Below the pieces are notes generated by a model. That model had not been told where the DNA came from. It saw only the letters and a program-made list of their open reading frames with translations, and ran no database searches. A program made the translations under genes and the position numbers. Of a DNA stretch of 64,000 nt, positions 1 to 64,000 are shown one piece after another. The first letter of the stretch is position 1. Each line of letters opens with the position of its first letter. This DNA comes from Thiospirochaeta perfilievii (GTDB lineage Bacteria > Spirochaetota > Spirochaetia > DSM-2461), in NCBI RefSeq assembly GCF_008329945.1, contig NZ_CP035807.1:744001-808000 (forward strand), in the 5' to 3' direction.

Positions 1-1003
1 AGAGGACAATAATAAAAAAGAAAAATGCAACAGCCATTGAGATTAATATTAGTTGTAGAAACGACTCTTTGGTTTTGCTTTTTTCTAATTTGTCCAAAAG
101 TACCTCTTGATTAAATCCTAGTCTTTGAATTTTCTTATTTTGTAAAAGTATAAAATTTGAATACTTCTCTTGTAAGGCGATTAGGTCTTCTTGTACTATG
201 GATAAATTTTTATAATCACCAACTTTTTTATATTTTTGACAAAGTGACTTAAGAACCTCTATCTCTAAAGGGTCCTTATTAATAAACTTACTTACTAAGT
301 AGGCCTCTTTTAAGTAGTTTGTACTATTTGTAATCTCTCCTAATGCTAAAAGGGATTGGACTCCATAAGGACTCATCTCAAACTCTGAAGATTTTAAAAA
401 GTAAGAGAGGGATTTTTGTAAATCGATATCCTTATAATACTCACCAAAAAAATTATATACCATAGCTAAGATTTCATCGTTCTCTAAACTTTTACTTAAG
501 TTTAATATTTGTTCAAACTTATTCAAATCTATCTCTATACCTAACTCGAAATTAAGTTTAAAACGTAAAATTGAAAAATATACAACTTCTCTATCATCAA
601 GTGATGCAACAAGTTCTTCTATAGTTAATAGAGTGTCTAATTCTTCATACATATCATATTTAAGAAATGTTTCTGCAATAAATAGTATAAATAGGTTGTT
701 ATCCAACTTTATGTTACCCTCTTTTATAATGTTAAATCCCTCTTTAACAGTATCAATAAGTAAAAATTTTTCATTTAATATATCTAAGGCTCTAGCTTTA
801 ATATAAAGAGAGTATAGGTACTCCTTTTTATCACTATTATTATTAATATAGATACTCTTATCAGCAAAATAGAGGGCGTTTGATGGATCTAAGTCAAGGG
901 AGTTAAAAGCTCTTGTATTAAAAGCACTTATTTCCTTCTCTATTGAAAAGAGAGGACAAAGAGATAATAAAAATATCAGAAGAATAACGGCTTTACTATT
1001 CAC
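1..1003 (-). CDS. TPR-like membrane-anchored protein, C-terminus outside window
   Basis: The frame is open from a GTG at 1003 to the window edge, so about 334 N-terminal residues are visible. The translation begins with a hydrophobic export signal (NSKAVILLIFLLSLCPLFS), continues as helical TPR-like repeats, and reaches a hydrophobic membrane segment (LILISMAVAFFFFIIVL) just before the edge. This order of exported TPR region then membrane helix is typical of sensor proteins with a cytoplasmic output domain, but that domain is not visible, so the sensor role is inference. The GTG overlaps the stop of the preceding TPR gene by 8 bases and has AGGAG five bases upstream, which supports this start and translational coupling. 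Confidence 0.7.
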   Translation of the reverse strand, partial: MNSKAVILLIFLLSLCPLFSIEKEISAFNTRAFNSLDLDPSNALYFADKSIYINNNSDKKEYLYSLYIKARALDILNEKFLLIDTVKEGFNIIKEGNIKLDNNLFILFIAETFLKYDMYEELDTLLTIEELVASLDDREVVYFSILRFKLNFELGIEIDLNKFEQILNLSKSLENDEILAMVYNFFGEYYKDIDLQKSLSYFLKSSEFEMSPYGVQSLLALGEITNSTNYLKEAYLVSKFINKDPLEIEVLKSLCQKYKKVGDYKNLSIVQEDLIALQEKYSNFILLQNKKIQRLGFNQEVLLDKLEKSKTKESFLQLILISMAVAFFFFIIVL

Positions 1004-3734
1004 TAATGCTCCTGCTATACCAGGTTGTATCCTTATATTCTGTAGCTAGTATGTTCATAATTTTGTCCTTTAAAACTAGATCCTCAATTTTCCCACTTAA
1101 AATAAGGCCTTTATATAAGGCATAGGAAGCCTCTTCCTTAAAGTCAGAATAGTTTATATAGAGATTTAGATAAAGATCTATAGCCTCTTTTTCTTCTCCA
1201 TACTCCTCTAAAATTTGTGCTTCTAACATTATTGCATCTATTTTAACCAAGTCTTCTGTTAAGCTACTTGATAAAAGGGTTGTAATATTTATTTCAGCCT
1301 CTTTAAAATTATTATCTTTAAAAAGATAATAAGATTTAAGATATATCAATCTATCAATTTCATCTCTACTATCAGATAGCTGAATTAGGTTATTGATAAC
1401 TTCAATGGAACTATCCCCATAAAAGCCTTGGTTTATTATTTCTGTATAAATAGGGATAACTAAACTCTTATCTATATTTTTATCTTCTAATAAATTCTTT
1501 ACATAGAGTGTTAATCTTGGATCTAACTGTTCTTTTAAGATTGTTACAATCTGTTTAACACTCTCTAAAAAATATATGTCTTTATCATAGATGGAATCAA
1601 TTAGTAAATTTAGAGATTCTATGATATTTTCTGATAAGGAGTAAGCTTCTGCTAATCTAAATCTAGCTTTATACCAGTTTTTATCCCTATCAAAAATATT
1701 TAAAGCCTCTTTATATACATCTATAGAACTAATAATGTTTCCACCATATAGTCTATTATCCCCCTCATTCATCATAACACTACCTGGGAGTTCAGACTCT
1801 CTATATTTATTATAGAAATCTTTAACTAATATAAATGCATCCTTATCTCTAGATAATTTAAATAGAATCTCAACCGATTTATAATATGAACTCTCGATAT
1901 ATTCACTTTCTAGATCAACTAATAAAAGATACTCTTCTAAAGCTTCCTCTAATAAATTCATGTTACTATAACAGTTAGCAGAGTTAAAAATGTAGATATC
2001 CTTATGACTTGTATTTCTAAGTTTTGTATATATATCTAGAGCTTCTTTATACTCAGTTAAGTAGTAATAACACCAAGCTAAGTTCTCCATTGAACCTATA
2101 TAGAGAGACTGCTTATTAATTGAGGTATTAAAATATTTTATCCCATCTACGTAGTTAAAATTATCCTTTTCTATTAAACCTAAATAAAAAGAGACCTCTT
2201 CTTTATAACTATTATCACTATTTAGAAGCTCAAGGAAACCACTCTTACCCTTAGCTAGTTCTCCAATTTGGTAATAAGCTATACTTTTTGAGTATAATCC
2301 ATCAATATACTCCCTATCTGTCAACTTAAGCTTATCAAAATACTCTATAGACCTTATAAACTCACCCTTAGAGTAGTAGATCCAACCTAACTTATAAACA
2401 ATATTACTGTAGTATGGGGAACCTATATAGTATCCCTTAGAGAGATATTTGATACTCTCTTCTAATCTGTTATCCTCTAATAAAAGTTCACCATAAGTTA
2501 GTGAATAGGTTGTTACAGTAGGATATAATTCTGTTAAATATTCTAAAAAAAGCTCAAGGTTTTTAAAATCTTTATTCTCTTGAAGGTAGTTAATATATCT
2601 ATTATTACCATCTAGAGCTAACTCGCCCTTTGTAAACATATCATTTAGTTTATGAATATAAGATAGAACATCATTACCACTTATTAAACCTGCTAAAACT
2701 GTAAAATATAGTGATGACTCTTGGGTTTCTACTCTACTAAAATATCTAAAGGAGTTTTCATAATCTTTTAAGTTATAATATATGCTACCTATTCTATGGT
2801 TATTCTCATCAATATCCTTAGGGTCAGATAAAACGCTATTTAAACTGATGTAGATATTAACAGCTTCCATACTCTTATTCTCTGACATTAATAGATCACC
2901 TAACATTAATAAAACATCTTCGGTAGGTGAATAACTATCAATAAACTCCCTTAGGTATTTGATACTTTCACCCTTTTTCCCTAGTTTATTGGATATTGTG
3001 GCTAATCTTCTAATAATTTTTTGATCACTTTTAAGATAGTTAAGTAGTAGATATGTTCTCTCTGCATTACTCCACTCTTCTAAAAGAAAGTAGGAGTTTG
3101 CAACTATAGACAGGCTCTCATTGTAGAACTTAGAGTCAGGATAGTCTAATAAAATAGTATTTAGTACATTTATAGTACTATTTAAATTCCCCTGTTCTAA
3201 ATATAGTGTTCCTAATCTATAAATTGCTTCCTCCCTATATCTAGACTCAGCATCAGGGTTGTTAATTAGTCTTTTAAAACTATTTATAGCATCATCAATT
3301 TCATTTAACTTTATATGGGATAGAGATTTAAATAAAAGAGAGATGTTTTTATATTGGGAATCTATATTTGAACTTAGTTCAAAAAATTTAGTAGCATCCT
3401 TATAATCCTTAAGATAATAATAATCTAAACCCATCCAATAATAACCAGCTTCTACATATTTCGAATTTGGAAACTGGTTAATAATTCCATTAAAAAAAGT
3501 TATAGAATCACTATACTGTTTTATATGATAGGAAGAGATTCCGCTTAGATAGAGGGACTCTACCCTTTTATCCATATCTTCAGTGGATAGATACTGGTTC
3601 AAATTTTCTAGAGCGATAGAGTACAAACCTACAGAAAATGCTTTTTTACCTGCCTGATATAACTGGAGGCTATTAACTGCTGATATTGATAGTCCACATA
3701 CAAACAGTGACAACAGTAATAGATATTTTTTCAC
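996..3734 (-). CDS. Large exported tetratricopeptide-repeat protein
   Basis: This 912-residue protein has an N-terminal signal peptide (MKKYLLLLSLFVCGLSISA) followed almost entirely by TPR-type helix pairs. Repeated segments such as SKYVEAGYYWMGLDYYYLKD and SPYYSNIVYKLGWIYYSKGE recall YbgF/BamD-like outer-membrane TPR proteins. No catalytic motif is visible. It is probably a periplasmic or outer-membrane-associated scaffold; its partner is unknown. The start is GTG at 3734, directly abutting the TAA of clpC, with GGAGG upstream, so it is translated from the same mRNA as clpC. The downstream sensor-like TPR gene overlaps its stop. Confidence 0.8.
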   Translation of the reverse strand: MKKYLLLLSLFVCGLSISAVNSLQLYQAGKKAFSVGLYSIALENLNQYLSTEDMDKRVESLYLSGISSYHIKQYSDSITFFNGIINQFPNSKYVEAGYYWMGLDYYYLKDYKDATKFFELSSNIDSQYKNISLLFKSLSHIKLNEIDDAINSFKRLINNPDAESRYREEAIYRLGTLYLEQGNLNSTINVLNTILLDYPDSKFYNESLSIVANSYFLLEEWSNAERTYLLLNYLKSDQKIIRRLATISNKLGKKGESIKYLREFIDSYSPTEDVLLMLGDLLMSENKSMEAVNIYISLNSVLSDPKDIDENNHRIGSIYYNLKDYENSFRYFSRVETQESSLYFTVLAGLISGNDVLSYIHKLNDMFTKGELALDGNNRYINYLQENKDFKNLELFLEYLTELYPTVTTYSLTYGELLLEDNRLEESIKYLSKGYYIGSPYYSNIVYKLGWIYYSKGEFIRSIEYFDKLKLTDREYIDGLYSKSIAYYQIGELAKGKSGFLELLNSDNSYKEEVSFYLGLIEKDNFNYVDGIKYFNTSINKQSLYIGSMENLAWCYYYLTEYKEALDIYTKLRNTSHKDIYIFNSANCYSNMNLLEEALEEYLLLVDLESEYIESSYYKSVEILFKLSRDKDAFILVKDFYNKYRESELPGSVMMNEGDNRLYGGNIISSIDVYKEALNIFDRDKNWYKARFRLAEAYSLSENIIESLNLLIDSIYDKDIYFLESVKQIVTILKEQLDPRLTLYVKNLLEDKNIDKSLVIPIYTEIINQGFYGDSSIEVINNLIQLSDSRDEIDRLIYLKSYYLFKDNNFKEAEINITTLLSSSLTEDLVKIDAIMLEAQILEEYGEEKEAIDLYLNLYINYSDFKEEASYALYKGLILSGKIEDLVLKDKIMNILATEYKDTTWYSRSISE

Positions 3735-6194
3735 TTATCCTCCATAGTTAAATACTAAATTTTCCTCCTTCAATTCTACAGAAACATGTGCCCCTTGATC
3801 AAGCTTACCTAGTAATATTTCCAAAGCTAAGGGATCTTCTAATTGATTAAGTATAATTCTCCTAATTGGTCTTGCGCCATAACTCTTATCATAGTGTTTT
3901 TCATCTAATAAAAAAAGTTTTGCACTGCTTGTTATATCAAGGGAGATATCCATAGCCTTAAGCCTATCAACAAGCTCTTTTAAGCTTATATCTAAAATTT
4001 GTTTTAAGTTTTCATGGTTAAGAGCCTTAAAAACAATAGTCTCATCAATTCTGTTTAAGAACTCAGGTCGAAAAATCCTTTTAAGCTCACCTAAAGCTGA
4101 TGATTTAATTGATTTTTGATCCTGTTCTCCACTTTGGGAAACAAAACCAAACTTATTAACATTTACAATATCCCTAGCTCCAGCGTTACTAGTCATAATT
4201 ACAACACAGTTTTTAAATGAGATAGTTCGACCACTACTATCTTGTAACTCACCCTCTTCTAGGATTTGTAAAAGAAGATTAAAAACATCAGCATGGGCTT
4301 TCTCTATCTCATCAAGAAGAATAACACTATAGGGTTTCCTTCTTATTTTATCTGTTAAAAATCCTCCCTCCTCATAACCCACATAGCCAGGAGGTGCTCC
4401 AACTAACCTTGAAACGTTATGTTTTTCCATATAGTCAGACATATCTACCCTAATTAGTGACTTCTCATCTCCAAATAGAAAGGTTGCTAGAGTTTTAGCT
4501 AGTAGTGTCTTCCCTACTCCTGTTGGTCCTAAAAAAATAAAGGAACCAAGGGGTCTATTAGGGCTAGATATACCTGCACGGGCTCTTCTAACAGAAGCTG
4601 TTATTGCATTTACAGCCTCATCCTGTCCAACTACCCTCTCTTTTAAGTAGCTATCCAACTCTAATAGTTTAACCTTCTCATCTGTAGCAAACTTAATTGA
4701 TGGGATACCTGTTATCCTAGATATTAGATCATAAATATCATCCTGGGTAACTTCACTAACCTGGTTAACTAAACTACTCTGCCAAGAACTTTTAAGTTCA
4801 TCAATCTCCTGCCTAATAGATATAACTTCATCCCTTATCCTAGCTGCTTTTTCATAGTTCTGATTCTTAACTAATAGGGATTTCTCTTTTACTAACTCAT
4901 CCACCCGAAACTCTAGGGAGAGTAGTTCCTCAGGCTGTTTAGTAACCTGAAGAGATTTTACAGCCCCTGCCTCATCTATTAAATCTATTGTCTTATCTGG
5001 CTGAAACTTATCGGTTATATACCGATCTGCTAGGGAGACTGCGCTAACTAATGCTGCATCACTATATTTTACATTATGATGACTCTCATATTTTGATATT
5101 ACCCCACGAATGATTGCTACACTGTTTTCAAAGTTTGGTTCTTCAACATAGACCTGCTGAAATCTTCGATCTAAAGCTGTATCTTTTTCAATGTGTTTCT
5201 TATACTCATCTAGGGTTGTAGCACCTATACAACGAATCTCTCCCCTAGAGAGGGATGGCTTTAATATAGTGGATGCATCTATTGCCCCTTCGGCTCCTCC
5301 AGCTCCAACAATAGAGTGTAGTTCATCTATAAATAGTATAATATCCCCACTCTTTACAATCTCTTTAATTAATTTTTTAAATCGTCCTTCAAACTCTCCC
5401 CTATATTTAGTACCAGCAATCATAGAAGCGATATCTAGGGTTAATATTTTTTTATTTAAAAACTTATGTGGTACCTCACCATTCACAATCCTTGAGGCTA
5501 ACCCCTCAATAATTGCAGTTTTACCTACCCCCGGTTCACCTATTAAAACAGGATTGTTCTTATTTCTCCTTGATAAAATTCTTACAATTCTCTCAATCTC
5601 AAACTCCCTTCCTAATACAGGGTCTATTAAACCATTTTTTGCTCTTTGGGTTAGATCTATACAAAAATCCTTTAGACTAGAGGATTTTTCAACTTCTGTT
5701 ACTGTTGTGGTATCCTTAAATATGGAGCTAGTAAAACCAGATAATCTCTCCTTTTTTTTATTTAATTCAAAAATTACTCTTCTTAAAATATCAAGATTTA
5801 GTTTAATTGAAGTGATATACTTATTAGCCTGACTTCCAACCTCTGTAATAGCGGCAAAGAGTATATGCTCGGTTCCTACTAAGTCCCTATTGAAATTTCT
5901 AGCCTCTTTTGTAGCAGACTCTAGTAACCATTTAGTTCTTCTAGATTGGGGGATCTCCCCAGCGATAAAAACATCTTTGTCATCTTTCTTAATAGAGTCT
6001 AGAATTTCACTCTTCATATCATCTATATCAACACTCATTGCAGATAGGGCCTTGTATGCTAGACACTCAACATCATCTATTAGTCCAAGTATTACATGTT
6101 CTGGCTCAATCTTAACAGAGTTATTATCTTTTCCAATTTTTTGTACAGTTACTGAAATAATTTTTTGAAACTCTGGAGTAAAACCTCTTATCAT
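3735..6194 (-). CDS. clpC: ClpC-type AAA+ protease-associated unfoldase
   Basis: This 819-residue protein has the full ClpC layout: a double Clp N-domain (about 1-150), a first AAA+ module with Walker A GEPGVGKT at 219-226 and Walker B IILFIDE, a short middle domain with a UVR-like segment (about 446-470, NYEKAARIRDEV), and a second AAA+ module with Walker A GPTGVGKT at 556-563. The short UVR-bearing middle region separates it from ClpB, whose coiled-coil middle domain is much longer. A KFGF element after the second Walker B lies where ClpC carries its ClpP-docking loop. It should unfold substrates for ClpP; clpP is not in the window. AAGGAG precedes the ATG, 51 bases after the transporter operon. 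Confidence 0.93.
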   Translation of the reverse strand: MIRGFTPEFQKIISVTVQKIGKDNNSVKIEPEHVILGLIDDVECLAYKALSAMSVDIDDMKSEILDSIKKDDKDVFIAGEIPQSRRTKWLLESATKEARNFNRDLVGTEHILFAAITEVGSQANKYITSIKLNLDILRRVIFELNKKKERLSGFTSSIFKDTTTVTEVEKSSSLKDFCIDLTQRAKNGLIDPVLGREFEIERIVRILSRRNKNNPVLIGEPGVGKTAIIEGLASRIVNGEVPHKFLNKKILTLDIASMIAGTKYRGEFEGRFKKLIKEIVKSGDIILFIDELHSIVGAGGAEGAIDASTILKPSLSRGEIRCIGATTLDEYKKHIEKDTALDRRFQQVYVEEPNFENSVAIIRGVISKYESHHNVKYSDAALVSAVSLADRYITDKFQPDKTIDLIDEAGAVKSLQVTKQPEELLSLEFRVDELVKEKSLLVKNQNYEKAARIRDEVISIRQEIDELKSSWQSSLVNQVSEVTQDDIYDLISRITGIPSIKFATDEKVKLLELDSYLKERVVGQDEAVNAITASVRRARAGISSPNRPLGSFIFLGPTGVGKTLLAKTLATFLFGDEKSLIRVDMSDYMEKHNVSRLVGAPPGYVGYEEGGFLTDKIRRKPYSVILLDEIEKAHADVFNLLLQILEEGELQDSSGRTISFKNCVVIMTSNAGARDIVNVNKFGFVSQSGEQDQKSIKSSALGELKRIFRPEFLNRIDETIVFKALNHENLKQILDISLKELVDRLKAMDISLDITSSAKLFLLDEKHYDKSYGARPIRRIILNQLEDPLALEILLGKLDQGAHVSVELKEENLVFNYGG

Positions 6195-6245
6195 AATTAT
6201 CTCCTTAATTTAATTTTAGGATATAATTAAAAAAAATAAAATAAA

Positions 6246-7550
6246 TTAATATTTTTGCATAATTTTTAGTGGCTTTATCAATCCTGCCTTTCTTGCTGGT
6301 AAGAAAGAGGCTACGGCTGTAGTTGTAATAGAGAAAAATGTCATTAATAGAAGTTTTAAATAGTCTAGATCCACAGGAATATCATCAAGATAGTACTCGG
6401 AATCTAATAATATAAACTTTTTATCACTCTCAATATTTAGTATAAAGTTAACAAATCTTAAACCATAGTTTAATAAGCTTTCAAACATGTCAATAAGTTG
6501 ATTTATATTAAGGGAGATAAAAATTCCAATTACAACCCCTAAAATTGTACCTAAAACACCTATAATTATTCCAGTTAAAAGATATGAACCCATTACCTCA
6601 TTAGGAGATAGCCCCATCCCCTTAAGAATAGCTATATCTCTTCTCTTCTCTAAAACAAGCATAATTAGGGATGATGATATATTTATTGCTGCCACAATAA
6701 CAATTAGCCCCATAATTAATGCTAAAACCATTTTTGTAGTCTTAAAATTCTCATAGGTATTTCTATTTAACTGTTCCCATTTACGGATTATCCAACCACT
6801 GGGAATACTGCTTTTAATTTGTGAATATAGTTCATCTAAATTATTATATGGTTCTAAACATTTAACTCCAATAAAAGTATCAGAACTCTTATTTGGTAGA
6901 ATTTTCTTTGCAAGATCCAGGGTTGTAAATAACCATAGTTTATCTAAATCTTCATACCCAGTTTTAACAATACCAACAACTTTTAATCTAGTTATTTTTG
7001 GAAGAACTCTATTATTGCTTAAAACCTTACCAGTTATAACCCTAATATCTTCACCAACTTTAACATTGAGTTTTCTAGCTAGAAAGCTACTAATCACAGT
7101 AGTGTCATCACTTAAGTTATCAAAAGAGCCATCCTGGACAGTAATATATTTATTAAACCCCTTATCACTTTTAAGAGCAATAGGATCTATCCCCCTAATA
7201 TATATTCCAGTTTTAATATTGTTAACAACACCAACGGCTGCTCCTGTTCTCTCTATCTCTGAGGATATTATCCCTGGGACTTTATTTAACTCATTCCTAG
7301 TTTTATTATACTCATCAAAGTCTATAATATCCGCCGGCTGCCTTGAGTAGACTCTAAAGTGGTAACTAGAAGTTTCAATATATCTACTTGTAATCCCCTG
7401 TATCATACCATCTGCAACCATTACTACAACTACCAATGGAAGCATTGCTATAGTTACAACTAGAATTGTATGAACTACAACCCCCTTAATTCCATGTTTT
7501 TTAGGTTTAAATGGCCGTAACCCTAGGTAAAAAATAGTTTTTAGACTCAT
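6246..7550 (-). CDS. LolC/LolE-family ABC transporter permease
   Basis: This 434-residue protein has the LolC/E (FtsX/MacB-like) architecture: one N-terminal membrane helix (about 28-48), a large periplasmic domain, and three C-terminal helices in an FtsX domain containing LEKRRDIAILKGMGLSPNEV, the cytoplasmic coupling segment typical of this family. It overlaps the upstream ATPase gene by four bases (ATGA), and a second permease lies on the other side of the ATPase. That gives a permease-ATPase-permease set like LolCDE, which releases lipoproteins from the inner membrane. MacB-like or other FtsX-type transporters are the alternative, but the paired permeases favour Lol. Which one is LolC and which LolE cannot be told. 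Confidence 0.85.
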   Translation of the reverse strand: MSLKTIFYLGLRPFKPKKHGIKGVVVHTILVVTIAMLPLVVVVMVADGMIQGITSRYIETSSYHFRVYSRQPADIIDFDEYNKTRNELNKVPGIISSEIERTGAAVGVVNNIKTGIYIRGIDPIALKSDKGFNKYITVQDGSFDNLSDDTTVISSFLARKLNVKVGEDIRVITGKVLSNNRVLPKITRLKVVGIVKTGYEDLDKLWLFTTLDLAKKILPNKSSDTFIGVKCLEPYNNLDELYSQIKSSIPSGWIIRKWEQLNRNTYENFKTTKMVLALIMGLIVIVAAINISSSLIMLVLEKRRDIAILKGMGLSPNEVMGSYLLTGIIIGVLGTILGVVIGIFISLNINQLIDMFESLLNYGLRFVNFILNIESDKKFILLDSEYYLDDIPVDLDYLKLLLMTFFSITTTAVASFLPARKAGLIKPLKIMQKY

Positions 7551-8224
7551 TGATTAACAAACCTTCCACTTTTAATTGAGTAATGGAAATTTCCCTTACT
7601 CTTTATTGTTGCGTCATGGGTTACTAGAATTAAAGATTTATTATAATCCTCTACTAGTTTAAAAAGTAAATTCTGTATTAATCCTGAATTCATCTCATCA
7701 AGGTTACCTGTAGGTTCATCTGCTAAGATAATTTTAGGTCTATTGGCAAGAGCCCTAGCTATAGCTACTCTCTGTCTCTCCCCACCTGATAATTGGGATG
7801 GGTAGTGTTTCTTTCTATCATATAAACCAACATCATTAATTAGTTTTAAAGCGTGTTCTTTAGCTATTTTTTTACTCTCACCATTTATTAATAGGGGTAA
7901 CATTAAATTTTCTAGCGCAGAAAAGTCCTTTAAAAGGTAGTGAAACTGAAATATAAACCCTACTGACTTCTTTCTATAACTTGTAAGTTTTTCCTCACCC
8001 ATATCTGTTATGTTTAAGCCACAACTATTTATACTACCAGATGTTACAGAGTCTAAACCTCCAATTATATTTAGTAGTGTACTCTTACCACACCCACTCT
8101 CACCTGTAATAATAAGAGATTCCCCTTTTTTTAGATCAAAGGAGATCTCCTGAAGAACCTCTAAACTCTCACCCTCAGACTTATATATCTTATTTACATT
8201 TCTAACTTCTAATAAACTACTCAT
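7547..8224 (-). CDS. lolD: Lipoprotein-releasing ABC transporter ATPase LolD
   Basis: This 225-residue single ABC domain has Walker [10 protein letters not shown], signature [14 protein letters not shown], Walker [14 protein letters not shown] and the H-loop VTHD. GNLDE after Walker B is characteristic of the LolD/MacB/FtsE subfamily. It lies between two LolC/E-type permeases and overlaps both (8 bases upstream, 4 downstream), so the three products should form one complex. The protein powers extraction of outer-membrane lipoproteins. The length is normal for LolD. Confidence 0.9.
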
Positions 8225-9485
8225 TTCTAATTACCTCTCCAGGTCTAATCTCTGAAATTCTCTTTGATGCAGCATAGGCTGCTATTATGGATGTACCAAC
8301 AGCAGATAAGTATACTAGGATTGACTCATTTAAATAGACTTCTACCGGAACTGTATTTAAGTAGAAAAATTGGGGACCATAAAATGATATAGAGCCTCCA
8401 TTTGTAAATGAAAATACAAAATTTACTATATTTTCAAGAATTTCAAATATGTAGTTAATATTATTTACTATCCATAAACCTAGGAATACCCCTAGGGTAG
8501 CTCCAACAAAACCAATAAAAAAACTCTCTAAAATAAAAATTACCCTTATATCAAAGGATGTTGCACCTAATGTTTTTAAAACAGAAATCTCCTCAAACCT
8601 CATGTAAACCGATCTTCTTAGGGAGTTATAAATATTAATACCTACAACTAAAAATATAAGACCAATTAAAATTGTCATTAGATCCTTTTCATTTTTTAAT
8701 GCGTTGTAATAACTTGTATTATAATCCTTCCATGACTTTATAGTATAGTTATCCAAAACTTCAGGAATACCTGAAAGAGTATTTACAAGGGATTGATATC
8801 TATTTCTATTCTCAATTTTAAATTTATACATAAATTCATTTTCAGAGATGAAATATCTTTCTGCACTCTCATTAGAGATAAATACAAGGCGTTCATCATA
8901 CTCAATACTACCTGATCTAAAAATTCCACTAATGGTATACTCAATCTCCTTAGGACTGAATTTAGTCTCCTTTGATCCAAATGCAATTAAATTGATCTTA
9001 TCACCAATTGATAGATGTCTACTATATGCTAAAGATTTACCAATAATAATAGAATTGTCACTATTAATATTAAAACTACCACTATGTATTTTTACCCAAC
9101 TCTTAAAGGATTCATCAATTTTATAGATATTTTGAGGAAGAGAGTTTACCTGTAAGCCGATAATCTCACTGTCCCTACCATCTGAAGCTGCAGTTACAAA
9201 CTCAGAACTCTTATAAAAACTCTTTACATTTTTAAGGTTGGTTAACAGGTTTATGTTAATAGATGAGTTATTTGAAATAGGTTCTAACGCTACGTGGCCG
9301 GATCCAATCTCAACTCTTTTATCAATGTTACTCCCTTGAAAACCATTCATTACCCCAATTACTGTAATCATAGTCATTACACCAGAGAGTATCCCAATAA
9401 CAGATAAGAAAGTTGATGTATCTCCCTTCTCCTTTCTCTTTGTCTTTAGATGACGCAAAGATGTAAATATAATCCAATTATTCAC
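8217..9485 (-). CDS. LolC/LolE-family ABC transporter permease
   Basis: This 422-residue protein has an N-terminal membrane helix (about 24-46), an exported domain, and three C-terminal helices with the FtsX coupling segment RFEEISVLKTLGATSFDIR. It is paralogous to the permease on the far side of lolD. The two permeases and lolD overlap one another, which supports a LolCDE-type transporter. The start overlaps the stop of the secreted-protein gene upstream by 8 bases. Confidence in the family is high; assignment as LolC rather than LolE is not possible from sequence alone. Confidence 0.85.
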   Translation of the reverse strand: MNNWIIFTSLRHLKTKRKEKGDTSTFLSVIGILSGVMTMITVIGVMNGFQGSNIDKRVEIGSGHVALEPISNNSSININLLTNLKNVKSFYKSSEFVTAASDGRDSEIIGLQVNSLPQNIYKIDESFKSWVKIHSGSFNINSDNSIIIGKSLAYSRHLSIGDKINLIAFGSKETKFSPKEIEYTISGIFRSGSIEYDERLVFISNESAERYFISENEFMYKFKIENRNRYQSLVNTLSGIPEVLDNYTIKSWKDYNTSYYNALKNEKDLMTILIGLIFLVVGINIYNSLRRSVYMRFEEISVLKTLGATSFDIRVIFILESFFIGFVGATLGVFLGLWIVNNINYIFEILENIVNFVFSFTNGGSISFYGPQFFYLNTVPVEVYLNESILVYLSAVGTSIIAAYAASKRISEIRPGEVIRNE

Positions 9486-10542
9486 TTAATTTCTCACTTT
9501 TAAATAGTTCTCCATTTAAGAACAGGTCCCTTTTTATTTTCTCACCCTTTTCATAGTACTCTTTAAGATAGATAACCCCACTCTTATACTCTTCTGTGGT
9601 ATAACTACTGTTATTAAGATAAATACTCTTCTTATTTATAACATTGTTAACAAGATAATCTGTCTGTTTTATATTCCCATCCATATCTCTTTGATATATA
9701 TATTCCTCTTTTTTTCCATGGCCACTAATCACTTCAGATATTAAATATGAGTTTTTATACTTAAACGTTGTTCTCTTACTTAAAATATCATCATAAAATT
9801 CCCTCTGTTCAGTAAGTTCTCCACTTAAATTATACTGGGAATCAGTTTTTTTACTACCTGTAATCTCTACAGTATTTAATAGAAGGTTATCCTTATTATA
9901 GTTAAATACCTTATTTGAATAAATCTGATCATTGATATATATTGATATTTTTGAAAATGTACCATTTATATTATATATACTCCTAGTGGATTTATCCCCT
10001 TCAATTAACCATGATTCTAAAATATACCCATCTTTATAAAACCAGTGGATATAGTAACCTTCAACTGTAGATCTCTCTATTTTTCTTAAGCTCCCATCCT
10101 TATTATAGAAGTAGCTCTCTACATATCTTTCATCTTCATTAGAGTCTAGACGCTTAGTATAAATTAATTGACCCCTATCATCATATAAGAAATTATTACT
10201 GTATTGTAAAATGTTTTTAGTATAAAACTCCTCCCTATCGATGCCAGAGTCATTATATATTTCAATGGTTTTATTAATTCCATCAAAAATTCTTCTTCTC
10301 TCTAGCATTAGAAAGTTACTTGTATACTCTTCTTCTGTTTTTTTAAGTAATTTTTTAGACTGATAAAAATTTAATGTCTTTGTCCAGTTAAGATCATCAA
10401 CAATCTCTTCAATGTGGTACTCTCCCACACTGCTATCATCTATTGGCTCTAATGTCATTCCAGACTTGTTAGAGTTATATATTAGACTTTCTGGAAAAAG
10501 AGAAATAGATATTGTAAAAAAGATAATTAGAAAAAGTCTCAT
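9478..10542 (-). CDS. Exported protein with YwqK/MORN-like beta repeats, function unknown
   Basis: This 354-residue protein has a signal peptide (MRLFLIIFFTISISLFPES). The remainder is rich in short beta-strand units with aromatic-glycine spacing, such as SYFYNKDGSLRKIERS and SIYNINGTFSKISIYI. These resemble the YwqK/MORN-variant repeats found in many exported bacterial proteins. No catalytic motif is visible. It sits between ftsY and the Lol-type transporter genes, overlapping both, so it is probably an envelope protein expressed with the export machinery. A specific function cannot be assigned. Confidence 0.6.
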   Translation of the reverse strand: MRLFLIIFFTISISLFPESLIYNSNKSGMTLEPIDDSSVGEYHIEEIVDDLNWTKTLNFYQSKKLLKKTEEEYTSNFLMLERRRIFDGINKTIEIYNDSGIDREEFYTKNILQYSNNFLYDDRGQLIYTKRLDSNEDERYVESYFYNKDGSLRKIERSTVEGYYIHWFYKDGYILESWLIEGDKSTRSIYNINGTFSKISIYINDQIYSNKVFNYNKDNLLLNTVEITGSKKTDSQYNLSGELTEQREFYDDILSKRTTFKYKNSYLISEVISGHGKKEEYIYQRDMDGNIKQTDYLVNNVINKKSIYLNNSSYTTEEYKSGVIYLKEYYEKGEKIKRDLFLNGELFKSEKLSE

Positions 10543-11408
10543 TAAACTCCTATTAACTCTTTTATATACTCTACCTTATTAAAGGGTTTAATATCATCTA
10601 ATCCCTCCCCTGTACCAATAAAATAGAAGGGTATATTTAGCCTATTACATATTGCAGGGATTATCCCTCCCTTAGCACTTGAGTCATACTTTGTTAAAAC
10701 TACACCATCAATCTTGACAGCTTCATTAAACTGTAGAGCTTGATTTAGACCATTTTGTCCAGTAGTACAATCAACTACTAATATTTTTTTATAATTTGCC
10801 TTATCAACAGCGTTTAAAACAATTTTATTTATTTTTTCCAGCTCCTTAATAAGGTTAGTTTTATTATGCATACGACCTGCTGTATCAGCTAATATTAGCT
10901 CTTCTCCCTTAGATTTAGCTGACTTTACAGTATCAAAGATAACCGCTCCTGGGTCAGCACCATGTTGCTGTGAAACAACTCTGCAATTGGTTCTCTCTCC
11001 ATGGATTTTTAACTGATCAATAGCTGCGGCTCTAAAGGTATCACCTGCACTTAAAACAATATCCTTTACACTCTCTTTAGTCTTAAAATAATGGGCTAAA
11101 CGGCCTATAGTAGTTGTTTTACCAACACCGTTTACCCCGAGAAAAAGGAAAAGATTTAGTTCCCCAGGTTTAACCTTTAAACTGTCCTCGATAACATAGT
11201 CACTTAAAATATTTCTAAGTTCTCCCTTTAATCCATCAAGGTTTTTTATACTCTTTTTTTTACACGATTCCCTTAGCTTATCAGAGATCTCCATTGAAAG
11301 CAGAGCTCCTAAATCAGATTCTACTAAAAGATCCTCCATGTTTTCAAAAAATTCTTCATCTATTTTTGCACTAAATATACTCTTAAGTCTCTGTCCAAAA
11401 CTCTTCAT
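10542..11408 (-). CDS. ftsY: Signal recognition particle receptor FtsY
   Basis: This is an SRP-type GTPase with an N domain followed by the NG core: G1 GVNGVGKTTTIGRLA, the DTFRAAA segment, DTAGRMHNK, TKYDSSAKGG and GTGEGLDDIKPF. It docks ribosome-SRP complexes at the membrane; its partner Ffh is encoded at 50065-51399. I chose the ATG at 11408 because AAAGGAG lies five bases upstream. The longer GTG frame at 11429 would run into the preceding gene and has no such site. The 288-residue product is a compact FtsY without the acidic A domain of the E. coli protein. Confidence 0.93.
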   Translation of the reverse strand: MKSFGQRLKSIFSAKIDEEFFENMEDLLVESDLGALLSMEISDKLRESCKKKSIKNLDGLKGELRNILSDYVIEDSLKVKPGELNLFLFLGVNGVGKTTTIGRLAHYFKTKESVKDIVLSAGDTFRAAAIDQLKIHGERTNCRVVSQQHGADPGAVIFDTVKSAKSKGEELILADTAGRMHNKTNLIKELEKINKIVLNAVDKANYKKILVVDCTTGQNGLNQALQFNEAVKIDGVVLTKYDSSAKGGIIPAICNRLNIPFYFIGTGEGLDDIKPFNKVEYIKELIGV

Positions 11409-11418
11409 ACTAACTCCT

Positions 11419-12369
11419 TTATTCAACACTTAATTCTGCTGCTTTTAAATATCTAAATAGATCGATAAAAAGATTTATCCCCCAAAAAAATGCATTTCCA
11501 ATTGATATATTATATACAGAACTATTTATATTATCACCCTGTGTCCCTAAAAATAGTGGTATGGCTAAAGAGAAAGAGAAAATAGCTGTATTCCTATAAA
11601 AGCGGTTCTTTTTAAGTATATAGTTGCTCTCTTTGTCTACTACTCCAGCTTTTAATTTAATTGTGCGGCTTATACTCTTTTGATCAATGATTAAAGATTT
11701 ATCTAGATACCCATCTAAGGAGATAGTTAACTTCTGGGCAAAAGAGTATTTAGGAATATCTAAAGGGGTTGTCCCCATATACCTTGAACCGTAATAGATA
11801 GAAGCACCACTAGGTAGAGTATCTAAATTAATAAAATCACTCTCTAGGGGTTTTAATTCAAATTTCATGGTTCTACTTAAATTATTATCCCCACTTGTCA
11901 TAATTTGGGTTTCATATCCCTCTTTTGAAAGTTTAATATCAAATTTATTGCCATTTAAGATGTAGCCGTTGTAGTGACCTAAGCCTTTAAACTTATTATT
12001 AATGTATATTAGGGTATCACTAGGTTCAACCTCTATTTTATACTCAACAATATTAGGAGAGATAACATACTTAATAAGCTGCTCTAATATCTCTTTTCTA
12101 TAACCTAAAATCTCCTCACTACTACCTATCCCCGACCATATATTAATTGGGTTATTATTATATCTTGAGTATAACTTAATATCTAAAAGTAGATTATCCC
12201 CTAACTCCTCTAATATACCAGTTATATAATAATCAATCTCAGACTTTTCTAGGTAGTACTCTAATTCAATCTCCTTTTTAAAAGAAAACTTGTTATCTTT
12301 TGTAGGCGAGTAGAGTATTGGTAGGGATTTGATAGGTTCTAATTTTCCAATATCCAGGCTTTGGTTTTT
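11419..12369 (-). CDS. PEGA-domain exported protein, 3' part of a frameshifted gene
   Basis: The frame is open from 12369 to the TAA at 11419, yet it contains no ATG, GTG or TTG until an internal ATG at 11901. That ATG falls between two PEGA domains (VEPSDTLIYINNKFKG upstream, LPSGASIYYGSRYMGTTPLD downstream). A start there would cut off the first domain, so this is almost certainly the continuation of the frame at 12339-12743. PEGA domains are small beta domains common on bacterial surface and periplasmic proteins. A hydrophobic pair near the C-terminus (IFSFSLAIPLFLG and IGNAFFWGINLFIDLF) may be membrane helices. Ten bases separate the stop from ftsY. Confidence 0.7.
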   Translation of the reverse strand, partial: KNQSLDIGKLEPIKSLPILYSPTKDNKFSFKKEIELEYYLEKSEIDYYITGILEELGDNLLLDIKLYSRYNNNPINIWSGIGSSEEILGYRKEILEQLIKYVISPNIVEYKIEVEPSDTLIYINNKFKGLGHYNGYILNGNKFDIKLSKEGYETQIMTSGDNNLSRTMKFELKPLESDFINLDTLPSGASIYYGSRYMGTTPLDIPKYSFAQKLTISLDGYLDKSLIIDQKSISRTIKLKAGVVDKESNYILKKNRFYRNTAIFSFSLAIPLFLGTQGDNINSSVYNISIGNAFFWGINLFIDLFRYLKAAELSVE

Positions 12370-12743
12370 TTAATATCAACCCTAAGTTTTTCAATATCTT
12401 CAACTAATTTATTATACTTTTTTTCATCTCTTTTAGTTTCAAAAAAGAGTTTATCTTTACTAATATATTTTAAACTTAACTCCTGCTGTAGTTCAGTTAT
12501 TCTATTTCTAACAATCATTTTGTGTACTTCTTTAGACTCAACATCATCTAAAAAGTGGTACAATTCAGTATCTATATTATCCCTAAAATATGTTGGAATA
12601 ATATTTAATAGAATCTTATTACTAAGGGACAAATTTTTGCCTTCTAAAGCTCCCCACTCTACACTCCAGGATTTTTTTACACTCTCATCAGCATTTATTA
12701 TAAATATAACTTGAACCAGTAGAATAAGAAGATATTTTTTCAA
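12339..12743 (-). CDS. PEGA-domain exported protein, 5' part of a frameshifted gene
   Basis: This 134-codon frame supplies a signal peptide (MKKYLLILLVQVIFIINA) and a charged helical segment, then stops at 12339. A run of seven A (12365-12371 on this strand) lies near its end, and the -1 frame continues without a start codon into two PEGA domains (11419-12369). Adding one A would give a single protein of about 440 residues: signal, helical region, two PEGA domains and a possible membrane hairpin. The start overlaps the response-regulator stop by four bases. The break may be a sequence error, a mutation or slippage. Confidence 0.7.
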   Translation of the reverse strand: MKKYLLILLVQVIFIINADESVKKSWSVEWGALEGKNLSLSNKILLNIIPTYFRDNIDTELYHFLDDVESKEVHKMIVRNRITELQQELSLKYISKDKLFFETKRDEKKYNKLVEDIEKLRVDIKKTKAWILEN

Positions 12744-13099
12744 AGTATAGCTTTCTCTAAGGCTGATAATATTCGCTCTTTTCTAAAGGGTTTAACAACA
12801 AAATCCTTTGCTCCAAGGGAAATTGCATTAACAATATTCTCCTGATCTCCTAGAGAAGAACACATAATAATTATTGCCTCTTTATTAATTTTCTTAATCC
12901 GCTTTAATGTCTCAATCCCATCTAAAACGGGCATATTAATATCTAATAAAACAACATCAGGTTTTACAGCCTTATACATAGCTAGAGCTTGGGCTCCATC
13001 AGAGGCCTCCCCAACAACACCAAAATCACCTGCAATGAGTATATCCTTAATAACGGACCTTATAAATGGAATATCATCTACTATTAAAACTCGTCTCAT
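12740..13099 (-). CDS. CheY-like single-domain response regulator
   Basis: This 119-residue protein is one complete receiver domain with no output domain. The acidic pair is D8/D9 (VDD), the phospho-acceptor D53 lies in LLDINMP, the switch hydroxyl is S81 and the lysine is K103 (VKPF). It should relay phosphate from a histidine kinase to a protein target. CheY-type motility control is possible, but no chemotaxis genes are nearby, so the partner is unknown. It overlaps prfB and the PEGA gene by four bases each (ATGA), so the three are translationally coupled. Confidence 0.88.
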   Translation of the reverse strand: MRRVLIVDDIPFIRSVIKDILIAGDFGVVGEASDGAQALAMYKAVKPDVVLLDINMPVLDGIETLKRIKKINKEAIIIMCSSLGDQENIVNAISLGAKDFVVKPFRKERILSALEKAIL

Positions 13100-14194
13100 A
13101 GTCCTGCATTAAACCTCAAATAACTCTCTATAAATGGATCAAGATCCCCATCCATGACTCCGTTAATGTTTGAAGTCTCGTGTCTTGTTCTTAAATCCTT
13201 AACCATTCTATAGGGCTGAAATACATAACTACGTATTTGACTACCCCAACCTATATCATGCTTTTCTGCAGAGTTTTCAGCATTTTTAGCATCTTGTATC
13301 TGTTTATAATACTCATAAAGTCTAGATTTTAATACCTTCATTGCTAGTTCTCTATTCTTTAATTGACTTCTTTCATTTTGACATTGTACAACAATTCCCG
13401 ACTCAAAATGAGTTAATCTTACTGCACTGGAAGTTTTATTAACATGCTGACCACCTGCCCCTGATGCCCTATAGGTATCGACTCTAATGTCATCAGGTTT
13501 TATATCCACAGTTATACTGTCATCTATTACAGGGGATACATATACAGAGGCAAAAGATGTATGTCTTCTTGCATTTGAATCAAAGGGAGATATTCGGACT
13601 AAACGATGAACACCTGTCTCTCCTTTTAACATCCCAAAGGCGTAATCCCCTTTAACCTCAAGGGATACGGATTTAATACCACCTTCTGCATCCTGCATCT
13701 CTATTATTGAGTATGTAAAGTTACTTTTTTCTATCCAACGAAAGTACATTCTATACAACATGTTTGCCCAATCACAGGCTTCAGTTCCCCCTGCTCCAGA
13801 GTGAATTGTAATATAGGCACCTGCGGGGTCTGCCTCATCCCCCATTAATTCTAGAACTGTTAACTTCTCATAGGTAGCATTTAGTTGGGATAGAGAACTC
13901 TCTATCTCTTCAAAATAGGATTCTTCACCCTCTTCTATGGCAAGCTCATACAAACCTTTAAGATCATCCATAACATGAACTAACTCTTCCCATGGCTCAT
14001 ATAACCCTTTAAGTTGATTCATCTTGGACATCTTAGACTCTGCCTGTTCCCTATCATTCCAGAAATCCGGAGCACCAGAGAGTAGTTCTATCTCCTTAAC
14101 TTCCTTTTTTATAGTTGTAGCGTCAAAGACGCCTCCATGAGTCTTGGATTTTATTATATAAACTTTTTATTTGTGGATTTAAATCTTCTAACAT
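13096..14194 (-). CDS. prfB: Peptide chain release factor 2, programmed +1 frameshift
   Basis: RF2 ends translation at UGA and UAA. The reading begins at ATG 14194 (AAGGGA upstream), runs 23 codons to an in-frame TGA at 14125-14123, and must shift +1 at CTT-TGA-C to continue from GAC at 14124. The shifted frame gives the remaining 342 residues, for 365 in all, the usual RF2 length. The stop-codon recognition tripeptide SPF is present (RISPFDSNARRH), as is the catalytic GGQ (ASGAGGQHVNKT). The gene is coupled to the Cas2-like gene two bases upstream and to the response regulator downstream. Reading from an internal ATG would lose the first 54 residues. Confidence 0.96.
14122..14138 (-). promoter_or_regulatory. 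RF2 autoregulatory +1 frameshift site
   Basis: On the minus strand the site reads GGAGGCGTCTTTGAC. A Shine-Dalgarno-like GGAGG lies three bases before the CTT codon, directly followed by TGA C. This is the canonical prfB recoding signal. When RF2 is scarce the ribosome pauses at TGA and slips +1 on CTT, so RF2 controls its own synthesis. Frames on both sides were checked codon by codon. Confidence 0.95.
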
Positions 14195-14196
14195 AT

Positions 14197-14487
14197 TTAT
14201 CCCTTAATTATTGATTTATCTAGTATTATTTTCTTTTTCCATCTCTTTTCATGTAGATAGGAAATAACTAATTTATGATCTAATGGGTACTGATATAGTC
14301 TAACTTTATCAAAGGCGTCACAGTGTCTATCAATCTCTAATTTTAATTTAGAGACACTATTATCACCAATTGAGTTCATCTCGTAGGTATCTGTTTGAAC
14401 CCTATTAAATCCATACTGCATTAATATGGAATCAACAACCTTTCTACTATTATCGCTATTAAAATCACAAACTATTGATACATACAT
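14197..14487 (-). CDS. Orphan Cas2-like small protein
   Basis: This 96-residue protein has the start and spacing of a Cas2 ferredoxin-like fold: beta strand MYVSIVCDFN with an acidic residue, then a helix (SRKVVDSILMQYGF), then NRVQTDTYEMN, and a later strand-helix pattern (FDKVRLYQY). Cas2 proteins begin MYVxVxYDxxxxxRRxxVxxxLxxYGxxRVQxSVFE. There is no cas1 and no repeat array in the window. The gene lies two bases before prfB, whose Shine-Dalgarno sequence is inside its last codons. It may belong to the wider Cas2/VapD-like nuclease group or be a structural relative with another role. Start: ATG 14487, without a Shine-Dalgarno sequence. Confidence 0.6.
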   Translation of the reverse strand: MYVSIVCDFNSDNSRKVVDSILMQYGFNRVQTDTYEMNSIGDNSVSKLKLEIDRHCDAFDKVRLYQYPLDHKLVISYLHEKRWKKKIILDKSIIKG

Positions 14488-14493
14488 AAATAC

Positions 14494-14523
14494 AATCTAT
14501 TTTAAAAAGTAGTACTATGTCAA
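14494..14523 (-). promoter_or_regulatory. Sigma70-type promoter of the Cas2-like/prfB operon, leaderless geometry
   Basis: The minus strand carries TTGACA (14523-14518), an 18-base spacer and TAGATT (14499-14494). The hexamer ends six bases before the ATG at 14487, so transcription would start at about the A of ATG. No Shine-Dalgarno sequence is present. The -35 lies immediately after the stop of the GH57 gene. Confidence 0.6.
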
Positions 14524-14540
14524 ACATTAATATTAAAAAA

Positions 14541-16547
14541 CTAACTAAGAGATAGATTAATTGCTAAAGTCCACACCTTGTTAGGCCCGATTTTAATATC
14601 CCACTGGGGTAGAAATGTCGTAAACTGGTAAAGATCTAATAACTCACCATCCTTCATTGATTTTGAATATTGGGGTATCGACCAAAATTTTGATGTTTCA
14701 TTGGAAAATGATAAATTTACTGTTACATTATCACTCTTATCTTCTATTATAAGATTATTAATATTTTTTGTTTTTGTTATTTTATCTAATAAAAAATACT
14801 CTTTATCAGATGATAGTGAAGGAATCTCTTTTTTTTCTATACCACTTAAGGAAAGATTAAATTCTGGGGAGAATGTAGTCTCAAGGGGAAGTTCATCATG
14901 GTTTTCAATATTGTAAGTTAAAACTAACCCCTTTTTATTAAAAAGATATTTTTTTTGTATAGATACATTGTGTTTAGACCCAGAACAGTTTACTAATCCC
15001 TTAGCTAATAAAACAATATATTTACTCTCCCTATTTAAACTATCATAGTCGTAAACACCATCAATAAAATTTCCTAATTCATTATACTCGTTCTTAAGAA
15101 AATTCTCTGGAGTAATACTCGATTCTAAAAAATGATCATGGAACATTTTTCTAGGATAACTATCATACCCATATGGGTTATTATCATCTGTATGATAGGA
15201 CTCTTCTACCCGTTGTACTGTTGATAGTAGGTTTAGATTACTCTTAAAAAAATCAAGCTCAAAAATAATACCACCGTTAGCTGAGATATAAGAGTTATAA
15301 TTATCACCCTGATATAGGGCCTCTTTTTTTCCATCTAAATTAATATCTATATGGCTTATTCCAGCTTTAAAAATACCCTTCTCTCTTGTGCTAAGTTCAG
15401 CCTCTAGTAGAAACTTATAAGTTCGAGATCTTAATTTTTTATCGTATATTCCAAGATGGGAACCGTGCCAGTAGACGTAGTGAGACTGGGTTCTCCACAG
15501 CTCTTCCCTTGCGGTTTTCTTTCTAGAACGATCACCCTTTATCTGGTTTACAAGAAGACTTATATATGTCATTTTTGAATATATTAGAGAGGAGTCATAG
15601 TATCTAGCTATAAACTGCTTAAAAAAACCACTATTTATCCAGTGGGATACATCCCCTAGGGCTCCTAAGTGTCTTGTTAACCGATTTAACTCTTTTTGAG
15701 ATATTAAAGGTAGAGGTTTATTTCTCATACCATTTATTGAATATTGGGGAAAATAGACCCTATCTAAACTACCTTGAATCTGTTTTACATACTTCCCTGT
15801 ATTAATCGTATCTATCCAACTACTATTCTCTTCTAAAAGTGAGTTAAACTCTTCTAACCAACTCTTGATCCCTTTTGAATCTAACTCTAGGCTGTTTAGA
15901 TACTCCCCTTTGAACAAAATTGTAAAAACACCATCTAAATGGGAATTCTCCTGTAAATAATCAATTAGTTCCTGGGGATTACTTCTTAGATACATATTTG
16001 TTAGTTTTGAGTTAATAGGAATAACTGTAATTATCTTTCCTTGATCCTCAGTTATAACAGGCCTACACAACTTTTCATCTAAAATACCACTTGCTTTAAA
16101 CTGGTTATCATCTAAAAATATATATTCAAAACCACAAGTTTTAAGACTTGAAACCAGGGATGAGTCCCAAACATTTTCTGCAAGAAAACATCCCCTAGGT
16201 TTTTTACTAAAATTCTTTCTTATATAAGTTGTAAGTTTCTCCATTTGACCAACACGGTCAGTAATTGGAAGCAGGGTTTGAGCTGGATCGTAATATCCAC
16301 CACTTAACATTTCCACCTGTTTAGAATTTACCATCTCTTGTACTACAGATAAAAATTCAGGATGAGAATTTTCGATCCACTCAAGAAGTGCCCCATTATA
16401 ATAAAGTGATAACTTTATACTAGGGCTATTATAAAGGGTAGTGAGAAAAGTCTTATAAGCCCTTTGATAAAACTCTTCAACTACAGAGTTCTCTTCTTCA
16501 GGAGGTTGACTATTATATATACCTAAAATTAACTTAACTTTCCCCAT
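14541..16547 (-). CDS. GH57-family glucanotransferase-like protein with degenerate catalytic motifs
   Basis: This 668-residue protein has the length and layout of the Thermococcus-type GH57 4-alpha-glucanotransferase/amylase group. The nucleophile region GCFLAENVWDSSLV keeps a glutamate at E124, very near the position of the known nucleophile. However, the N-terminal histidine motif (normally HxHQP) reads IYNSQPP, and the acid motif (normally DDGE) reads LFKGE at 211-215, so both the metal/substrate histidines and the catalytic aspartate appear lost. It may be a carbohydrate-binding or regulatory relative rather than an enzyme. It begins nine bases after rnfB, with AAAAGGGA upstream, so it is likely in the rnf operon. 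Confidence 0.7.
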   Translation of the reverse strand: MGKVKLILGIYNSQPPEEENSVVEEFYQRAYKTFLTTLYNSPSIKLSLYYNGALLEWIENSHPEFLSVVQEMVNSKQVEMLSGGYYDPAQTLLPITDRVGQMEKLTTYIRKNFSKKPRGCFLAENVWDSSLVSSLKTCGFEYIFLDDNQFKASGILDEKLCRPVITEDQGKIITVIPINSKLTNMYLRSNPQELIDYLQENSHLDGVFTILFKGEYLNSLELDSKGIKSWLEEFNSLLEENSSWIDTINTGKYVKQIQGSLDRVYFPQYSINGMRNKPLPLISQKELNRLTRHLGALGDVSHWINSGFFKQFIARYYDSSLIYSKMTYISLLVNQIKGDRSRKKTAREELWRTQSHYVYWHGSHLGIYDKKLRSRTYKFLLEAELSTREKGIFKAGISHIDINLDGKKEALYQGDNYNSYISANGGIIFELDFFKSNLNLLSTVQRVEESYHTDDNNPYGYDSYPRKMFHDHFLESSITPENFLKNEYNELGNFIDGVYDYDSLNRESKYIVLLAKGLVNCSGSKHNVSIQKKYLFNKKGLVLTYNIENHDELPLETTFSPEFNLSLSGIEKKEIPSLSSDKEYFLLDKITKTKNINNLIIEDKSDNVTVNLSFSNETSKFWSIPQYSKSMKDGELLDLYQFTTFLPQWDIKIGPNKVWTLAINLSLS

Positions 16548-16556
16548 TCCCTTTTA

Positions 16557-17372
16557 TTAAATGTTCCCTTTCTTTTCTTTGTATGGATGTATAATACATT
16601 TAACCGGACAAGCTTTTTCAACTTCTGTACGGTCACTATCAATGGTATAATCAACACTGGATAGATTTTTGTCAACTACAAAACCAGCTTCTGGGAATTT
16701 TCTTACACAAATCGAACATGCAATACAACCTACAGAACATTTTGACTTAACAGCTTTTCCCTTCTCCTGAGAAGAACATGCTACAATATAGTCAGCTGAG
16801 TATGGGATCATTTTTATAACGTTTGTTGGACAAATATCAACACATTTTTCACATCCAACACACTTATTCTTATCTACCCAAATTAAATTCTCTTCATCTC
16901 TGTAAATTGCATCAACAGGACAAACAGCCATACAGCTACCATCACCTAAACAACCAAATTTACATAGTTTATCACCACTATAAAGCTGATATTTAGCGTT
17001 ACAATCACCGATACCATCATATTTAAATTGATCCTTGGAAGTACCTTGACCACCTCTACAGTGAACCTGGGCAACCATTCTTTTTACACCATCTGTCTTT
17101 ACACCTAGCTGAGCTGAAATTTTATCTAATAAATCAGGCCCACCTGGAGTACATTTATTAATCGCTTCACCACTATTAATAACTGCATTTGCATATCCTG
17201 AACAACCAGAATAACCACACGCTCCACAATTATACTGAGGTAATATTTCTTCTAAATTCTTTACTCTTAAATCTTCTTCAACCTTTAATTTATCAGATGC
17301 TAAGGATAATACTGCTCCTAAAATCCCACCGATAAAACCAATTGAAACAATTGCAATTAGTATATTTAACAT
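16557..17372 (-). CDS. rnfB: Rnf complex subunit RnfB, iron-sulfur protein
   Basis: This 271-residue protein has an N-terminal membrane anchor (ILIAIVSIGFIGGILGAVLS), a four-cysteine Fe-S domain (NCGACGYSGC through KCTPGG), and several ferredoxin-type clusters: CKFGCLGDGSCMAVCP, CVGCEKCVDICP and CSVGCIACSICVRKFP. RnfB receives electrons from reduced ferredoxin and passes them into the Na+/H+-pumping Rnf complex. It is the last rnf gene in the order C-D-G-E-A-B, two bases after rnfA, and is followed closely by the GH57-like gene. Confidence 0.95.
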   Translation of the reverse strand: MLNILIAIVSIGFIGGILGAVLSLASDKLKVEEDLRVKNLEEILPQYNCGACGYSGCSGYANAVINSGEAINKCTPGGPDLLDKISAQLGVKTDGVKRMVAQVHCRGGQGTSKDQFKYDGIGDCNAKYQLYSGDKLCKFGCLGDGSCMAVCPVDAIYRDEENLIWVDKNKCVGCEKCVDICPTNVIKMIPYSADYIVACSSQEKGKAVKSKCSVGCIACSICVRKFPEAGFVVDKNLSSVDYTIDSDRTEVEKACPVKCIIHPYKEKKGNI

Positions 17373-17374
17373 AT

Positions 17375-17980
17375 CTACCCTACCAAATTCATTAACAACG
17401 CTTTATCAAAAGCCATAAATGCCATAGCCATTAAACCTGCAGAAATAAAGGCTATTGGAACACCTCTAAAACCCTTAGGAACCCACTCAATCTCTAGCTG
17501 TTCTCTTATTGCTGACATAAGTAAAATAGCAACAAGAAATCCTATCCCCGCCGAAAACCCAGCTAAGACACTGTTAAAAAGTGATAACTTTTCAACTTCA
17601 ACAACCAATAAAGCGATACCCATTACAGCACAGTTTGTTGTTATTAGTGGAAGATATATACCTAAAGCTCTATAAAGTGCAGGTGAGTTCTTTTTTACAA
17701 ACATCTCTACAAACTGAACTAAAGAGGCTATTACTAAAATAAATAGTATTATCTTTAAATACTCTAAACCTGCAGGAACTAATAACCAGTTATACAACAT
17801 CCATGTAAACATTGTTGCTAATGTCATTACAAAAGTTACCGCAAAACCCATACCAACAGCAGATTCACTATTTTTTGAAACACCAATAAAAGGACATAAG
17901 CCTAAAAATTGAGTCAATATTACATTACTTACAAGAACGTAAGCAACAACTATACCAATAATATCTGTCAAAACTTCCAT
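17375..17980 (-). CDS. rnfA: Rnf complex subunit RnfA, integral membrane protein
   Basis: This 201-residue polytopic protein has about six membrane helices. It matches the RnfA/NqrE family: NVILTQFLGLCPFIGVSKN near the N-terminus and LYLPLITTNCAVMGIAL in the middle, each carrying one of the conserved cysteines that hold the membrane Fe-S centre between RnfA and RnfE. It is the sister of the adjacent RnfE. Its ATG overlaps the rnfE stop by one base. Confidence 0.95.
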   Translation of the reverse strand: MEVLTDIIGIVVAYVLVSNVILTQFLGLCPFIGVSKNSESAVGMGFAVTFVMTLATMFTWMLYNWLLVPAGLEYLKIILFILVIASLVQFVEMFVKKNSPALYRALGIYLPLITTNCAVMGIALLVVEVEKLSLFNSVLAGFSAGIGFLVAILLMSAIREQLEIEWVPKGFRGVPIAFISAGLMAMAFMAFDKALLMNLVG

Positions 17981-18591
17981 TATTTATTCCCCTTACTAAT
18001 TCCATCAAATAGAGCCTTAAAATAACCCATAACTATAAGAGCTCCAGCAGGAAATGCAAAAACTCTAATTGGATTTTCATTAAGAGCACCTAACTTAATA
18101 CGAACTAAGGTTTCACCCTGTTCAAAAAGTGTAATTTGACCCGATCCAAGAACTTCCCTTACAAAAGCTATTGCAATCAATGCAATTGTAAAACCAATAC
18201 CCATACCTAAACCGTCTAAAACAGAGTCTAATGGTTTGTTCTTACTTGCAAAAGCTTCGGCTCTACCTAAAATAACACAGTTTACTACAATAAGAGGGAT
18301 AAAAATTCCTAAACTTGCAGCTAATGAGGGTAAATAAGCCTTCATTAGTAACTCTACAATTGTAACAAATGCAGCTATAACAACTATATAAGCTGGAATA
18401 TGAACCTCATCTGGGATGAAATTACGTAAAAGAGATATAATTAAATTAGAACATACTAATACAAAAATAACACCAAAACCCATACCAATAGCGTTCCAAA
18501 CCATAGATGTAACAGCTAGGGCTGGACATAGACCAAGGGCTATAGCAAAAACAGGATTTTCTTTAAAAATACCTTTTGTTAAAATTTTCAT
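17980..18591 (-). CDS. rnfE: Rnf complex subunit RnfE, integral membrane protein
   Basis: This 203-residue polytopic protein is of the RnfE/NqrD family. It starts with a short cytoplasmic segment (MKILTKGIFKENPVF), followed by LGLCPALAVT and FIPLIVVNCVILGRAEAFA, each with a conserved cysteine. RnfE and RnfA form an inverted pair in the membrane core of the ion-pumping complex. Its start overlaps rnfG by four bases and its stop touches rnfA. Confidence 0.95.
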   Translation of the reverse strand: MKILTKGIFKENPVFAIALGLCPALAVTSMVWNAIGMGFGVIFVLVCSNLIISLLRNFIPDEVHIPAYIVVIAAFVTIVELLMKAYLPSLAASLGIFIPLIVVNCVILGRAEAFASKNKPLDSVLDGLGMGIGFTIALIAIAFVREVLGSGQITLFEQGETLVRIKLGALNENPIRVFAFPAGALIVMGYFKALFDGISKGNK

Positions 18592-19145
18592 TTAAGTCCT
18601 CCCTTTACAAAGTCACTACCATTTTTCAGAGCACTAGAAACACCCATAAATGTTATAGTTGCTCCAGAGACAGTATCAACCTCTTCCTCAACTTGGTAAC
18701 TAAATAGGGGAATTGGATTATCACGACCACCACGACCAATAAACTTTCTCATATAGTCAGGTTTTTCTGCTTTTTTACCAAAACCAGGAGTCTCTGAGTT
18801 CTCCATTAAAACAGAACCGATTAAACTACCGTCTAATTTATAAGAAGCCATAACAGTCATCATTCCACCGTAACCCTTAGCCTTTAAGTATAGTATATAA
18901 CCAATAGTTTCAATATCTTTTTCAATTAAATAGTAGGATGAAACAGTGCTGTTATCTTGAACAATCACCTCTTTATTTGGATCAGCGTAACCACTTTCAA
19001 CTAGATCACTAAGAGCCTTAGCCTTAGCTTCATCTTCAAGTTTTTTAATCTCAGGAGCTGTAAATGCATTAACTACACCTAAAGCAAAAGCTGCTGCAGC
19101 GCAAATTACAAGTAATTTTAGAGCCATATTTAAAGTTTTATTCAT
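18588..19145 (-). CDS. rnfG: Rnf complex subunit RnfG, covalent FMN protein
   Basis: RnfG carries covalently bound FMN on a threonine in the SGAT motif, seen here as VDTVSGATITFMGV near the C-terminus. One N-terminal membrane helix precedes a periplasmic flavin domain. I place the start at ATG 19145 (MNKTLNMALKLLVICAAAA) because AAGGAG lies seven bases upstream. A longer frame to 19172 exists but would overlap rnfD by 35 bases. The chosen start overlaps the rnfD stop by eight bases. Confidence 0.92.
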   Translation of the reverse strand: MNKTLNMALKLLVICAAAAFALGVVNAFTAPEIKKLEDEAKAKALSDLVESGYADPNKEVIVQDNSTVSSYYLIEKDIETIGYILYLKAKGYGGMMTVMASYKLDGSLIGSVLMENSETPGFGKKAEKPDYMRKFIGRGGRDNPIPLFSYQVEEEVDTVSGATITFMGVSSALKNGSDFVKGGLK

Positions 19146-20169
19146 TTTCAAGCTCCTTTTTATTATGTCCAAAAAGACGTGGTTTAGAGTATCTATTTAT
19201 GATAGGAACAATAATATTCATAACTATAATTGCAAGGGAAACACCCTCTGGATTAGCACCATATACCCTAAAAAGGAAGGTTAAAAATCCACAACCAATA
19301 CCATATATAATCATACCCTTTGCAGAGATTGGAGATGTTACCATATCAGTAGCCATGAAAAAGACACCTAATATTAAACCTCCAGATAGTAGATGAAATA
19401 GAATATCTCCTGTAAATAGACCATTACCAAATCTAGTTCCATCAAATATCCAGATAAATACAGTAAATGTTAATAGATATGAGGCAAAGATTTCCCATCT
19501 TATTATTTTTTTAATTATCAGATATATTGCACCTACTAATAATAAAAGGGCAGAAACTTCACCTATAGACCCACCAATTTTACCTAAAAACAGATCAAAA
19601 TAACTAATACTGTTATCCCTTACTTCATTTAGTAGTGATAGTGGATTATTAGCACTGCCTGAGTAACCTAAAAGTCCAGATTTAACAGCGCCTAAGGGAG
19701 TTGCCCCTGTAACACCATCAAGCATTGGAACTTCCCACACAGTCATATGCTTAGTCCAAGAGAAAAATACAAATACCCTTCCACCTAGAGCTGGATTCAT
19801 CCAGTTATTACCTAAACCACCAAATGCTCCTTTTACAATAAATATTGCAAAAAACGAAGCACCTAAAGGAACATAGATCCAGGCTAAACCTGGCATTTGA
19901 GGAGGCATATTTAATCCAATTAAAAGTCCTGTTAAAAATGCACTACCATCCCACAAGGATGATTTATTATAAATTTTATTTAATATAAATTCAGCAAACG
20001 TTGCTGAAACAATTGAAACTAATACAATCCATAGGGAGGAGAGCCCAAACATAGCAACACCCCAAACTAAGGCCGGGATTAGTGCCAATGAAACACTCCA
20101 CATTACCGTTAGTGTAGAGTCACCATTATGAAACTGGGGACTCGACGTTATAACTAATTTATCCTTCAC
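19138..20169 (-). CDS. rnfD: Rnf complex subunit RnfD, covalent FMN membrane protein
   Basis: This 343-residue polytopic protein is of the RnfD/NqrB family. The segment MLDGVTGATPLGAVKSG contains the GAT motif whose threonine binds FMN covalently. Membrane helices fill most of the remainder, including WIYVPLGASFFAIFIVKG. It is part of the membrane path of electrons through the Rnf complex. The start is GTG at 20169, sharing one base with the rnfC stop. Confidence 0.95.
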   Translation of the reverse strand: MKDKLVITSSPQFHNGDSTLTVMWSVSLALIPALVWGVAMFGLSSLWIVLVSIVSATFAEFILNKIYNKSSLWDGSAFLTGLLIGLNMPPQMPGLAWIYVPLGASFFAIFIVKGAFGGLGNNWMNPALGGRVFVFFSWTKHMTVWEVPMLDGVTGATPLGAVKSGLLGYSGSANNPLSLLNEVRDNSISYFDLFLGKIGGSIGEVSALLLLVGAIYLIIKKIIRWEIFASYLLTFTVFIWIFDGTRFGNGLFTGDILFHLLSGGLILGVFFMATDMVTSPISAKGMIIYGIGCGFLTFLFRVYGANPEGVSLAIIVMNIIVPIINRYSKPRLFGHNKKELENE

Positions 20170-21497
20170 TACTTAGCTCCCTTACTTCTTCTTACGATTG
20201 ATTTACCAGATCTAAACTGTTGCACTAAAAATAGATGGGCAGGACAATTGTAGGCACAGGAGCCGCACTCTACACAATCGTTTAACCCCTCATCCAATGC
20301 TTCATCATATTTATTATGGTCAATAAGTTTATATAATTTTGATGGTAATAACCCCATAGGACAACCATCGACACATCTTCCACACTTTAAACAGTTAGTA
20401 GTTTTAGCAGCATTAACCTCTTTTTTAGTTAAAGCAAGAATCCCCGATGTTCCCTTTGTAATAGGCACATCTAGATCAAAAACAGTGAAACCCATCATCG
20501 GACCACCAAAAATAACCTTTGATGGCTCTTCAATTAACCCACCACACTCTTCTATTAAAGATTTTGCAGTTGAACCAACTCGAACTCTATATACACCAGG
20601 TTTTTTAACTGCTCCACCAGCTATAGTAACAAAACGTTCAACTAGTGGTCTATTTAAACATACTGCCTCATAAATAGCATAAACTGTAGAAACATTAAGA
20701 TTAATTACTCCAACAGATAGGGGTAATTTACCACTTGGAATTTCCTTACCAATTATTGCTCTAACTAAATTCTTCTCAGCTCCCTGGGGATACTTATTTT
20801 TTAATAATACAACACTTGCATCTAGGGACTCTTCTTTAAAAGTATTAGTTAATAACTCCCCTGCATCTTTTTTATTTACTTCCATTCCCACATATATATT
20901 TTTTGGGTCTAGAATTTTCTTTAAGATTTTAAGTCCAGTTGTTATCTCTTTACTATATTCAAGCATTAATACATGGTCACTAGAGAGATAGGGTTCACAC
21001 TCTGCAGCGTTTATTATTAAATGCTCAAGTTCCACACCCTCTGGAAGGGTTAATTTAACATGAGTTGGAAATGTTGCTCCACCTAATCCAACTATACCTT
21101 GTCTTTTTATTATGTCAACTAATTCACTTTTATCTAATCCTTCCCAGGAACTTACTTCTAAGGGTTTACCTAACCTGGTAAATTCACCCTTTGTTTCTAT
21201 AACAACTGCAGGACTAACTCGTCCACTTGGAAGATAGACATCTTTTATCTCTATAACTTCCCCGGGTATTGGTGTATGGATATTTGCCGAAACAAAACCA
21301 ACAGATTCACCAATAAGATCTTCTTCTTTTACAATGTCTCCTACTTTAACAACGCATTTTGCAGGAGCACCAATGTGTTGAGATAGAGGTATAATAGCAA
21401 TAGATGGAATTGTTGCATTTAAATCATCCTTACTATACATTGAATTTTTTCTATGTGGAGGATGTATCCCCCCTTTTGGAAAACTCTTTAACTTCAT
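20169..21497 (-). CDS. rnfC: Rnf complex subunit RnfC, NADH-side flavo/Fe-S protein
   Basis: This 442-residue soluble subunit starts with the typical KSFPKGGIHPPHRK segment. It contains the glycine-rich nucleotide region GIVGLGGATFPTHVK followed by INAAECEPYLSSDH, and ends with two four-cysteine motifs, CLKCGRCVDGCP and CVECGSCAYNCP. RnfC exchanges electrons with NAD. It lies eight bases after an unknown membrane-protein gene that seems to lead the operon. Confidence 0.95.
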   Translation of the reverse strand: MKLKSFPKGGIHPPHRKNSMYSKDDLNATIPSIAIIPLSQHIGAPAKCVVKVGDIVKEEDLIGESVGFVSANIHTPIPGEVIEIKDVYLPSGRVSPAVVIETKGEFTRLGKPLEVSSWEGLDKSELVDIIKRQGIVGLGGATFPTHVKLTLPEGVELEHLIINAAECEPYLSSDHVLMLEYSKEITTGLKILKKILDPKNIYVGMEVNKKDAGELLTNTFKEESLDASVVLLKNKYPQGAEKNLVRAIIGKEIPSGKLPLSVGVINLNVSTVYAIYEAVCLNRPLVERFVTIAGGAVKKPGVYRVRVGSTAKSLIEECGGLIEEPSKVIFGGPMMGFTVFDLDVPITKGTSGILALTKKEVNAAKTTNCLKCGRCVDGCPMGLLPSKLYKLIDHNKYDEALDEGLNDCVECGSCAYNCPAHLFLVQQFRSGKSIVRRSKGAK

Positions 21498-21505
21498 AAA
21501 ACAAC

Positions 21506-22714
21506 CTAATATTTTAGTTTTTTATCTCTGCCTTTCTTAAAAAAGAAAGATGAAAAGAACATACATATGGCTAATATACCTACATACGTATACTCTTTAC
21601 TATTAGTATACAGAGAAAGAAGGGAATTTAATTCCAGTTTAAAAGGCCTACCGTAATCTTTATAAAATCTACCTAGGGCTGTTGTATCACAATATGATAG
21701 AAATTCACTTAAATAATCATCATCATAGGTAAATACAACCTTCTCATTTCTGGAAAGATAATAATCTTCTCTTTTGAACTCATCTATTGTAACAGAATTT
21801 CCATATGTTGGGAATAAATATTTGTCACCATATAAAAAGCTTTTTTGGTAAGCATAGTGGGTAAAATAATTACTTATGTTTGGAGTCGATTCATCAAAAC
21901 TATTTTCTAGGTTTTCATACCCAAACCCTGTCTCTTCAAGGGGTATAGGAGTATAAAGAGTATTAGATAAGTCTATAAATATTGGGAAAAAACTAGGTAA
22001 AATAAAGAGAATTGTTCCAAGAAGGACTCTAATAATACCTATATTATTTCTTTTTATATATCTATTACTAAAGGATATAGACTCAACTATCATTATTATT
22101 AAAAAGTAACCAATAAAAAAAACAGAATACTTATATAGGGAGGATGCATCCATATATAGATAAGCAATTACACCGGATAAAATAGAGATAATGACTCTTG
22201 TTCTACACCCAAAACCAAATAGAAGTAATAGTAAAATGAAGCTTAAATAGTTTAAGACTACCCTCATAAATAGAGGATCTCCAACCTTATATGGTATTGC
22301 ATTTTGCTCAAAGGCTTTATATATATTATAAATTGAAAAGATATTTGTCCTATCTAGTTTTACATACATGATCGGTTTATTATCATCTTTTGTTCTAAAC
22401 AATGAGTTTAAATTTGATATATAGGGAGTATTCCTATAATCATTCTTATCTAATAAAGAGGATATATCTTTTAATCCCCTCTCTTCTAAATCAATATAGT
22501 TATTTATTCCAATAGAGATACCGTCTTCGTAAATTATTCCATTAAAGCCTAATTTACCTAGAGTATCTAAGGCCTTAACAACATCCTCATCCCTATCTAA
22601 GATAATTGGAGTATAACTCCCCCAATTGTGATTATTTATTTTTCTATTAAAAAATAAAATTGAGACGATTACAAACAGTATAACTAGTAATATTTTAAAG
22701 AGTGTTTTGATCAT
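21506..22714 (-). CDS. Unknown polytopic membrane protein leading the rnf operon
   Basis: This 402-residue protein has an N-terminal membrane anchor (LFKILLVILFVIVSILFF), an exported region of about 130 residues, a cluster of helices around residues 155-250 (including YLSFILLLLLFGFGC), a second exported segment and a final helix (YVGILAICMFFSSFFF). I do not recognise the family. Only eight bases separate it from rnfC, so co-transcription is likely and a role in assembly or function of Rnf is possible but unproven. No Shine-Dalgarno sequence precedes the ATG. A perfect TTGACA (minus strand, about 22743-22748) lies upstream with a poor -10. Confidence 0.6.
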   Translation of the reverse strand: MIKTLFKILLVILFVIVSILFFNRKINNHNWGSYTPIILDRDEDVVKALDTLGKLGFNGIIYEDGISIGINNYIDLEERGLKDISSLLDKNDYRNTPYISNLNSLFRTKDDNKPIMYVKLDRTNIFSIYNIYKAFEQNAIPYKVGDPLFMRVVLNYLSFILLLLLFGFGCRTRVIISILSGVIAYLYMDASSLYKYSVFFIGYFLIIMIVESISFSNRYIKRNNIGIIRVLLGTILFILPSFFPIFIDLSNTLYTPIPLEETGFGYENLENSFDESTPNISNYFTHYAYQKSFLYGDKYLFPTYGNSVTIDEFKREDYYLSRNEKVVFTYDDDYLSEFLSYCDTTALGRFYKDYGRPFKLELNSLLSLYTNSKEYTYVGILAICMFFSSFFFKKGRDKKLKY

Positions 22715-22770
22715 AGGTTAGTTTCATGTATTGGGTCGCCATTTGTCAATAGTTTATTTAGAAAAGGTGG

Positions 22771-22800
22771 TTGACCAATTAGCAGTGTAATAAGTATGTT
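22771..22800 (+). promoter_or_regulatory. Sigma70-type promoter with leaderless geometry
   Basis: TTGACC (22771-22776), an 18-base spacer and TATGTT (22795-22800) are followed by six bases and the GTG at 22807. The expected transcription start is the start codon itself. No spaced Shine-Dalgarno sequence is present (AAGG directly touches the GTG). Confidence 0.55.
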
Positions 22801-22806
22801 TTTAAG

Positions 22807-23769
22807 GTGAATAAAGATAAATATGAATACTTTACAATTGCTGAGAATGACTCAGACAAACGTATAGATAGTGTTATAAGAAGATTCTTGCCACTAATGC
22901 CTCTTAAAAACATATTCAAAAGCATTAGATCAGGGGACATAAGGGTCAATAATTTAAAAGTAAAACAGAATCACAAACTTAAGATTGGAGACACTATAGC
23001 AATATACAAACCCTATCTACAGCAAAAAAAGACTGATACTAAAAATGTCGTAAAAGAAATCGATAAAGATAGAGTAATTTATGAGAATAGAGATATTTTA
23101 ATTTATAATAAACCTAGAGGAGTATTAGTCCACGGCGAGAAGAATAGCCTGGATTTCCAAATTAGAAACTACCTAAAGGATAAAGTAGAAGAGAGTCTAT
23201 CATTTTCCCCAGGTCCACTACATAGATTAGACAGAAATACCCAGGGATTAATAGCCTTTAGTGTATCTCTTAATGGTGCAAGGGAGTTTACTAACCTATT
23301 AAAAAACGGAGGTATAAGAAAATTCTATATTGCAGTTGTTGATGGTATACATAGTAAAAAAGAGGTATGGAAAGACTCTATAAGCAGAAACGAGATGGAA
23401 AATAAGAGTTATGTAACTAGTGAGGGGAAAATTTCAGAGACAATATTCAAACCAATTTTTTCAAAGGATAACTACACTATAGCTCTATTGGAGATAAAAA
23501 CAGGACGGACCCACCAAATAAGAGTACAGTGTTCAGCCCACAATAAACCACTTACAGGTGATATTAAATACAATAAAAATACAAAATATAAAAAATACTA
23601 TTTAAGTGCTATTTCATTATCATTTGTTAAAAAAAGTGATATTATTGATATAAATAATATAAGTATGCCTTTTTCCAAAATTTCAGATAGTTTAATTTCA
23701 AACTTATTTACTAGTCTAGAAATTAAAAATATTGATATGCTTATACAGAAGGAGCTAGAAAGAGTATGA
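22807..23769 (+). CDS. RluA-family pseudouridine synthase with S4 domain
   Basis: This 320-residue protein has an N-terminal S4 RNA-binding domain (about 16-70, ending LKIGDTIAIYKP) and a pseudouridine synthase domain with the RluA-family active site HRLDRNTQG, in which the aspartate is catalytic. KTGRTHQIRVQ is the second family signature. It should modify uridines in rRNA, as RluC/RluD do; the exact target site cannot be told. The GTG start is supported by promoter spacing. It overlaps the next gene by four bases. Confidence 0.9.
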   Translation: MNKDKYEYFTIAENDSDKRIDSVIRRFLPLMPLKNIFKSIRSGDIRVNNLKVKQNHKLKIGDTIAIYKPYLQQKKTDTKNVVKEIDKDRVIYENRDILIYNKPRGVLVHGEKNSLDFQIRNYLKDKVEESLSFSPGPLHRLDRNTQGLIAFSVSLNGAREFTNLLKNGGIRKFYIAVVDGIHSKKEVWKDSISRNEMENKSYVTSEGKISETIFKPIFSKDNYTIALLEIKTGRTHQIRVQCSAHNKPLTGDIKYNKNTKYKKYYLSAISLSFVKKSDIIDINNISMPFSKISDSLISNLFTSLEIKNIDMLIQKELERV

Positions 23770-24620
23770 ATATTTTAAAATCTTTTAAATGGCGCCTTAA
23801 AGGTGTAAAAGTTTATGCGTTAGTAGGTAGAAGTGGGACAGGAAAAAGTTTCAGAGCCGGATTAGTTGCAAAAAAAAATCAAATAGAGCTAATGATAGAC
23901 GATGGTTTATTAATTCATAACGAAAAGATAATTGCTGGAAAGTCAGCAAAAAAAGAAGACGCTTATATGGGAGCTATAAAAACAGCACTATTTGATAATC
24001 CCACCCATAAAGAAGAGGTAAAATCTAAATTACAAAGCACCAAGTTTAAAAAAATACTATTAATTGGAACATCAAATAAGATGGTTGCTAAAATAGCACA
24101 GAGGTTAGAACTCCCGGAAATTTCAACATATGTACAAATAGAGGATGTAGCAAGTAAAGAGGAGATAGAGACTGCAATAAACTCAAGAACAAGGGAGGGT
24201 AAACATGTTATACCAGTTCCTTCAATTGAAGTTAAAAGGGATTATGCCCACATTTTTTACGACTCTATAAAAGTCTTCTTCTCTAGAAAAAAAACTAAAA
24301 ACTTTGTGGAAAAGTCAGTAGTTAGACCTATGTTTAATAAGAGAGAAAAAGGGGCTGTAACTATATCAGAGGCTGCTTTAAGCCAAATGGTACTACACTG
24401 TGTAGATGAACATAGTGGAAATGTTAAGGTAAAAAAAATAACTGTCTCCCAAAATCAAGCAGGTTTTAATATTGGTATTTTTGTTAATGTCTCCTTTGGA
24501 GAGCAACTATCTGGAAATTTCCACTCGTTACAAAAATATATTACAGAGAGCATAGAGAGATTAACTGGTATTATTATTAATCAGGTTGATATAACAATAG
24601 ATCAAGTTTCCCATAAATAG
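23766..24620 (+). CDS. P-loop NTPase fused to an Asp23/Gls24-like domain
   Basis: This 284-residue protein has an N-terminal P-loop (VGRSGTGKSFRAG, about 21-33) within an NTPase-like region to about residue 180. The C-terminal domain (about 205-284, ISEAALSQMVLHCVDE through INQVDITIDQV) resembles Asp23/Gls24 proteins, the alkaline-shock family otherwise usually found as small single domains. I know of no assigned function for this fusion. It overlaps the pseudouridine synthase gene by four bases, so a link to ribosome maturation or stress is possible but is inference. Confidence 0.6.
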   Translation: MNILKSFKWRLKGVKVYALVGRSGTGKSFRAGLVAKKNQIELMIDDGLLIHNEKIIAGKSAKKEDAYMGAIKTALFDNPTHKEEVKSKLQSTKFKKILLIGTSNKMVAKIAQRLELPEISTYVQIEDVASKEEIETAINSRTREGKHVIPVPSIEVKRDYAHIFYDSIKVFFSRKKTKNFVEKSVVRPMFNKREKGAVTISEAALSQMVLHCVDEHSGNVKVKKITVSQNQAGFNIGIFVNVSFGEQLSGNFHSLQKYITESIERLTGIIINQVDITIDQVSHK

Positions 24621-24627
24621 GTATTAT

Positions 24628-25701
24628 ATGAAAAAAATATTACTTCTAATTATTACAGTTCAATACTCAATTTTTTCCCAGGACTTATTAATAAAAACAT
24701 CGGATAACTATAATTTTAGTTATGAATCCTCAGTTCAAAACATAGAAGAGATAGTAACAAAGTGTGAATCTTTTAATAATTTTATTAATAAAGAATTAAA
24801 ACTAAGTAGGGACATAGGCTTAAGGGATATCCTTGTTTTTAAGACAAAGACTTCATATAATTACTACCTGCAAAGTATTGGAGTAAAAGAGAGAGAAGAC
24901 TATATTTTAATTCAATATAGTAATAATAGTTCTAAATTAATAATTTATTTAGATGACGAGGATCCAAATAAGAGTCTAAATTACCACTTAATTCTACAAT
25001 ATATGGCTTTTTATGCTTCAGATGCTCCATACTGGTTTACTATAGGTATTTCTACCTATTATGAGTGTAGTAATCGTAGTAATTGGATAGACCTTCTACA
25101 AAGGACAAATAATAAAGAAAATATTTTTACAACACTTTTAAACTCAGATAGGGAGAGTATAAAACCCTACCATTCATGGATAGTTATTGATTTTTTAATT
25201 AATAGTAAGGATAAAGGATACAATAGACTACTATGGGATACTCTATCCTATATTAAGTATAGCGATCAAGAAAATAAAGAACTAATTATAAATAGAAACT
25301 TCTCAACCTATAAACTAGATAAAGACCTATATGCCTACTTATTAGAACAGAAGGGTTATGAAGAGTATATGAATATTGGTATTGACCAGTATCAAAATAA
25401 AGAGTTTGAAAAAGCTATCAAAAACTTTCTTTTAGCTCTTAAATTAGAAGAGAATCAATATAGTCCTGAGTACTATTTAGCCCTCTGTTATAGTCAGTTA
25501 GAAGATTACAACAGATCCAATTCACACTTTACACTATCCTTAGATAAAGGAGCCCCTAAGGATGTAGTTTACTACTCTATAGGTATTAACTACTTTAAAG
25601 AGAGGAATTTTAAGCAGGCTAAAAAATATTTAGATGAGATTGAGGATAAGATGTATATTAAAATGGCAGAAGAAGTACTTAATGAAATCAGAAAATATTG
25701 A
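24628..25701 (+). CDS. Exported TPR protein with degenerate gluzincin-like region
   Basis: This 357-residue protein has a signal peptide (MKKILLLIITVQYSIFSQ). The middle region YHLILQYMAFYASDAPYWFTIGISTYYE resembles, piece by piece, the peptidase-MA/gluzincin pattern HExxH...PxWLxEGxAxYxE, but the HExxH motif is missing, so catalysis is unlikely. At least two TPR units follow (NIGIDQYQNKEFEKAIKNFL and YSIGINYFKERNFKQAKKYL). It is probably a periplasmic scaffold descended from a protease family. The pgeF-like gene starts inside its 3' end. Confidence 0.6.
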   Translation: MKKILLLIITVQYSIFSQDLLIKTSDNYNFSYESSVQNIEEIVTKCESFNNFINKELKLSRDIGLRDILVFKTKTSYNYYLQSIGVKEREDYILIQYSNNSSKLIIYLDDEDPNKSLNYHLILQYMAFYASDAPYWFTIGISTYYECSNRSNWIDLLQRTNNKENIFTTLLNSDRESIKPYHSWIVIDFLINSKDKGYNRLLWDTLSYIKYSDQENKELIINRNFSTYKLDKDLYAYLLEQKGYEEYMNIGIDQYQNKEFEKAIKNFLLALKLEENQYSPEYYLALCYSQLEDYNRSNSHFTLSLDKGAPKDVVYYSIGINYFKERNFKQAKKYLDEIEDKMYIKMAEEVLNEIRKY

Positions 25702-26446
25702 CATTCTAGAATGGAATATATTTAGAGATATAGAGGTAAAAACCGGTATTACAACTAGAAGGGGTGGTTTTAGTAACCCTCCCTTTGACTCTCTGAATCT
25801 AGCAAAACATACAGGTGATAACATAGAATATGTGGATAAAAACAGAGAGATTTTATGCAATAAAATAGGTTCAGAAAAATCAAGTTATACCAGCGGTATC
25901 CAAGTTCATGGGGATAATATACACCTTGTTGATAGTAGTAATAAGGGCTTAAATAATTTTGAGTGTGACGCTTTAATTACAAGGGATAAAAATATTCTTT
26001 TAAATATCTTTGTAGCAGACTGTGTGCCAATTGTTGTCTATGATAAGGCGAAGAGTATTGGTGCTGTTTGCCATTGTGGATGGAAGGGTAGTAAAAAAAA
26101 ATTACTAAAGAAAGTTATTTACTTTCTTATTGATAATTATAACTCTTATAGATCTGATATATTAATTGGTATAGGTCCATCAATTGGGCCATGTTGTTAT
26201 AATGTATCAAAGGACCTTTTTGAGAGTTTTAAAACTAAGAAAATGGAAGGTTTTGTTAAAAAAAACAGCTATTACTTAGATCTTAAACTGATAAATAAAA
26301 ACCAAGCCCTAAGTGTAGGTATTCCAGATGATAACATTGAAATTATGGATTATTGTACTTCTTGTAACAATAATTTGTTTTATTCATTTAGAAAGGAAGG
26401 AGAATCATCTGGTAGATTCTCCTGCTTCTTAGAAATTACTTCTTAA
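25682..26446 (+). CDS. pgeF: PgeF/YfiH-family purine nucleoside phosphorylase (laccase domain)
   Basis: The product is about 254 residues of the YfiH/laccase-domain family, whose members cleave purine nucleosides, also helping peptidoglycan editing in E. coli. Characteristic segments are TRRGGFSNPPFDSLNLA, GIQVHGDNIHLVD, VADCVPIVVYD, CHCGWKG and GIGPSIGPCCY, with the conserved Cys/His metal-ligand set. A longer frame to 25634 exists, but ATG 25682 matches the usual N-terminus and overlaps the preceding gene by only 20 bases. The 3' end converges with the helicase tail, overlapping it by 11 bases. Confidence 0.85.
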   Translation: MKSENIDILEWNIFRDIEVKTGITTRRGGFSNPPFDSLNLAKHTGDNIEYVDKNREILCNKIGSEKSSYTSGIQVHGDNIHLVDSSNKGLNNFECDALITRDKNILLNIFVADCVPIVVYDKAKSIGAVCHCGWKGSKKKLLKKVIYFLIDNYNSYRSDILIGIGPSIGPCCYNVSKDLFESFKTKKMEGFVKKNSYYLDLKLINKNQALSVGIPDDNIEIMDYCTSCNNNLFYSFRKEGESSGRFSCFLEITS

Positions 26447-26888
26447 ATAGTTTAGTTATCTTACTAAATATGCCACTGTTTTTTGGTTTTACATCACTCT
26501 TTGTAACCTTACTATTTGAAGGTGTTGATTTATTAGTTGTCACTTTAAAATCTTCGCCATACTTTTTCTTATAATAAGCAATTCGATCTTCAACCTTTGA
26601 TTCAGATGAGACTCTTTTTATTCCATCCATTGGCTTAGAGTTAGGTTTCTTCTTAACGTAGTCATTTCTCTTTTTATTTGGCTTATTACTATTTTTGTTT
26701 TTAGTGTAATTACTATTTTGAGGATGTTTCTTTTTACTACTTTTTTTTGTATCTTTTTCAAAATCAACATCTAGGGAGTTAGTTCCAGAAACATTCATAA
26801 CTCGACTTCTAAGTCGTTTTAATCGCTCTTCTTCAGTCTCATTATTACGTTTTTTATTAAAGTTATTACTGTTTCTAACATCTCTTTT
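26436..26888 (-). CDS. Basic low-complexity tail of the DEAD-box helicase, displaced by a frameshift
   Basis: The frame upstream of the first ATG (26798) remains open and reads DVRNSNNFNKKRNNETEEER and then LKRLRSRV, a lysine/arginine/asparagine-rich sequence continuing the RDNRNRDN-type tail of the helicase at 26819-28126. The change from helicase frame to this one is -1 at a run of six A (minus strand, 26885-26890). Adding one A joins both into one protein of about 560 residues with a long basic C-terminal extension, as is common in DEAD-box helicases that bind structured RNA. It is unlikely to be a separate gene. Confidence 0.65.
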   Translation of the reverse strand, partial: KRDVRNSNNFNKKRNNETEEERLKRLRSRVMNVSGTNSLDVDFEKDTKKSSKKKHPQNSNYTKNKNSNKPNKKRNDYVKKKPNSKPMDGIKRVSSESKVEDRIAYYKKKYGEDFKVTTNKSTPSNSKVTKSDVKPKNSGIFSKITKLFKK

Positions 26889-28126
26889 TTATTATCCCTA
26901 TTTCTGTTGTCTCTATTTCGATTATCGTTGTTTCTATTATCCTTTCCACGATTTTTATACTCATTTAAACTAAATCTTAGGTGGGAACTTGTATCTTCTA
27001 AAAATAGATCTTCAGTTGTTGGGAATACAGGAATTTTTGAATCTATATAATCCTCAATCCCAGAGAGACTATAAACATAATTCTCACAGGCTAAGGTTAT
27101 AGCTTTCCCATTTTTACCTGCCCTGGCAGTTCTTCCAATTCTATGAACGTAGTTTTCAGAATCAAGGGGCAGATCATAGTTAATAACCAAAGAGAGGTCA
27201 TCAACATGTAATCCCCTAGCAGCAACATCTGTAGCTACTAAAAACTTAACCTTACCCTCCTTAACACTATTTACAATACTAAGTCTCTTCTTTTGGGGTA
27301 AGTCACCCATTAAATACTCATTTTTATACCCATTATGATCCAATCTTTTAGATATTTCGTGGGCCATATGTTTTGTATTTGTGAAAATAATTGCAGAATC
27401 AGGATTTTCCCGGTTTAGAAGACCAAGAAGAATACTCATCTTTTCATCTTTCCCAACATGGTAAAGTTCCTGCTTAATAGCCTCTACTGTTAGCTGTTCA
27501 GCCTCAATAAAAATTTCCCCAGGGTTTTTCATATACTCCCATGAGATATTTCCAACACTTGGATTCATTGTAGCACTAAATAAAAGAGTAACCTTATCTT
27601 TAACATTTTTTGTTGCATTAAATATTTTTCTAATATCATCAACAAAACCCATATCAAAAAGTCTATCTGCTTCATCTACTACAAGAATTGAAAATTCACT
27701 AAACTTTATCTTTCCCTGCTTACTAAAGTCTAATAAACGACCAGGTGTAGCTATAACAATATCTACACCATTTTCTAATAGACTCTCCTGGGCTTTATAA
27801 CTTGTTCCACCATAGAAACAACCCGCTTTAAAATTTAAATCCTGTCCTAAAATATCCGCTTCATCTTTTATCTGTACAGCTAATTCCCTTGTTGGAACTA
27901 CAATTAGAGCCTTACTGTTTAAGTGTTTCTCTGTCTGTAATAAGTGGAATATGGATATTAAAAAAGCTGCAGTTTTACCAGTACCTGTTTGGGATTGTGC
28001 ATATACATCCCTTCCTTCTAATACGTAATTGAAGGTTTTTTCCTGAACGGGAGTACATTCAGTAAAGTTTGCTTTCTGAATCCCGCTTTTAATTTCCGCA
28101 CTAAATGCGTAATCGTCAAATTTCAT
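26819..28126 (-). CDS. DEAD-box ATP-dependent RNA helicase, tail frameshifted
   Basis: This has all the core motifs: Q-motif (FTECTPVQEKTF), I AQSQTGTGKT, Ia PTRELA, II VDEADRLFDMGF (DEAD), III SAT, and VI HRIGRTARAGK. The C-terminus begins an arginine/asparagine repeat (NRNRDNRNRDN) and then switches to an unrelated hydrophobic sequence ending at 26819. The basic sequence continues instead in the -1 frame (26436-26888). The catalytic domains are complete. It probably remodels RNA in ribosome assembly or cold adaptation (RhlE/CsdA-like); a second, DbpA-type helicase is at 57372. AGGAAG precedes the ATG. Confidence 0.9.
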   Translation of the reverse strand: MKFDDYAFSAEIKSGIQKANFTECTPVQEKTFNYVLEGRDVYAQSQTGTGKTAAFLISIFHLLQTEKHLNSKALIVVPTRELAVQIKDEADILGQDLNFKAGCFYGGTSYKAQESLLENGVDIVIATPGRLLDFSKQGKIKFSEFSILVVDEADRLFDMGFVDDIRKIFNATKNVKDKVTLLFSATMNPSVGNISWEYMKNPGEIFIEAEQLTVEAIKQELYHVGKDEKMSILLGLLNRENPDSAIIFTNTKHMAHEISKRLDHNGYKNEYLMGDLPQKKRLSIVNSVKEGKVKFLVATDVAARGLHVDDLSLVINYDLPLDSENYVHRIGRTARAGKNGKAITLACENYVYSLSGIEDYIDSKIPVFPTTEDLFLEDTSSHLRFSLNEYKNRGKDNRNNDNRNRDNRNRDNKKEMLETVITLIKNVIMRLKKSD

Positions 28127-28235
28127 TTTTTCTTCCTAATATTTAAGGTTTATTATATGGGATTGATCTAAAATTGTCGATACTCATTTCTCGGAACTAC
28201 TTTTTATTTATATTATGTTATACTACTATATTGTA

Positions 28236-29222
28236 ATGGAAAAATCTTTTTATATAAACTCTATAACCCCAGTAAAAGTAGAGAAGGCTCCATTTACCAT
28301 GGATGTTGATACTAGGTCATTTTTAATAGGTTCTTGCTTCTCAGAAAATATATACAAAATATTTTATAATTATCATTTAAATAGTTTTAACTCCCCTTTT
28401 GGTTCTATATACAATCCTATATCAATAGCACAATCCCTAAAAAGATTAATACATGCAGAACTAATAACCAAGGAGGAGTGTATAATAAGTGATGGACTCT
28501 ATCAACATTTTGATTTTCACTCAAAGGTTGGAGATACCTCCATTAATAACTACATAGAAAAGATAAACAGTTCAATTAAAGAGTCATCTATAAAACTTTT
28601 AAACAGTGACTTACTAATAATAACCCTTGGAACTGCTTTTACCTACCAGAGGGACGGAAGAAGTGTTAATAATTGCCACAAACAACCAAAATCAGAGTTT
28701 AATAGAAGGGTCTTAGAAATAGAAGAGATAGTAAAAGCATTAGAAACACCACTTATAGAGTTAAAAAAAAGAAATAACAGACTCAATATAGTTCTTACCC
28801 TAAGCCCAGTTAGGCACTTAAGGGATGACCCTAAAGAGAACTCATTAAGTAAGGCTGTTTTAAGGGTAGCAATAGATAAAATAGTAAAAGATCTTGATAT
28901 TTACTACTTTCCTTCCTACGAAATACTTCTTGATGAATTAAGGGATTACAGATGGTACGATGAGTCTTTAAACCACCCTAGCAGTAGGGCTATAGAGTAT
29001 ATAACACAAAAGTTTTTCTTTGCAACAAGTAGTAATGGGTTAAATCAGTACCTGGAAAAGATACAAAAATTAAACAGTATGTTAAGTCATAGAATTATAA
29101 ACCCCGGAAGCGAAACTTCACAAAAATTTATTAAAACCAGAGATAGACTATTACTTGAATTACAAAGGGAGTATTACTACTTAGAAAATTTAAAAGGGAT
29201 TAGATCATCTCAGTATCTTTAA
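28236..29222 (+). CDS. GSCFA-domain protein
   Basis: The product is about 328 residues, with the GSCF signature of the GSCFA family near the N-terminus (FLIGSCFSENI), SPFGSIYNPISIAQSLKRL, LIITLGTAFTYQ and SPVRHLRDDPKENSLSKA. GSCFA proteins belong to the SGNH/GDSL-like hydrolase fold. GS and the late DESLNHPSSRA may supply catalytic residues, but the substrate is unknown. I chose ATG 28236 (MEKSF); the frame extends to 28215 (MLYYYIV), which adds seven residues unlike the family. No Shine-Dalgarno sequence is visible. The 3' end overlaps the convergent LysR gene by 23 bases. Confidence 0.8.
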   Translation: MEKSFYINSITPVKVEKAPFTMDVDTRSFLIGSCFSENIYKIFYNYHLNSFNSPFGSIYNPISIAQSLKRLIHAELITKEECIISDGLYQHFDFHSKVGDTSINNYIEKINSSIKESSIKLLNSDLLIITLGTAFTYQRDGRSVNNCHKQPKSEFNRRVLEIEEIVKALETPLIELKKRNNRLNIVLTLSPVRHLRDDPKENSLSKAVLRVAIDKIVKDLDIYYFPSYEILLDELRDYRWYDESLNHPSSRAIEYITQKFFFATSSNGLNQYLEKIQKLNSMLSHRIINPGSETSQKFIKTRDRLLLELQREYYYLENLKGIRSSQYL

Positions 29223-30096
29223 AATGATCAATAATCATCTCTATAAATACTTTGGTTGTTATCTTAACCTTATCACTTTTTCGATAAACAACACCAATTT
29301 TTCTACACTCATCTTTATTAAAAACTCTTCTGACATTTAAACTCTTCCCCTCTTCACCCTTTACTGCGATTCTAGGAATAACAGAGATACCAAAGTTAAG
29401 TTTTACCATCTGTTTGATAATTTCCATATTACCAACTTCCATAGCTACCTTTGGGATTGCTCCTATTAAGTCAAAATGAGTGTTTATATACTGTCTTGTA
29501 TGGGCCTCTTTATCTAGGAGAATAAACTCATAATCAAGTAGGGATTTAACACTAAAGTCTTCAACCATATTTAATTCATGATTTATGGAAGTAATTACTA
29601 CATCTTCTCTTACAACCAAGGGTTTACATATTAGTTTAGGATTATTTATTGGGAGCATTACTATACCAACATCACTCTCTTTATTCGCAACCATATCCGC
29701 TGCCTGATTAGAGAGTCCATTTTTAAGTATAATTTTTACTCCTGGATACTTATTTTTAAACTTTTTTAAAACTTCTGGAAGCATATAACATGCAGAGGTC
29801 ATACTAGAGCTTATTGTTAACTCCCCCTCTTGTAAGTTTTTAAGAGAATCAATCCTAACTTGAGCAACTTCTATAGACTCTATTATAGAGACAGCATGTT
29901 CAAATAAAATTCTCCCAGCCTCTGAGAGTAGAACTGTTCTATTGTTTCTTTGAAATAGAGTTTCTCCTACTTCATTTTCCAAGAGTCTGATAGACTGACT
30001 TACAGCTGACTGTGTTTTATTTATTCGTTTAGCGGCATTGGAAAAACTCTTTTCAATAGCTACTGCATAAAAAATCTGTAATCTTTCTAAATTCAT
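29200..30096 (-). CDS. LysR-family transcriptional regulator
   Basis: This 298-residue protein has the LysR layout: an N-terminal winged helix-turn-helix (about 1-60, SFSNAAKRINKTQSAVSQSI) and a periplasmic-binding-protein-like effector domain (about 90-290). The whole length resembles the CysB/CysL/CbbR type, but the ligand is unknown. LysR proteins usually regulate a neighbouring divergent gene; here the upstream neighbour is a tRNA on the same strand, so no clear target is visible. AGGTG precedes the ATG. Confidence 0.9.
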   Translation of the reverse strand: MNLERLQIFYAVAIEKSFSNAAKRINKTQSAVSQSIRLLENEVGETLFQRNNRTVLLSEAGRILFEHAVSIIESIEVAQVRIDSLKNLQEGELTISSSMTSACYMLPEVLKKFKNKYPGVKIILKNGLSNQAADMVANKESDVGIVMLPINNPKLICKPLVVREDVVITSINHELNMVEDFSVKSLLDYEFILLDKEAHTRQYINTHFDLIGAIPKVAMEVGNMEIIKQMVKLNFGISVIPRIAVKGEEGKSLNVRRVFNKDECRKIGVVYRKSDKVKITTKVFIEMIIDHFKDTEMI

Positions 30097-30145
30097 AACA
30101 CACCTGTAGTAATTTTAGCCTTCATAGTACAAAAAAACAATAATT

Positions 30146-30182
30146 ATAAAAAAGAAAAACCTAAGCTAAAGCTTAGGTTTTT
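30146..30182 (-). terminator. Rho-independent terminator of the tRNA gene
   Basis: A perfect 12-bp inverted repeat (30155-30166 with 30171-30182, four-base loop) is followed on the minus strand by CTTTTTT. It lies directly 3' of the tRNA and upstream of the LysR start. Confidence 0.85.
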
Positions 30183-30185
30183 AAG

Positions 30186-30258
30186 TAGTGGCGAAGGGAC
30201 TTGAACCCCTGACAAAACGGATATGAGCCGTTTGCTCTACCAACTGAGCTACGCCACC
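30186..30258 (-). tRNA. tRNA-Met (anticodon CAU)
   Basis: The minus strand folds as a complete cloverleaf: acceptor GGTGGCG/CGCCACT, D-arm GCTC...GAGC, anticodon stem AACGG/CCGTT around the loop CTCATAT (anticodon CAT), T-arm AGGGG TTCAAGT CCCTT, discriminator A, no encoded CCA. The anticodon stem lacks the three G-C pairs of initiator tRNA, so this is an elongator type; a CAU tRNA-Ile2 modified by lysidine cannot be excluded from sequence alone. Confidence 0.92.
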
Positions 30259-30275
30259 TCGTTAATTGCTTTTGT

Positions 30276-30304
30276 AATATAGCAACCTAGTTAAAATATG
30301 TCAA
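30276..30304 (-). promoter_or_regulatory. Sigma70 promoter of the tRNA gene
   Basis: Minus strand: TTGACA (30304-30299), a 17-base spacer and TATATT (30281-30276), 17 bases before the tRNA 5' end. This is a near-consensus promoter at the expected distance. Confidence 0.85.
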
Positions 30305-30321
30305 CTAATTGATGAAATATT

Positions 30322-32988
30322 TTAAAAAACTTTTCTCTCCCGTTTATCGTTTAATATTAATTCATTTAAATAATTACCAAGATAGAGATGTTTTTGATTA
30401 TGTTCACTTAACTTACTAGCTCTATGTTGCAACAATCTAATAACTTTATTATATATGTTGTCCCTATTAACTCCATAATCCTCTAATACATTTTCTAATG
30501 ATAAAAATAGGTAATAAAGATACTTATAATCATAAATTCCCTTTGAACTGTTAGATATATTGGTAATTTTATCAGCATATATCTTTAAAAAATTTTTATT
30601 CCCATTTACACATTCAAGTAGATACTTAAAATTATTTATCTCACTTTTTAAAATAGAGTGTTCCCTACTTCTATCGTAAAACTCTTCAATAAGAAAATAG
30701 CCATCCCTCCAGTTTAAATTCTCATCAAAAATAGTTTTATCCTCATCTTTAAACTCCGCAAGATAGATATACTCAATAGCCTTATCCCAATTCCCAGAAA
30801 AATATTCTAACTCTGATAAAAAGAAGAAACACTCAGGACTATCAACATTTGTTAATAAAACTTCCCTGGCTTCACCTTCTTTTCCAAGGTAGTAAAGAAA
30901 TTTTCCTTTCCAGTTATTTAAAACTCCTAGAATATCTAAATAGTTGAAATTTTTTGCTAAAATAACCCCATGGTTAAGTAGATCTATGGACTCTTGGTAG
31001 TACCCAAGTTCTCCTAATGCCCTTGCACGTATAAACTGCAAATATAGAAACCATCTAGTTTTAAAAGAGACCCAACTATACTCAAGTAGTATCTTAGAGA
31101 CCCTTAAAACACCACTAATATCCCCTTTAACAAAAAGAGCCATGGATAAAAAACATCCATTTCTAATGTATGAATAAGTATCATCAATATTTTTACTATA
31201 ATTAAAATTCAGGTCAAAATAGTCTACTGATTCGTTAATACTACCTATACCTATAAGAGATAGGGCGAAGATTATCTTAGCTCTACTCTCATTATACGGT
31301 TCAGAACGAATCTGATAGTTATAATACAACTCCTTACACCTAGAAATAAGCCTTTCATCACTATTTGTTGACCAACTGTTCAAAACATCTAAGTATTCTA
31401 GGGATAGATAGTATTTATCATCTTTATTAATATTATTACCAAACTGAACATCTTTTATTACCCTCTCTAATCGGCTCTCCCTAATATTTTTATACTCTAA
31501 AATGCTTTTAAGGTTACTATTATCAGTAGCCTTATCAACTATTTTATCGGATAACTTTATTAAAAGCCCTAAATCTAAAACTTTCTGAATAAAGTTATAT
31601 AATAGGTCAGTCACTTGGAACTTATAAGTCGAATTGAGTCCAATTAAGGAGATGATATAAGAGTAACTAAAAATTTTATCATAACCTAAGTTAAAAAAAG
31701 TACCTAAAAAGTTATCCCTCCACAACTTTATTTCTGAGTTTTTTAGTTTTGAAACAACTTCTAAAAGGTTATTATATCCTGGGTATAAGTTATTTTCGCC
31801 AATTAAAAGACCATCTCTTTTATATTTTTCTAACTCCTCTCTAAGGGTTATAATCTCATAACCTAACCCTTTGCAAATTAGTAAGATATCAGATGTTAAT
31901 ATTACTCCTTTAGTTATTAGTATTATATACAACAGTTGTAATGACTCATAACTCTTATCTTTTAATTGATCATATATAAATGAACTGCTAAAAGTACTGT
32001 TTTTAATGATTGGTAGAGGAGTTGTAAAACTACGACTTTCATTGGTAAAGATAGTAATAAAAACCCTGTTTATTAGGGATAAAAGAGTACAAAGCTCTCT
32101 AAAAAAATTATCCTCCTTATCAATTTGCAAAGTAAACATTACTCTGTATCGTTTAGAAAATGACTCAACCCATAAAAGAATCAGCTTATTAAAATGGATA
32201 ACTGCATCATCTAAAATAAAACAGTCATAACTTCTTTGATTGAATTTTATAAATAGATCTTTATACATACCCCAATGGATAATCTCATCATCATCTAGAT
32301 CTACACTTGGATCAAAAATTGGTTTAAGTGTAATAAGGAAGTCAATAAAAGATAAAAAGTAGTCACAGCTACCATTTAAATTAATATAAAAGATCTTATC
32401 TATGCTATTATTCCGGCTCCAGTAAACAAGATTGGTGTATATTTGATTATTAAACTCACTATTTGTTATATATAGATTACTATTTTTAAAACTAAAGTTA
32501 TTCTGAAAATAACTATCAATTATTTCATGATTTATCTCCATATTATTTATCTTGAAATCCATAAATGTGTTATCAATAAGTATAAGTTTTTTATGTTTTT
32601 TCCCACTAATGTATTTTGATAGTATTTTAAAAGAGTCAGGAGTAAACCAAACTCTATTAATTCGATTAGTCATTATAGATAGATGGGCCCTCTTCTCCAA
32701 ATACTCAAAATCACTATCCGGTCTAACATTGTCTACAATAATATTATACCCTACTAAATCAATATTACTACTTAAGACTTCATATACCTCTTGTAGGCAG
32801 TGGATAAAATTTATTAAAGAGTATTCATATCTTGATGGGAAGCAGCTAAGGTATGAAGAAAAATCACTAACATAACCTCCCCTTCTATCAATAACTTCAG
32901 ATAAACTATTTACCAATTCACCTTCGTTTATGGAACTACTTTTTTTTAATAATTTTTTATGACTAATAACTATATATAATGATAACAT
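30322..32988 (-). CDS. Very large TPR-type protein, possible signalling regulator, function unknown
   Basis: This 888-residue protein has no signal peptide and no clear enzymatic motif. The second half (about 560-800) is built of TPR-like helix pairs, for example KGDISGVLRVSKILLEYSW, LGYYQESIDLLNHGVILA and FSGNWDKAIEYIYLAEF. The first half contains alternating hydrophobic strands and helices reminiscent of a STAND/MalT-like regulator, but I see no P-loop. It is transcribed divergently from the STAS/HATPase pair across about 150 bases, which suggests a signalling role, though that is inference. TATAAT ends six bases before the ATG and no Shine-Dalgarno sequence is present. Confidence 0.55.
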   Translation of the reverse strand: MLSLYIVISHKKLLKKSSSINEGELVNSLSEVIDRRGGYVSDFSSYLSCFPSRYEYSLINFIHCLQEVYEVLSSNIDLVGYNIIVDNVRPDSDFEYLEKRAHLSIMTNRINRVWFTPDSFKILSKYISGKKHKKLILIDNTFMDFKINNMEINHEIIDSYFQNNFSFKNSNLYITNSEFNNQIYTNLVYWSRNNSIDKIFYINLNGSCDYFLSFIDFLITLKPIFDPSVDLDDDEIIHWGMYKDLFIKFNQRSYDCFILDDAVIHFNKLILLWVESFSKRYRVMFTLQIDKEDNFFRELCTLLSLINRVFITIFTNESRSFTTPLPIIKNSTFSSSFIYDQLKDKSYESLQLLYIILITKGVILTSDILLICKGLGYEIITLREELEKYKRDGLLIGENNLYPGYNNLLEVVSKLKNSEIKLWRDNFLGTFFNLGYDKIFSYSYIISLIGLNSTYKFQVTDLLYNFIQKVLDLGLLIKLSDKIVDKATDNSNLKSILEYKNIRESRLERVIKDVQFGNNINKDDKYYLSLEYLDVLNSWSTNSDERLISRCKELYYNYQIRSEPYNESRAKIIFALSLIGIGSINESVDYFDLNFNYSKNIDDTYSYIRNGCFLSMALFVKGDISGVLRVSKILLEYSWVSFKTRWFLYLQFIRARALGELGYYQESIDLLNHGVILAKNFNYLDILGVLNNWKGKFLYYLGKEGEAREVLLTNVDSPECFFFLSELEYFSGNWDKAIEYIYLAEFKDEDKTIFDENLNWRDGYFLIEEFYDRSREHSILKSEINNFKYLLECVNGNKNFLKIYADKITNISNSSKGIYDYKYLYYLFLSLENVLEDYGVNRDNIYNKVIRLLQHRASKLSEHNQKHLYLGNYLNELILNDKRERKVF

Positions 32989-33062
32989 AGTGACATTATA
33001 ACATTAAAATAAAACTTATGTATAACTATTAATTATCATTAAATTAATAAAATAACCTTAAC

Positions 33063-33091
33063 TTGACGCTTAGAATATGCGGTGGTATTAT
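33063..33091 (+). promoter_or_regulatory. Sigma70-type promoter of the STAS/HATPase pair
   Basis: TTGACG (33063-33068), a 17-base spacer and TATTAT (33086-33091) lie about 48 bases before the STAS start codon, leaving a normal leader with GGAG. It faces away from the divergent large TPR gene. Confidence 0.65.
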
Positions 33092-33138
33092 ATATCTTAA
33101 TCTGAGTACAACTTTTGTAAAATAAATTGGAGATGCCT

Positions 33139-33471
33139 GTGGAATTAAAAATTCGTAAAAGCTCTAATATCTATATTATAGATATACAAGGAGAGATGGA
33201 TTTATACAATTCTTACAAACTTAAAGACCTAGTTATGAAAATGCTAGAGAAAAAGGTAACAAAGTTTGTAATAAATCTTGATAAGGTAGAGTATATCGAT
33301 TCAAGTGGAATTGGAGCGTTAATATATATATGCTCAACTATAAAAAAGATGAACCTTCAACTACTAGTAACTAATGTTCATGGATCTGTAAAGAAGGTTA
33401 TAGAACTTACAAAATTAATGGGTTATTTCCCAATGGCGGCTACTGTAAATGATGCCATAAAAACTCTTTAA
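33139..33471 (+). CDS. STAS-domain anti-sigma factor antagonist
   Basis: The product is about 110 residues, a single STAS domain. The segment NLDKVEYIDSSGIGALIYI contains the DSSG motif with the serine that is phosphorylated in SpoIIAA/RsbV proteins. I place the start at GTG 33139 (ELKIRKSSNIYIIDIQGEMD) because GGAG lies six bases upstream. A TTG four codons earlier overlaps that site and is unlikely. It should act with the HATPase protein 15 bases downstream in partner switching. Whether the controlled factor is a sigma factor is unknown. Confidence 0.88.
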   Translation: MELKIRKSSNIYIIDIQGEMDLYNSYKLKDLVMKMLEKKVTKFVINLDKVEYIDSSGIGALIYICSTIKKMNLQLLVTNVHGSVKKVIELTKLMGYFPMAATVNDAIKTL

Positions 33472-33486
33472 AAATTAGGAGATTAT

Positions 33487-34029
33487 ATGTCGAATAAAAT
33501 GATAGAGATAGATGATAATAGTAAACTATTTAATACTGAAGGCTGCTTTCATAAAGAGTTTCCTAGTGATTTAAGACAGGTTAGGTATTTTACATTATTA
33601 ATTGTTCAAAAAGCACCTCCTGAGATAAAAGAGTTAAACCTTTTAGAACAACAGATTAGCGAATTAATCAAAAATGCGGTTAAACATGGTAACAAGTGTG
33701 ACATCAATAAAAAGGTTCACATTTGGTACTACTTCTCAACAGAAGAGGCTAGAATAATTGTAGAGGATGAGGGAAAAGGATTTTTAAAGATTAGAGAGTG
33801 GAATGATTTTAATGAGAAAAGATTAAAATGTTTGCACGATGAAAACTTTGAAGAACTAGGTAATTACGTTTCTTATAGAACTCCTGATAGTGATGATAGG
33901 GACGGTGGAAATGCAATGTTTGCCGCCCTAGAGTATTGGAATAGCGGTGTAGTGTTTACTGAAAAAGCGAATAAAATAGCTGTAAGTAAAAAGTTTCCAA
34001 AATCCCAACGTGGTATTGAGATTAACTAA
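33487..34029 (+). CDS. HATPase-domain serine kinase/anti-sigma factor-like protein
   Basis: This 180-residue protein has a GHKL/HATPase fold of the RsbW/SpoIIAB type: N-box region LEQQISELIKNAVKHGNKC, nucleotide-lid region IIVEDEGKGF and a later glycine segment DDRDGGNAMFAALEYWN. No phosphorylatable histidine domain is attached, so it is not a classic sensor kinase. Following the STAS gene by 15 bases (AGGAG upstream), it probably phosphorylates or binds that protein. The 3' end overlaps a convergent gene by four bases. Confidence 0.8.
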   Translation: MSNKMIEIDDNSKLFNTEGCFHKEFPSDLRQVRYFTLLIVQKAPPEIKELNLLEQQISELIKNAVKHGNKCDINKKVHIWYYFSTEEARIIVEDEGKGFLKIREWNDFNEKRLKCLHDENFEELGNYVSYRTPDSDDRDGGNAMFAALEYWNSGVVFTEKANKIAVSKKFPKSQRGIEIN

Positions 34030-34565
34030 TATAGATTATTATATGAAGAGGGATCAAAATATCCCTTTTCTTTTCTCTCTAACTGAAGATCAACTATTAG
34101 CCAATCTACATCAAATGTTAGATATATAGTTCCGACTTCAATATAATCCTTAAAATCTAGGACTAAATCTAACCAAGAAGAGTTATTATTTATACTAACC
34201 CCTCCTAAATACCAACTAAAATTTCTCTTATTATTTATTAGTCTATCTTTGTAGACAATATTAAAGATGAAGCTAAAATCTTCATCAAGGAATTTAATTT
34301 TATCACTACTATTTTTAATGGACAATAAAAAGTCATTAACTACATATAAGATAGCATTACTATTTTCAACATCTCCATAAAAATCCCCAAGATCCCCAAT
34401 ATAGAAGGACTTTGGCATTATATCTTTTTTAGATATTGTATTGGGTGTTTCTATATCATCTTTAGTGGCCTTACCCTTATTATTTCTAAGGTCAATGGGA
34501 GCATCTTCCGAAACTAATGAAAAGAGAGAGAATAGAACAAATAATGTAAAACAATAATATTTCAT
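34026..34565 (-). CDS. Exported protein of unknown function
   Basis: The product is about 179 residues from ATG 34565 (signal MKYYCFTLFVLFSLFSLVSED). I prefer this to the longer frame starting at 34598 because it gives a standard signal peptide and because TATAAT ends six bases before it (34577-34572). The mature part has repeated aromatic beta-strand segments (NISWYLGG-like and VGTIYLTFDVDWLIVDLQL) and ends in short polar residues. I do not recognise the family. It stands alone between the STAS/HATPase pair and the ComFB gene. Confidence 0.55.
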   Translation of the reverse strand: MKYYCFTLFVLFSLFSLVSEDAPIDLRNNKGKATKDDIETPNTISKKDIMPKSFYIGDLGDFYGDVENSNAILYVVNDFLLSIKNSSDKIKFLDEDFSFIFNIVYKDRLINNKRNFSWYLGGVSINNNSSWLDLVLDFKDYIEVGTIYLTFDVDWLIVDLQLERKEKGYFDPSSYNNLY

Positions 34566-34661
34566 AAAAATATTATAGTTGTTCTTTTTAAAAAACAAAA
34601 TAGATAGTTTTTTTATATAAAAAAGATTATAATGATTTATAATTATTACAAGGAGTATTAG

Positions 34662-35345
34662 ATGCAGATTTACAACATAACAAAAGAGAGGGTAACTGAT
34701 CTAGTTAATAAGGCTTTTGATTCCAGTGATAAACCTAAGGATTTATGCCTATGTTATCAATGCAGACTTGATGTTATGTGCTATGTATTAAATAGAGCAA
34801 AACCAATTTATGTACTTTCAGAACGGGGAATAGCCCATTTAAAAGACAATTATTCAAATTCTCTACAGGAGATAGCAGATCTTACTCGATTAGTAGCAAA
34901 TGGGATTGATCTAGTTGCAAAGGCAAAGAGAGCCCACCACCTAGAACCATATGATTCACAAATAGATGAGGCCCCAGCATATTTTAATTTCCCAACAATT
35001 ACAGGGACAATATTATCAGGGGAGACATTCGCTCCAGTTGAAGCATCTGTAACCCTACTTCTAGATAATAAAGTTGTGAAAATGAGGGATAGTAAGTGGA
35101 TAAATCCAATTAAACTCTCTACTTCAATAAATGAGAATTATCTATTTTGGCCTAAGACACAGCCCGCAGAAAAGGTTGGTGAGATTAAAACATTTTTATT
35201 ACAACTTAGTATTGAAGCTAAAGGTTATGAAACAACACCACACTTTTTTGAATTAACATTAACTTCTGAAAAAAATATAAATGATCATTTCCAAGCCCAT
35301 AATACCTATACATGTAGCAATATTCTTCTATTTAAAAAAGATTAG
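34662..35345 (+). CDS. ComFB-domain protein with extra C-terminal beta domain
   Basis: This 227-residue protein has an N-terminal late-competence ComFB domain (about 1-90), with the cysteine-rich LCLCYQCRLDVMCYVLNRAKP, followed by SERGIAHLKDN. ComFB proteins in cyanobacteria bind cyclic di-GMP, so a regulatory role is possible. The C-terminal half (about 105-227) is a beta-rich domain (FNFPTITGTILSGETFAPVE) I do not recognise. AAGGAG precedes the ATG. The gene lies 12 bases before a large exported protein gene, so the two may be co-expressed. Confidence 0.8.
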   Translation: MQIYNITKERVTDLVNKAFDSSDKPKDLCLCYQCRLDVMCYVLNRAKPIYVLSERGIAHLKDNYSNSLQEIADLTRLVANGIDLVAKAKRAHHLEPYDSQIDEAPAYFNFPTITGTILSGETFAPVEASVTLLLDNKVVKMRDSKWINPIKLSTSINENYLFWPKTQPAEKVGEIKTFLLQLSIEAKGYETTPHFFELTLTSEKNINDHFQAHNTYTCSNILLFKKD

Positions 35346-35357
35346 AACTATCTGTAT

Positions 35358-36260
35358 ATGAAAAAAACATATTTACTAATTATCTTCTTAGCTACTAATA
35401 TTTTTTTTTGTAGTGGAGAAGATAGTGGAAAAACAGTTTTTGCAACATCTCTTTTAAGTGATAACGATCTATACCTATCCCTAGAAGGTAGTTGGACTTT
35501 TGATTTAACTACATTTGCAAATGGTACACCCTCTGATATTTTCAAAAATCTGAGTTTTAAACAAAAACCAGATCTATCTGCATCCATTTGGTTATTTAAC
35601 AAATTTTTCTTTGAAACAAACATTATATCAAATAGTGATGAAAACATTTTTCTTTTAGGATATCAAAATAGTGGAGAAGGTGGACTAAAAGAGTTTAGAA
35701 TTGGTAATGACGATCTAAATATCTCAGAATATGCCCACTATACTCCCCCAATTAATAAAAATAGGTCTCCAGGGATAAGGGCTAAAATTGAAAATTCAAA
35801 CTCAACCCATGAGATATTAGGAATCTATAGTAAAGAGGATAGGAACTTGGTAACCTATAGAGGGTTTCAAAACGTAGATACAGATACCCTAGATATTACT
35901 AATTACACCACAGGTTATTTTTTTGTCTTACCAATCGAAGTTAATGATTTTAACCTAATCTATAGTAATGATAGTAGTGAGTTATTAACTGTAGAAAAAA
36001 ACAACTTTAACTATTACAAAAATAAACATCTTTTATATGTTGAGAACACAGATTTTAATAAAATATATATAGATGTGAATGAATTTGAACAGAGTGAATT
36101 AACCACTATTTTATATAATTTTATAGATCCAGATAATAACCCAGGAATAGTAACAACACTAACAGCAACAGAGATATGGGATAAGTATATTAAGATAATA
36201 GATGGTAAAAACTACCTATCCATATTTAGTGTTGGAGAGTTCTCCCCTTTGAGCACCTAG
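35358..36260 (+). CDS. Large outer-membrane/surface protein, 5' part of a frameshifted gene
   Basis: This 300-codon frame supplies a signal peptide (MKKTYLLIIFLATNIFFCSG) and a beta-rich exported domain. It stops at TAG 36260 just after FSVGEFSPLST. The -1 frame from 36248 (FEHLGVYTSDNFDP) continues the same kind of sequence for over 1050 codons. Adding one C or T in CCCCTTT (36244-36250) gives FSVGEFSPFEHLG and restores one protein of about 1,350 residues. Only 12 bases separate the start from the ComFB gene. Confidence 0.7.
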   Translation: MKKTYLLIIFLATNIFFCSGEDSGKTVFATSLLSDNDLYLSLEGSWTFDLTTFANGTPSDIFKNLSFKQKPDLSASIWLFNKFFFETNIISNSDENIFLLGYQNSGEGGLKEFRIGNDDLNISEYAHYTPPINKNRSPGIRAKIENSNSTHEILGIYSKEDRNLVTYRGFQNVDTDTLDITNYTTGYFFVLPIEVNDFNLIYSNDSSELLTVEKNNFNYYKNKHLLYVENTDFNKIYIDVNEFEQSELTTILYNFIDPDNNPGIVTTLTATEIWDKYIKIIDGKNYLSIFSVGEFSPLST

Positions 36261-39200
36261 GTGTTTATACTAGTGATAATTTTGATCCAAACAGTAATTA
36301 TGAAATATTCCTAGAGGATACAAAGCTAATTAACTATAGGGAGAGTAACGGTTTTATCATACTTGATGACCCTACATATAATTACCTAGACTTGAATTAT
36401 AGATATCCTCTAATTCAGTTAGACCCATATATATATAGTGCCCAAGGTCAGGGACTAAATAGTAACATTAGTATATATATTAAAACATTTACAACTGTAG
36501 ACTCTATTACTGTTCCATTAACAGTAAAAGAGAATAGTTTAACAGTAAATATAAATGGGGTTAAGTATACTGACTTTACCCACGATACTGATAGTGGGAA
36601 AATATCCTTTAAAAAACAGATTACCCCCCTAGATGATATAGTAATATATTATAAAGAAGATTCATCTATTGGTAATGGAAATTTGCTACTATCCTACGGT
36701 AGTAAGTATAATATAAATGAAAATTTAAGCTTAGAGTTATCAAACACAGGGAATTGGAATCTATCCAAGGAAGAGTATACCTACTCCACTAATGAGAATA
36801 TTGGGAACCTATCATCAAAGGTGGAAGTAAACTATAAAAATAGCTATTTAAGTGGAAGGTTAACCTCTGAGTCAGTTATTTCAACACCGGATACATTAGG
36901 AAAGTATCTTCTTTTTTCCTATTCTACTTCTAACCTTATAATTCCTCTTTTAAGTACAGAGATTGGAATCTCCGACTCCCAGCTAGATCTAATTAAGAGG
37001 ATAGATAATGATATCTTTCTAGAAACAAGTGATATACAAAAGTTAGCTCCCGATGATTCCGGGGGAGCATACTATATAAACCATGTTATAGGTAACTCTG
37101 TATTTGATGTTATAGTTCTAGAATCAGATGAAATTGGTAGTGGCCTATCCGCTTCCCTTAATTTGAACTTAAAGGATTATAAGGATAACTACTCATGGGC
37201 TACAAAATTTAATATAAACCTTCTTAGCAGCCTATCAGATAGGGATATTACTATAAAATTTATAAACCCTGATCTACCTGATAATAATGTTCTTAGTAAA
37301 GCTATTAGAGTTAATAAGAGTGATACCTACCAAGAGTATACAGTTGATTTTACTGAAGAAGAGAGAGCTAAATTAAAATATATAAGTAATATAGTTATCC
37401 AGTTAAATGAAGGTAGTAAGTCCTTAATTCTACTAAAATCAATTAGCTTTACAGGGGATTCATTAGTTAAACATCAGGGTTCAAATAGCTATACAGTAAG
37501 TAGTTTAAGTGAGGATATGATAATAAAAACTACAGGGACAACAGATGGAAAAGATATAGAAATCGGCTCTAAAATATCCCCTATAGATATTACCCAGTAT
37601 AAAAAACTAAATATGACAATAACTAATAGTGGATTATTTAAGGGTGATACTTCTTTTAATTTAAATCTTAAAAACAGGGGGGAAGTAGTTGCTTCTATTA
37701 CAATTCCAGGGAGTTATATAGAAATTGGGAATAATAGGATAGAAGTTGATTTAGATAATAAAACAATAAATAACAACAACAATACTATTGGTACTTTTGA
37801 TATAACAGGTAGTGGTATAGTAGATAGTATATCTTATAATATATCTAACTATGAAATAAGTTCAGAACTAAGACTCTCTCCAATAGTTTTAAGTGAACCT
37901 GTTACAGACTTTTACAACCAGAGTGGGATTAAATTAGAGTATACCCCTAATTTAAGTTTAACATGGAAAGATAGGGAGATTCTTAGTAATTTTGTATTAA
38001 CTACTTCAAATTATTTTAATTATTCAGACAGAAACTCCTACCTACTCTCAGCAGATATAAGATTTACTCTTTTAGAAAAGGATGTTAAAGCTGGTATAAT
38101 ATTTGATGATACAATAAAGGAGTTAAATTACTTTGTATCACTACCGACCCTCCAGTTACCACTATCTATTAGCGATTCATTTATATACTCAAGTAATAGT
38201 TATAGAAATAGTAAACTTAATTTAGACACTAAATATTTAGATCTAAGAATTGATTTAGAAGATACTACAGGGAGTGAAAGTGGAAAAAGAGTATCTCAAT
38301 TTGAGTTAGAATTAAAGAATGAAGAGTCTTATTTATTAATTATAGATAGCCAGCTGACCCAACTGCGTAATGACTCTATAGATATACTAAATAGCGAGAT
38401 AGGCCAAAGTTATTACAAAATTATCCCCAAAAATACCCTAGATCTTAGTAATAATCTAAACAGTAGTTTATCTTTTTTACTTAAAAAATCCATTTTTGAA
38501 ATTAATTCCTTACAATCGACTAGCTACAAACAGGTTAAATATCCAGATAATATAGGTTCTAACAACTATTATGGAGATATATCTATTACTCTAGACCTAA
38601 AGGATATAAAACTTAAACCTAAAATATCTACAGATTACTCATTCTTAGAGAGTAGTAGTATAAATAACTTAGAGGAGGGGGTAAAAAACCATTTAAGCAA
38701 GTTTTTAGAGTACAATCCCTATAAAGAACTCTCCTTCTCCGATATTTTTTACAGTGGTAATGGTCTAGATTTCTATTATAACGATGACCTTTTTTTAAAT
38801 AAAAAACTGAATTCTTTACTATCACTAGAAATAGAAAACAACATAGAGACTTCAATAAATCTGTTTATTCCTAACAACATTACATATAGTTTAAATAAAA
38901 CCTATACCGATGATGCAACTAGGGAAGAGACAAATATAATAAATAGTTTAGACCTAGGATTTACCAGTAGCAGAAGTTTAAAAAATAGCTTTACAGCAAA
39001 TAATAGTTACAATATAGAGAATAAAAGTAACACTTTTTCTTTTCAGTGGAAATTAATATATTATAAGGAGTTATTTAAAGATTATATCCTGGATATAACA
39101 AATGACCTGATGTTGAAGGAGAATAGTTTTTCAACTCTACTTAAGACAAACTTTAATTGGCCAGGAAAATCTGGGCCCCTGCTTATTACTCCTTTATTTG

Positions 39201-39421
39201 ATAAAGTACTGGATAAACCTTATAATTATAAACATGAGGAGGCTTTATACCTTAATTTTGATCAATTAGATAGTAAATTTGGTGTGGGATTCCGACACGA
39301 GACTGTTTTAAATGTTAAAGACATTAATAAAACAAGTTTTTATATTGATGTTGGTTACAAAAATTATAGTACAGTTAAATTAAGCTTAGAGTTAGGTATT
39401 TACACTACTATAATTTTCTAA
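36248..39421 (+). CDS. Large outer-membrane/surface protein, 3' part of a frameshifted gene
   Basis: The frame is open from about 36248 to TAA 39421; the first canonical start is only an internal TTG at 36392, with no Shine-Dalgarno sequence, so this is the continuation of the upstream frame. About 1,058 residues follow, rich in alternating polar/hydrophobic beta strands and serine/asparagine, as in outer-membrane barrels and beta-helical surface proteins. The last strand ends in an aromatic residue (LELGIYTTIIF), as outer-membrane beta-barrels do. I see no catalytic motif. It may be a very large barrel or surface scaffold; no family is assigned. Confidence 0.7.
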   Translation, partial: FEHLGVYTSDNFDPNSNYEIFLEDTKLINYRESNGFIILDDPTYNYLDLNYRYPLIQLDPYIYSAQGQGLNSNISIYIKTFTTVDSITVPLTVKENSLTVNINGVKYTDFTHDTDSGKISFKKQITPLDDIVIYYKEDSSIGNGNLLLSYGSKYNINENLSLELSNTGNWNLSKEEYTYSTNENIGNLSSKVEVNYKNSYLSGRLTSESVISTPDTLGKYLLFSYSTSNLIIPLLSTEIGISDSQLDLIKRIDNDIFLETSDIQKLAPDDSGGAYYINHVIGNSVFDVIVLESDEIGSGLSASLNLNLKDYKDNYSWATKFNINLLSSLSDRDITIKFINPDLPDNNVLSKAIRVNKSDTYQEYTVDFTEEERAKLKYISNIVIQLNEGSKSLILLKSISFTGDSLVKHQGSNSYTVSSLSEDMIIKTTGTTDGKDIEIGSKISPIDITQYKKLNMTITNSGLFKGDTSFNLNLKNRGEVVASITIPGSYIEIGNNRIEVDLDNKTINNNNNTIGTFDITGSGIVDSISYNISNYEISSELRLSPIVLSEPVTDFYNQSGIKLEYTPNLSLTWKDREILSNFVLTTSNYFNYSDRNSYLLSADIRFTLLEKDVKAGIIFDDTIKELNYFVSLPTLQLPLSISDSFIYSSNSYRNSKLNLDTKYLDLRIDLEDTTGSESGKRVSQFELELKNEESYLLIIDSQLTQLRNDSIDILNSEIGQSYYKIIPKNTLDLSNNLNSSLSFLLKKSIFEINSLQSTSYKQVKYPDNIGSNNYYGDISITLDLKDIKLKPKISTDYSFLESSSINNLEEGVKNHLSKFLEYNPYKELSFSDIFYSGNGLDFYYNDDLFLNKKLNSLLSLEIENNIETSINLFIPNNITYSLNKTYTDDATREETNIINSLDLGFTSSRSLKNSFTANNSYNIENKSNTFSFQWKLIYYKELFKDYILDITNDLMLKENSFSTLLKTNFNWPGKSGPLLITPLFDKVLDKPYNYKHEEALYLNFDQLDSKFGVGFRHETVLNVKDINKTSFYIDVGYKNYSTVKLSLELGIYTTIIF

Positions 39422-39469
39422 AAAGTGTATAATTAAATATTATCTTTACAAAAAAAAGGAGATATATAG

Positions 39470-40852
39470 ATGAAAAAAAATATTATTATAGTTTTATTAT
39501 TTGTTCTTTCAGTTAAACTGTTTTCCCAAGGGATGCAACCTTCTGAAGGGATGGGAATGGGAATTGGTTTAAGTAACCAAAATATTAACGGCTTAAATTA
39601 TCAATCAATCGCTTTAATGCCAGAGTTAAACCTTGGCTTTTTTGGAATTGGTCTAAATGTTGATTTAAGATTTACTCTTAAGATTTCAGCAGAGGGTGAG
39701 CCAGCTTTTGAAATTCTACAGGATGACTGGATAATTGAGGATGGAACTCCCAAAGAGTATCTATCCCTATATTTAGCTAAAATTGCCTATATCCGTTTAG
39801 GACAAAAGGATGAAAATTTTTACTTAAAAGCAGGGCAATTTAATAGAGCCACTCTAGGTAATGGTTCAATATTAAGTGACTACTCAAATATGCAGTTTCT
39901 ACCAGAGACTAGAGTTTTTGGTTTAGCACTAGATATAGATGGAGCTCTATTTAATTTCCCATACATAGGGTTTGAATCCTTTGTTGGTAATATAGCAGCT
40001 GTAGATGTTTTAGGTGGTAGATTATACACAAGACCATTTAAGGCTCTATCTATTCCTGTACTCTCTAATGTAGAAATTGCGGCATCAGGAGTAATTGATA
40101 GGGATCCTTATTTTTATAACTCTGAAATAGACTCTTCCTCTGATGATCTTGTATCAATATACGGTGTAGATGTAACCATCCCTTTTATAGATACTCCAAT
40201 TTTTGGTCTTAATATCTATGGGGATATGGTTTTTCAAAATGAGTCTAGTGCTCAAATTTACGGTTTAGGTGGAAAAGTAATAAGCCTAATTAACTATAAA
40301 TTAGAGTATATTAATCAGAAAGAGAACTATATCGCAGACTACTTTAACGCAAGTTATGACTTAAATAGAACAAGTACAAACTTTGATATATACCATGGTA
40401 ATATCTCAGACCCTAATGAAATCATTCCTGCAAAACAGGATATGGCTGCGTCGCTTGGTTTTGAAATACCTAAAATTTTATACTTTGATGCTAGGCTAAC
40501 TGGAATATTATCACTTTTTGATACTCCAGCACTCTCTGCAGAAGAAGCTCCTCAACTATACCCTTCACTTAAAGGGACACTGCATATAGATGATGAGATA
40601 TTAAAAATTGTTAGTGCCGATTTCTTCTATCTCAAAAATGGTATGGATAGTTTCAACTCTATAATTGATCCAACTAACGCAATAATTGGTGGTAGCGTAA
40701 GCTACTATCAAGGGAATATGGTGGTATCTTTTATAGTTGATGTTAAATATAACGGAGATGCTGTAGATAATATTGATACAACTAATGTTGATGAATCTGT
40801 TACTGAACAGTGGATAACAAATACACAAATCGCAGTAAACTTTAAACTTTAG
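39470..40852 (+). CDS. Exported beta-barrel-like envelope protein
   Basis: This 460-residue protein has a signal peptide (MKKNIIIVLLFVLSVKLFSQG). The mature region consists of alternating beta strands with glycine turns (NLGFFGIGLNVDLRFTLKI, YLKAGQFNRATLGNGS, VVSFIVDVKYNGDA) and ends in NTQIAVNFKL, consistent with an outer-membrane barrel. The family is not recognised. AAAGGAG precedes the ATG; TATAAT at about 39428 may be its promoter. A strong terminator follows. The position directly after the giant surface protein suggests a shared envelope function. Confidence 0.6.
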   Translation: MKKNIIIVLLFVLSVKLFSQGMQPSEGMGMGIGLSNQNINGLNYQSIALMPELNLGFFGIGLNVDLRFTLKISAEGEPAFEILQDDWIIEDGTPKEYLSLYLAKIAYIRLGQKDENFYLKAGQFNRATLGNGSILSDYSNMQFLPETRVFGLALDIDGALFNFPYIGFESFVGNIAAVDVLGGRLYTRPFKALSIPVLSNVEIAASGVIDRDPYFYNSEIDSSSDDLVSIYGVDVTIPFIDTPIFGLNIYGDMVFQNESSAQIYGLGGKVISLINYKLEYINQKENYIADYFNASYDLNRTSTNFDIYHGNISDPNEIIPAKQDMAASLGFEIPKILYFDARLTGILSLFDTPALSAEEAPQLYPSLKGTLHIDDEILKIVSADFFYLKNGMDSFNSIIDPTNAIIGGSVSYYQGNMVVSFIVDVKYNGDAVDNIDTTNVDESVTEQWITNTQIAVNFKL

Positions 40853-40875
40853 TATCTATTATTAATTAAAAACCG

Positions 40876-40908
40876 AAGCCCTATACTTATACATAGGGCT
40901 TTTTTTTG
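40876..40908 (+). terminator. Rho-independent terminator after the barrel-like gene
   Basis: The nine-bp stem AAGCCCTAT/ATAGGGCTT (40876-40884 with 40893-40901) and a run of eight T end transcription before mutL. The mutL -10-like hexamer begins two bases after the T run. Confidence 0.9.
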
Positions 40909-40909
40909 C

Positions 40910-40915
40910 TAATAT
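40910..40915 (+). promoter_or_regulatory. -10-like hexamer of mutL, leaderless geometry
   Basis: TAATAT ends six bases before the mutL ATG, and no Shine-Dalgarno sequence is present. A weak -35 (TATACA) falls inside the preceding terminator stem-loop at 16 bases spacing, so terminator and promoter overlap. Confidence 0.45.
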
Positions 40916-40921
40916 TAAATT

Positions 40922-42652
40922 ATGAAACCAGTAAAAAAATTAAACGACCTAGTAGCAAAGAAAATAGCTGCAGGAGAAGTTATAGATAGACCATATTCGG
41001 TAGTTAGAGAGCTTTTAGATAACTCTATTGATGCAGGTAGTAGCGACATCTCTATATATGTTGAAAATGGTGGAGTTACAAATATAAGAGTAGTTGATAA
41101 TGGTTCTGGAATGAGTCGAGAGGATCTCTCCCTCTGCTACCTACCCCACGCAACAAGTAAAATAGAGACTGAGGATGATCTATTATCCCTTAAGAGTCTT
41201 GGATTCAGGGGTGAGGCGCTCTCTAGTATATCAACCTGTACAAAATTAAGCATAGTAAGTAAAAAACAGGGGGAGGAAGCATATAAACTGATTGTTCATG
41301 GAGGAGAGTTTCTATCCCTTAACGAGTTTAGAGGTTCAGTTGGGTCTATAATAAACGCTTCAGACCTATTTTACTCAATCCCTGCAAGACGTAAGTTTTT
41401 AAAAAAAGCATCTGCTGAGACAACACTTTGTAAAAATACCTTTCTAGAGAAGGCTATCCCCTTCCCAAATATTAACTTTAAATTCTATAAGGATGACAAA
41501 CTTGAACTTTTTCTACCTAAATCAACCCTTAAAGAGAGGGTAATTAATAGTTTCAAAAATAAGTTTAACTCATCCTTATTAGAGGAGGTATCCTGTGAAG
41601 GGGAAGGTTTTAAAATTCAAGCCGTATTAGGAAGACCTGAACTCCACAGAAAAGATAGGAAGTATATGCATGTATATACAAATAAGAGACGTATAACCGA
41701 ATTCGCCTTTATTCAAGCCTTACAGTATGGTTATAACGAAGTATTACCAGGAGGGAACTACCCTATTGCATTTATCTTTATAGATGTGGATCCATCTTTA
41801 ATTGACTTTAATATCCACCCTGCTAAAAAAGAGGCTAAGTTTAATAATCTTCAGACAATACATCATAGGCTAGTTGAATTGGTAAAGTCATTTTTAAGTC
41901 AGTACCACTATAATATGTTAACTTCCCATAAATCATCTGCACCAATAGTAAAGGAATTAATAGATTCTAAACGGGATTATAACTATACAAAAAATATCCC
42001 AGTTAAAAATGATGTGGTATATAAGGAGAAATTTGATTCATTTCTAGAAAATCCTCCTACTTTTAAAAGCCACCAAGAGCTAAGGGATGAGGTAACTAAT
42101 AATAACAACTCTAGAAGTTATAAATATTTAGGTCAAATAATGGATGTTTTTCTACTAGTAGAGAGGGATAACACCCTCTATGTAATAGACCAACACGCAA
42201 CCCATGAAAGGATTCTTTACAATAAACTAACTAGTCAAAAAGTTAACTCACAAGATCTTCTTCTACCAATAGAATTTGAAGTTACAAATGAGGATATAAA
42301 CCTTATAGAAAAGAATTTAGATACATATTTAGAACTTGGGATTAAAGTAGCAAAATTAGACGATGATACCTATAAAATTACCGCTCTACCAAGCTTTTGT
42401 AAGTTACTAGATTCTGAAATAATAGACTTTATAAAGAGTAAAAAGGGTGCAAAGGCAGATATACAAAGAGACCTATATGATACTTTAGCCTGTCGAAGTG
42501 CAATTAAAGAGGGAGACCCAATAGATCCTGTTGCAGCAAGGGAGTTAATCGATGCTGCTTTTCAACTGGATCAAGCTAGATGTCCCCACGGTAGGCCTAT
42601 ATGGTTTGAACTAACAAAAAAGGAGTTATACGAGTTGGTTGGTAGAATTTAA
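40922..42652 (+). CDS. mutL: DNA mismatch repair protein MutL
   Basis: This 576-residue protein has an N-terminal GHKL ATPase (VIDRPYSVVRELLDNSIDAG, VDNGSGM, HATSKI, LGFRGEAL, GTRR-type SIPARRKF) and a C-terminal dimerisation/endonuclease domain. The domain contains IDQHATHERILYN, ACRSAIKEGD and CPHGRPIWFEL, the motifs of endonuclease-proficient MutL proteins in bacteria without MutH. The last acidic position of the DQHA motif is asparagine here, which could affect nicking. It acts with MutS, which is not in the window. The 3' end overlaps a convergent membrane-protein gene by 27 bases. Confidence 0.95.
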   Translation: MKPVKKLNDLVAKKIAAGEVIDRPYSVVRELLDNSIDAGSSDISIYVENGGVTNIRVVDNGSGMSREDLSLCYLPHATSKIETEDDLLSLKSLGFRGEALSSISTCTKLSIVSKKQGEEAYKLIVHGGEFLSLNEFRGSVGSIINASDLFYSIPARRKFLKKASAETTLCKNTFLEKAIPFPNINFKFYKDDKLELFLPKSTLKERVINSFKNKFNSSLLEEVSCEGEGFKIQAVLGRPELHRKDRKYMHVYTNKRRITEFAFIQALQYGYNEVLPGGNYPIAFIFIDVDPSLIDFNIHPAKKEAKFNNLQTIHHRLVELVKSFLSQYHYNMLTSHKSSAPIVKELIDSKRDYNYTKNIPVKNDVVYKEKFDSFLENPPTFKSHQELRDEVTNNNNSRSYKYLGQIMDVFLLVERDNTLYVIDQHATHERILYNKLTSQKVNSQDLLLPIEFEVTNEDINLIEKNLDTYLELGIKVAKLDDDTYKITALPSFCKLLDSEIIDFIKSKKGAKADIQRDLYDTLACRSAIKEGDPIDPVAARELIDAAFQLDQARCPHGRPIWFELTKKELYELVGRI

Positions 42653-43321
42653 TAATCTCTCTTTTATGCAGTTGTAATATATTGAAACTCTAAAACATAT
42701 AGATATTGGAAAAATTATTATCAGTGCCACTGTTAAATATGGATATATAGCGTATATATCACTCTCCATAGTTAATGGATTTATATATGGGGAGATGATT
42801 AGTGCTAATAAAAATTGTAGTATTATTGGGAAAATATATATTTTTAATATTTTTATTAAATATCCATCTTTTAAACTATTTGTAGTGGCTATTATAGACT
42901 CTTTTAAACTTTTATTACCAACAACATATTCGACTTTTAAAAGATTTAAGTAGACCATAGCTAAAATACCTGGAATTATAAATATAGATAAACCTAAAAA
43001 GATAAGACCAGCACCTATAAAAGTGATAAAACTATAAACAACAACCTTAGGGATACTACTTTGTATCTCTTCCCATATTATAAACTCCCTATCTACATAT
43101 CCAGTACTAATTAATCCTGTGGAAACGACCTCTACTAGGATCATTAGAAATACAAAAATAGGGATAATAACTATAAAGATATCTGGTAAAGATTCCATTC
43201 TAACCAAGATAGTATACGGTCCTAATACAGCCCCAATTAAGATGGTTGCATATAAAAAGTGTGACTTATACAGAGCCACACTGTCGATTAATATTTTTTT
43301 CAATGTTAAATAACTATTCAT
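42626..43321 (-). CDS. Polytopic membrane protein of unknown function
   Basis: This 231-residue protein has about six membrane segments (LYATILIGAVLGPYTILV, FIVIIPIFVFLMILVEVV, VYSFITFIGAGLIFLGLSIF, YLIKILKIYIFPIILQFLL and a last one). The IIPGILAMVYLNLLKVEYVV region resembles proteins annotated as glycerophosphoryl-diester-phosphodiesterase membrane domain, but the match is not strong. TATAAT ends seven bases before the ATG and no Shine-Dalgarno sequence is present. It is convergent with mutL. Confidence 0.6.
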   Translation of the reverse strand: MNSYLTLKKILIDSVALYKSHFLYATILIGAVLGPYTILVRMESLPDIFIVIIPIFVFLMILVEVVSTGLISTGYVDREFIIWEEIQSSIPKVVVYSFITFIGAGLIFLGLSIFIIPGILAMVYLNLLKVEYVVGNKSLKESIIATTNSLKDGYLIKILKIYIFPIILQFLLALIISPYINPLTMESDIYAIYPYLTVALIIIFPISICFRVSIYYNCIKERLLNSTNQLV

Positions 43322-43346
43322 AATTTATATTATACATAAATATAAA

Positions 43347-46001
43347 TTAAGTTCTATTCCTAATTACTGATTGTGCACCAGCTAACCTTGCCAATGGAAC
43401 TCTAAATGGAGAACAAGAGACTAAATTTAGCCCACTTCTATATACAAAGTCTATAGATTTTGCCTCTCCACCATGTTCACCGCATATGGACATTTTTAAA
43501 TCACTCTTAACACTTCTACCCTTATTTACCGCAGTTATAACTAACTGGCCTACTCCCTCTTCATCAAGAACTTGAAATGGATCGTTCTGTAGTATCTTTT
43601 TACTTAAATACTCAGGAACAAAGGAGCCTACATCATCCCTTGAGTAACCAAATGTCATTTGGGTTAGATCATTTGTACCAAAGGAGAAAAAGTCAGCATA
43701 TTCTGCAATTTTATCAGCGGTTAATGCTGCCCTTGGGATCTCTATCATTGTTCCAATTTTATAGGGAACACTATCTTTTAACTCATCAAAAAGTCTAGTA
43801 ATTATAATTTCTGATCTTTCACGTAGAATTTTTAGCTCATTAACAGTCCCTACAAGGGGTATCATTATCTCTGGGAATACTTTAATACCCTCCCTTTGAC
43901 AAAAGATTGCACCACGAATAATAGCCTCTATCTGCATATCATATATCTCAGGATAAGTTATACCTAACCTACAACCTCGATGTCCAAGCATTGGATTTTG
44001 CTCTTTTAGAGACTCAATTCTTAACTTCAGTTCTGATACATCTTTATGTAGCATTTTAGCTAGACTATCAAACTCATCGCCAGGTACAAACTCATGTAAT
44101 GGAGGGTCTAATAACCTAATAGTTACTGGGAGTCCATCCATAACCTTAAAAATTCCCTTAAAGTCTGAGATCTGTAGATCTTTAATTGTTTCAAGGGCTT
44201 CAACCCTCTCACTAAGGCTATCAGCTACAATCATTCTTCTAAAGTGTTCAAGTTTAGCCTCGTCAAAAAACATATGCTCAGTACGGCAAAGTCCAATACC
44301 TACTGCACCAAACTCTCTAGCTCTTTTTGCATCCTCCGGAAGGTCAGCGTTTGCTCTAACATCAAAACCTTTTTTAACTCCATCCCTAGTTGCACTCTCT
44401 CTTACTTCATCACTCCATTTTAAAAATATCTCTAACTGGTCAGTTAATTTAGGGTATACTAAAATACATTTTCCACTATAAACATTTCCACTACTACCAT
44501 CGATTGTTATTGTATCCCCCTCTTTAAAATAGTTATTACCTATCTTCATCGCTTTACCTGATATCTCAACAGCTTTACAACCGGCGACACAGGGTTTTCC
44601 CATTCCCCTTGCAACAACAGCAGCGTGACTTGTCATACCGCCTGTAGCTGTTAATATACCCTCTGCAGCATTCATCCCTCCAATATCTTCTGGGGATGTC
44701 TCTCTTCTTACCAATAGGACATTACGCCCCTCTAGAGCCTTTGCCTCTGCATCCTCTGGAGTGAATACAATTTCTCCACATGCAGCTCCAGGAGAAGCAT
44801 TAAGACCTGTTGCAACAGCTTTTAAGGAGTTTAGTGTAGTTGGATCAATCATTGGATGTAGAAGTTGATCTAACTGATCTGGAGTTACACGCATAATTGC
44901 AGTCTCTTTATCTATTAGACCCTCTGAAACAAGATCAACAGCTACTTTAACAGCTGCCTGACCTGTTCTCTTTCCATTTCTAGTTTGAAGGAGAAAGAGT
45001 TTCCCCCTCTCTATGGTAAACTCCATATCCTGCATATCTTTATAGTGATTCTCCAGTGTCTGTTTAACATCTAATAACTCTTTATATAACTGGGGGTTTT
45101 CACTCTCTAATGTGCTTAGTTTCTGAGGTGTTCTAATCCCTGCAACAACATCCTCTCCCTGGGCATTCATTAGATACTCACCATAAAAGTAGTTATCTCC
45201 TGTAGCTGGATCCCTTGAAAAACATACACCAGTACCGGAATCATCACCAAAATTTCCAAAAACCATTGATTGAACATTAACAGCGGTACCAATTAAACCA
45301 TCTATCTTATTTATAGTTCTATATTTAACCGCCCTCTCATTATTCCATGATCCAAAAACAGCTCCAATTGCAGCCCATAATTGCACCAAAGGGTCTTCGG
45401 GAAAACTCTCTCCCGTATTATCTTTATAAACTTCCTTATAGAGATTTACCAACTCTTTTAAGTCATCTACATTTAATTCTGTGTCTAGATCATAATTATG
45501 AAAGTTTTTAATTGATGTTAATTTATCTTCGAAGAGGGAGTGGGAGACACCCATTACAACATCTCCAAACATCTGAATAAACCTTCGGTAGGAGTCCCAT
45601 GCAAAACGTGGATTACCACTTATCTGGCCTAGTGCAACTACAGATGTTGAGTTTAAACCTAGATTAAGAACTGTATCCATCATTCCTGGCATTGAGATAG
45701 CTGCTCCAGAACGCACAGAGACTAGAAGAGGATCCTTAGGGTCGCCAAACTTCTTATTTGTCTCTTTTTCTAGTTTTACAATATTTGATTCTATCTCTTT
45801 TTTTACATCTTCAGGATAAGAGTGATTTTTCTCTGAATATATTTTACAAACCTTTGTAGATATTGTGAAACCAGGAGGGACAGGGATATTTAAATTGGTC
45901 ATCTCTGCCAGGTTTGCGCCCTTTCCCCCAAGTAAATTTTTCATAGATGTTGAGCCTTCTGCTTTACCACTACCAAAAAAGTAAACGTTTTTTTTGTCCA
46001 T
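43347..46001 (-). CDS. ppdK: Pyruvate, phosphate dikinase
   Basis: This 884-residue enzyme interconverts pyruvate/ATP/phosphate and PEP/AMP/PPi. N-terminal nucleotide-binding region: LLGGKGANLAEM and SGAAISMPGMMDTVLNLG. Swivelling phosphohistidine domain: ETSPEDIGGMNAAEGILTA and GGMTSHAAVVARGMGKPC, with the catalytic histidine. PEP/pyruvate barrel: GLCRTEHMFF, MLGHRGCRLG and SFGTNDLTQMTFG. I chose ATG 46001 (MDKKNVYFFGSGKAEG) because GGAGG lies five bases upstream; the frame extends 23 codons further without such a site. It lies 58 bases after the sigma-factor gene. Confidence 0.95.
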   Translation of the reverse strand: MDKKNVYFFGSGKAEGSTSMKNLLGGKGANLAEMTNLNIPVPPGFTISTKVCKIYSEKNHSYPEDVKKEIESNIVKLEKETNKKFGDPKDPLLVSVRSGAAISMPGMMDTVLNLGLNSTSVVALGQISGNPRFAWDSYRRFIQMFGDVVMGVSHSLFEDKLTSIKNFHNYDLDTELNVDDLKELVNLYKEVYKDNTGESFPEDPLVQLWAAIGAVFGSWNNERAVKYRTINKIDGLIGTAVNVQSMVFGNFGDDSGTGVCFSRDPATGDNYFYGEYLMNAQGEDVVAGIRTPQKLSTLESENPQLYKELLDVKQTLENHYKDMQDMEFTIERGKLFLLQTRNGKRTGQAAVKVAVDLVSEGLIDKETAIMRVTPDQLDQLLHPMIDPTTLNSLKAVATGLNASPGAACGEIVFTPEDAEAKALEGRNVLLVRRETSPEDIGGMNAAEGILTATGGMTSHAAVVARGMGKPCVAGCKAVEISGKAMKIGNNYFKEGDTITIDGSSGNVYSGKCILVYPKLTDQLEIFLKWSDEVRESATRDGVKKGFDVRANADLPEDAKRAREFGAVGIGLCRTEHMFFDEAKLEHFRRMIVADSLSERVEALETIKDLQISDFKGIFKVMDGLPVTIRLLDPPLHEFVPGDEFDSLAKMLHKDVSELKLRIESLKEQNPMLGHRGCRLGITYPEIYDMQIEAIIRGAIFCQREGIKVFPEIMIPLVGTVNELKILRERSEIIITRLFDELKDSVPYKIGTMIEIPRAALTADKIAEYADFFSFGTNDLTQMTFGYSRDDVGSFVPEYLSKKILQNDPFQVLDEEGVGQLVITAVNKGRSVKSDLKMSICGEHGGEAKSIDFVYRSGLNLVSCSPFRVPLARLAGAQSVIRNRT

Positions 46002-46059
46002 ATTTTCCTCCAATCTATATAAATAATCATTATATATGAAGTGGTGGAAGTCAAACTTT

Positions 46060-46895
46060 TTAAGCGACAAAAACCTCTAGTGATTCCCTATTTACAGAAT
46101 CCCTTAGTTTTTCTAAAGCTTTTTTTTCTATTTGCCTAACTCTCTCTTTTGTTACACCTAATTGATCTCCAATTGCCCTTAAAGAGAGGGGTTTATTTTC
46201 ATTTAGACCAAACCTTAAATTTATGATCATAGCTTCTTTATCATTTAAGTTCGAAAGCTCACTATTTATACTCTCCTTAAGGGAGTTAGTTAAAGCCTCT
46301 TCTTCTGGTGTTTTATATGTTGATTCAATAATATCACCAAGGTTACCTGAATCAGAGGCATCTGAACTTGGAGAGTCTAGTGATATTAAATCTTGGGATA
46401 TTTCAATTAGTTCTTGTACTTTAATATTATCCATACCTAATATTGCTGCGACTTCCTTAGTATCAACTTGTTCTCCTGTTACCCTTGAAATCTCTCTTTG
46501 AGTTTTCTGAATTTGAACAAGTTCGTTAGCTCTATTAAGGGGTAGTCGTATAGATCTTGATTTTTCACATACAGCTTTTAATATAGACTGTCTAATCCAC
46601 CATACTGCGTAGGAGATAAAATGATACCCTTTGTCTGGATCAAACTTATCAACTGCAGTCATAAGACCCAAATTCCCCTCATTTATCAAGTCTTCAAAGG
46701 GTATTCCACTGTTTTTATATTTTTTTGCAACATTGACAACGAACCTAAGATTAGAAGTTATTAATCTCTCTTTAGCTTCTGAATCACCATCCAAGGCTTT
46801 CTAGCTATTGAGTCCTCCTCTTCTCTTGTTAATAAAGGTATTCTATTTATCTCATCTAAATATAATGCTAGTAAGTTTTCTTCATTATTAATCAT
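46060..46895 (-). CDS. RpoS-like (group 2) sigma-70 factor, frameshifted near the 5' end
   Basis: The start is ATG 46895 with GGAGG five bases upstream. The first 33 codons (MINNEENLLALYLDEINRIP and on to ARK) are region 1.2. The frame then meets a stop, while the -1 frame continues ALDGDSEAKERLITSNLRFV. One extra A or G around 46798-46801 restores a 279-residue factor with regions 2 (GYHFISYAVWWIRQSILKA), 3 and 4 (GVTKERVRQIEKKALEKLR). No region 1.1 is present and the length suits RpoS or other group 2 factors, not RpoD. It directs RNA polymerase to a promoter subset; upstream repeats suggest control of its own expression. Confidence 0.85.
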
Positions 46896-47009
46896 TGTAT
46901 CCTCCATAGGAACTGTTATGTAAACAATAAAGCAAGTAGCGTGCCAACTATTCTAGAGGTTAACTAAGGGGGTTAGATCAGAATTTTTAGTTATTTTTAA
47001 TGAAAGTTG

Positions 47010-47095
47010 AGTCAATAAAACACATTTTATTCTTTTGTTATCAGAAGTGGGTCAAATTATCCTTATTTATATATTATTTGTTCAAGGTGTGTCAA
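47010..47095 (-). repeat. Three TTGACnCA direct repeats with 40-bp period
   Basis: On the minus strand TTGACACACCTT, TTGACCCACTT and TTGACTCAACTT start at 47095, 47055 and 47015, exactly 40 bases apart. Similarity extends beyond a -35 hexamer (TTGACnCAmyTT). They lie 115-200 bases before the sigma-factor start, in the intergenic region after the small orphan gene. Only the first has a plausible -10. Confidence 0.7.
47066..47095 (-). promoter_or_regulatory. Putative sigma70 promoter upstream of the sigma-factor gene
   Basis: Minus strand: perfect TTGACA (47095-47090) with TATAAA (47071-47066) at 18 bases spacing, or TATATA at 16. It is the first of the three repeated TTGAC motifs and would give a leader of about 165 bases. 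Confidence 0.5.
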
Positions 47096-47105
47096 AAAGT
47101 AACAG

Positions 47106-47435
47106 TTAGCGATTAAAAGAGTGAAAATCTACATAGGTTATTCCATCACTCCAGCTTGATGGGATATCTGAATATGGGAATATTATTTCAATTGATTTAA
47201 AAATATCCTCTTTTTCCTTAGTATCTTTATTATTTATATAACCAGTAGCTAGGAGATCACACCAATAATCCTTTATTAAATCGATTATCATATCCAGCTC
47301 TGGGGAACTTACTTTTTTATTATTCTTTTTTTCTGATAGATATTTATTTATCTGTACTTCTTTAAAAATAGAGAAATCTTCCATAAAAAAAATTGCTCTA
47401 GATAAATTGTCCAGCACTTCTAACCTTCCTAACAC
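47106..47435 (-). CDS. Small protein of unknown function
   Basis: The product is about 109 residues, mostly acidic/helical (ELDMIIDLIKDYWCDLLAT), with no signal peptide or recognised motif. I choose GTG 47435 because AAAGGA lies about six bases upstream. A longer TTG frame to 47486 would add a hydrophobic N-terminus and has no Shine-Dalgarno sequence. The gene is divergent from groES and lies upstream of the sigma-factor control region. No homologue is recognised, so it may be lineage-specific. Confidence 0.5.
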   Translation of the reverse strand: MLGRLEVLDNLSRAIFFMEDFSIFKEVQINKYLSEKKNNKKVSSPELDMIIDLIKDYWCDLLATGYINNKDTKEKEDIFKSIEIIFPYSDIPSSWSDGITYVDFHSFNR

Positions 47436-47531
47436 TCTATATCCTTTTGTTAATAAAAAAATAATAAATAAATAACAAAATGACAATTTATTTTCAAAAA
47501 AACTTACGTTATGTTGCCCATAGAACTAAAT

Positions 47532-47561
47532 TTGACTATATTATATTTAAGTTTTTATGAT
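47532..47561 (+). promoter_or_regulatory. Sigma70-type promoter of groES
   Basis: TTGACT (47532-47537), an 18-base spacer and TATGAT (47556-47561) precede AAGGAG (47566-47571) and the GTG at 47578. The -10 covers an upstream ATG at 47557, which argues against using that ATG as the start. No CIRCE inverted repeat is seen. Confidence 0.5.
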
Positions 47562-47577
47562 AGTTAAGGAGTTACAT

Positions 47578-47844
47578 GTGAAAATTAAACCATTAGGTGA
47601 TAGAGTATTAATTAAAATAGAAGAAGCAGAAACAAAAACAGCCTCTGGACTATTTATTCCACAAACAGCTCAGGAAAAGACTCAGCAGGGTGTTGTTGTA
47701 ACTATTGGCGATGATACTGAGACAATAACAGTTAAAGCAGGTGATAAAGTTATGTATGATAAATATGCAGGTACACCTGTAAAGATTGATTCTGCTGATC
47801 ATCTTATAGTGCAAATGTCAGATATTATTGCAATTATTGAGTAA
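47578..47844 (+). CDS. groES: Co-chaperonin GroES
   Basis: The product is 88 residues: [20 protein letters not shown] at the N-terminus, the mobile loop [17 protein letters not shown], and the C-terminal strand [12 protein letters not shown] use GTG 47578 because AAGGAG lies six bases upstream and because the usual GroES begins MKIKPLGDR; an ATG at 47557 sits inside the likely -10 box. GroES caps the GroEL chamber. No groEL follows; a terminator lies 22 bases after the stop, so groES is monocistronic here, as I recall for Borrelia. Confidence 0.95.
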
Positions 47845-47865
47845 TAATTTACAATAAACGATTAT

Positions 47866-47897
47866 AAAGTCATCTTTTATAGGTGACTTTTTTTTTA
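47866..47897 (+). terminator. Rho-independent terminator of groES
   Basis: A nine-bp stem with one G-U pair (47866-47874 with 47882-47890, seven-base loop) is followed by a run of T to 47896. Confidence 0.85.
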
Positions 47898-47911
47898 CTT
47901 TTTTAAAAGGG

Positions 47912-47940
47912 CAAAAAAAAACTGCCCCTTAGGACAGTTT
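47912..47940 (-). terminator. Rho-independent terminator of the ffh-rplS operon
   Basis: Minus strand: AAACTGTCC, TAAG loop, GGGCAGTTT-type stem (47940-47919) followed by eight T. A second perfect eight-bp hairpin (GAACTTTC/GAAAGTTC, 47973-47980 with 47988-47995) lies between it and the rplS stop but lacks a T run. Confidence 0.85.
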
Positions 47941-48008
47941 AAGTAGATAAGGTTATCTAACTTTTTTTCAAAGAACTTTCTTTTATAGAAAGTTCCATTT
48001 AGGCACAA

Positions 48009-48374
48009 TTACTTAACCTTTTTTCTAATAAGTTCTTTAACCTTAGCTTTTTTACCAACTCTTTCTCTTAGGTAGTAAAGTTTAGCTCTTCTAACTTTTC
48101 CAAGTCTAGAAACTTCAACTTTTTCAATTCTTGGAGAATTTATAGGAAAAACTCTCTCTACACCTACATTGTTGAAAGAGATCTTTCTAACAGTAAATGT
48201 TTTTCTAATACCAGCATTGTTTTTCGCAATTACTATACCTTCATAAACCTGAACTCTCTCTGTAGTACCTTCAACAATTCGATAGTGAACTTTTACAGTA
48301 TCTCCAATTTTGAAGTTTTCAGGATTATCTTTTAACTGTTTAGCTTCTACTGCTTTTATGATATCCATATTCAA
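48009..48374 (-). CDS. rplS: 50S ribosomal protein L19
   Basis: This 121-residue protein has the L19 signatures [16 protein letters not shown] and [20 protein letters not shown], followed by [20 protein letters not shown]19 lies at the 30S-50S interface. It is the last gene of the ffh-rpsP-khpA-rimM-trmD-rplS operon, 11 bases after trmD. Confidence 0.97.
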
Positions 48375-48385
48375 ATCCTTCGACC

Positions 48386-49054
48386 CTAATCTTTTAAAAG
48401 ATCTGGTCTGTTATTTAATGTTTTTTCGTAACGCTTTTTACATCGCCACTCTTCAATAACCCTATGATTACCTGATAATAAGACATCAGGAACTTTAAGG
48501 CCTCTAAACTCAGCAGGTCTAGTGTAATGGGGATACTCTAGATATTTCCCTTGAAAGCTCTCCTCTTCTAAGGATTCCTTCGTAATTACACCGTCACAAA
48601 GTCTATAAATGCTGTCAATTACAACTAAAGATGAAATCTCTCCAGATGATATAACATAATCACCTATAGAAACCTCATGATCTACATACTCATCAATAAC
48701 TCTTTGGTCTATACCTTCGTAACGACCACAGACAAGCACTATCTCACTCTCTTTAGAAAACTGCTCAGCTAGTTGCTGCGTATATTTCACTCCAGATGGA
48801 GTAGGAAATATTACAGTTTTATCTTTTGCCTTTATGGAGTCTAGAGCTAAAGCCAATGGCTCAGCCTTTAGTACCATTCCAGCACCACCACCAAAGGGGT
48901 AGTCATCGCATTTTTTATGCTTATCTAAAGCATAATCACGAATATTTAAAATCTCATACTCTATTAGTCCTCTCTCTACGGCCTTAGCCATAATAGATGA
49001 ACTAAAGAATCCTTCTATGATCTCAGGGAATAGTGTTAAGATCTTGAATTTCAT
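48386..49054 (-). CDS. trmD: tRNA (guanine37-N1)-methyltransferase
   Basis: This 222-residue SPOUT methyltransferase makes m1G37 in tRNAs and prevents +1 frameshifting. Motifs are [16 protein letters not shown] at the start, the trefoil-knot segments [12 protein letters not shown] and [11 protein letters not shown], and [19 protein letters not shown]. The C-terminal domain is slightly short compared with the usual 240 or so residues. It abuts rimM with no gap. Confidence 0.97.
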
Positions 49055-49558
49055 CTAATCTAAAATCCAGTCTACTCTTAACTCTATCTTTTTGTTGATA
49101 ATATCAACATCACCGACAAACTCATTTCTAAAGGGAACTAAAACAACAACATCGTTATCACTTTTTTTAACCTCTAAAAGATCATTTGGGCCACCGTAGA
49201 CCATGTCTAAAACGGTAGCTAAAGTCTCCCCTTGATACACAAGGTCACAGCCAATTAAATCCGATTGGTAATACTCACCCTCATAACAAGGTGCTTTTAA
49301 CCCTTCATCAACTAAAATATCATAACCAGCGTATAATTTCCCCTCTTCAGGAGAATCAATACCCTTTAATTTTAATAGTGTAGATGCTCCACTGCCTTTA
49401 ACAGCTTCTACTTCAAAACTCTTTGATCTATTACCTTTTTTTAAAACTACTGTTTCAAAATTCGAGTAGTGATCATAGTCTCCAGATGAACTAAATACTT
49501 TTAAATCACCTTTTACACCATGTGAAGTTCTTATTTTACCAACAATTATCTGACTCAT
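49055..49558 (-). CDS. rimM: Ribosome maturation factor RimM
   Basis: This 167-residue protein has an N-terminal RimM domain (IIVGKIRTSHGVKGDLKVFS) and a C-terminal PRC-barrel (YQSDLIGCDLVYQGETLATV, PNDLLEVKK). RimM binds S19 and matures the 30S head. It is one base downstream of the KH-domain gene and directly before trmD, the normal order. Confidence 0.95.
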   Translation of the reverse strand: MSQIIVGKIRTSHGVKGDLKVFSSSGDYDHYSNFETVVLKKGNRSKSFEVEAVKGSGASTLLKLKGIDSPEEGKLYAGYDILVDEGLKAPCYEGEYYQSDLIGCDLVYQGETLATVLDMVYGGPNDLLEVKKSDNDVVVLVPFRNEFVGDVDIINKKIELRVDWILD

Positions 49559-49559
49559 A

Positions 49560-49793
49560 TTAATCTAAAATTTCCAATACAGTTCGTCTATGACTACTGT
49601 TATTAGTAGCATTTAGGATAGTTCGAATTGATCTTGCTATTCTACCATGCTTCCCTATTACTTTTCCAATATCACCATCAGCTACTTTTAACTCAAGTAT
49701 AGTAGATTTATCACCTTCTATCTCGTTTAATTCTACACTATCCGGATTATCTACAAGTGATTTTACAATGTATTCAACAAGATCTTTTTCCAT
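49560..49793 (-). CDS. khpA: KH-domain RNA-binding protein (KhpA family)
   Basis: This 77-residue protein is one KH domain with the GKHGRIARSIR loop (GxxG). The family occurs between rpsP and rimM in many bacteria. KhpA pairs with KhpB/Jag in some species and affects RNA stability and cell size; no partner is in the window. The start is the ATG following rpsP by 10 bases. Confidence 0.93.
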   Translation of the reverse strand: MEKDLVEYIVKSLVDNPDSVELNEIEGDKSTILELKVADGDIGKVIGKHGRIARSIRTILNATNNSSHRRTVLEILD

Positions 49794-49803
49794 TCGTCCC
49801 TAC

Positions 49804-50055
49804 TTACTTTGCTGCTTTAGCTCTATTAAGAAGTTTTTTTACAGTTTTTGTTGGTTGTGCACCATTTTTGATCCACATATCAACTTTTTCCTGATCAACT
49901 CTAATTTGTTTATCTTCAGCTTCTACTGGGTGGTAAAAACCTATTTCTTCGATAGCTCGACCATCTCTAGGTGTTCGAGAATCCATAATAACAATTCTAT
50001 AATAAGGTCTTTTTTTAGCCCCTAATCTTTTTAATCGAATTTTAACCATTAACAA
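49804..50055 (-). CDS. rpsP: 30S ribosomal protein S16
   Basis: This 83-residue protein begins with the S16 pattern [20 protein letters not shown] (after ML), followed by [20 protein letters not shown] and a lysine-rich C-terminus. S16 stabilises the 30S body. GGAG lies upstream of the ATG, nine bases after ffh. Confidence 0.97.
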
Positions 50056-50064
50056 TTTCTCCTG

Positions 50065-51399
50065 TTACATCATTCCGCCAAACTGTTGCATAAGCTGAGC
50101 TTGGTATTTTTTATTTTTAGTAACTTTCTTCATCATAAGTCGCATTTTATCGAACTTTTTCAGAAGCCTAGATACTTCGGCAACGCTAGTACCGCTACCT
50201 TTGGCAATTCTCTTTTTCCTAGGAGGACCAATAAGTCTATGGTTTCTCCTTTCAAGAATTGTCATTGAGAGAATTATTGCTTCTTCTCGTTTCATGCCCT
50301 TTTCATCTATATCTTCATCGTTAATCTTCCCGGCCATTCCTGGAATCATACCAACTAGAGACTGCATTGACCCCATCTTCTTAAGCTTTTTGAACTGATC
50401 CAGATAATCCTCTAATGTGAATGTAGCACTCATCATCTTTTTCTGCATCTGTTCCGCTTCGTCTTGGGTAACACTCTCCTGCACCTTTTCTACAAGAGAT
50501 ACAACATCTCCCATACCCAGAATTCGAGAGGCAACCCGCTCTGGGAAAAAAGGCTCTATATCTTCAATTTTTTCTCCAATACCTATAAATTTAATAGGTT
50601 TCCCTGTGCTGCTTTTGAGGGAAAGAGCAGCACCGCCGCGGGTATCGGAGTCAAATTTCGTTAACATTACACTAGAGATACCAACTTGCTCATCAAAGCT
50701 TTTTGCTATCTCTACGGCATTTTGACCTGTCATTGCATCAGCAACAAACATAGTCTCATCTGGATTAACAGCCTTTTTAACAGCTATTATTTCATTCATC
50801 ATATCTTGGTCTAATTGAAGTCGACCAGCAGTATCAATGATTATAGTATTAAATTGATTCTTTTTTCCATAGTCTAAAGCGTTATTTACTATTTTTACTG
50901 CATCTTTATGCTCTTCAAAGTAGACAGGAACATCAATTTGGCTACCTAAAACCTTTAATTGCTCTATTGCAGCTGGTCTAACCAAGTCTGCAGCAACTAA
51001 TAGTGGATTTCGGCCCTCTTTTTTCAATTTATATGCGAGCTTAGCTGATGCAGTTGTTTTACCTGCTCCTTGAAGTCCAAGCATTAATATAGTAGTTGTT
51101 TTATTGGGGCTATTAAGATTAAGAGCCTGGTTTTCATCACCAAGTAGGGCAACAATCTTATCATAGACTATTTTAGTAAACTGCTGTCCTGGATCAACGG
51201 CCTTTAAAACCTTCTCACCCTTTGCTTCTTCTATAGTTCTATTAACAAATCTTCTTACAACTCTAAGGTTTACATCCGCTTCTAAAAGTGCAATTTTTAT
51301 CTCGTTTACTGCATCTTCTATATTCTTTTCTGTAATCTTTCCTTTACCTGAAAGTTGTTTTGTAATATCTGTAAATTTTTGCGCTATATTTTCTAACAC
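50065..51399 (-). CDS. ffh: Signal recognition particle protein Ffh
   Basis: This 444-residue protein has an N-G GTPase domain (GLQGAGKTTASAKLA, ADLVRPAAIEQL, DTAGRLQLDQDMMNE, TKFDSDTRGGAALS) and a C-terminal methionine-rich M domain (LKKMGSMQSLVGMIPGMAGK and MMSATFTLEDYLDQ). It binds signal sequences and partners FtsY (10542-11408); the 4.5S RNA is not seen here. The start is GTG 51399 with GAGGGG upstream. It leads the operon through rplS. Confidence 0.97.
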   Translation of the reverse strand: MLENIAQKFTDITKQLSGKGKITEKNIEDAVNEIKIALLEADVNLRVVRRFVNRTIEEAKGEKVLKAVDPGQQFTKIVYDKIVALLGDENQALNLNSPNKTTTILMLGLQGAGKTTASAKLAYKLKKEGRNPLLVAADLVRPAAIEQLKVLGSQIDVPVYFEEHKDAVKIVNNALDYGKKNQFNTIIIDTAGRLQLDQDMMNEIIAVKKAVNPDETMFVADAMTGQNAVEIAKSFDEQVGISSVMLTKFDSDTRGGAALSLKSSTGKPIKFIGIGEKIEDIEPFFPERVASRILGMGDVVSLVEKVQESVTQDEAEQMQKKMMSATFTLEDYLDQFKKLKKMGSMQSLVGMIPGMAGKINDEDIDEKGMKREEAIILSMTILERRNHRLIGPPRKKRIAKGSGTSVAEVSRLLKKFDKMRLMMKKVTKNKKYQAQLMQQFGGMM

Positions 51400-51470
51400 T
51401 ACTGAAAGCCCCTCTAATTTGTACTACTTTTTATAATAATTTCATAGGAATGTCAACATTTATAGGAAAT

Positions 51471-52559
51471 CTACCTAACTTTTAGGAAGTTATCTATAAT
51501 ATATTCCATTTTTATTTTAGCATCCTCATAATAGATGCTAAGAGGGTAATTATCATAAATATACTCAAATAACTCTTTTGATTTTTTTAATATACCCTCA
51601 TCAAAATATATAAGTCCAAGTTTATAATATATCTCATCAGGATTATCGTAACTACTTAAGTCTTCTAACGCCTTCTCCAGGACCCTTTTCTCACTAAGGT
51701 TTTCAACTATATTATCAGGCATTATAACAATATTATTCTCCTCTTTTATAGTATTAGGACTATCAACTACTGCATTAACCTTTACCCTTGTATATTTTTT
51801 TGAATCCCCTGTATATTTAACAAAACTTATTAAATACTCTCCTAATTTTTGAGGAGTAAATTCGAATAAAACTTTATCATTTGTATAAAATTTATTCTCG
51901 AAATAAAGATCCTTTAACGTAGTTTCATATAACCACCCTGTTTGATCCATCTCAATTGTAAAGCTTTTACCAACTAAAACATCCATTTCATCTAAAAATC
52001 GTGTGGACTCTACAGGTTTTGTAATAACTGGTTTATTTGTTTCAACCTTTGGCTTTGTAATAACCGGTTTACTTGTAACAACCGTTGGTTTTGTTATAAC
52101 CGGTTTATTTGTAACAACCTTTGGTTTTGTAATAACCGGTTTACTTGTAACAACCTTTGGTTTTGTTATATCTGGATTATTTGCAACTAAAGTTTCCTTA
52201 GGAACTATCTCTATCTCCATTGGAGGAAGGGAGAACTCCTTAGCTTTGTAACTATTAAATGGAATACTTTCACTAACTACAAATAACTTCTTAAAGTCTA
52301 AAACAGGAAGTAAGTAGTCCTTTGGTTTTATTAACTCTGGCCTATAAAATGAGTTACTTATTACAAGTGTTAATGTATCTACCCTCTGTAGTTCAGGAAT
52401 AAGGTACTCCTTTACATCTAAATTCTCAAACGGTTCTAACTCCGAGGATATGTCAACTATCTCCAGGGTCTGACAGGATGAGAGGAATATTGATAGTATA
52501 ATAATAAGTTTATCTAATATCTTTAAGTCGAGCTTTAAGGTAGTCAAAATTATTCTCAT
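51471..52559 (-). CDS. Repeat-containing lipoprotein with C-terminal TPR-like region
   Basis: This 362-residue protein has a lipoprotein signal (KLIIILSIFLSSCQTLE; lipobox LSSC). Residues of the middle region form four exact 12-residue repeats of ITKPxVVTxKPV type, a proline/threonine/lysine stalk. A beta domain and a C-terminal TPR-like segment (YYKLGLIYFDEGILKKSKELF) follow. It is likely anchored in the outer membrane with the stalk spanning the periplasm. The start is uncertain: ATG 52559 overlaps the previous gene by 50 bases without a Shine-Dalgarno sequence; TTG 52547 is an alternative. Confidence 0.65.
   Translation of the reverse strand: MRIILTTLKLDLKILDKLIIILSIFLSSCQTLEIVDISSELEPFENLDVKEYLIPELQRVDTLTLVISNSFYRPELIKPKDYLLPVLDFKKLFVVSESIPFNSYKAKEFSLPPMEIEIVPKETLVANNPDITKPKVVTSKPVITKPKVVTNKPVITKPTVVTSKPVITKPKVETNKPVITKPVESTRFLDEMDVLVGKSFTIEMDQTGWLYETTLKDLYFENKFYTNDKVLFEFTPQKLGEYLISFVKYTGDSKKYTRVKVNAVVDSPNTIKEENNIVIMPDNIVENLSEKRVLEKALEDLSSYDNPDEIYYKLGLIYFDEGILKKSKELFEYIYDNYPLSIYYEDAKIKMEYIIDNFLKVR
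52026..52169 (-). repeat. Four tandem 36-bp in-frame repeats
   Basis: Four consecutive 36-bp units encode ITKPKVVTSKPV, ITKPKVVTNKPV, ITKPTVVTSKPV and ITKPKVETNKPV, then a partial fifth (ITKPV). Unit number is likely to vary between strains by slippage. Confidence 0.9.
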
Positions 52560-53016
52560 CTAAATTTTTAATATCTAATGTTTCTAAATCAATCCAGAAC
52601 TGATCAATATCACTTTGGCTCCATTTACTTTTTGCCTCCCTAGTCAGTTCAAAAAATGATGAGTAGTCATCATCCTTAACAGGAAGTATAAAGTCGTTTA
52701 ACTTTGGGGATTCGACCATAATGTTATTAGCTTCATCTATAACAACATCTACAGCTAATTTTAACTGGTCATCATTCATATTTTTTAATTCATCAACACT
52801 ATACTTGGCTAGAAGAAGCTGATCTACATATGTTTCATACTTATTTGCCTTACTCTCTAAGATCTTTTTATCATTTTGAACATCTCTAGCTATTAAGAAC
52901 ATAACCAATAAAAATGCGATAAAAAATGATGCAAAGATAATAAGTTTAAATCTTAAATCAAGCCATGCGTTGGAAAAAAACTGTGTAATGGATATTTTAC
53001 TCTTCTTCTTCTTCAT
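52510..53016 (-). CDS. Membrane-anchored protein of unknown function
   Basis: This 168-residue protein has a basic N-terminus (MKKKKSKISITQFF), one strong membrane helix (LIIFASFFIAFLLVMFLIA) and a predicted helical exported domain with acidic character. No recognised motif is present. It overlaps the smc stop by 20 bases, and its stop region overlaps the start of the lipoprotein gene, so smc, this gene and the lipoprotein gene form one transcription unit. A link to chromosome segregation or the envelope is only suggested by position. Confidence 0.6.
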   Translation of the reverse strand: MKKKKSKISITQFFSNAWLDLRFKLIIFASFFIAFLLVMFLIARDVQNDKKILESKANKYETYVDQLLLAKYSVDELKNMNDDQLKLAVDVVIDEANNIMVESPKLNDFILPVKDDDYSSFFELTREAKSKWSQSDIDQFWIDLETLDIKNLDENNFDYLKARLKDIR

Positions 53017-55678
53017 GTTCTAACCTCATTGTTATTAATTTTGAAACACCAGACTCCTGCATTGTAACACCTAAAAGTGCACCTGATCCAGTAACTGTTT
53101 TTTTATTGTGGGTAATTACAATAAATTGTGACTCTTTAGAAAATTCAGTTAGTGTATTTACAAACCGGGATATATTTCTCTCATCTAAGGCAGCATCAAT
53201 TTCATCTAAAATACAAAAAGGAGAAGGCTTTATCTCATAGGTAGCAAAAAGCAGGGCTACAGCTGTTAAACTTCTCTCTCCTCCTGAAAGTAGGGAGATA
53301 TTCTCTAGGCTCTTACCTGGTGGTCTTGCGTAGATCTCAATACCACTTTCTAGAACGTTATGAGGGTCTGTTAATTGAAGTTCTGCGGATCCTCCACCAA
53401 AGAGTCTTTGATACATAACAGAGAAACTTTTTTGTATATTAAAAAAAGTTTCTGAAAAAAGCTTTGTAGATTCACTCTTTATCTGTTCAGTAATTTTACT
53501 AAGGTTTTCATCCGCATTTTTCAAATCTTCAATTTGAGATTTTAAGAAGTGATACCTTTTAGAGACCTCTTTGAACTCTTCTGGAGCCATTAAGTTTATC
53601 TGTCCTATCATCTTCTGTTTTACTCTTAAGTCTGCTATAGCCTGTTTAAGGGTATCTTCATCCCTATTTAATATCTCAGTACTATTCTTAGCATCAGTTA
53701 ACTCTATAGAGTATTTATCCTTAAACTCTTCATAAAGTTCAGCAACCTTATTATCTATATGCTCTGTTTCAAAATTATATCGTTCAATTTGAAGTGAAAT
53801 TTTAGAGAGGTTTTCTCTTTTTTTATTTAATAACTGCTCTTTATCCCTGTTATTATTAAGAAGCTTATTTACTTCCTCTTCCATTTTTTTAATATCACTA
53901 CTAATTTTTTCTTCACTAAGTTTTAATTCTTCTAATTTTTTTGATAGAGTTTCTCTATCCATTACAATCTGTTTTATCTTCTCACCTATTTGAATTCTCT
54001 CTCGCTTAATTTCATTAAGAAGAGTCTCTTCCTCCACTAGGTTTTTATTAATTAATACTAAATTCTCTTCAATCCCTGATAACTTAACCTTACTCTCGGC
54101 AATCTTTATCTTCTCTTTTGATATAAGCTCACTATTTATCTCGATTTTACTATTTGTTAATTTTATTTCATCTTTGGATTTTTGAATTACACTCTTACAC
54201 TCTTGGATTTTTATTGTTATATCTTTAAGTTCTAGATCATAACTCTTTTTTTGACTTAAATTTTTATCTTCACTAATTAGTTTTAACAAATTTATAGGAA
54301 AATTATTAATTAACTCATCAAAATCCCTCTCAAGGTTAAATAAAATTGATGGGTTTGTTTTAGATAACTTTAACTGTTTCCTAAACATCTCTACAAGAGT
54401 CTCATGTTTTTCAATAGAGAAACTCTTTAGACTCTCTTCTAACTTATCTGTTATTTTAGTTGCAAGATCTTTTATATTTTCAATTATTCCATCTTTTTTA
54501 TCTTCGTAAGTGGCAACATTATTACTATTGTTTTCGATATTATCTGTTAAACCCTGGACATGTTCACTAAACCTAGAGTTCTCCGTTATGTACTTACTTA
54601 GATTTTTCTCAAAAGTGATTAATTCAGACTTTAAACCCTCGCTAGTTCTGTTTTTCTCTTCAATATCACTTTTAAGCTCTTTACTTCTTAAGTTATATTT
54701 ACTCTCCCGCTCATCAAGGGACTTAAACTGGAGATTATACTCCTTCTCCCTATCCTTGTTAGCTGTTATTCTATTTTTTAAAGACTCTTTCTCAACACCA
54801 AGACCATAGAGTTTCTTCTGGCTCTCTGAAAGAGTGTTTTTAATTTGGCCTTGATTCCTATGACTCTCAGAGAGATCACTACCTAAAAGTTTTATATCAT
54901 CTTCAATTGATTTTAGACTTTTTTCTCTCTGTTTATGCTCTTCGCCTCGTCTTTGATGAAGCTCTTTTAACTTTTCAATTTTAAGCAGTTGAAGATTTAC
55001 ATCGATATCAAAAAGTTTATTCTTAATATCCCTATACTCTGTTGTTTTCTCAGACTGTTCTTTTAAGGTAAAATAGCTTTTACTTACCTCAGTTAATATA
55101 TTTTGAACCTGTTTAATATTATCCCTGGTTTTTTCTAATTTTTTTGCCGCTTCTATACCTTTTAACTTATATTTAGTTATTCCAGCGGCTTCTTCAAAGA
55201 GGTATCTCCTCTCTTCTGGTCTACTAGAGAGAATTTGGTCAATTTTCCCCTGTTCCAAAATGGAGTAGGCAGTTTTACCAATACCTGTATCAAAAAAGAG
55301 CTCTCTTAACTCCTTTAATCTAACAACTGTATTATTGATAAAGTATTCACTATCTCCATTTCGATATAACCGTCTTTTAATCTCAATTTCAGGTGCATCG
55401 ATTTCTAATATGTTAGTCTCATTACTAATTGTTAGTGTAACTTCAGCTACATTAAGAGCCTTACGCTTCACAGTCCCATTAAATATTACATCCTCCATCT
55501 TAAGGGCACGCATATTTTTTGTTGACTGTTCACCTAAGACCCACTTAACAGCATCTACAATATTACTTTTACCACAACCATTTGGTCCTAGTAGGGCTGA
55601 TATTCCAGGAGAAAAATCGATGTGAGTTCTATCAGCAAAGGATTTAAAGCCCATTAATTCCATGCTTTTTAAAAACAT
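52997..55678 (-). CDS. smc: Chromosome segregation SMC-family ATPase, short and apparently hinge-less
   Basis: This 893-residue protein has the SMC head at both ends: N-terminal Walker A LGPNGCGKSNIVDAVKWVLG with MELMGFKSFADR before it, Q-loop ILEQGKIDQILSS, and C-terminal signature LLSGGERSLTAVALLFA, Walker B FCILDEIDAALDE and an H-loop. Long heptad coiled coils fill the middle. It is about 300 residues shorter than typical SMC, and the central region (about 385-470) shows no glycine-rich hinge domain. It should still bind DNA in an ATP-dependent manner. It starts one base after the PUR-domain gene. Confidence 0.92.
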   Translation of the reverse strand: MFLKSMELMGFKSFADRTHIDFSPGISALLGPNGCGKSNIVDAVKWVLGEQSTKNMRALKMEDVIFNGTVKRKALNVAEVTLTISNETNILEIDAPEIEIKRRLYRNGDSEYFINNTVVRLKELRELFFDTGIGKTAYSILEQGKIDQILSSRPEERRYLFEEAAGITKYKLKGIEAAKKLEKTRDNIKQVQNILTEVSKSYFTLKEQSEKTTEYRDIKNKLFDIDVNLQLLKIEKLKELHQRRGEEHKQREKSLKSIEDDIKLLGSDLSESHRNQGQIKNTLSESQKKLYGLGVEKESLKNRITANKDREKEYNLQFKSLDERESKYNLRSKELKSDIEEKNRTSEGLKSELITFEKNLSKYITENSRFSEHVQGLTDNIENNSNNVATYEDKKDGIIENIKDLATKITDKLEESLKSFSIEKHETLVEMFRKQLKLSKTNPSILFNLERDFDELINNFPINLLKLISEDKNLSQKKSYDLELKDITIKIQECKSVIQKSKDEIKLTNSKIEINSELISKEKIKIAESKVKLSGIEENLVLINKNLVEEETLLNEIKRERIQIGEKIKQIVMDRETLSKKLEELKLSEEKISSDIKKMEEEVNKLLNNNRDKEQLLNKKRENLSKISLQIERYNFETEHIDNKVAELYEEFKDKYSIELTDAKNSTEILNRDEDTLKQAIADLRVKQKMIGQINLMAPEEFKEVSKRYHFLKSQIEDLKNADENLSKITEQIKSESTKLFSETFFNIQKSFSVMYQRLFGGGSAELQLTDPHNVLESGIEIYARPPGKSLENISLLSGGERSLTAVALLFATYEIKPSPFCILDEIDAALDERNISRFVNTLTEFSKESQFIVITHNKKTVTGSGALLGVTMQESGVSKLITMRLEHEEEEE

Positions 55679-56130
55679 TATTTTTTAGCTCTCGCTTCAA
55701 TAAATTTTATTGCGTTATCCAAACCAGAAATAAAACTACTAAGGTCCTCTTTTTTCACACGGATAGATTGATTATTATAGTTCCCATCTTTAGTTAAAGA
55801 CTCTATTAACACAAGTTCAGTCTCACCCTTATATCCATCTTTTACAATAAACTTATACTTTCGTTTACCTGATCCTGGGGCAATTTCATATGTTTCTCTT
55901 CCATCATTAAGAGCTATTACAGATATTTTATTAAATTCTGATTTAAATAGGTCTAAATCCTCATTAAATATCATTATGGAAAATCTTTGAAATCCATGAT
56001 CTTTTTTTACACTCTCCGCTAAATTTACATAGAAATCTCCATATCTATTCTCTTTAACATTAAAAAAATATGTTTTTTTTCCATCTTCTGTAAACTGTCT
56101 TGTAGAAAATAATTCTCCACGTCTTCCCAT
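55678..56130 (-). CDS. PUR-domain nucleic-acid-binding protein (DUF3276, BpuR-like)
   Basis: This 150-residue protein is of the bacterial PUR-alpha-like family (GELFSTRQFTEDGKKTYFFN, ENRYGDFYVNLAESV, RFSIMIFNEDLDLF). The Borrelia relative BpuR binds single-stranded DNA and RNA and regulates expression. Two PUR-type beta-beta-beta-beta-alpha units appear (about 5-65 and 85-145). It is immediately upstream of smc, with a shared base at the junction. AGGG lies eight bases before the ATG. Confidence 0.88.
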   Translation of the reverse strand: MGRRGELFSTRQFTEDGKKTYFFNVKENRYGDFYVNLAESVKKDHGFQRFSIMIFNEDLDLFKSEFNKISVIALNDGRETYEIAPGSGKRKYKFIVKDGYKGETELVLIESLTKDGNYNNQSIRVKKEDLSSFISGLDNAIKFIEARAKK

Positions 56131-56183
56131 TTAAATACCCTAATACCTTATATAAAATGTTTGTTATCTTATACATTTGACTA

Positions 56184-56915
56184 TTATTTTACAATAACTA
56201 ATGTATGCTCTTTAATATAACTTTTAAACTCTTCAATAGCTTTTTTGGAAGGAATTGGTAGATCTTCTAAGGGATATTTATACCCAAGAGCTACCCATTT
56301 CTCCTTTCCATAATCATGATATGGCAATATATCTACTCTTTCAATATTTTTAAACTCTTTTATAAAGTCACAGAGTTTTATAACATCCTCCTTGGAGTCC
56401 GTATACCCTGGAACAAAGACATATCTAAGCCATATTTTTATATCTAATCCCTTTACATACTCAAAAAAAGATACAACATACTCTCTGTTTACTCCAGATA
56501 TCTTTTTATGAACATCATCCATTAAGGATTTAACATCCATTAATAGATAGTCTGTATTATCTAGTACCTGCTTTACACTATCTGTTAATAAAAAATGCCC
56601 AGATGTGTCCACAGCAGTTGTAAGGCCCATATCATGGACGTTTTTAAAAAACTTATATATAAATTGACTTTGCAAAAGAGGTTCCCCACCAGAAACTGTG
56701 ACACCGCCACTATCCTCTTTATAGAACCCTTTAAGGGATTCTACCTTCTTAGTTAGTCTATCTAGAGTTGTAACCGTACCACCCTCTAGATCCCAAGTAT
56801 CCCTATTATGGCAATAGAGACATTTCATATTACAACCCTGAAAAAATACTACATATCTTAACCCAGGGCCATCAACACTTCCCATAGTTTCATACGAGTG
56901 AATTCTAGCTTCCAT
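56184..56915 (-). CDS. pflA: Pyruvate formate-lyase activating enzyme (radical SAM)
   Basis: This 243-residue radical SAM protein has the cluster motif GCNMKCLYCHNRDTWD and the family segments SYETMGSVDGPGLRYVVFFQ, GGVTVSGGEPLLQ, DTSGH and VLRYVFVPGYTD-type sequence. It generates the glycyl radical on pyruvate formate-lyase under anaerobic conditions; no pflB lies in the window. TATATT ends six bases before ATG 56915 and no Shine-Dalgarno sequence is present, suggesting a leaderless mRNA. A single gene between the PUR and csp genes. Confidence 0.93.
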   Translation of the reverse strand: MEARIHSYETMGSVDGPGLRYVVFFQGCNMKCLYCHNRDTWDLEGGTVTTLDRLTKKVESLKGFYKEDSGGVTVSGGEPLLQSQFIYKFFKNVHDMGLTTAVDTSGHFLLTDSVKQVLDNTDYLLMDVKSLMDDVHKKISGVNREYVVSFFEYVKGLDIKIWLRYVFVPGYTDSKEDVIKLCDFIKEFKNIERVDILPYHDYGKEKWVALGYKYPLEDLPIPSKKAIEEFKSYIKEHTLVIVK

Positions 56916-56999
56916 ATAGAAAATATAACACTTATAATTTTTTTTTAAAAGAAAGGGAGGGTAAACTGTAGTAATAAATTAATATAATAATTTTTGGAC

Positions 57000-57028
57000 A
57001 AAAAAAAGGCTGTCTTTTCAGACAGCTT
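57000..57028 (-). terminator. Rho-independent terminator of the cold-shock gene
   Basis: Minus strand: AAGCTGTC, TGAAAA loop, GACAGCCTT and eight T. It lies about 40 bases after the csp stop. Confidence 0.85.
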
Positions 57029-57064
57029 TCAATAATATAAATATAAAATATAATTAGTTTAAAA

Positions 57065-57256
57065 TTAAGCTAATTTTTTTACATTAATTGCGCAAGGTCC
57101 TTTTTGACCATCACCGATTTCAAACTCAACTTTATCACCTTCGTCGATGTATCCTTGGATTTCGCTAGTGTGTACGAAAAGGTCATTACCATTTTCTTGA
57201 GTAATAAAACCATATCCTTTTGTTGAGTTAAACCATTTTACAATTCCTGTTTCCAT
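57065..57256 (-). CDS. Cold-shock domain protein
   Basis: This 63-residue protein is one cold-shock domain: [20 protein letters not shown] (RNP1 KGYGFI) and [10 protein letters not shown] (RNP2 LFVH). It binds single-stranded RNA or DNA. AAGAAGGG precedes the ATG; the roughly 100-base AT-rich leader could carry temperature-responsive structure, but I cannot define one. It is a single-gene unit with a terminator. Confidence 0.95.
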
Positions 57257-57371
57257 TGTGCCCTTCTTATTAAAAATTTATTAAATGATATGGTACTAAT
57301 GACTATTAATCAATATCAAATTCAAAAAGAATTGAATATAATAAATTATTTTTGTTTTATTTCACGTTTAA

Positions 57372-58739
57372 CTAATGAAATATAACTTTAAAACGTTTCC
57401 CTTTGATAGTTTCGTTACTTAAAATATTAAAAGCTTCTTGGGACACTTCCCTCTTAATAGCAACAAAAGTTATATAATCCTGTCTATCTATCTTACCTAC
57501 ATCACTTCCTGCTATACCGTTATTAGAAGTTAGGGCTCCAAGTATATCACCTGGACTGATTTTATTTTTTCTTCCACCATTTATAGATATTGTTACCCAG
57601 GGAGTAGAACTATCATCTAGCTTATCTAATTTATAGATAAATTCTTCACACTTATGGTTTAAATTCATATATTCATTAATAGCATCTAGACGGAACTCCT
57701 CTCCAGATGTGATAAAAGAGAACGCATTTCCACTTTTCCCAGCCCTACCTGTTCGGCCAATTCTATGAACGTAGGTCTCAGTCTCGAAGGGCATGTCATA
57801 ATTAATTACTGCACTTAGACTACCAATATCCAGTCCTCTAGCTGCAACATCGGTGGCTACAAGTACCCGAGAACTTCCATTTGAAAAGAGAACTAATACC
57901 TCATTTCTATCCTTTTGTTCCAAATCTCCATGTATTGTAAGGGCATTTACACCGCTTTTATTTAACTCTTTAACAACACTTTTACAGGTTTCCTTTGTAT
58001 TGCAAAATACAATTATCGAGTCAAAATTATGGTTTTTTATTATATCTACTGTCTTTTCTACTCTATCCTTAGATGCAAAATAGAATTTCTGCTCAATAAT
58101 GCTACTTGTATGGGTAGATTCCACCTCTATATCAACAGGGTCATTTAGAACTTTTTTTGTAAAGAGTTTTATATCACTTGCAAAAGTTGCTGAAAAACAT
58201 AGAGTCTGGATATTTTGGGGCAGGAAGTCTAGGATTGCATTAATCTCGTCGGAGAACCCCATATCTAACATTCTATCAGCCTCATCAAGTACTAGATTTT
58301 TAAGATGGTCTAGGTTTAATGATCCCCTTTCTAAGAGTTTTAAAATTCTCCCTGGAGTACCTACAACTATGTGGGCCTCATGGAATAGGGAACCCTCCTG
58401 CTTATAAAGAGGAATTCCTCCTGTTAATTTTAATATCTTAATATTATGCTTAAATCGCGCTAACTTCCTTAATTCTGCTGTAACTTGTTCAGCAAGCTCC
58501 CTTGTGGGACAGAGAACTAAAGATTGTACTCTAAACTTTTTTACATTAAGTTTCTCTAAAATTCCAATACCAAAAGCTGCGGTTTTACCACTTCCAGTCT
58601 TGGCCTTTGCTATTATGTCCCTACCCTCTATTATTATAGGGATGCTTTTCTCCTGTATAGGAGTCATCTGCTTATATTCCAGATTATTTAGGTTTTCTAC
58701 CATACCCTTGGATATTGATAGTGTTTCAAATGAATTCAT
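57372..58739 (-). CDS. dbpA: DbpA-type DEAD-box RNA helicase
   Basis: This 455-residue helicase has the full motif set (AKAKTGSGKTAAF, PTRELA, VLDEADRMLDMGF, FSATF, HRIGRTGRAG) and a C-terminal DbpA RNA-binding domain (PWVTISINGGRKNKISPGDI and YITFVAIKREV through KGKRFKVIFH). DbpA acts on hairpin 92 of 23S rRNA during 50S assembly. It is distinct from the helicase at 26819-28126, which lacks this domain. It is divergent from the ABC gene. Confidence 0.93.
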   Translation of the reverse strand: MNSFETLSISKGMVENLNNLEYKQMTPIQEKSIPIIIEGRDIIAKAKTGSGKTAAFGIGILEKLNVKKFRVQSLVLCPTRELAEQVTAELRKLARFKHNIKILKLTGGIPLYKQEGSLFHEAHIVVGTPGRILKLLERGSLNLDHLKNLVLDEADRMLDMGFSDEINAILDFLPQNIQTLCFSATFASDIKLFTKKVLNDPVDIEVESTHTSSIIEQKFYFASKDRVEKTVDIIKNHNFDSIIVFCNTKETCKSVVKELNKSGVNALTIHGDLEQKDRNEVLVLFSNGSSRVLVATDVAARGLDIGSLSAVINYDMPFETETYVHRIGRTGRAGKSGNAFSFITSGEEFRLDAINEYMNLNHKCEEFIYKLDKLDDSSTPWVTISINGGRKNKISPGDILGALTSNNGIAGSDVGKIDRQDYITFVAIKREVSQEAFNILSNETIKGKRFKVIFH

Positions 58740-58876
58740 GGCTTAAAGTAGCATAAAGTTAAAAAGTTGTAAAATTAAGATAGTACTATTTAAACAATTT
58801 GTTTTTATTTTTAACTAAGGCCATCATAATAAAACATCTTCTTTCAACTATCTAATATAAAAAGTAAAATATTTAT

Positions 58877-60253
58877 ATGAAATTTGTAAACTATGAAAAA
58901 AAGATAAACGACAATATTATTACTATCCCTAACTGGGAGATTAAAAGGGATGAAAACTGGGCTGTTTTAGGAAATAACGGTTCAGGAAAGACCCTTTTAG
59001 GTAGAGTTTTAACAAGTAGTGATTTAGGAGATAAATGTGGTTACGTCTCCTTTGAAAAGGTTGAAGAGTTATTAGAAGAAGAGAGAAGAAATGATGATTC
59101 AGACTTTCTAGATAGAGAGGATGTTGGAACCCTTGTAAAGGAGTATATTAATGACCCCCATGGTGTATTTGATCTTGAACATATTAAAGATAGGGGTTTA
59201 AAGTATCTCTCCACAGGAGAACTTGTTAAACTTTTAATTATAAAAGAGCTTGAGCGATCCCCAGACTATCTAATTTTAGATGAACCCTATGATGGCTTAG
59301 ATATTGAGTCCCAAGAACTACTTTATAACTTGATTGAAGATTTAATACTCTCTAAAACAACAATAATACTAATTCTAAATAGGGAGAAAGATATACACCC
59401 CTTAATTTCCAATATCTCATTTATTCATAATAACAGGGTAATATTAACAGGAAGTAGAGATTCTATACTCTCTAGTGATGCTTTTAATAGAATAAGACAC
59501 TTTAGTGGTAATATCCCTGAACAACTCCCTGGATTGGAAAAAAGGGATAAAAGTATTGAGACATTAATTGATATGAGATCTGTTTCAATCTCTTTTTCAG
59601 AAACAAAGGTATTAAAAGATATCACCTGGAAGGTTAAAAGTAGAGAACACTTTAAAATTGTTGGTCCAAACGGGTCAGGTAAGTCAACTCTACTTAAAAT
59701 AATTAGTGCAGATAATACACAATCATACGGCCAAGATATTACACTTTTTGGATATAAGAAGGGAACAGGAGAGTCTATATGGGATATAAAACAACATATA
59801 GGTCTTGTATCATCCACACTACAGAAGGATTATAGGGTCTCTATATCGGTTTTAAATGTTCTGTTATCAGGATTTTATGACACTATTGGCCTTTATACAA
59901 AGCCTACCCCATCTGAGATAGACCAGGGAGTTAAATGGTTAAAAATAGTTGGATTATACAGTAAGAGAGATAACTCATATAAGGAGTTATCCTACGGGGA
60001 ACAAAGATTGGTTTTAATTATTAGAGCAATGGTGAAACACCCTAAGATACTAATATTAGATGAACCATGCCTAGGTTTAGACCAAGTTAATAGGGAGATG
60101 ATACTATTATTATTAGATAGCTTAGCAAATAAGGGAGAGACAACCCTTCTCTATGTAAGTCATAGAAGAGAAGATTATATTCCATCAATAAAAAATGAGT
60201 TATTACTACATCCATCAGTAGATGGAAGCCTAGGAGAAATAAGTTGTATATAA
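58877..60253 (+). CDS. Tandem ABC-ATPase protein (ModF/PhrA-like)
   Basis: This 458-residue protein has two ABC domains in one chain and no membrane segment. First: NNGSGKTLLGRVL, LSTGELVKLLIIKEL, YLILDEPYDGLD. Second: GPNGSGKSTLLKII, LSYGEQRLVLIIRAM, ILILDEPCLGLD. The arrangement is that of ModF/PhrA proteins, whose role is poorly defined (molybdate-related or photorepair in old annotation). No permease is nearby, so transport is unlikely. TAAAAT ends six bases before the ATG and no Shine-Dalgarno sequence is present. Confidence 0.85.
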   Translation: MKFVNYEKKINDNIITIPNWEIKRDENWAVLGNNGSGKTLLGRVLTSSDLGDKCGYVSFEKVEELLEEERRNDDSDFLDREDVGTLVKEYINDPHGVFDLEHIKDRGLKYLSTGELVKLLIIKELERSPDYLILDEPYDGLDIESQELLYNLIEDLILSKTTIILILNREKDIHPLISNISFIHNNRVILTGSRDSILSSDAFNRIRHFSGNIPEQLPGLEKRDKSIETLIDMRSVSISFSETKVLKDITWKVKSREHFKIVGPNGSGKSTLLKIISADNTQSYGQDITLFGYKKGTGESIWDIKQHIGLVSSTLQKDYRVSISVLNVLLSGFYDTIGLYTKPTPSEIDQGVKWLKIVGLYSKRDNSYKELSYGEQRLVLIIRAMVKHPKILILDEPCLGLDQVNREMILLLLDSLANKGETTLLYVSHRREDYIPSIKNELLLHPSVDGSLGEISCI

Positions 60254-60470
60254 AATACCATCTATCGGCTATTATAACAGTTAAAATTGTACTTGATGTC
60301 TTAACCCCAACCCAGTTAACTCTATACCGTTTTATAATAGGATATATCTGTCTTTTTATTATTATAAGACCTAAAACATTAAGGAACAAATTACTCTTTT
60401 TAAAACCCTAGGTATGATATTAATTATTTTGGGTATGGTTATACCTGTTTTTACTAGGAAAAAATCCTAA
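60244..60470 (+). pseudogene. Remnant of an EamA/DMT-family transporter with internal deletion
   Basis: The frame from about 60244 reads TVKIVLDVLTPTQLTLYRFI and GYICLFIIIRPKTLRN, the first helices of an EamA-type transporter, and stops at 60411. Immediately after it, in another frame, MILIILGMVIPVFTRKKS (60414-60470) matches the last helix and basic tail of such proteins. About 220 central residues are missing. It overlaps the 3' end of the ABC gene. An intact family member is at 61605-62504. The rest of the gap to 60691 contains only two inverted repeats. Confidence 0.65.
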
Positions 60471-60498
60471 CTTAATAGGGTATTACTCCTAGTAAAAA
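60448..60498. repeat. Perfect 12-bp inverted repeat at the end of the transporter remnant
   Basis: TTTTTACTAGGA (60448-60459) and TCCTAGTAAAAA (60487-60498) are separated by 27 bases. It covers the last codons of the remnant. It could be a bidirectional hairpin or a scar of rearrangement; no T run of terminator type follows. Confidence 0.7.
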
Positions 60499-60535
60499 TG
60501 AATGACTTCCCTTATGGAAGGATTTTGTTTCCAAT

Positions 60536-60577
60536 GATATATTTTCATTATGTAAAAACATAAATGAAAATATATTA
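60536..60577. repeat. AT-rich imperfect inverted repeat
   Basis: ATATATTTTCATTATGT and ACATAAATGAAAATATAT form a long imperfect hairpin with a short A loop, followed on the plus strand by A rather than T. It is not a standard terminator. Confidence 0.55.
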
Positions 60578-60691
60578 AAAAAAGTTTATTAACAATTAAA
60601 CCTAAGAAGAGCTGTATAATCAGTTCTTTTTTTATAAAAGGATCCTTTTTCATATATCTTTTATAGGTTATTATTGTACTAGGAGATAGTT

Positions 60692-61591
60692 ATGATTTTT
60701 GATAAGGGTGTAAATTATATTAAAGAGTTTGCTAGACCATTGGAGAGACAACTCTTAGAGTTTTATTTTTTTGATGGTTCAAAATACCTTGTTCTTGAGG
60801 AGTTATTAAAATTCCATAATAGTGATGGAGGTTTTGGTAGAGGTTTAGAACCTGATTATAGAGCTAATGAAAGTTCTATACTTGCATCAACCTATGCAAT
60901 GGACATATTAATTGACCTAGAGTTTGATAGTAGTGAAGCTACTGTGATCTCTACAATGAACTACATAATATCTAACTATAACCAAACTAAAAGCACATGG
61001 AGACTTCTTCCAGAGATAGAGGAAAACTATGCCCATGCTCCTTGGTGGAATCAAAATAAGCTTGAAAAAACTTTTAACTTTTTTATAGAGAATCCAAAGG
61101 TTAAAATATGTGGTTATCTATTTCACTATCCAACCCTATCTAGTGAAAAGTTTAGGAATAAGATTTTAAATGAGGTACTAGACTACTTAGATAAAAGGGA
61201 TACAGAGGCTTCAGTTGATGAGATACTAAACTATACAAGACTTTTTAATAGTAAAAACCTACCCCTTGAAGTAAAACACACCGTTAAGAAAAAGCTTAAT
61301 CAGATGATTATAACCTCGGTGGAGAGTAACCCTGAGAAGTGGGGAGAGTACTGTCTGAAACCAATTAATGTAGTTACTTCAATAGAATCACCTTTTATTA
61401 ATTTAATTATTGAACAGCTTAATACAAACCTAGACTTTGAAATAGAGAATCAAAATAGTGATGGCTCATGGTCACCAAATTGGAACTGGGCAAATACATT
61501 TCCAAAGGAGTGGAGTGCAGCAAAAAGGGAGTGGAGCGGAATAATAACCCTAGAGAGGTTAAAACTTTTAAGGGATTTTAATAAAATTTAA
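60692..61591 (+). CDS. Alpha/alpha-toroid (prenyltransferase/squalene-cyclase-like) protein
   Basis: This 299-residue protein has repeated glycine/tryptophan elements resembling QW motifs of terpene cyclases and related toroids: KFHNSDGGFGRGLEPDYRAN near the N-terminus and NQNSDGSWSPNWNWANTF near the C-terminus. No DxDD or zinc-ligand set is clear, so catalytic activity is uncertain. There is no signal peptide. AGGAG precedes the ATG. It lies between a transporter remnant and an intact transporter, all possibly of accessory nature. Confidence 0.65.
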   Translation: MIFDKGVNYIKEFARPLERQLLEFYFFDGSKYLVLEELLKFHNSDGGFGRGLEPDYRANESSILASTYAMDILIDLEFDSSEATVISTMNYIISNYNQTKSTWRLLPEIEENYAHAPWWNQNKLEKTFNFFIENPKVKICGYLFHYPTLSSEKFRNKILNEVLDYLDKRDTEASVDEILNYTRLFNSKNLPLEVKHTVKKKLNQMIITSVESNPEKWGEYCLKPINVVTSIESPFINLIIEQLNTNLDFEIENQNSDGSWSPNWNWANTFPKEWSAAKREWSGIITLERLKLLRDFNKI

Positions 61592-61604
61592 AACCCCTAT
61601 ATCC

Positions 61605-62504
61605 CTATCTCTTCTTTTTATATATAAGGTCCCACTGGCTTAGTATCATACCAGTAAACATTAATAAGCAACCTATTATACCACGGTTAGTTAATCCTTC
61701 TGATAAAAAGAGTACTCCCCCAACTACAGCAAAGACACTCTCAAAACTTAATATTATAGAAGAGTGGGCTGCAGGAGCATCCTTTTGTGCTACAACCTGT
61801 AGTGTATAGGCAATACCTACAGAACCTATACCACCATATAATATTGGAACTGTAGCATTAACAATACTTGCTAACTCTATCGGCTCTATAGCTATAGCTG
61901 TAATAAAACTTAGTAGAGAACACCAAAAAAATTGGATTGATGCAAGTAAAACAGGTTCTATCCTTTTTGAATAGTGATCAATTAATAAAACGTGTAGTGC
62001 AAAACAGACGGAACTTAGAAGAACTAAAAAGTCTCCCTTACCAATCCCGGAACCCTTTGTTACACTGATTAAGTATAGTCCTGTAACAGCAATAAACGCT
62101 CCAATCCAAGTAGGTATACCTGTTTTATGTTTAAGAAAAACACCAAAGACTGGCACCAGTACTACGTATAGCCCTGTAATAAACCCCGCCTTACCTGCGG
62201 TTGTAAACTGTAACCCTACCTGCTGAAGGGAAGCACCTAAGAAAAGAACTATACCTGCAATTAACCCAGCAATAAAAATATGCCTATTAGTTAATCTAAC
62301 ATGCTGGGTATTCTGCTTAATACGTTTTTTTCTCATAAAAAATATTAAGGGAATTAATGAGACGGAACCAATGGCAAACCTCACTCCATTGTATAGGTAT
62401 GGACCAATATACTCCATTCCTTTTAACTGGGCGACAAATGCAAAGCCCCAAATTGCTGATGTTAATAGTAGTAGAGCATCAGACCTTAATGTTTTATTTA
62501 TCAT
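61605..62504 (-). CDS. EamA/DMT-family permease
   Basis: This 299-residue protein has about ten membrane helices in two EamA repeats. Characteristic segments are SAIWGFAFVAQLKGMEYI, PYLYNGVRFAIGSV, GFITGLYVVLVPVFG and a second-repeat ALHVLLIDHYSKR. The family exports or imports small metabolites, often amino acids or nucleotide sugars; the substrate is not predictable. AAGGG precedes the ATG. It lies 12 bases after the MsrBA fusion and is probably co-transcribed. Confidence 0.9.
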   Translation of the reverse strand: MINKTLRSDALLLLTSAIWGFAFVAQLKGMEYIGPYLYNGVRFAIGSVSLIPLIFFMRKKRIKQNTQHVRLTNRHIFIAGLIAGIVLFLGASLQQVGLQFTTAGKAGFITGLYVVLVPVFGVFLKHKTGIPTWIGAFIAVTGLYLISVTKGSGIGKGDFLVLLSSVCFALHVLLIDHYSKRIEPVLLASIQFFWCSLLSFITAIAIEPIELASIVNATVPILYGGIGSVGIAYTLQVVAQKDAPAAHSSIILSFESVFAVVGGVLFLSEGLTNRGIIGCLLMFTGMILSQWDLIYKKKR

Positions 62505-62516
62505 TTTTACCCTTAA

Positions 62517-63347
62517 TTAAAATATCTTTTTATATGTATGACAATACGGTTCTTTATTATTTTTTTGGTAATAATCTTGGTGATACTCTTCCGCTTTCCA
62601 AAATTTACTCGCCTCAAAAAGCTCTGTAGCCACATCATACCCCTTACTCTTTAACAAGTTTATAACTTTTACAGCAGTTTCAAACTCTTCTTTATTTGAG
62701 TAGAATATTGCTGATAAATATTGGGGACCAATATCTGGGCCTTGACCATTTTTCTGTGTAGAGTCATGAATTTCAAAAAAGAATTGAACTAACTCTCTAT
62801 AACTTATTATTTTAGGATCATAACTAACCTTTACAACCTCTAAATGCCCTGTTTTTCCTGTACATACATCCTGGTAACTAGGATTATTTGTCACCCCACC
62901 CATATAACCGGAGGTAACTAAATATACACCATCTTGCTTTTGAAATAGATGCTCAACACCCCAAAAACATCCACCTGCAAAGTATGCGGAACTAGATGGT
63001 TTAAACTTTATAGATAAGGAGTTTACACAGTATCTACTGTTTTTCTCAGTAAGGTTTTCACCTTTAAAAAGATGTCCTAGATGACCACCACAATTGGAAC
63101 AAAGAATCTCTGTTCTTCTACCATCAGCATCAATTTTTTTATCGATAGTCCCAGGTAGTTCATCATCGAAACTAGGCCACCCACACCCTGCATTAAACTT
63201 ATCGTCAGAGCTGTATAACCTAGTATCACACTGCTTACAGTGGTAAAACCCCTCTATAAAAAAGTCATCATACTCCCCTGAAAATGGTGCCTCAGTTCCC
63301 TTATATATAATTATATTCTCTTCTTCTTTTGTTAATTTATTACTCAT
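62517..63347 (-). CDS. msrAB: Bifunctional peptide methionine sulfoxide reductase, MsrB-MsrA fusion
   Basis: This 276-residue protein has MsrB first (about 1-118: CKQC and CSNCG zinc cysteines, GCGWPSF, RYCVNSLSI with the catalytic cysteine) and MsrA second (about 120-276: FAGGCFWGVEHLF with the catalytic cysteine). It reduces both stereoisomers of methionine sulfoxide. No signal peptide is present, so it acts in the cytoplasm. Domain order B-A is known in several lineages; the reverse A-B order is known in others. Confidence 0.95.
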   Translation of the reverse strand: MSNKLTKEEENIIIYKGTEAPFSGEYDDFFIEGFYHCKQCDTRLYSSDDKFNAGCGWPSFDDELPGTIDKKIDADGRRTEILCSNCGGHLGHLFKGENLTEKNSRYCVNSLSIKFKPSSSAYFAGGCFWGVEHLFQKQDGVYLVTSGYMGGVTNNPSYQDVCTGKTGHLEVVKVSYDPKIISYRELVQFFFEIHDSTQKNGQGPDIGPQYLSAIFYSNKEEFETAVKVINLLKSKGYDVATELFEASKFWKAEEYHQDYYQKNNKEPYCHTYKKIF

Positions 63348-63367
63348 ATATTTATCCTTAAAAAATC

Positions 63368-64000
63368 TTATACTATTTGAGATGGAAAGTCCAATAAAAA
63401 GGTTGTTCCATTATTTTTGGAACTTGTGCAAGATATCTGTCCTCCAAGCTTCTGTGTTACCAAGTTATATACAATATGCATTCCTAAACCACTTCCGCCT
63501 TTGCCTCTTTTTGTTGTAAAAAAAGGATCGTATATTTTTTTTACTTCCTCTGGGCTCATTCCCTTTCCATTATCTTTGTAAATAAAATGTATACGTTCAT
63601 TTTCTAAATATATATCAATGCTTATTACACCGTTAGGGATATTTTCAAACCCATGTTTTATTGAGTTTAATATAAGGTTTGTTAATATTTGGGCAATTGC
63701 TCCAGGATAACTTTTAACAGTTATAGATTCATCACAATTAACTTCTACTATATGGGTTGTTTTTTTAAAATTCGGATGTAGACTTGTAAGGATTTCATTA
63801 ATATATTTTTTCATTCTAAAAACCCGAACTTCTTCGCTTGATTGATCTACAGCAACCTGTTTAAAACTACTAATTAGATTAGAAGATCTTTTACTATTTG
63901 AAAGGATTAAAGATGTAGTACTTAACACGTTTTCACAATAAGTAGAAAACATACTTTTTGCCATAGTATTTTCTTTATAGGATTTATATAACTCTTCTGT
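63368..64000 (-). CDS. Histidine kinase, C-terminal part (N-terminus outside window)
   Basis: The frame is open to the right edge, so only the C-terminal 210 residues are seen. A HATPase_c domain shows the N box (ILTNLILNSIKHGFENIPNG), G1 (YKDNGKGMSPEEV), F box (YDPFFTTKRGKGGSGLGMHI) and G2. The phosphorylated histidine should lie further upstream, outside the window. It resembles kinases with PAS or sensing regions that regulate a partner receiver. It stops 20 bases before the msr gene start. Confidence 0.9.
   Translation of the reverse strand, partial: TEELYKSYKENTMAKSMFSTYCENVLSTTSLILSNSKRSSNLISSFKQVAVDQSSEEVRVFRMKKYINEILTSLHPNFKKTTHIVEVNCDESITVKSYPGAIAQILTNLILNSIKHGFENIPNGVISIDIYLENERIHFIYKDNGKGMSPEEVKKIYDPFFTTKRGKGGSGLGMHIVYNLVTQKLGGQISCTSSKNNGTTFLLDFPSQIV

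Follow-up and report, generated by a model that had tools for sequence, protein, structure and literature searches.

Conserved 40-bp arrays of putative enhancer sites at sigma-54 promoters of an alternative sigma factor gene and hsp20 genes in spirochaetes

Results

Three repeats that lie exactly 40 bp apart upstream of an alternative sigma factor gene of Thiospirochaeta perfilievii are, judging from sequence and conservation, very probably docking (enhancer) sites for a sigma-54 activator (bEBP). They were found in a window of 64,000 nucleotides (positions 744,001 to 808,000 of contig NZ_CP035807.1), which is the whole stretch analysed here and to which all plain coordinates below refer; the complete genome of the species is denoted G000. 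The presence of such arrays at the sigma gene and at small heat-shock genes across many spirochaetes suggests a shared, apparently undescribed stress-response switch.

Three repeats at an exact 40-bp period

On the minus strand, TTGACnCA occurs as TTGACACA (47088-47095), TTGACCCA (47048-47055) and TTGACTCA (47008-47015), and these positions confirm the exact 40-bp period, start to start and twice in succession, that an earlier note on this DNA had described. The array begins just past the stop codon of the ORF at 47106..47486. The longer form TTGACnCAmyTT, which had been given for all three copies, holds for copies 1 and 3, and copy 2 (TTGACCCACTTC) matches at 11 of 12 positions, one base off. 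The period had also been equated with about four helical turns, which is loose: with 10.5 bp to the turn, 40 bp makes ~3.8 turns, and spacings of 40 to 43 bp are used in the hsp20 arrays described below.

Taken alone, the short motif is as frequent as chance predicts, with 5 copies of TTGACnCA in the window against 5.33 expected and 10 copies of the 12-mer TTGACnCAmyTT in the own genome against 15 in the reversed control. Genome-wide counting of the short motif, as the earlier note had proposed, is uninformative; it is the arrangement at 40-bp spacing that is special and conserved. When the proposed genome-wide search for 40-bp pairs was run with TGACnCA and no mismatch, it returned this locus only, as two overlapping pairs, and allowing one mismatch added 2 places in the own genome, against 4 in all in the reversed control. 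None of 2000 Markov resamples of the sigma-gene upstream region contained an equally spaced triple. A chance repeat was rejected on this resampling and on the conserved 40-bp spacing.

Iterated motif building on the upstream regions of sigma-gene orthologues yielded the palindrome TGkGTCA-www-TGACnCA, 17 bp long, whose right arm is the stronger. By this comparison, what is conserved is not TTGACnCA but TGACnCA together with a left arm, the first T of TTGAC being variable (AATGACACA in G002). The repeats resemble -35 boxes because TTGAC falls in the right arm; as the alignments read, they are not such boxes, and each represents the right, better preserved arm of a palindrome. The distal putative enhancer site 1, TGTTACTTTTTGACACA (47088..47104, minus strand), has a good right arm and a degenerate left arm, scores 15.6 bits with the position weight matrix (PWM) and starts its right arm at -147 from the -24 element. 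Exactly 40 bp further on lies putative site 2, AAGGATAATTTGACCCA (47048..47064, minus strand), the weakest copy (9.6 bits, at -107), and exactly 40 bp beyond that the proximal putative site 3, TGTGTTTTATTGACTCA (47008..47024, minus strand; 17.1 bits, at -67). Site 1 is conserved in the congeneric genomes G001 and G002, and sites 2 and 3 are aligned there. The left arms of the window sites are degenerate, and a perfect palindrome is reached by no site in G000.

A sigma-54 promoter between the array and the sigma gene

Sigma-54 promoters have a -24/-12 consensus of the type TTGGCAY-N5-TTGCT. An exact match, TTGGCACGCTACTTGCT (46931..46947, minus strand), lies ~60 bp past the last repeat copy and ~35 bp ahead of the ATG of the sigma gene (46895), and is conserved at the orthologues. 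The first copy had been thought to overlap the promoter, which proved wrong, as this sigma-54 element, downstream of all three copies, is the only conserved promoter. The locus agrees with what is expected of a sigma-54 promoter with a bEBP enhancer, namely a TGGCAY-N5-TTGC element at a short distance from the start codon and repeated palindromic sites, usually ~80-200 bp upstream, whose distance to the promoter may vary. The own genome contains 8 exact matches to TTGGCAC-N5-TTGCW, one at the sigma gene and the other seven preceding genes that we named, by the look of the downstream proteins, as nifV-like, nif-cofactor-like, nifH, hsp20, dolichol-kinase-like, pspA and amtB; by that same look, this would be a sensible sigma-54 set. 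RpoN is represented by a single PF04552 match, so that the genome holds both an rpoN gene and bEBP genes. Across 50 sigma-gene loci, 45 have a strong sigma-54 match near the start (score 20.5-25 of 25).

The target gene (46060..46895, minus strand) encodes a group-2-like factor of the sigma-70 family and starts at an ATG that follows an AGGAGG-like site. It contains a one-nucleotide frame change near 46794, so that the mechanically called ORF spans 46060-46794; the orthologues in G001 and G002 are intact (288-291 aa). Pfam regions 2, 3 and 4 were recognized in the window's gene, and region 1.2 in addition in the 288-aa G002 orthologue, which, having regions 1.2, 2, 3 and 4 and no long region 1.1, has the composition of a group 2 sigma-70 factor. 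The same orthologue falls below the RpoS equivalog cut-offs (TIGR02394, 267.9 against 378.7; NF004207, 259.5 against 394).

Downstream lies the gene for pyruvate phosphate dikinase (43347..46070, minus strand), a neighbour of the sigma gene in many relatives. Several relatives have a homologue of the small upstream ORF (47106..47486, minus strand) ahead of their sigma gene; the ORF itself matched nothing in Pfam or NCBIfam, and a longer relative (L203:3966-4649) gave weak matches to TPR and SEC-C. A divergent gene (47557..47844, plus strand), which we take from its sequence to be groES-like, is likewise found next to the sigma gene in several relatives, Breznakiella homolactica among them. Elsewhere in the window, adjacent plus-strand ORFs at 35358-36260 and 36392-39421 resemble pieces of one large surface protein and are possibly a third frameshifted or split gene.

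Conservation of the array at the sigma gene

Within the genus (the own genome, G001 and G002), the upstream alignment has three TGAC cores whose 40-bp register is the same throughout, with diverged sequence on either side, and after them a conserved TTGGCAY-N5-TTGCT. For the wider set, 43 upstream regions were used. From the 50 sigma loci we omitted L053, L055 and L057, which have no sigma-54 promoter that is credible, L027 and L056, which lie at a contig end, and L022 and L026, whose upstream sequence was too short. The three loci in the first group are distant sigma homologues that have neither a sigma-54 promoter nor a 40-bp TGAC pair. Named relatives comprise spirochaete MAGs, Treponema sp. 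and Breznakiella homolactica; of the 80 named loci, the first 20 were examined.

Among the 52 TGAC-TGAC pairs found 8-120 bp apart in the 43 regions, 24 stand at 40 bp, and in 300 Markov resamples of those regions no distance was counted more than 3 times. The first motif model had been seeded partly with 40-bp pairs, and the analysis was repeated without that seeding, using a PWM trained on single TGACnCA sites with two-fold cross-validation. With this matrix, a pair at 40 or 41 bp was present in 41 of the 43 orthologous upstream regions (exactly 40 bp in 39), and triples at 40/40 in 7. The distance from proximal site to promoter ranges from 46 to 201 bp (median 112; 39 loci) while the site spacing stays at 40-41 bp; such promoter distances are typical of bEBP sites. 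These comparisons uphold the earlier note's reading of the repeats as binding sites for a regulator, set at a rigid period ahead of the sigma gene, the spacing being kept in genus and class.

The exact palindrome was searched in 41 genomes and found at 10 places in 9 of them, against 1 place in the reversed control. Seven of these places are at the sigma gene, one is at hsp20, one precedes a transposase-like ORF (L168) and one is in a CRISPR-like array (L169); the last two are probably chance matches, since neither has a sigma-54 promoter. The CRISPR-like repeat array at L169 (G033:C69) is large and translates to recurring SIPACTGKP/VYPRVYGET/GLSPRVRGN peptides.

The same array at hsp20 and other genes

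Equally spaced triples accompany three of the 29 sigma-54-like matches in the own genome: that of the sigma gene (-147/-107/-67), that of hsp20 (L137) and that of a clpA/clpC-type gene (L147), the latter two with sites at -136/-95/-54 each. At none of the three did 2000 resamples produce a triple, and the remaining 26 loci, including nif, amtB and pspA, lack one. At L147 (C1:888206-888222), a sigma-54 promoter and three sites at a 41-bp pitch share their register with hsp20 L137. Sites at clpC occur in 1 of 30 loci, G000 only, and clpC was rejected as a conserved target on that confinement; the L147 array is probably a lineage-specific recruitment.

For hsp20 in the relatives, we scanned with the model trained on sigma-gene sites only, at a lax threshold (0.1% of shuffled positions) at which 2 of 9 other own-genome sigma-54 loci gave one stray site each. 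Of the 32 loci, 29 were used: L239 gave no tblastn row, L171 duplicates L241, and the upstream region of L220 is short. A pair at 39-45 bp was present in 26 of these 29 usable upstream regions, and spacings of 40, 41, 42 and 43 bp accounted for 9, 8, 8 and 6 pairs, respectively. Nine second genes of tandem hsp20 operons have no such promoter.

A gene-blind search of 394 genomes of the class, in which two TGACnC cores at 40-42 bp were combined with a sigma-54 element, returned 41 places, each in a different genome, and the reversed control returned nothing. The strictness of the pattern makes 41 of 394 a minimum, and little can be read into an absence. The places comprise 27 at the sigma gene, 12 at hsp20 (including G038), one at a gene for an HtpX-like protease and one at a gene for a TRAP-type protein without a PWM site. 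The HtpX-like membrane protease gene (L288 / L347, G219:C76; named by reading), with its composite array, is a third proteostasis target, seen in one genome.

A candidate activator and its kinase

Six strong bEBPs (PF00158) are encoded in the own genome, which neighbourhood and BLAST comparison assign as two NifA-like proteins, a PspF-like one, an NtrX-like one beside rpoN (L122), a receiver-less one (L124) and a kinase-paired one (L120; G000:C1:3659521), the last a response regulator with a neighbouring PAS kinase. Both L122 and L124 also have HTH-like C-termini, and either might in principle bind the same array in place of L120, which we regard as unlikely in view of two genomes with 40-bp pairs at the sigma gene. 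In G035 (99% complete) and G030 (95%), a single strong PF00158 match was found (246 and 245 bits, respectively; the rest ≤33 bits), and each is an L120 orthologue (64% and 60%). The L120 type is the likely binder, because these two near-complete, array-bearing genomes have it as their only strong sigma-54 activator. G038, whose best match to the sigma gene (E 1.2e-48) is below the level of the orthologues elsewhere, has an hsp20 array and an L120 orthologue (61%). In ten regions chosen for a bEBP near the sigma gene, and hence no unbiased sample, all ten bEBPs are L120 orthologues, ~3-12 kb from the sigma gene, which also speaks against another bEBP as binder. The kinase and activator genes showed no sites of their own, so that autoregulation lends the pairing no support.

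The L203 orthologue of the activator exceeds the cut-offs for a receiver (PF00072), an AAA+ domain (PF00158) and HTH_8 (PF02954), the make-up of an NtrC-type response regulator, and matches solved NtrC-family chains, ZraR among them. Its scores stay below the curated NCBIfam cut-offs of the AtoC (518.5 against 714) and ZraR (422.8 against 760) equivalogs. The neighbouring kinase has PAS, HisKA and HATPase domains, and hydropathy analysis of four orthologues (19-residue window, maximum 1.43) indicated no membrane segment. Going by these features, the binder is likely a response regulator of the AtoC/ZraR-like kind, paired with a PAS kinase that is soluble. In the own genome, the activator gene (L120 / L276, C1:3656000-3663000) is frameshifted just before the HTH, so that it and the sigma gene are both broken in this assembly while intact relatives exist. 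Two broken genes of one circuit point either to assembly or indel error or to decay, and the circuit may not work in this strain.

The sites could instead serve another palindrome-binding regulator, a repressor or an accessory activator, much as rpoS in Borrelia requires the second DNA-binding activator BosR, with three footprinted regions (PMC3037356), and as Rrp2 is enhancer-independent according to a title cited in PMC6719511. We judge this decidedly improbable: the arrays accompany sigma-54 promoters at the sigma gene and hsp20 (in regions chosen by gene), and they are absent from the nif, amtB and pspA sigma-54 promoters of the own genome, as expected for the regulon of one activator. The proximal-site distances, bEBP-like as noted above, point the same way. 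The class-wide search cannot be used against this alternative, because it required a sigma-54 promoter. That three tandem sigma-70 promoters precede the sigma gene is hardly credible and was rejected, for although TTGACA/C/T fits the letters of the -35 consensus and -10-like hexamers exist in the A+T-rich window, no copy came up as a first hexamer in a promoter scan, the region held no excess of promoter-like sites (7 against 5.0 in shuffles, sd 1.9), TGACnCA and the left arm are conserved where the first T of TTGAC is not, and the conserved promoter is the sigma-54 element.

Discussion

The reading we favour, in which an L120-type bEBP on the 40-bp enhancer array acts on a sigma-54 promoter and so drives a stress cascade of the sigma gene and hsp20, is highly probable on present comparisons. 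The genomes themselves show the sites and their spacing, the promoter, the conservation, the members of the regulon and, in two genomes, a lone strong candidate for the activator; from these we infer binding, phosphorylation, oligomer assembly, looping and a stress signal. The soluble PAS histidine kinase would switch on its neighbour L120 (receiver, AAA+, Fis-type HTH) by phosphorylation; L120 dimers would bind the 17-bp palindromes, whose fixed 40-bp register would allow the dimers to join into an active AAA+ oligomer. The oligomer would then be carried by looping of the DNA to the sigma-54 polymerase at 46931-46947, with a transcription start expected near 46920, and the alternative sigma-70-family gene would be transcribed. 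The hsp20 genes would be driven by the same activator, as would probably one clpA/clpC gene in T. perfilievii, giving a predicted order of sensor kinase, activator, sigma-54, and finally chaperones together with a second sigma factor. At 10.5 bp per turn, 40 bp does not make up a whole number of helical turns, and the pitch is therefore probably set by the geometry of the protein rather than by stacking on one face of the helix.

A broader proposal can be offered only tentatively, and we lean somewhat against it. The system may be an ancestral proteostasis switch of all Spirochaetia, in which a soluble kinase and an AtoC-like partner sense protein damage and 40-bp-locked dimers fire the sigma-54 promoters of genes for small heat-shock proteins and for a second sigma factor, through which the response would spread, doing here a job that falls elsewhere to sigma-32 or HrcA; the RpoN-RpoS virulence cascade of Borrelia would then be an enhancer-less remnant, and the pitch a readout of two bEBP dimers seeding a hexamer. 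The arrays offer a concrete cis-element and a candidate activator for the general stress response of spirochaetes, whose mechanism had been left open, and they form a natural data set on enhancer geometry in which site-to-site spacing is fixed and promoter distance is free.

A search of the open-access literature, with most subscription papers outside its reach, found no description of this array. In Leptospira, EbpA-RpoN controls amtB and lipoprotein genes, according to the accessible parts of PMC12655853, and a 2025 sigma-54 survey, in the parts seen, lists IbpA among sigma-54-linked chaperones generally, without a 40-bp element (PMC12316311).

The closest physiological counterpart comes from Treponema denticola, where array experiments placed the sigma-70 gene TDE0937 and the Hsp20 gene TDE1029 among core stress genes induced by heat, oxygen and osmotic downshift (for TDE0937 2.8, 21.8 and 14.0, respectively); the accessible parts of that report offer no mechanism, promoter or activator and only suggest TDE0937 as a regulator (PMC2965109). 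No other mention of TDE0937 was found in the open-access literature. Its locus number is near that of groES (TDE0934), just as a groES-like gene lies beside the sigma gene in the window and in Breznakiella, and from this neighbourhood TDE0937 is likely the orthologue of the sigma gene described here.

Among enterobacterial systems, ZraS-ZraR and AtoS-AtoC are the nearest, with the best NCBIfam resemblances (AtoC 518 bits, ZraR 423, kinase AtoS 304) and the same receiver-AAA+-HTH_8 layout. A ZraR site probably has the same arm geometry; its letters were sought in print and not found. ZraR activates the chaperone gene zraP, as stated in the parts of PMC7657598 available. The present system differs in that all scores are below the curated cut-offs, the kinase has no membrane segment, and the targets are the sigma gene and hsp20.

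The cascade of Borrelia burgdorferi begins with the kinase Hk2. Like the circuit proposed here, it uses a bEBP, the response regulator Rrp2, and RpoN to transcribe an RpoS-like sigma gene from a -24/-12 promoter, with BosR (PMC3037356, PMC6719511). In the parts of this literature seen, activation there is reported to be enhancer-independent and to need BosR, with direct repeats TAAATTAAAT, whereas the spirochaetes studied here have conserved, putatively enhancer-type palindromes at fixed spacing and hsp20 genes predicted to be under the same control. The much-studied RpoN-RpoS cascade of Borrelia thereby gains a probable enhancer-dependent relative beside it.
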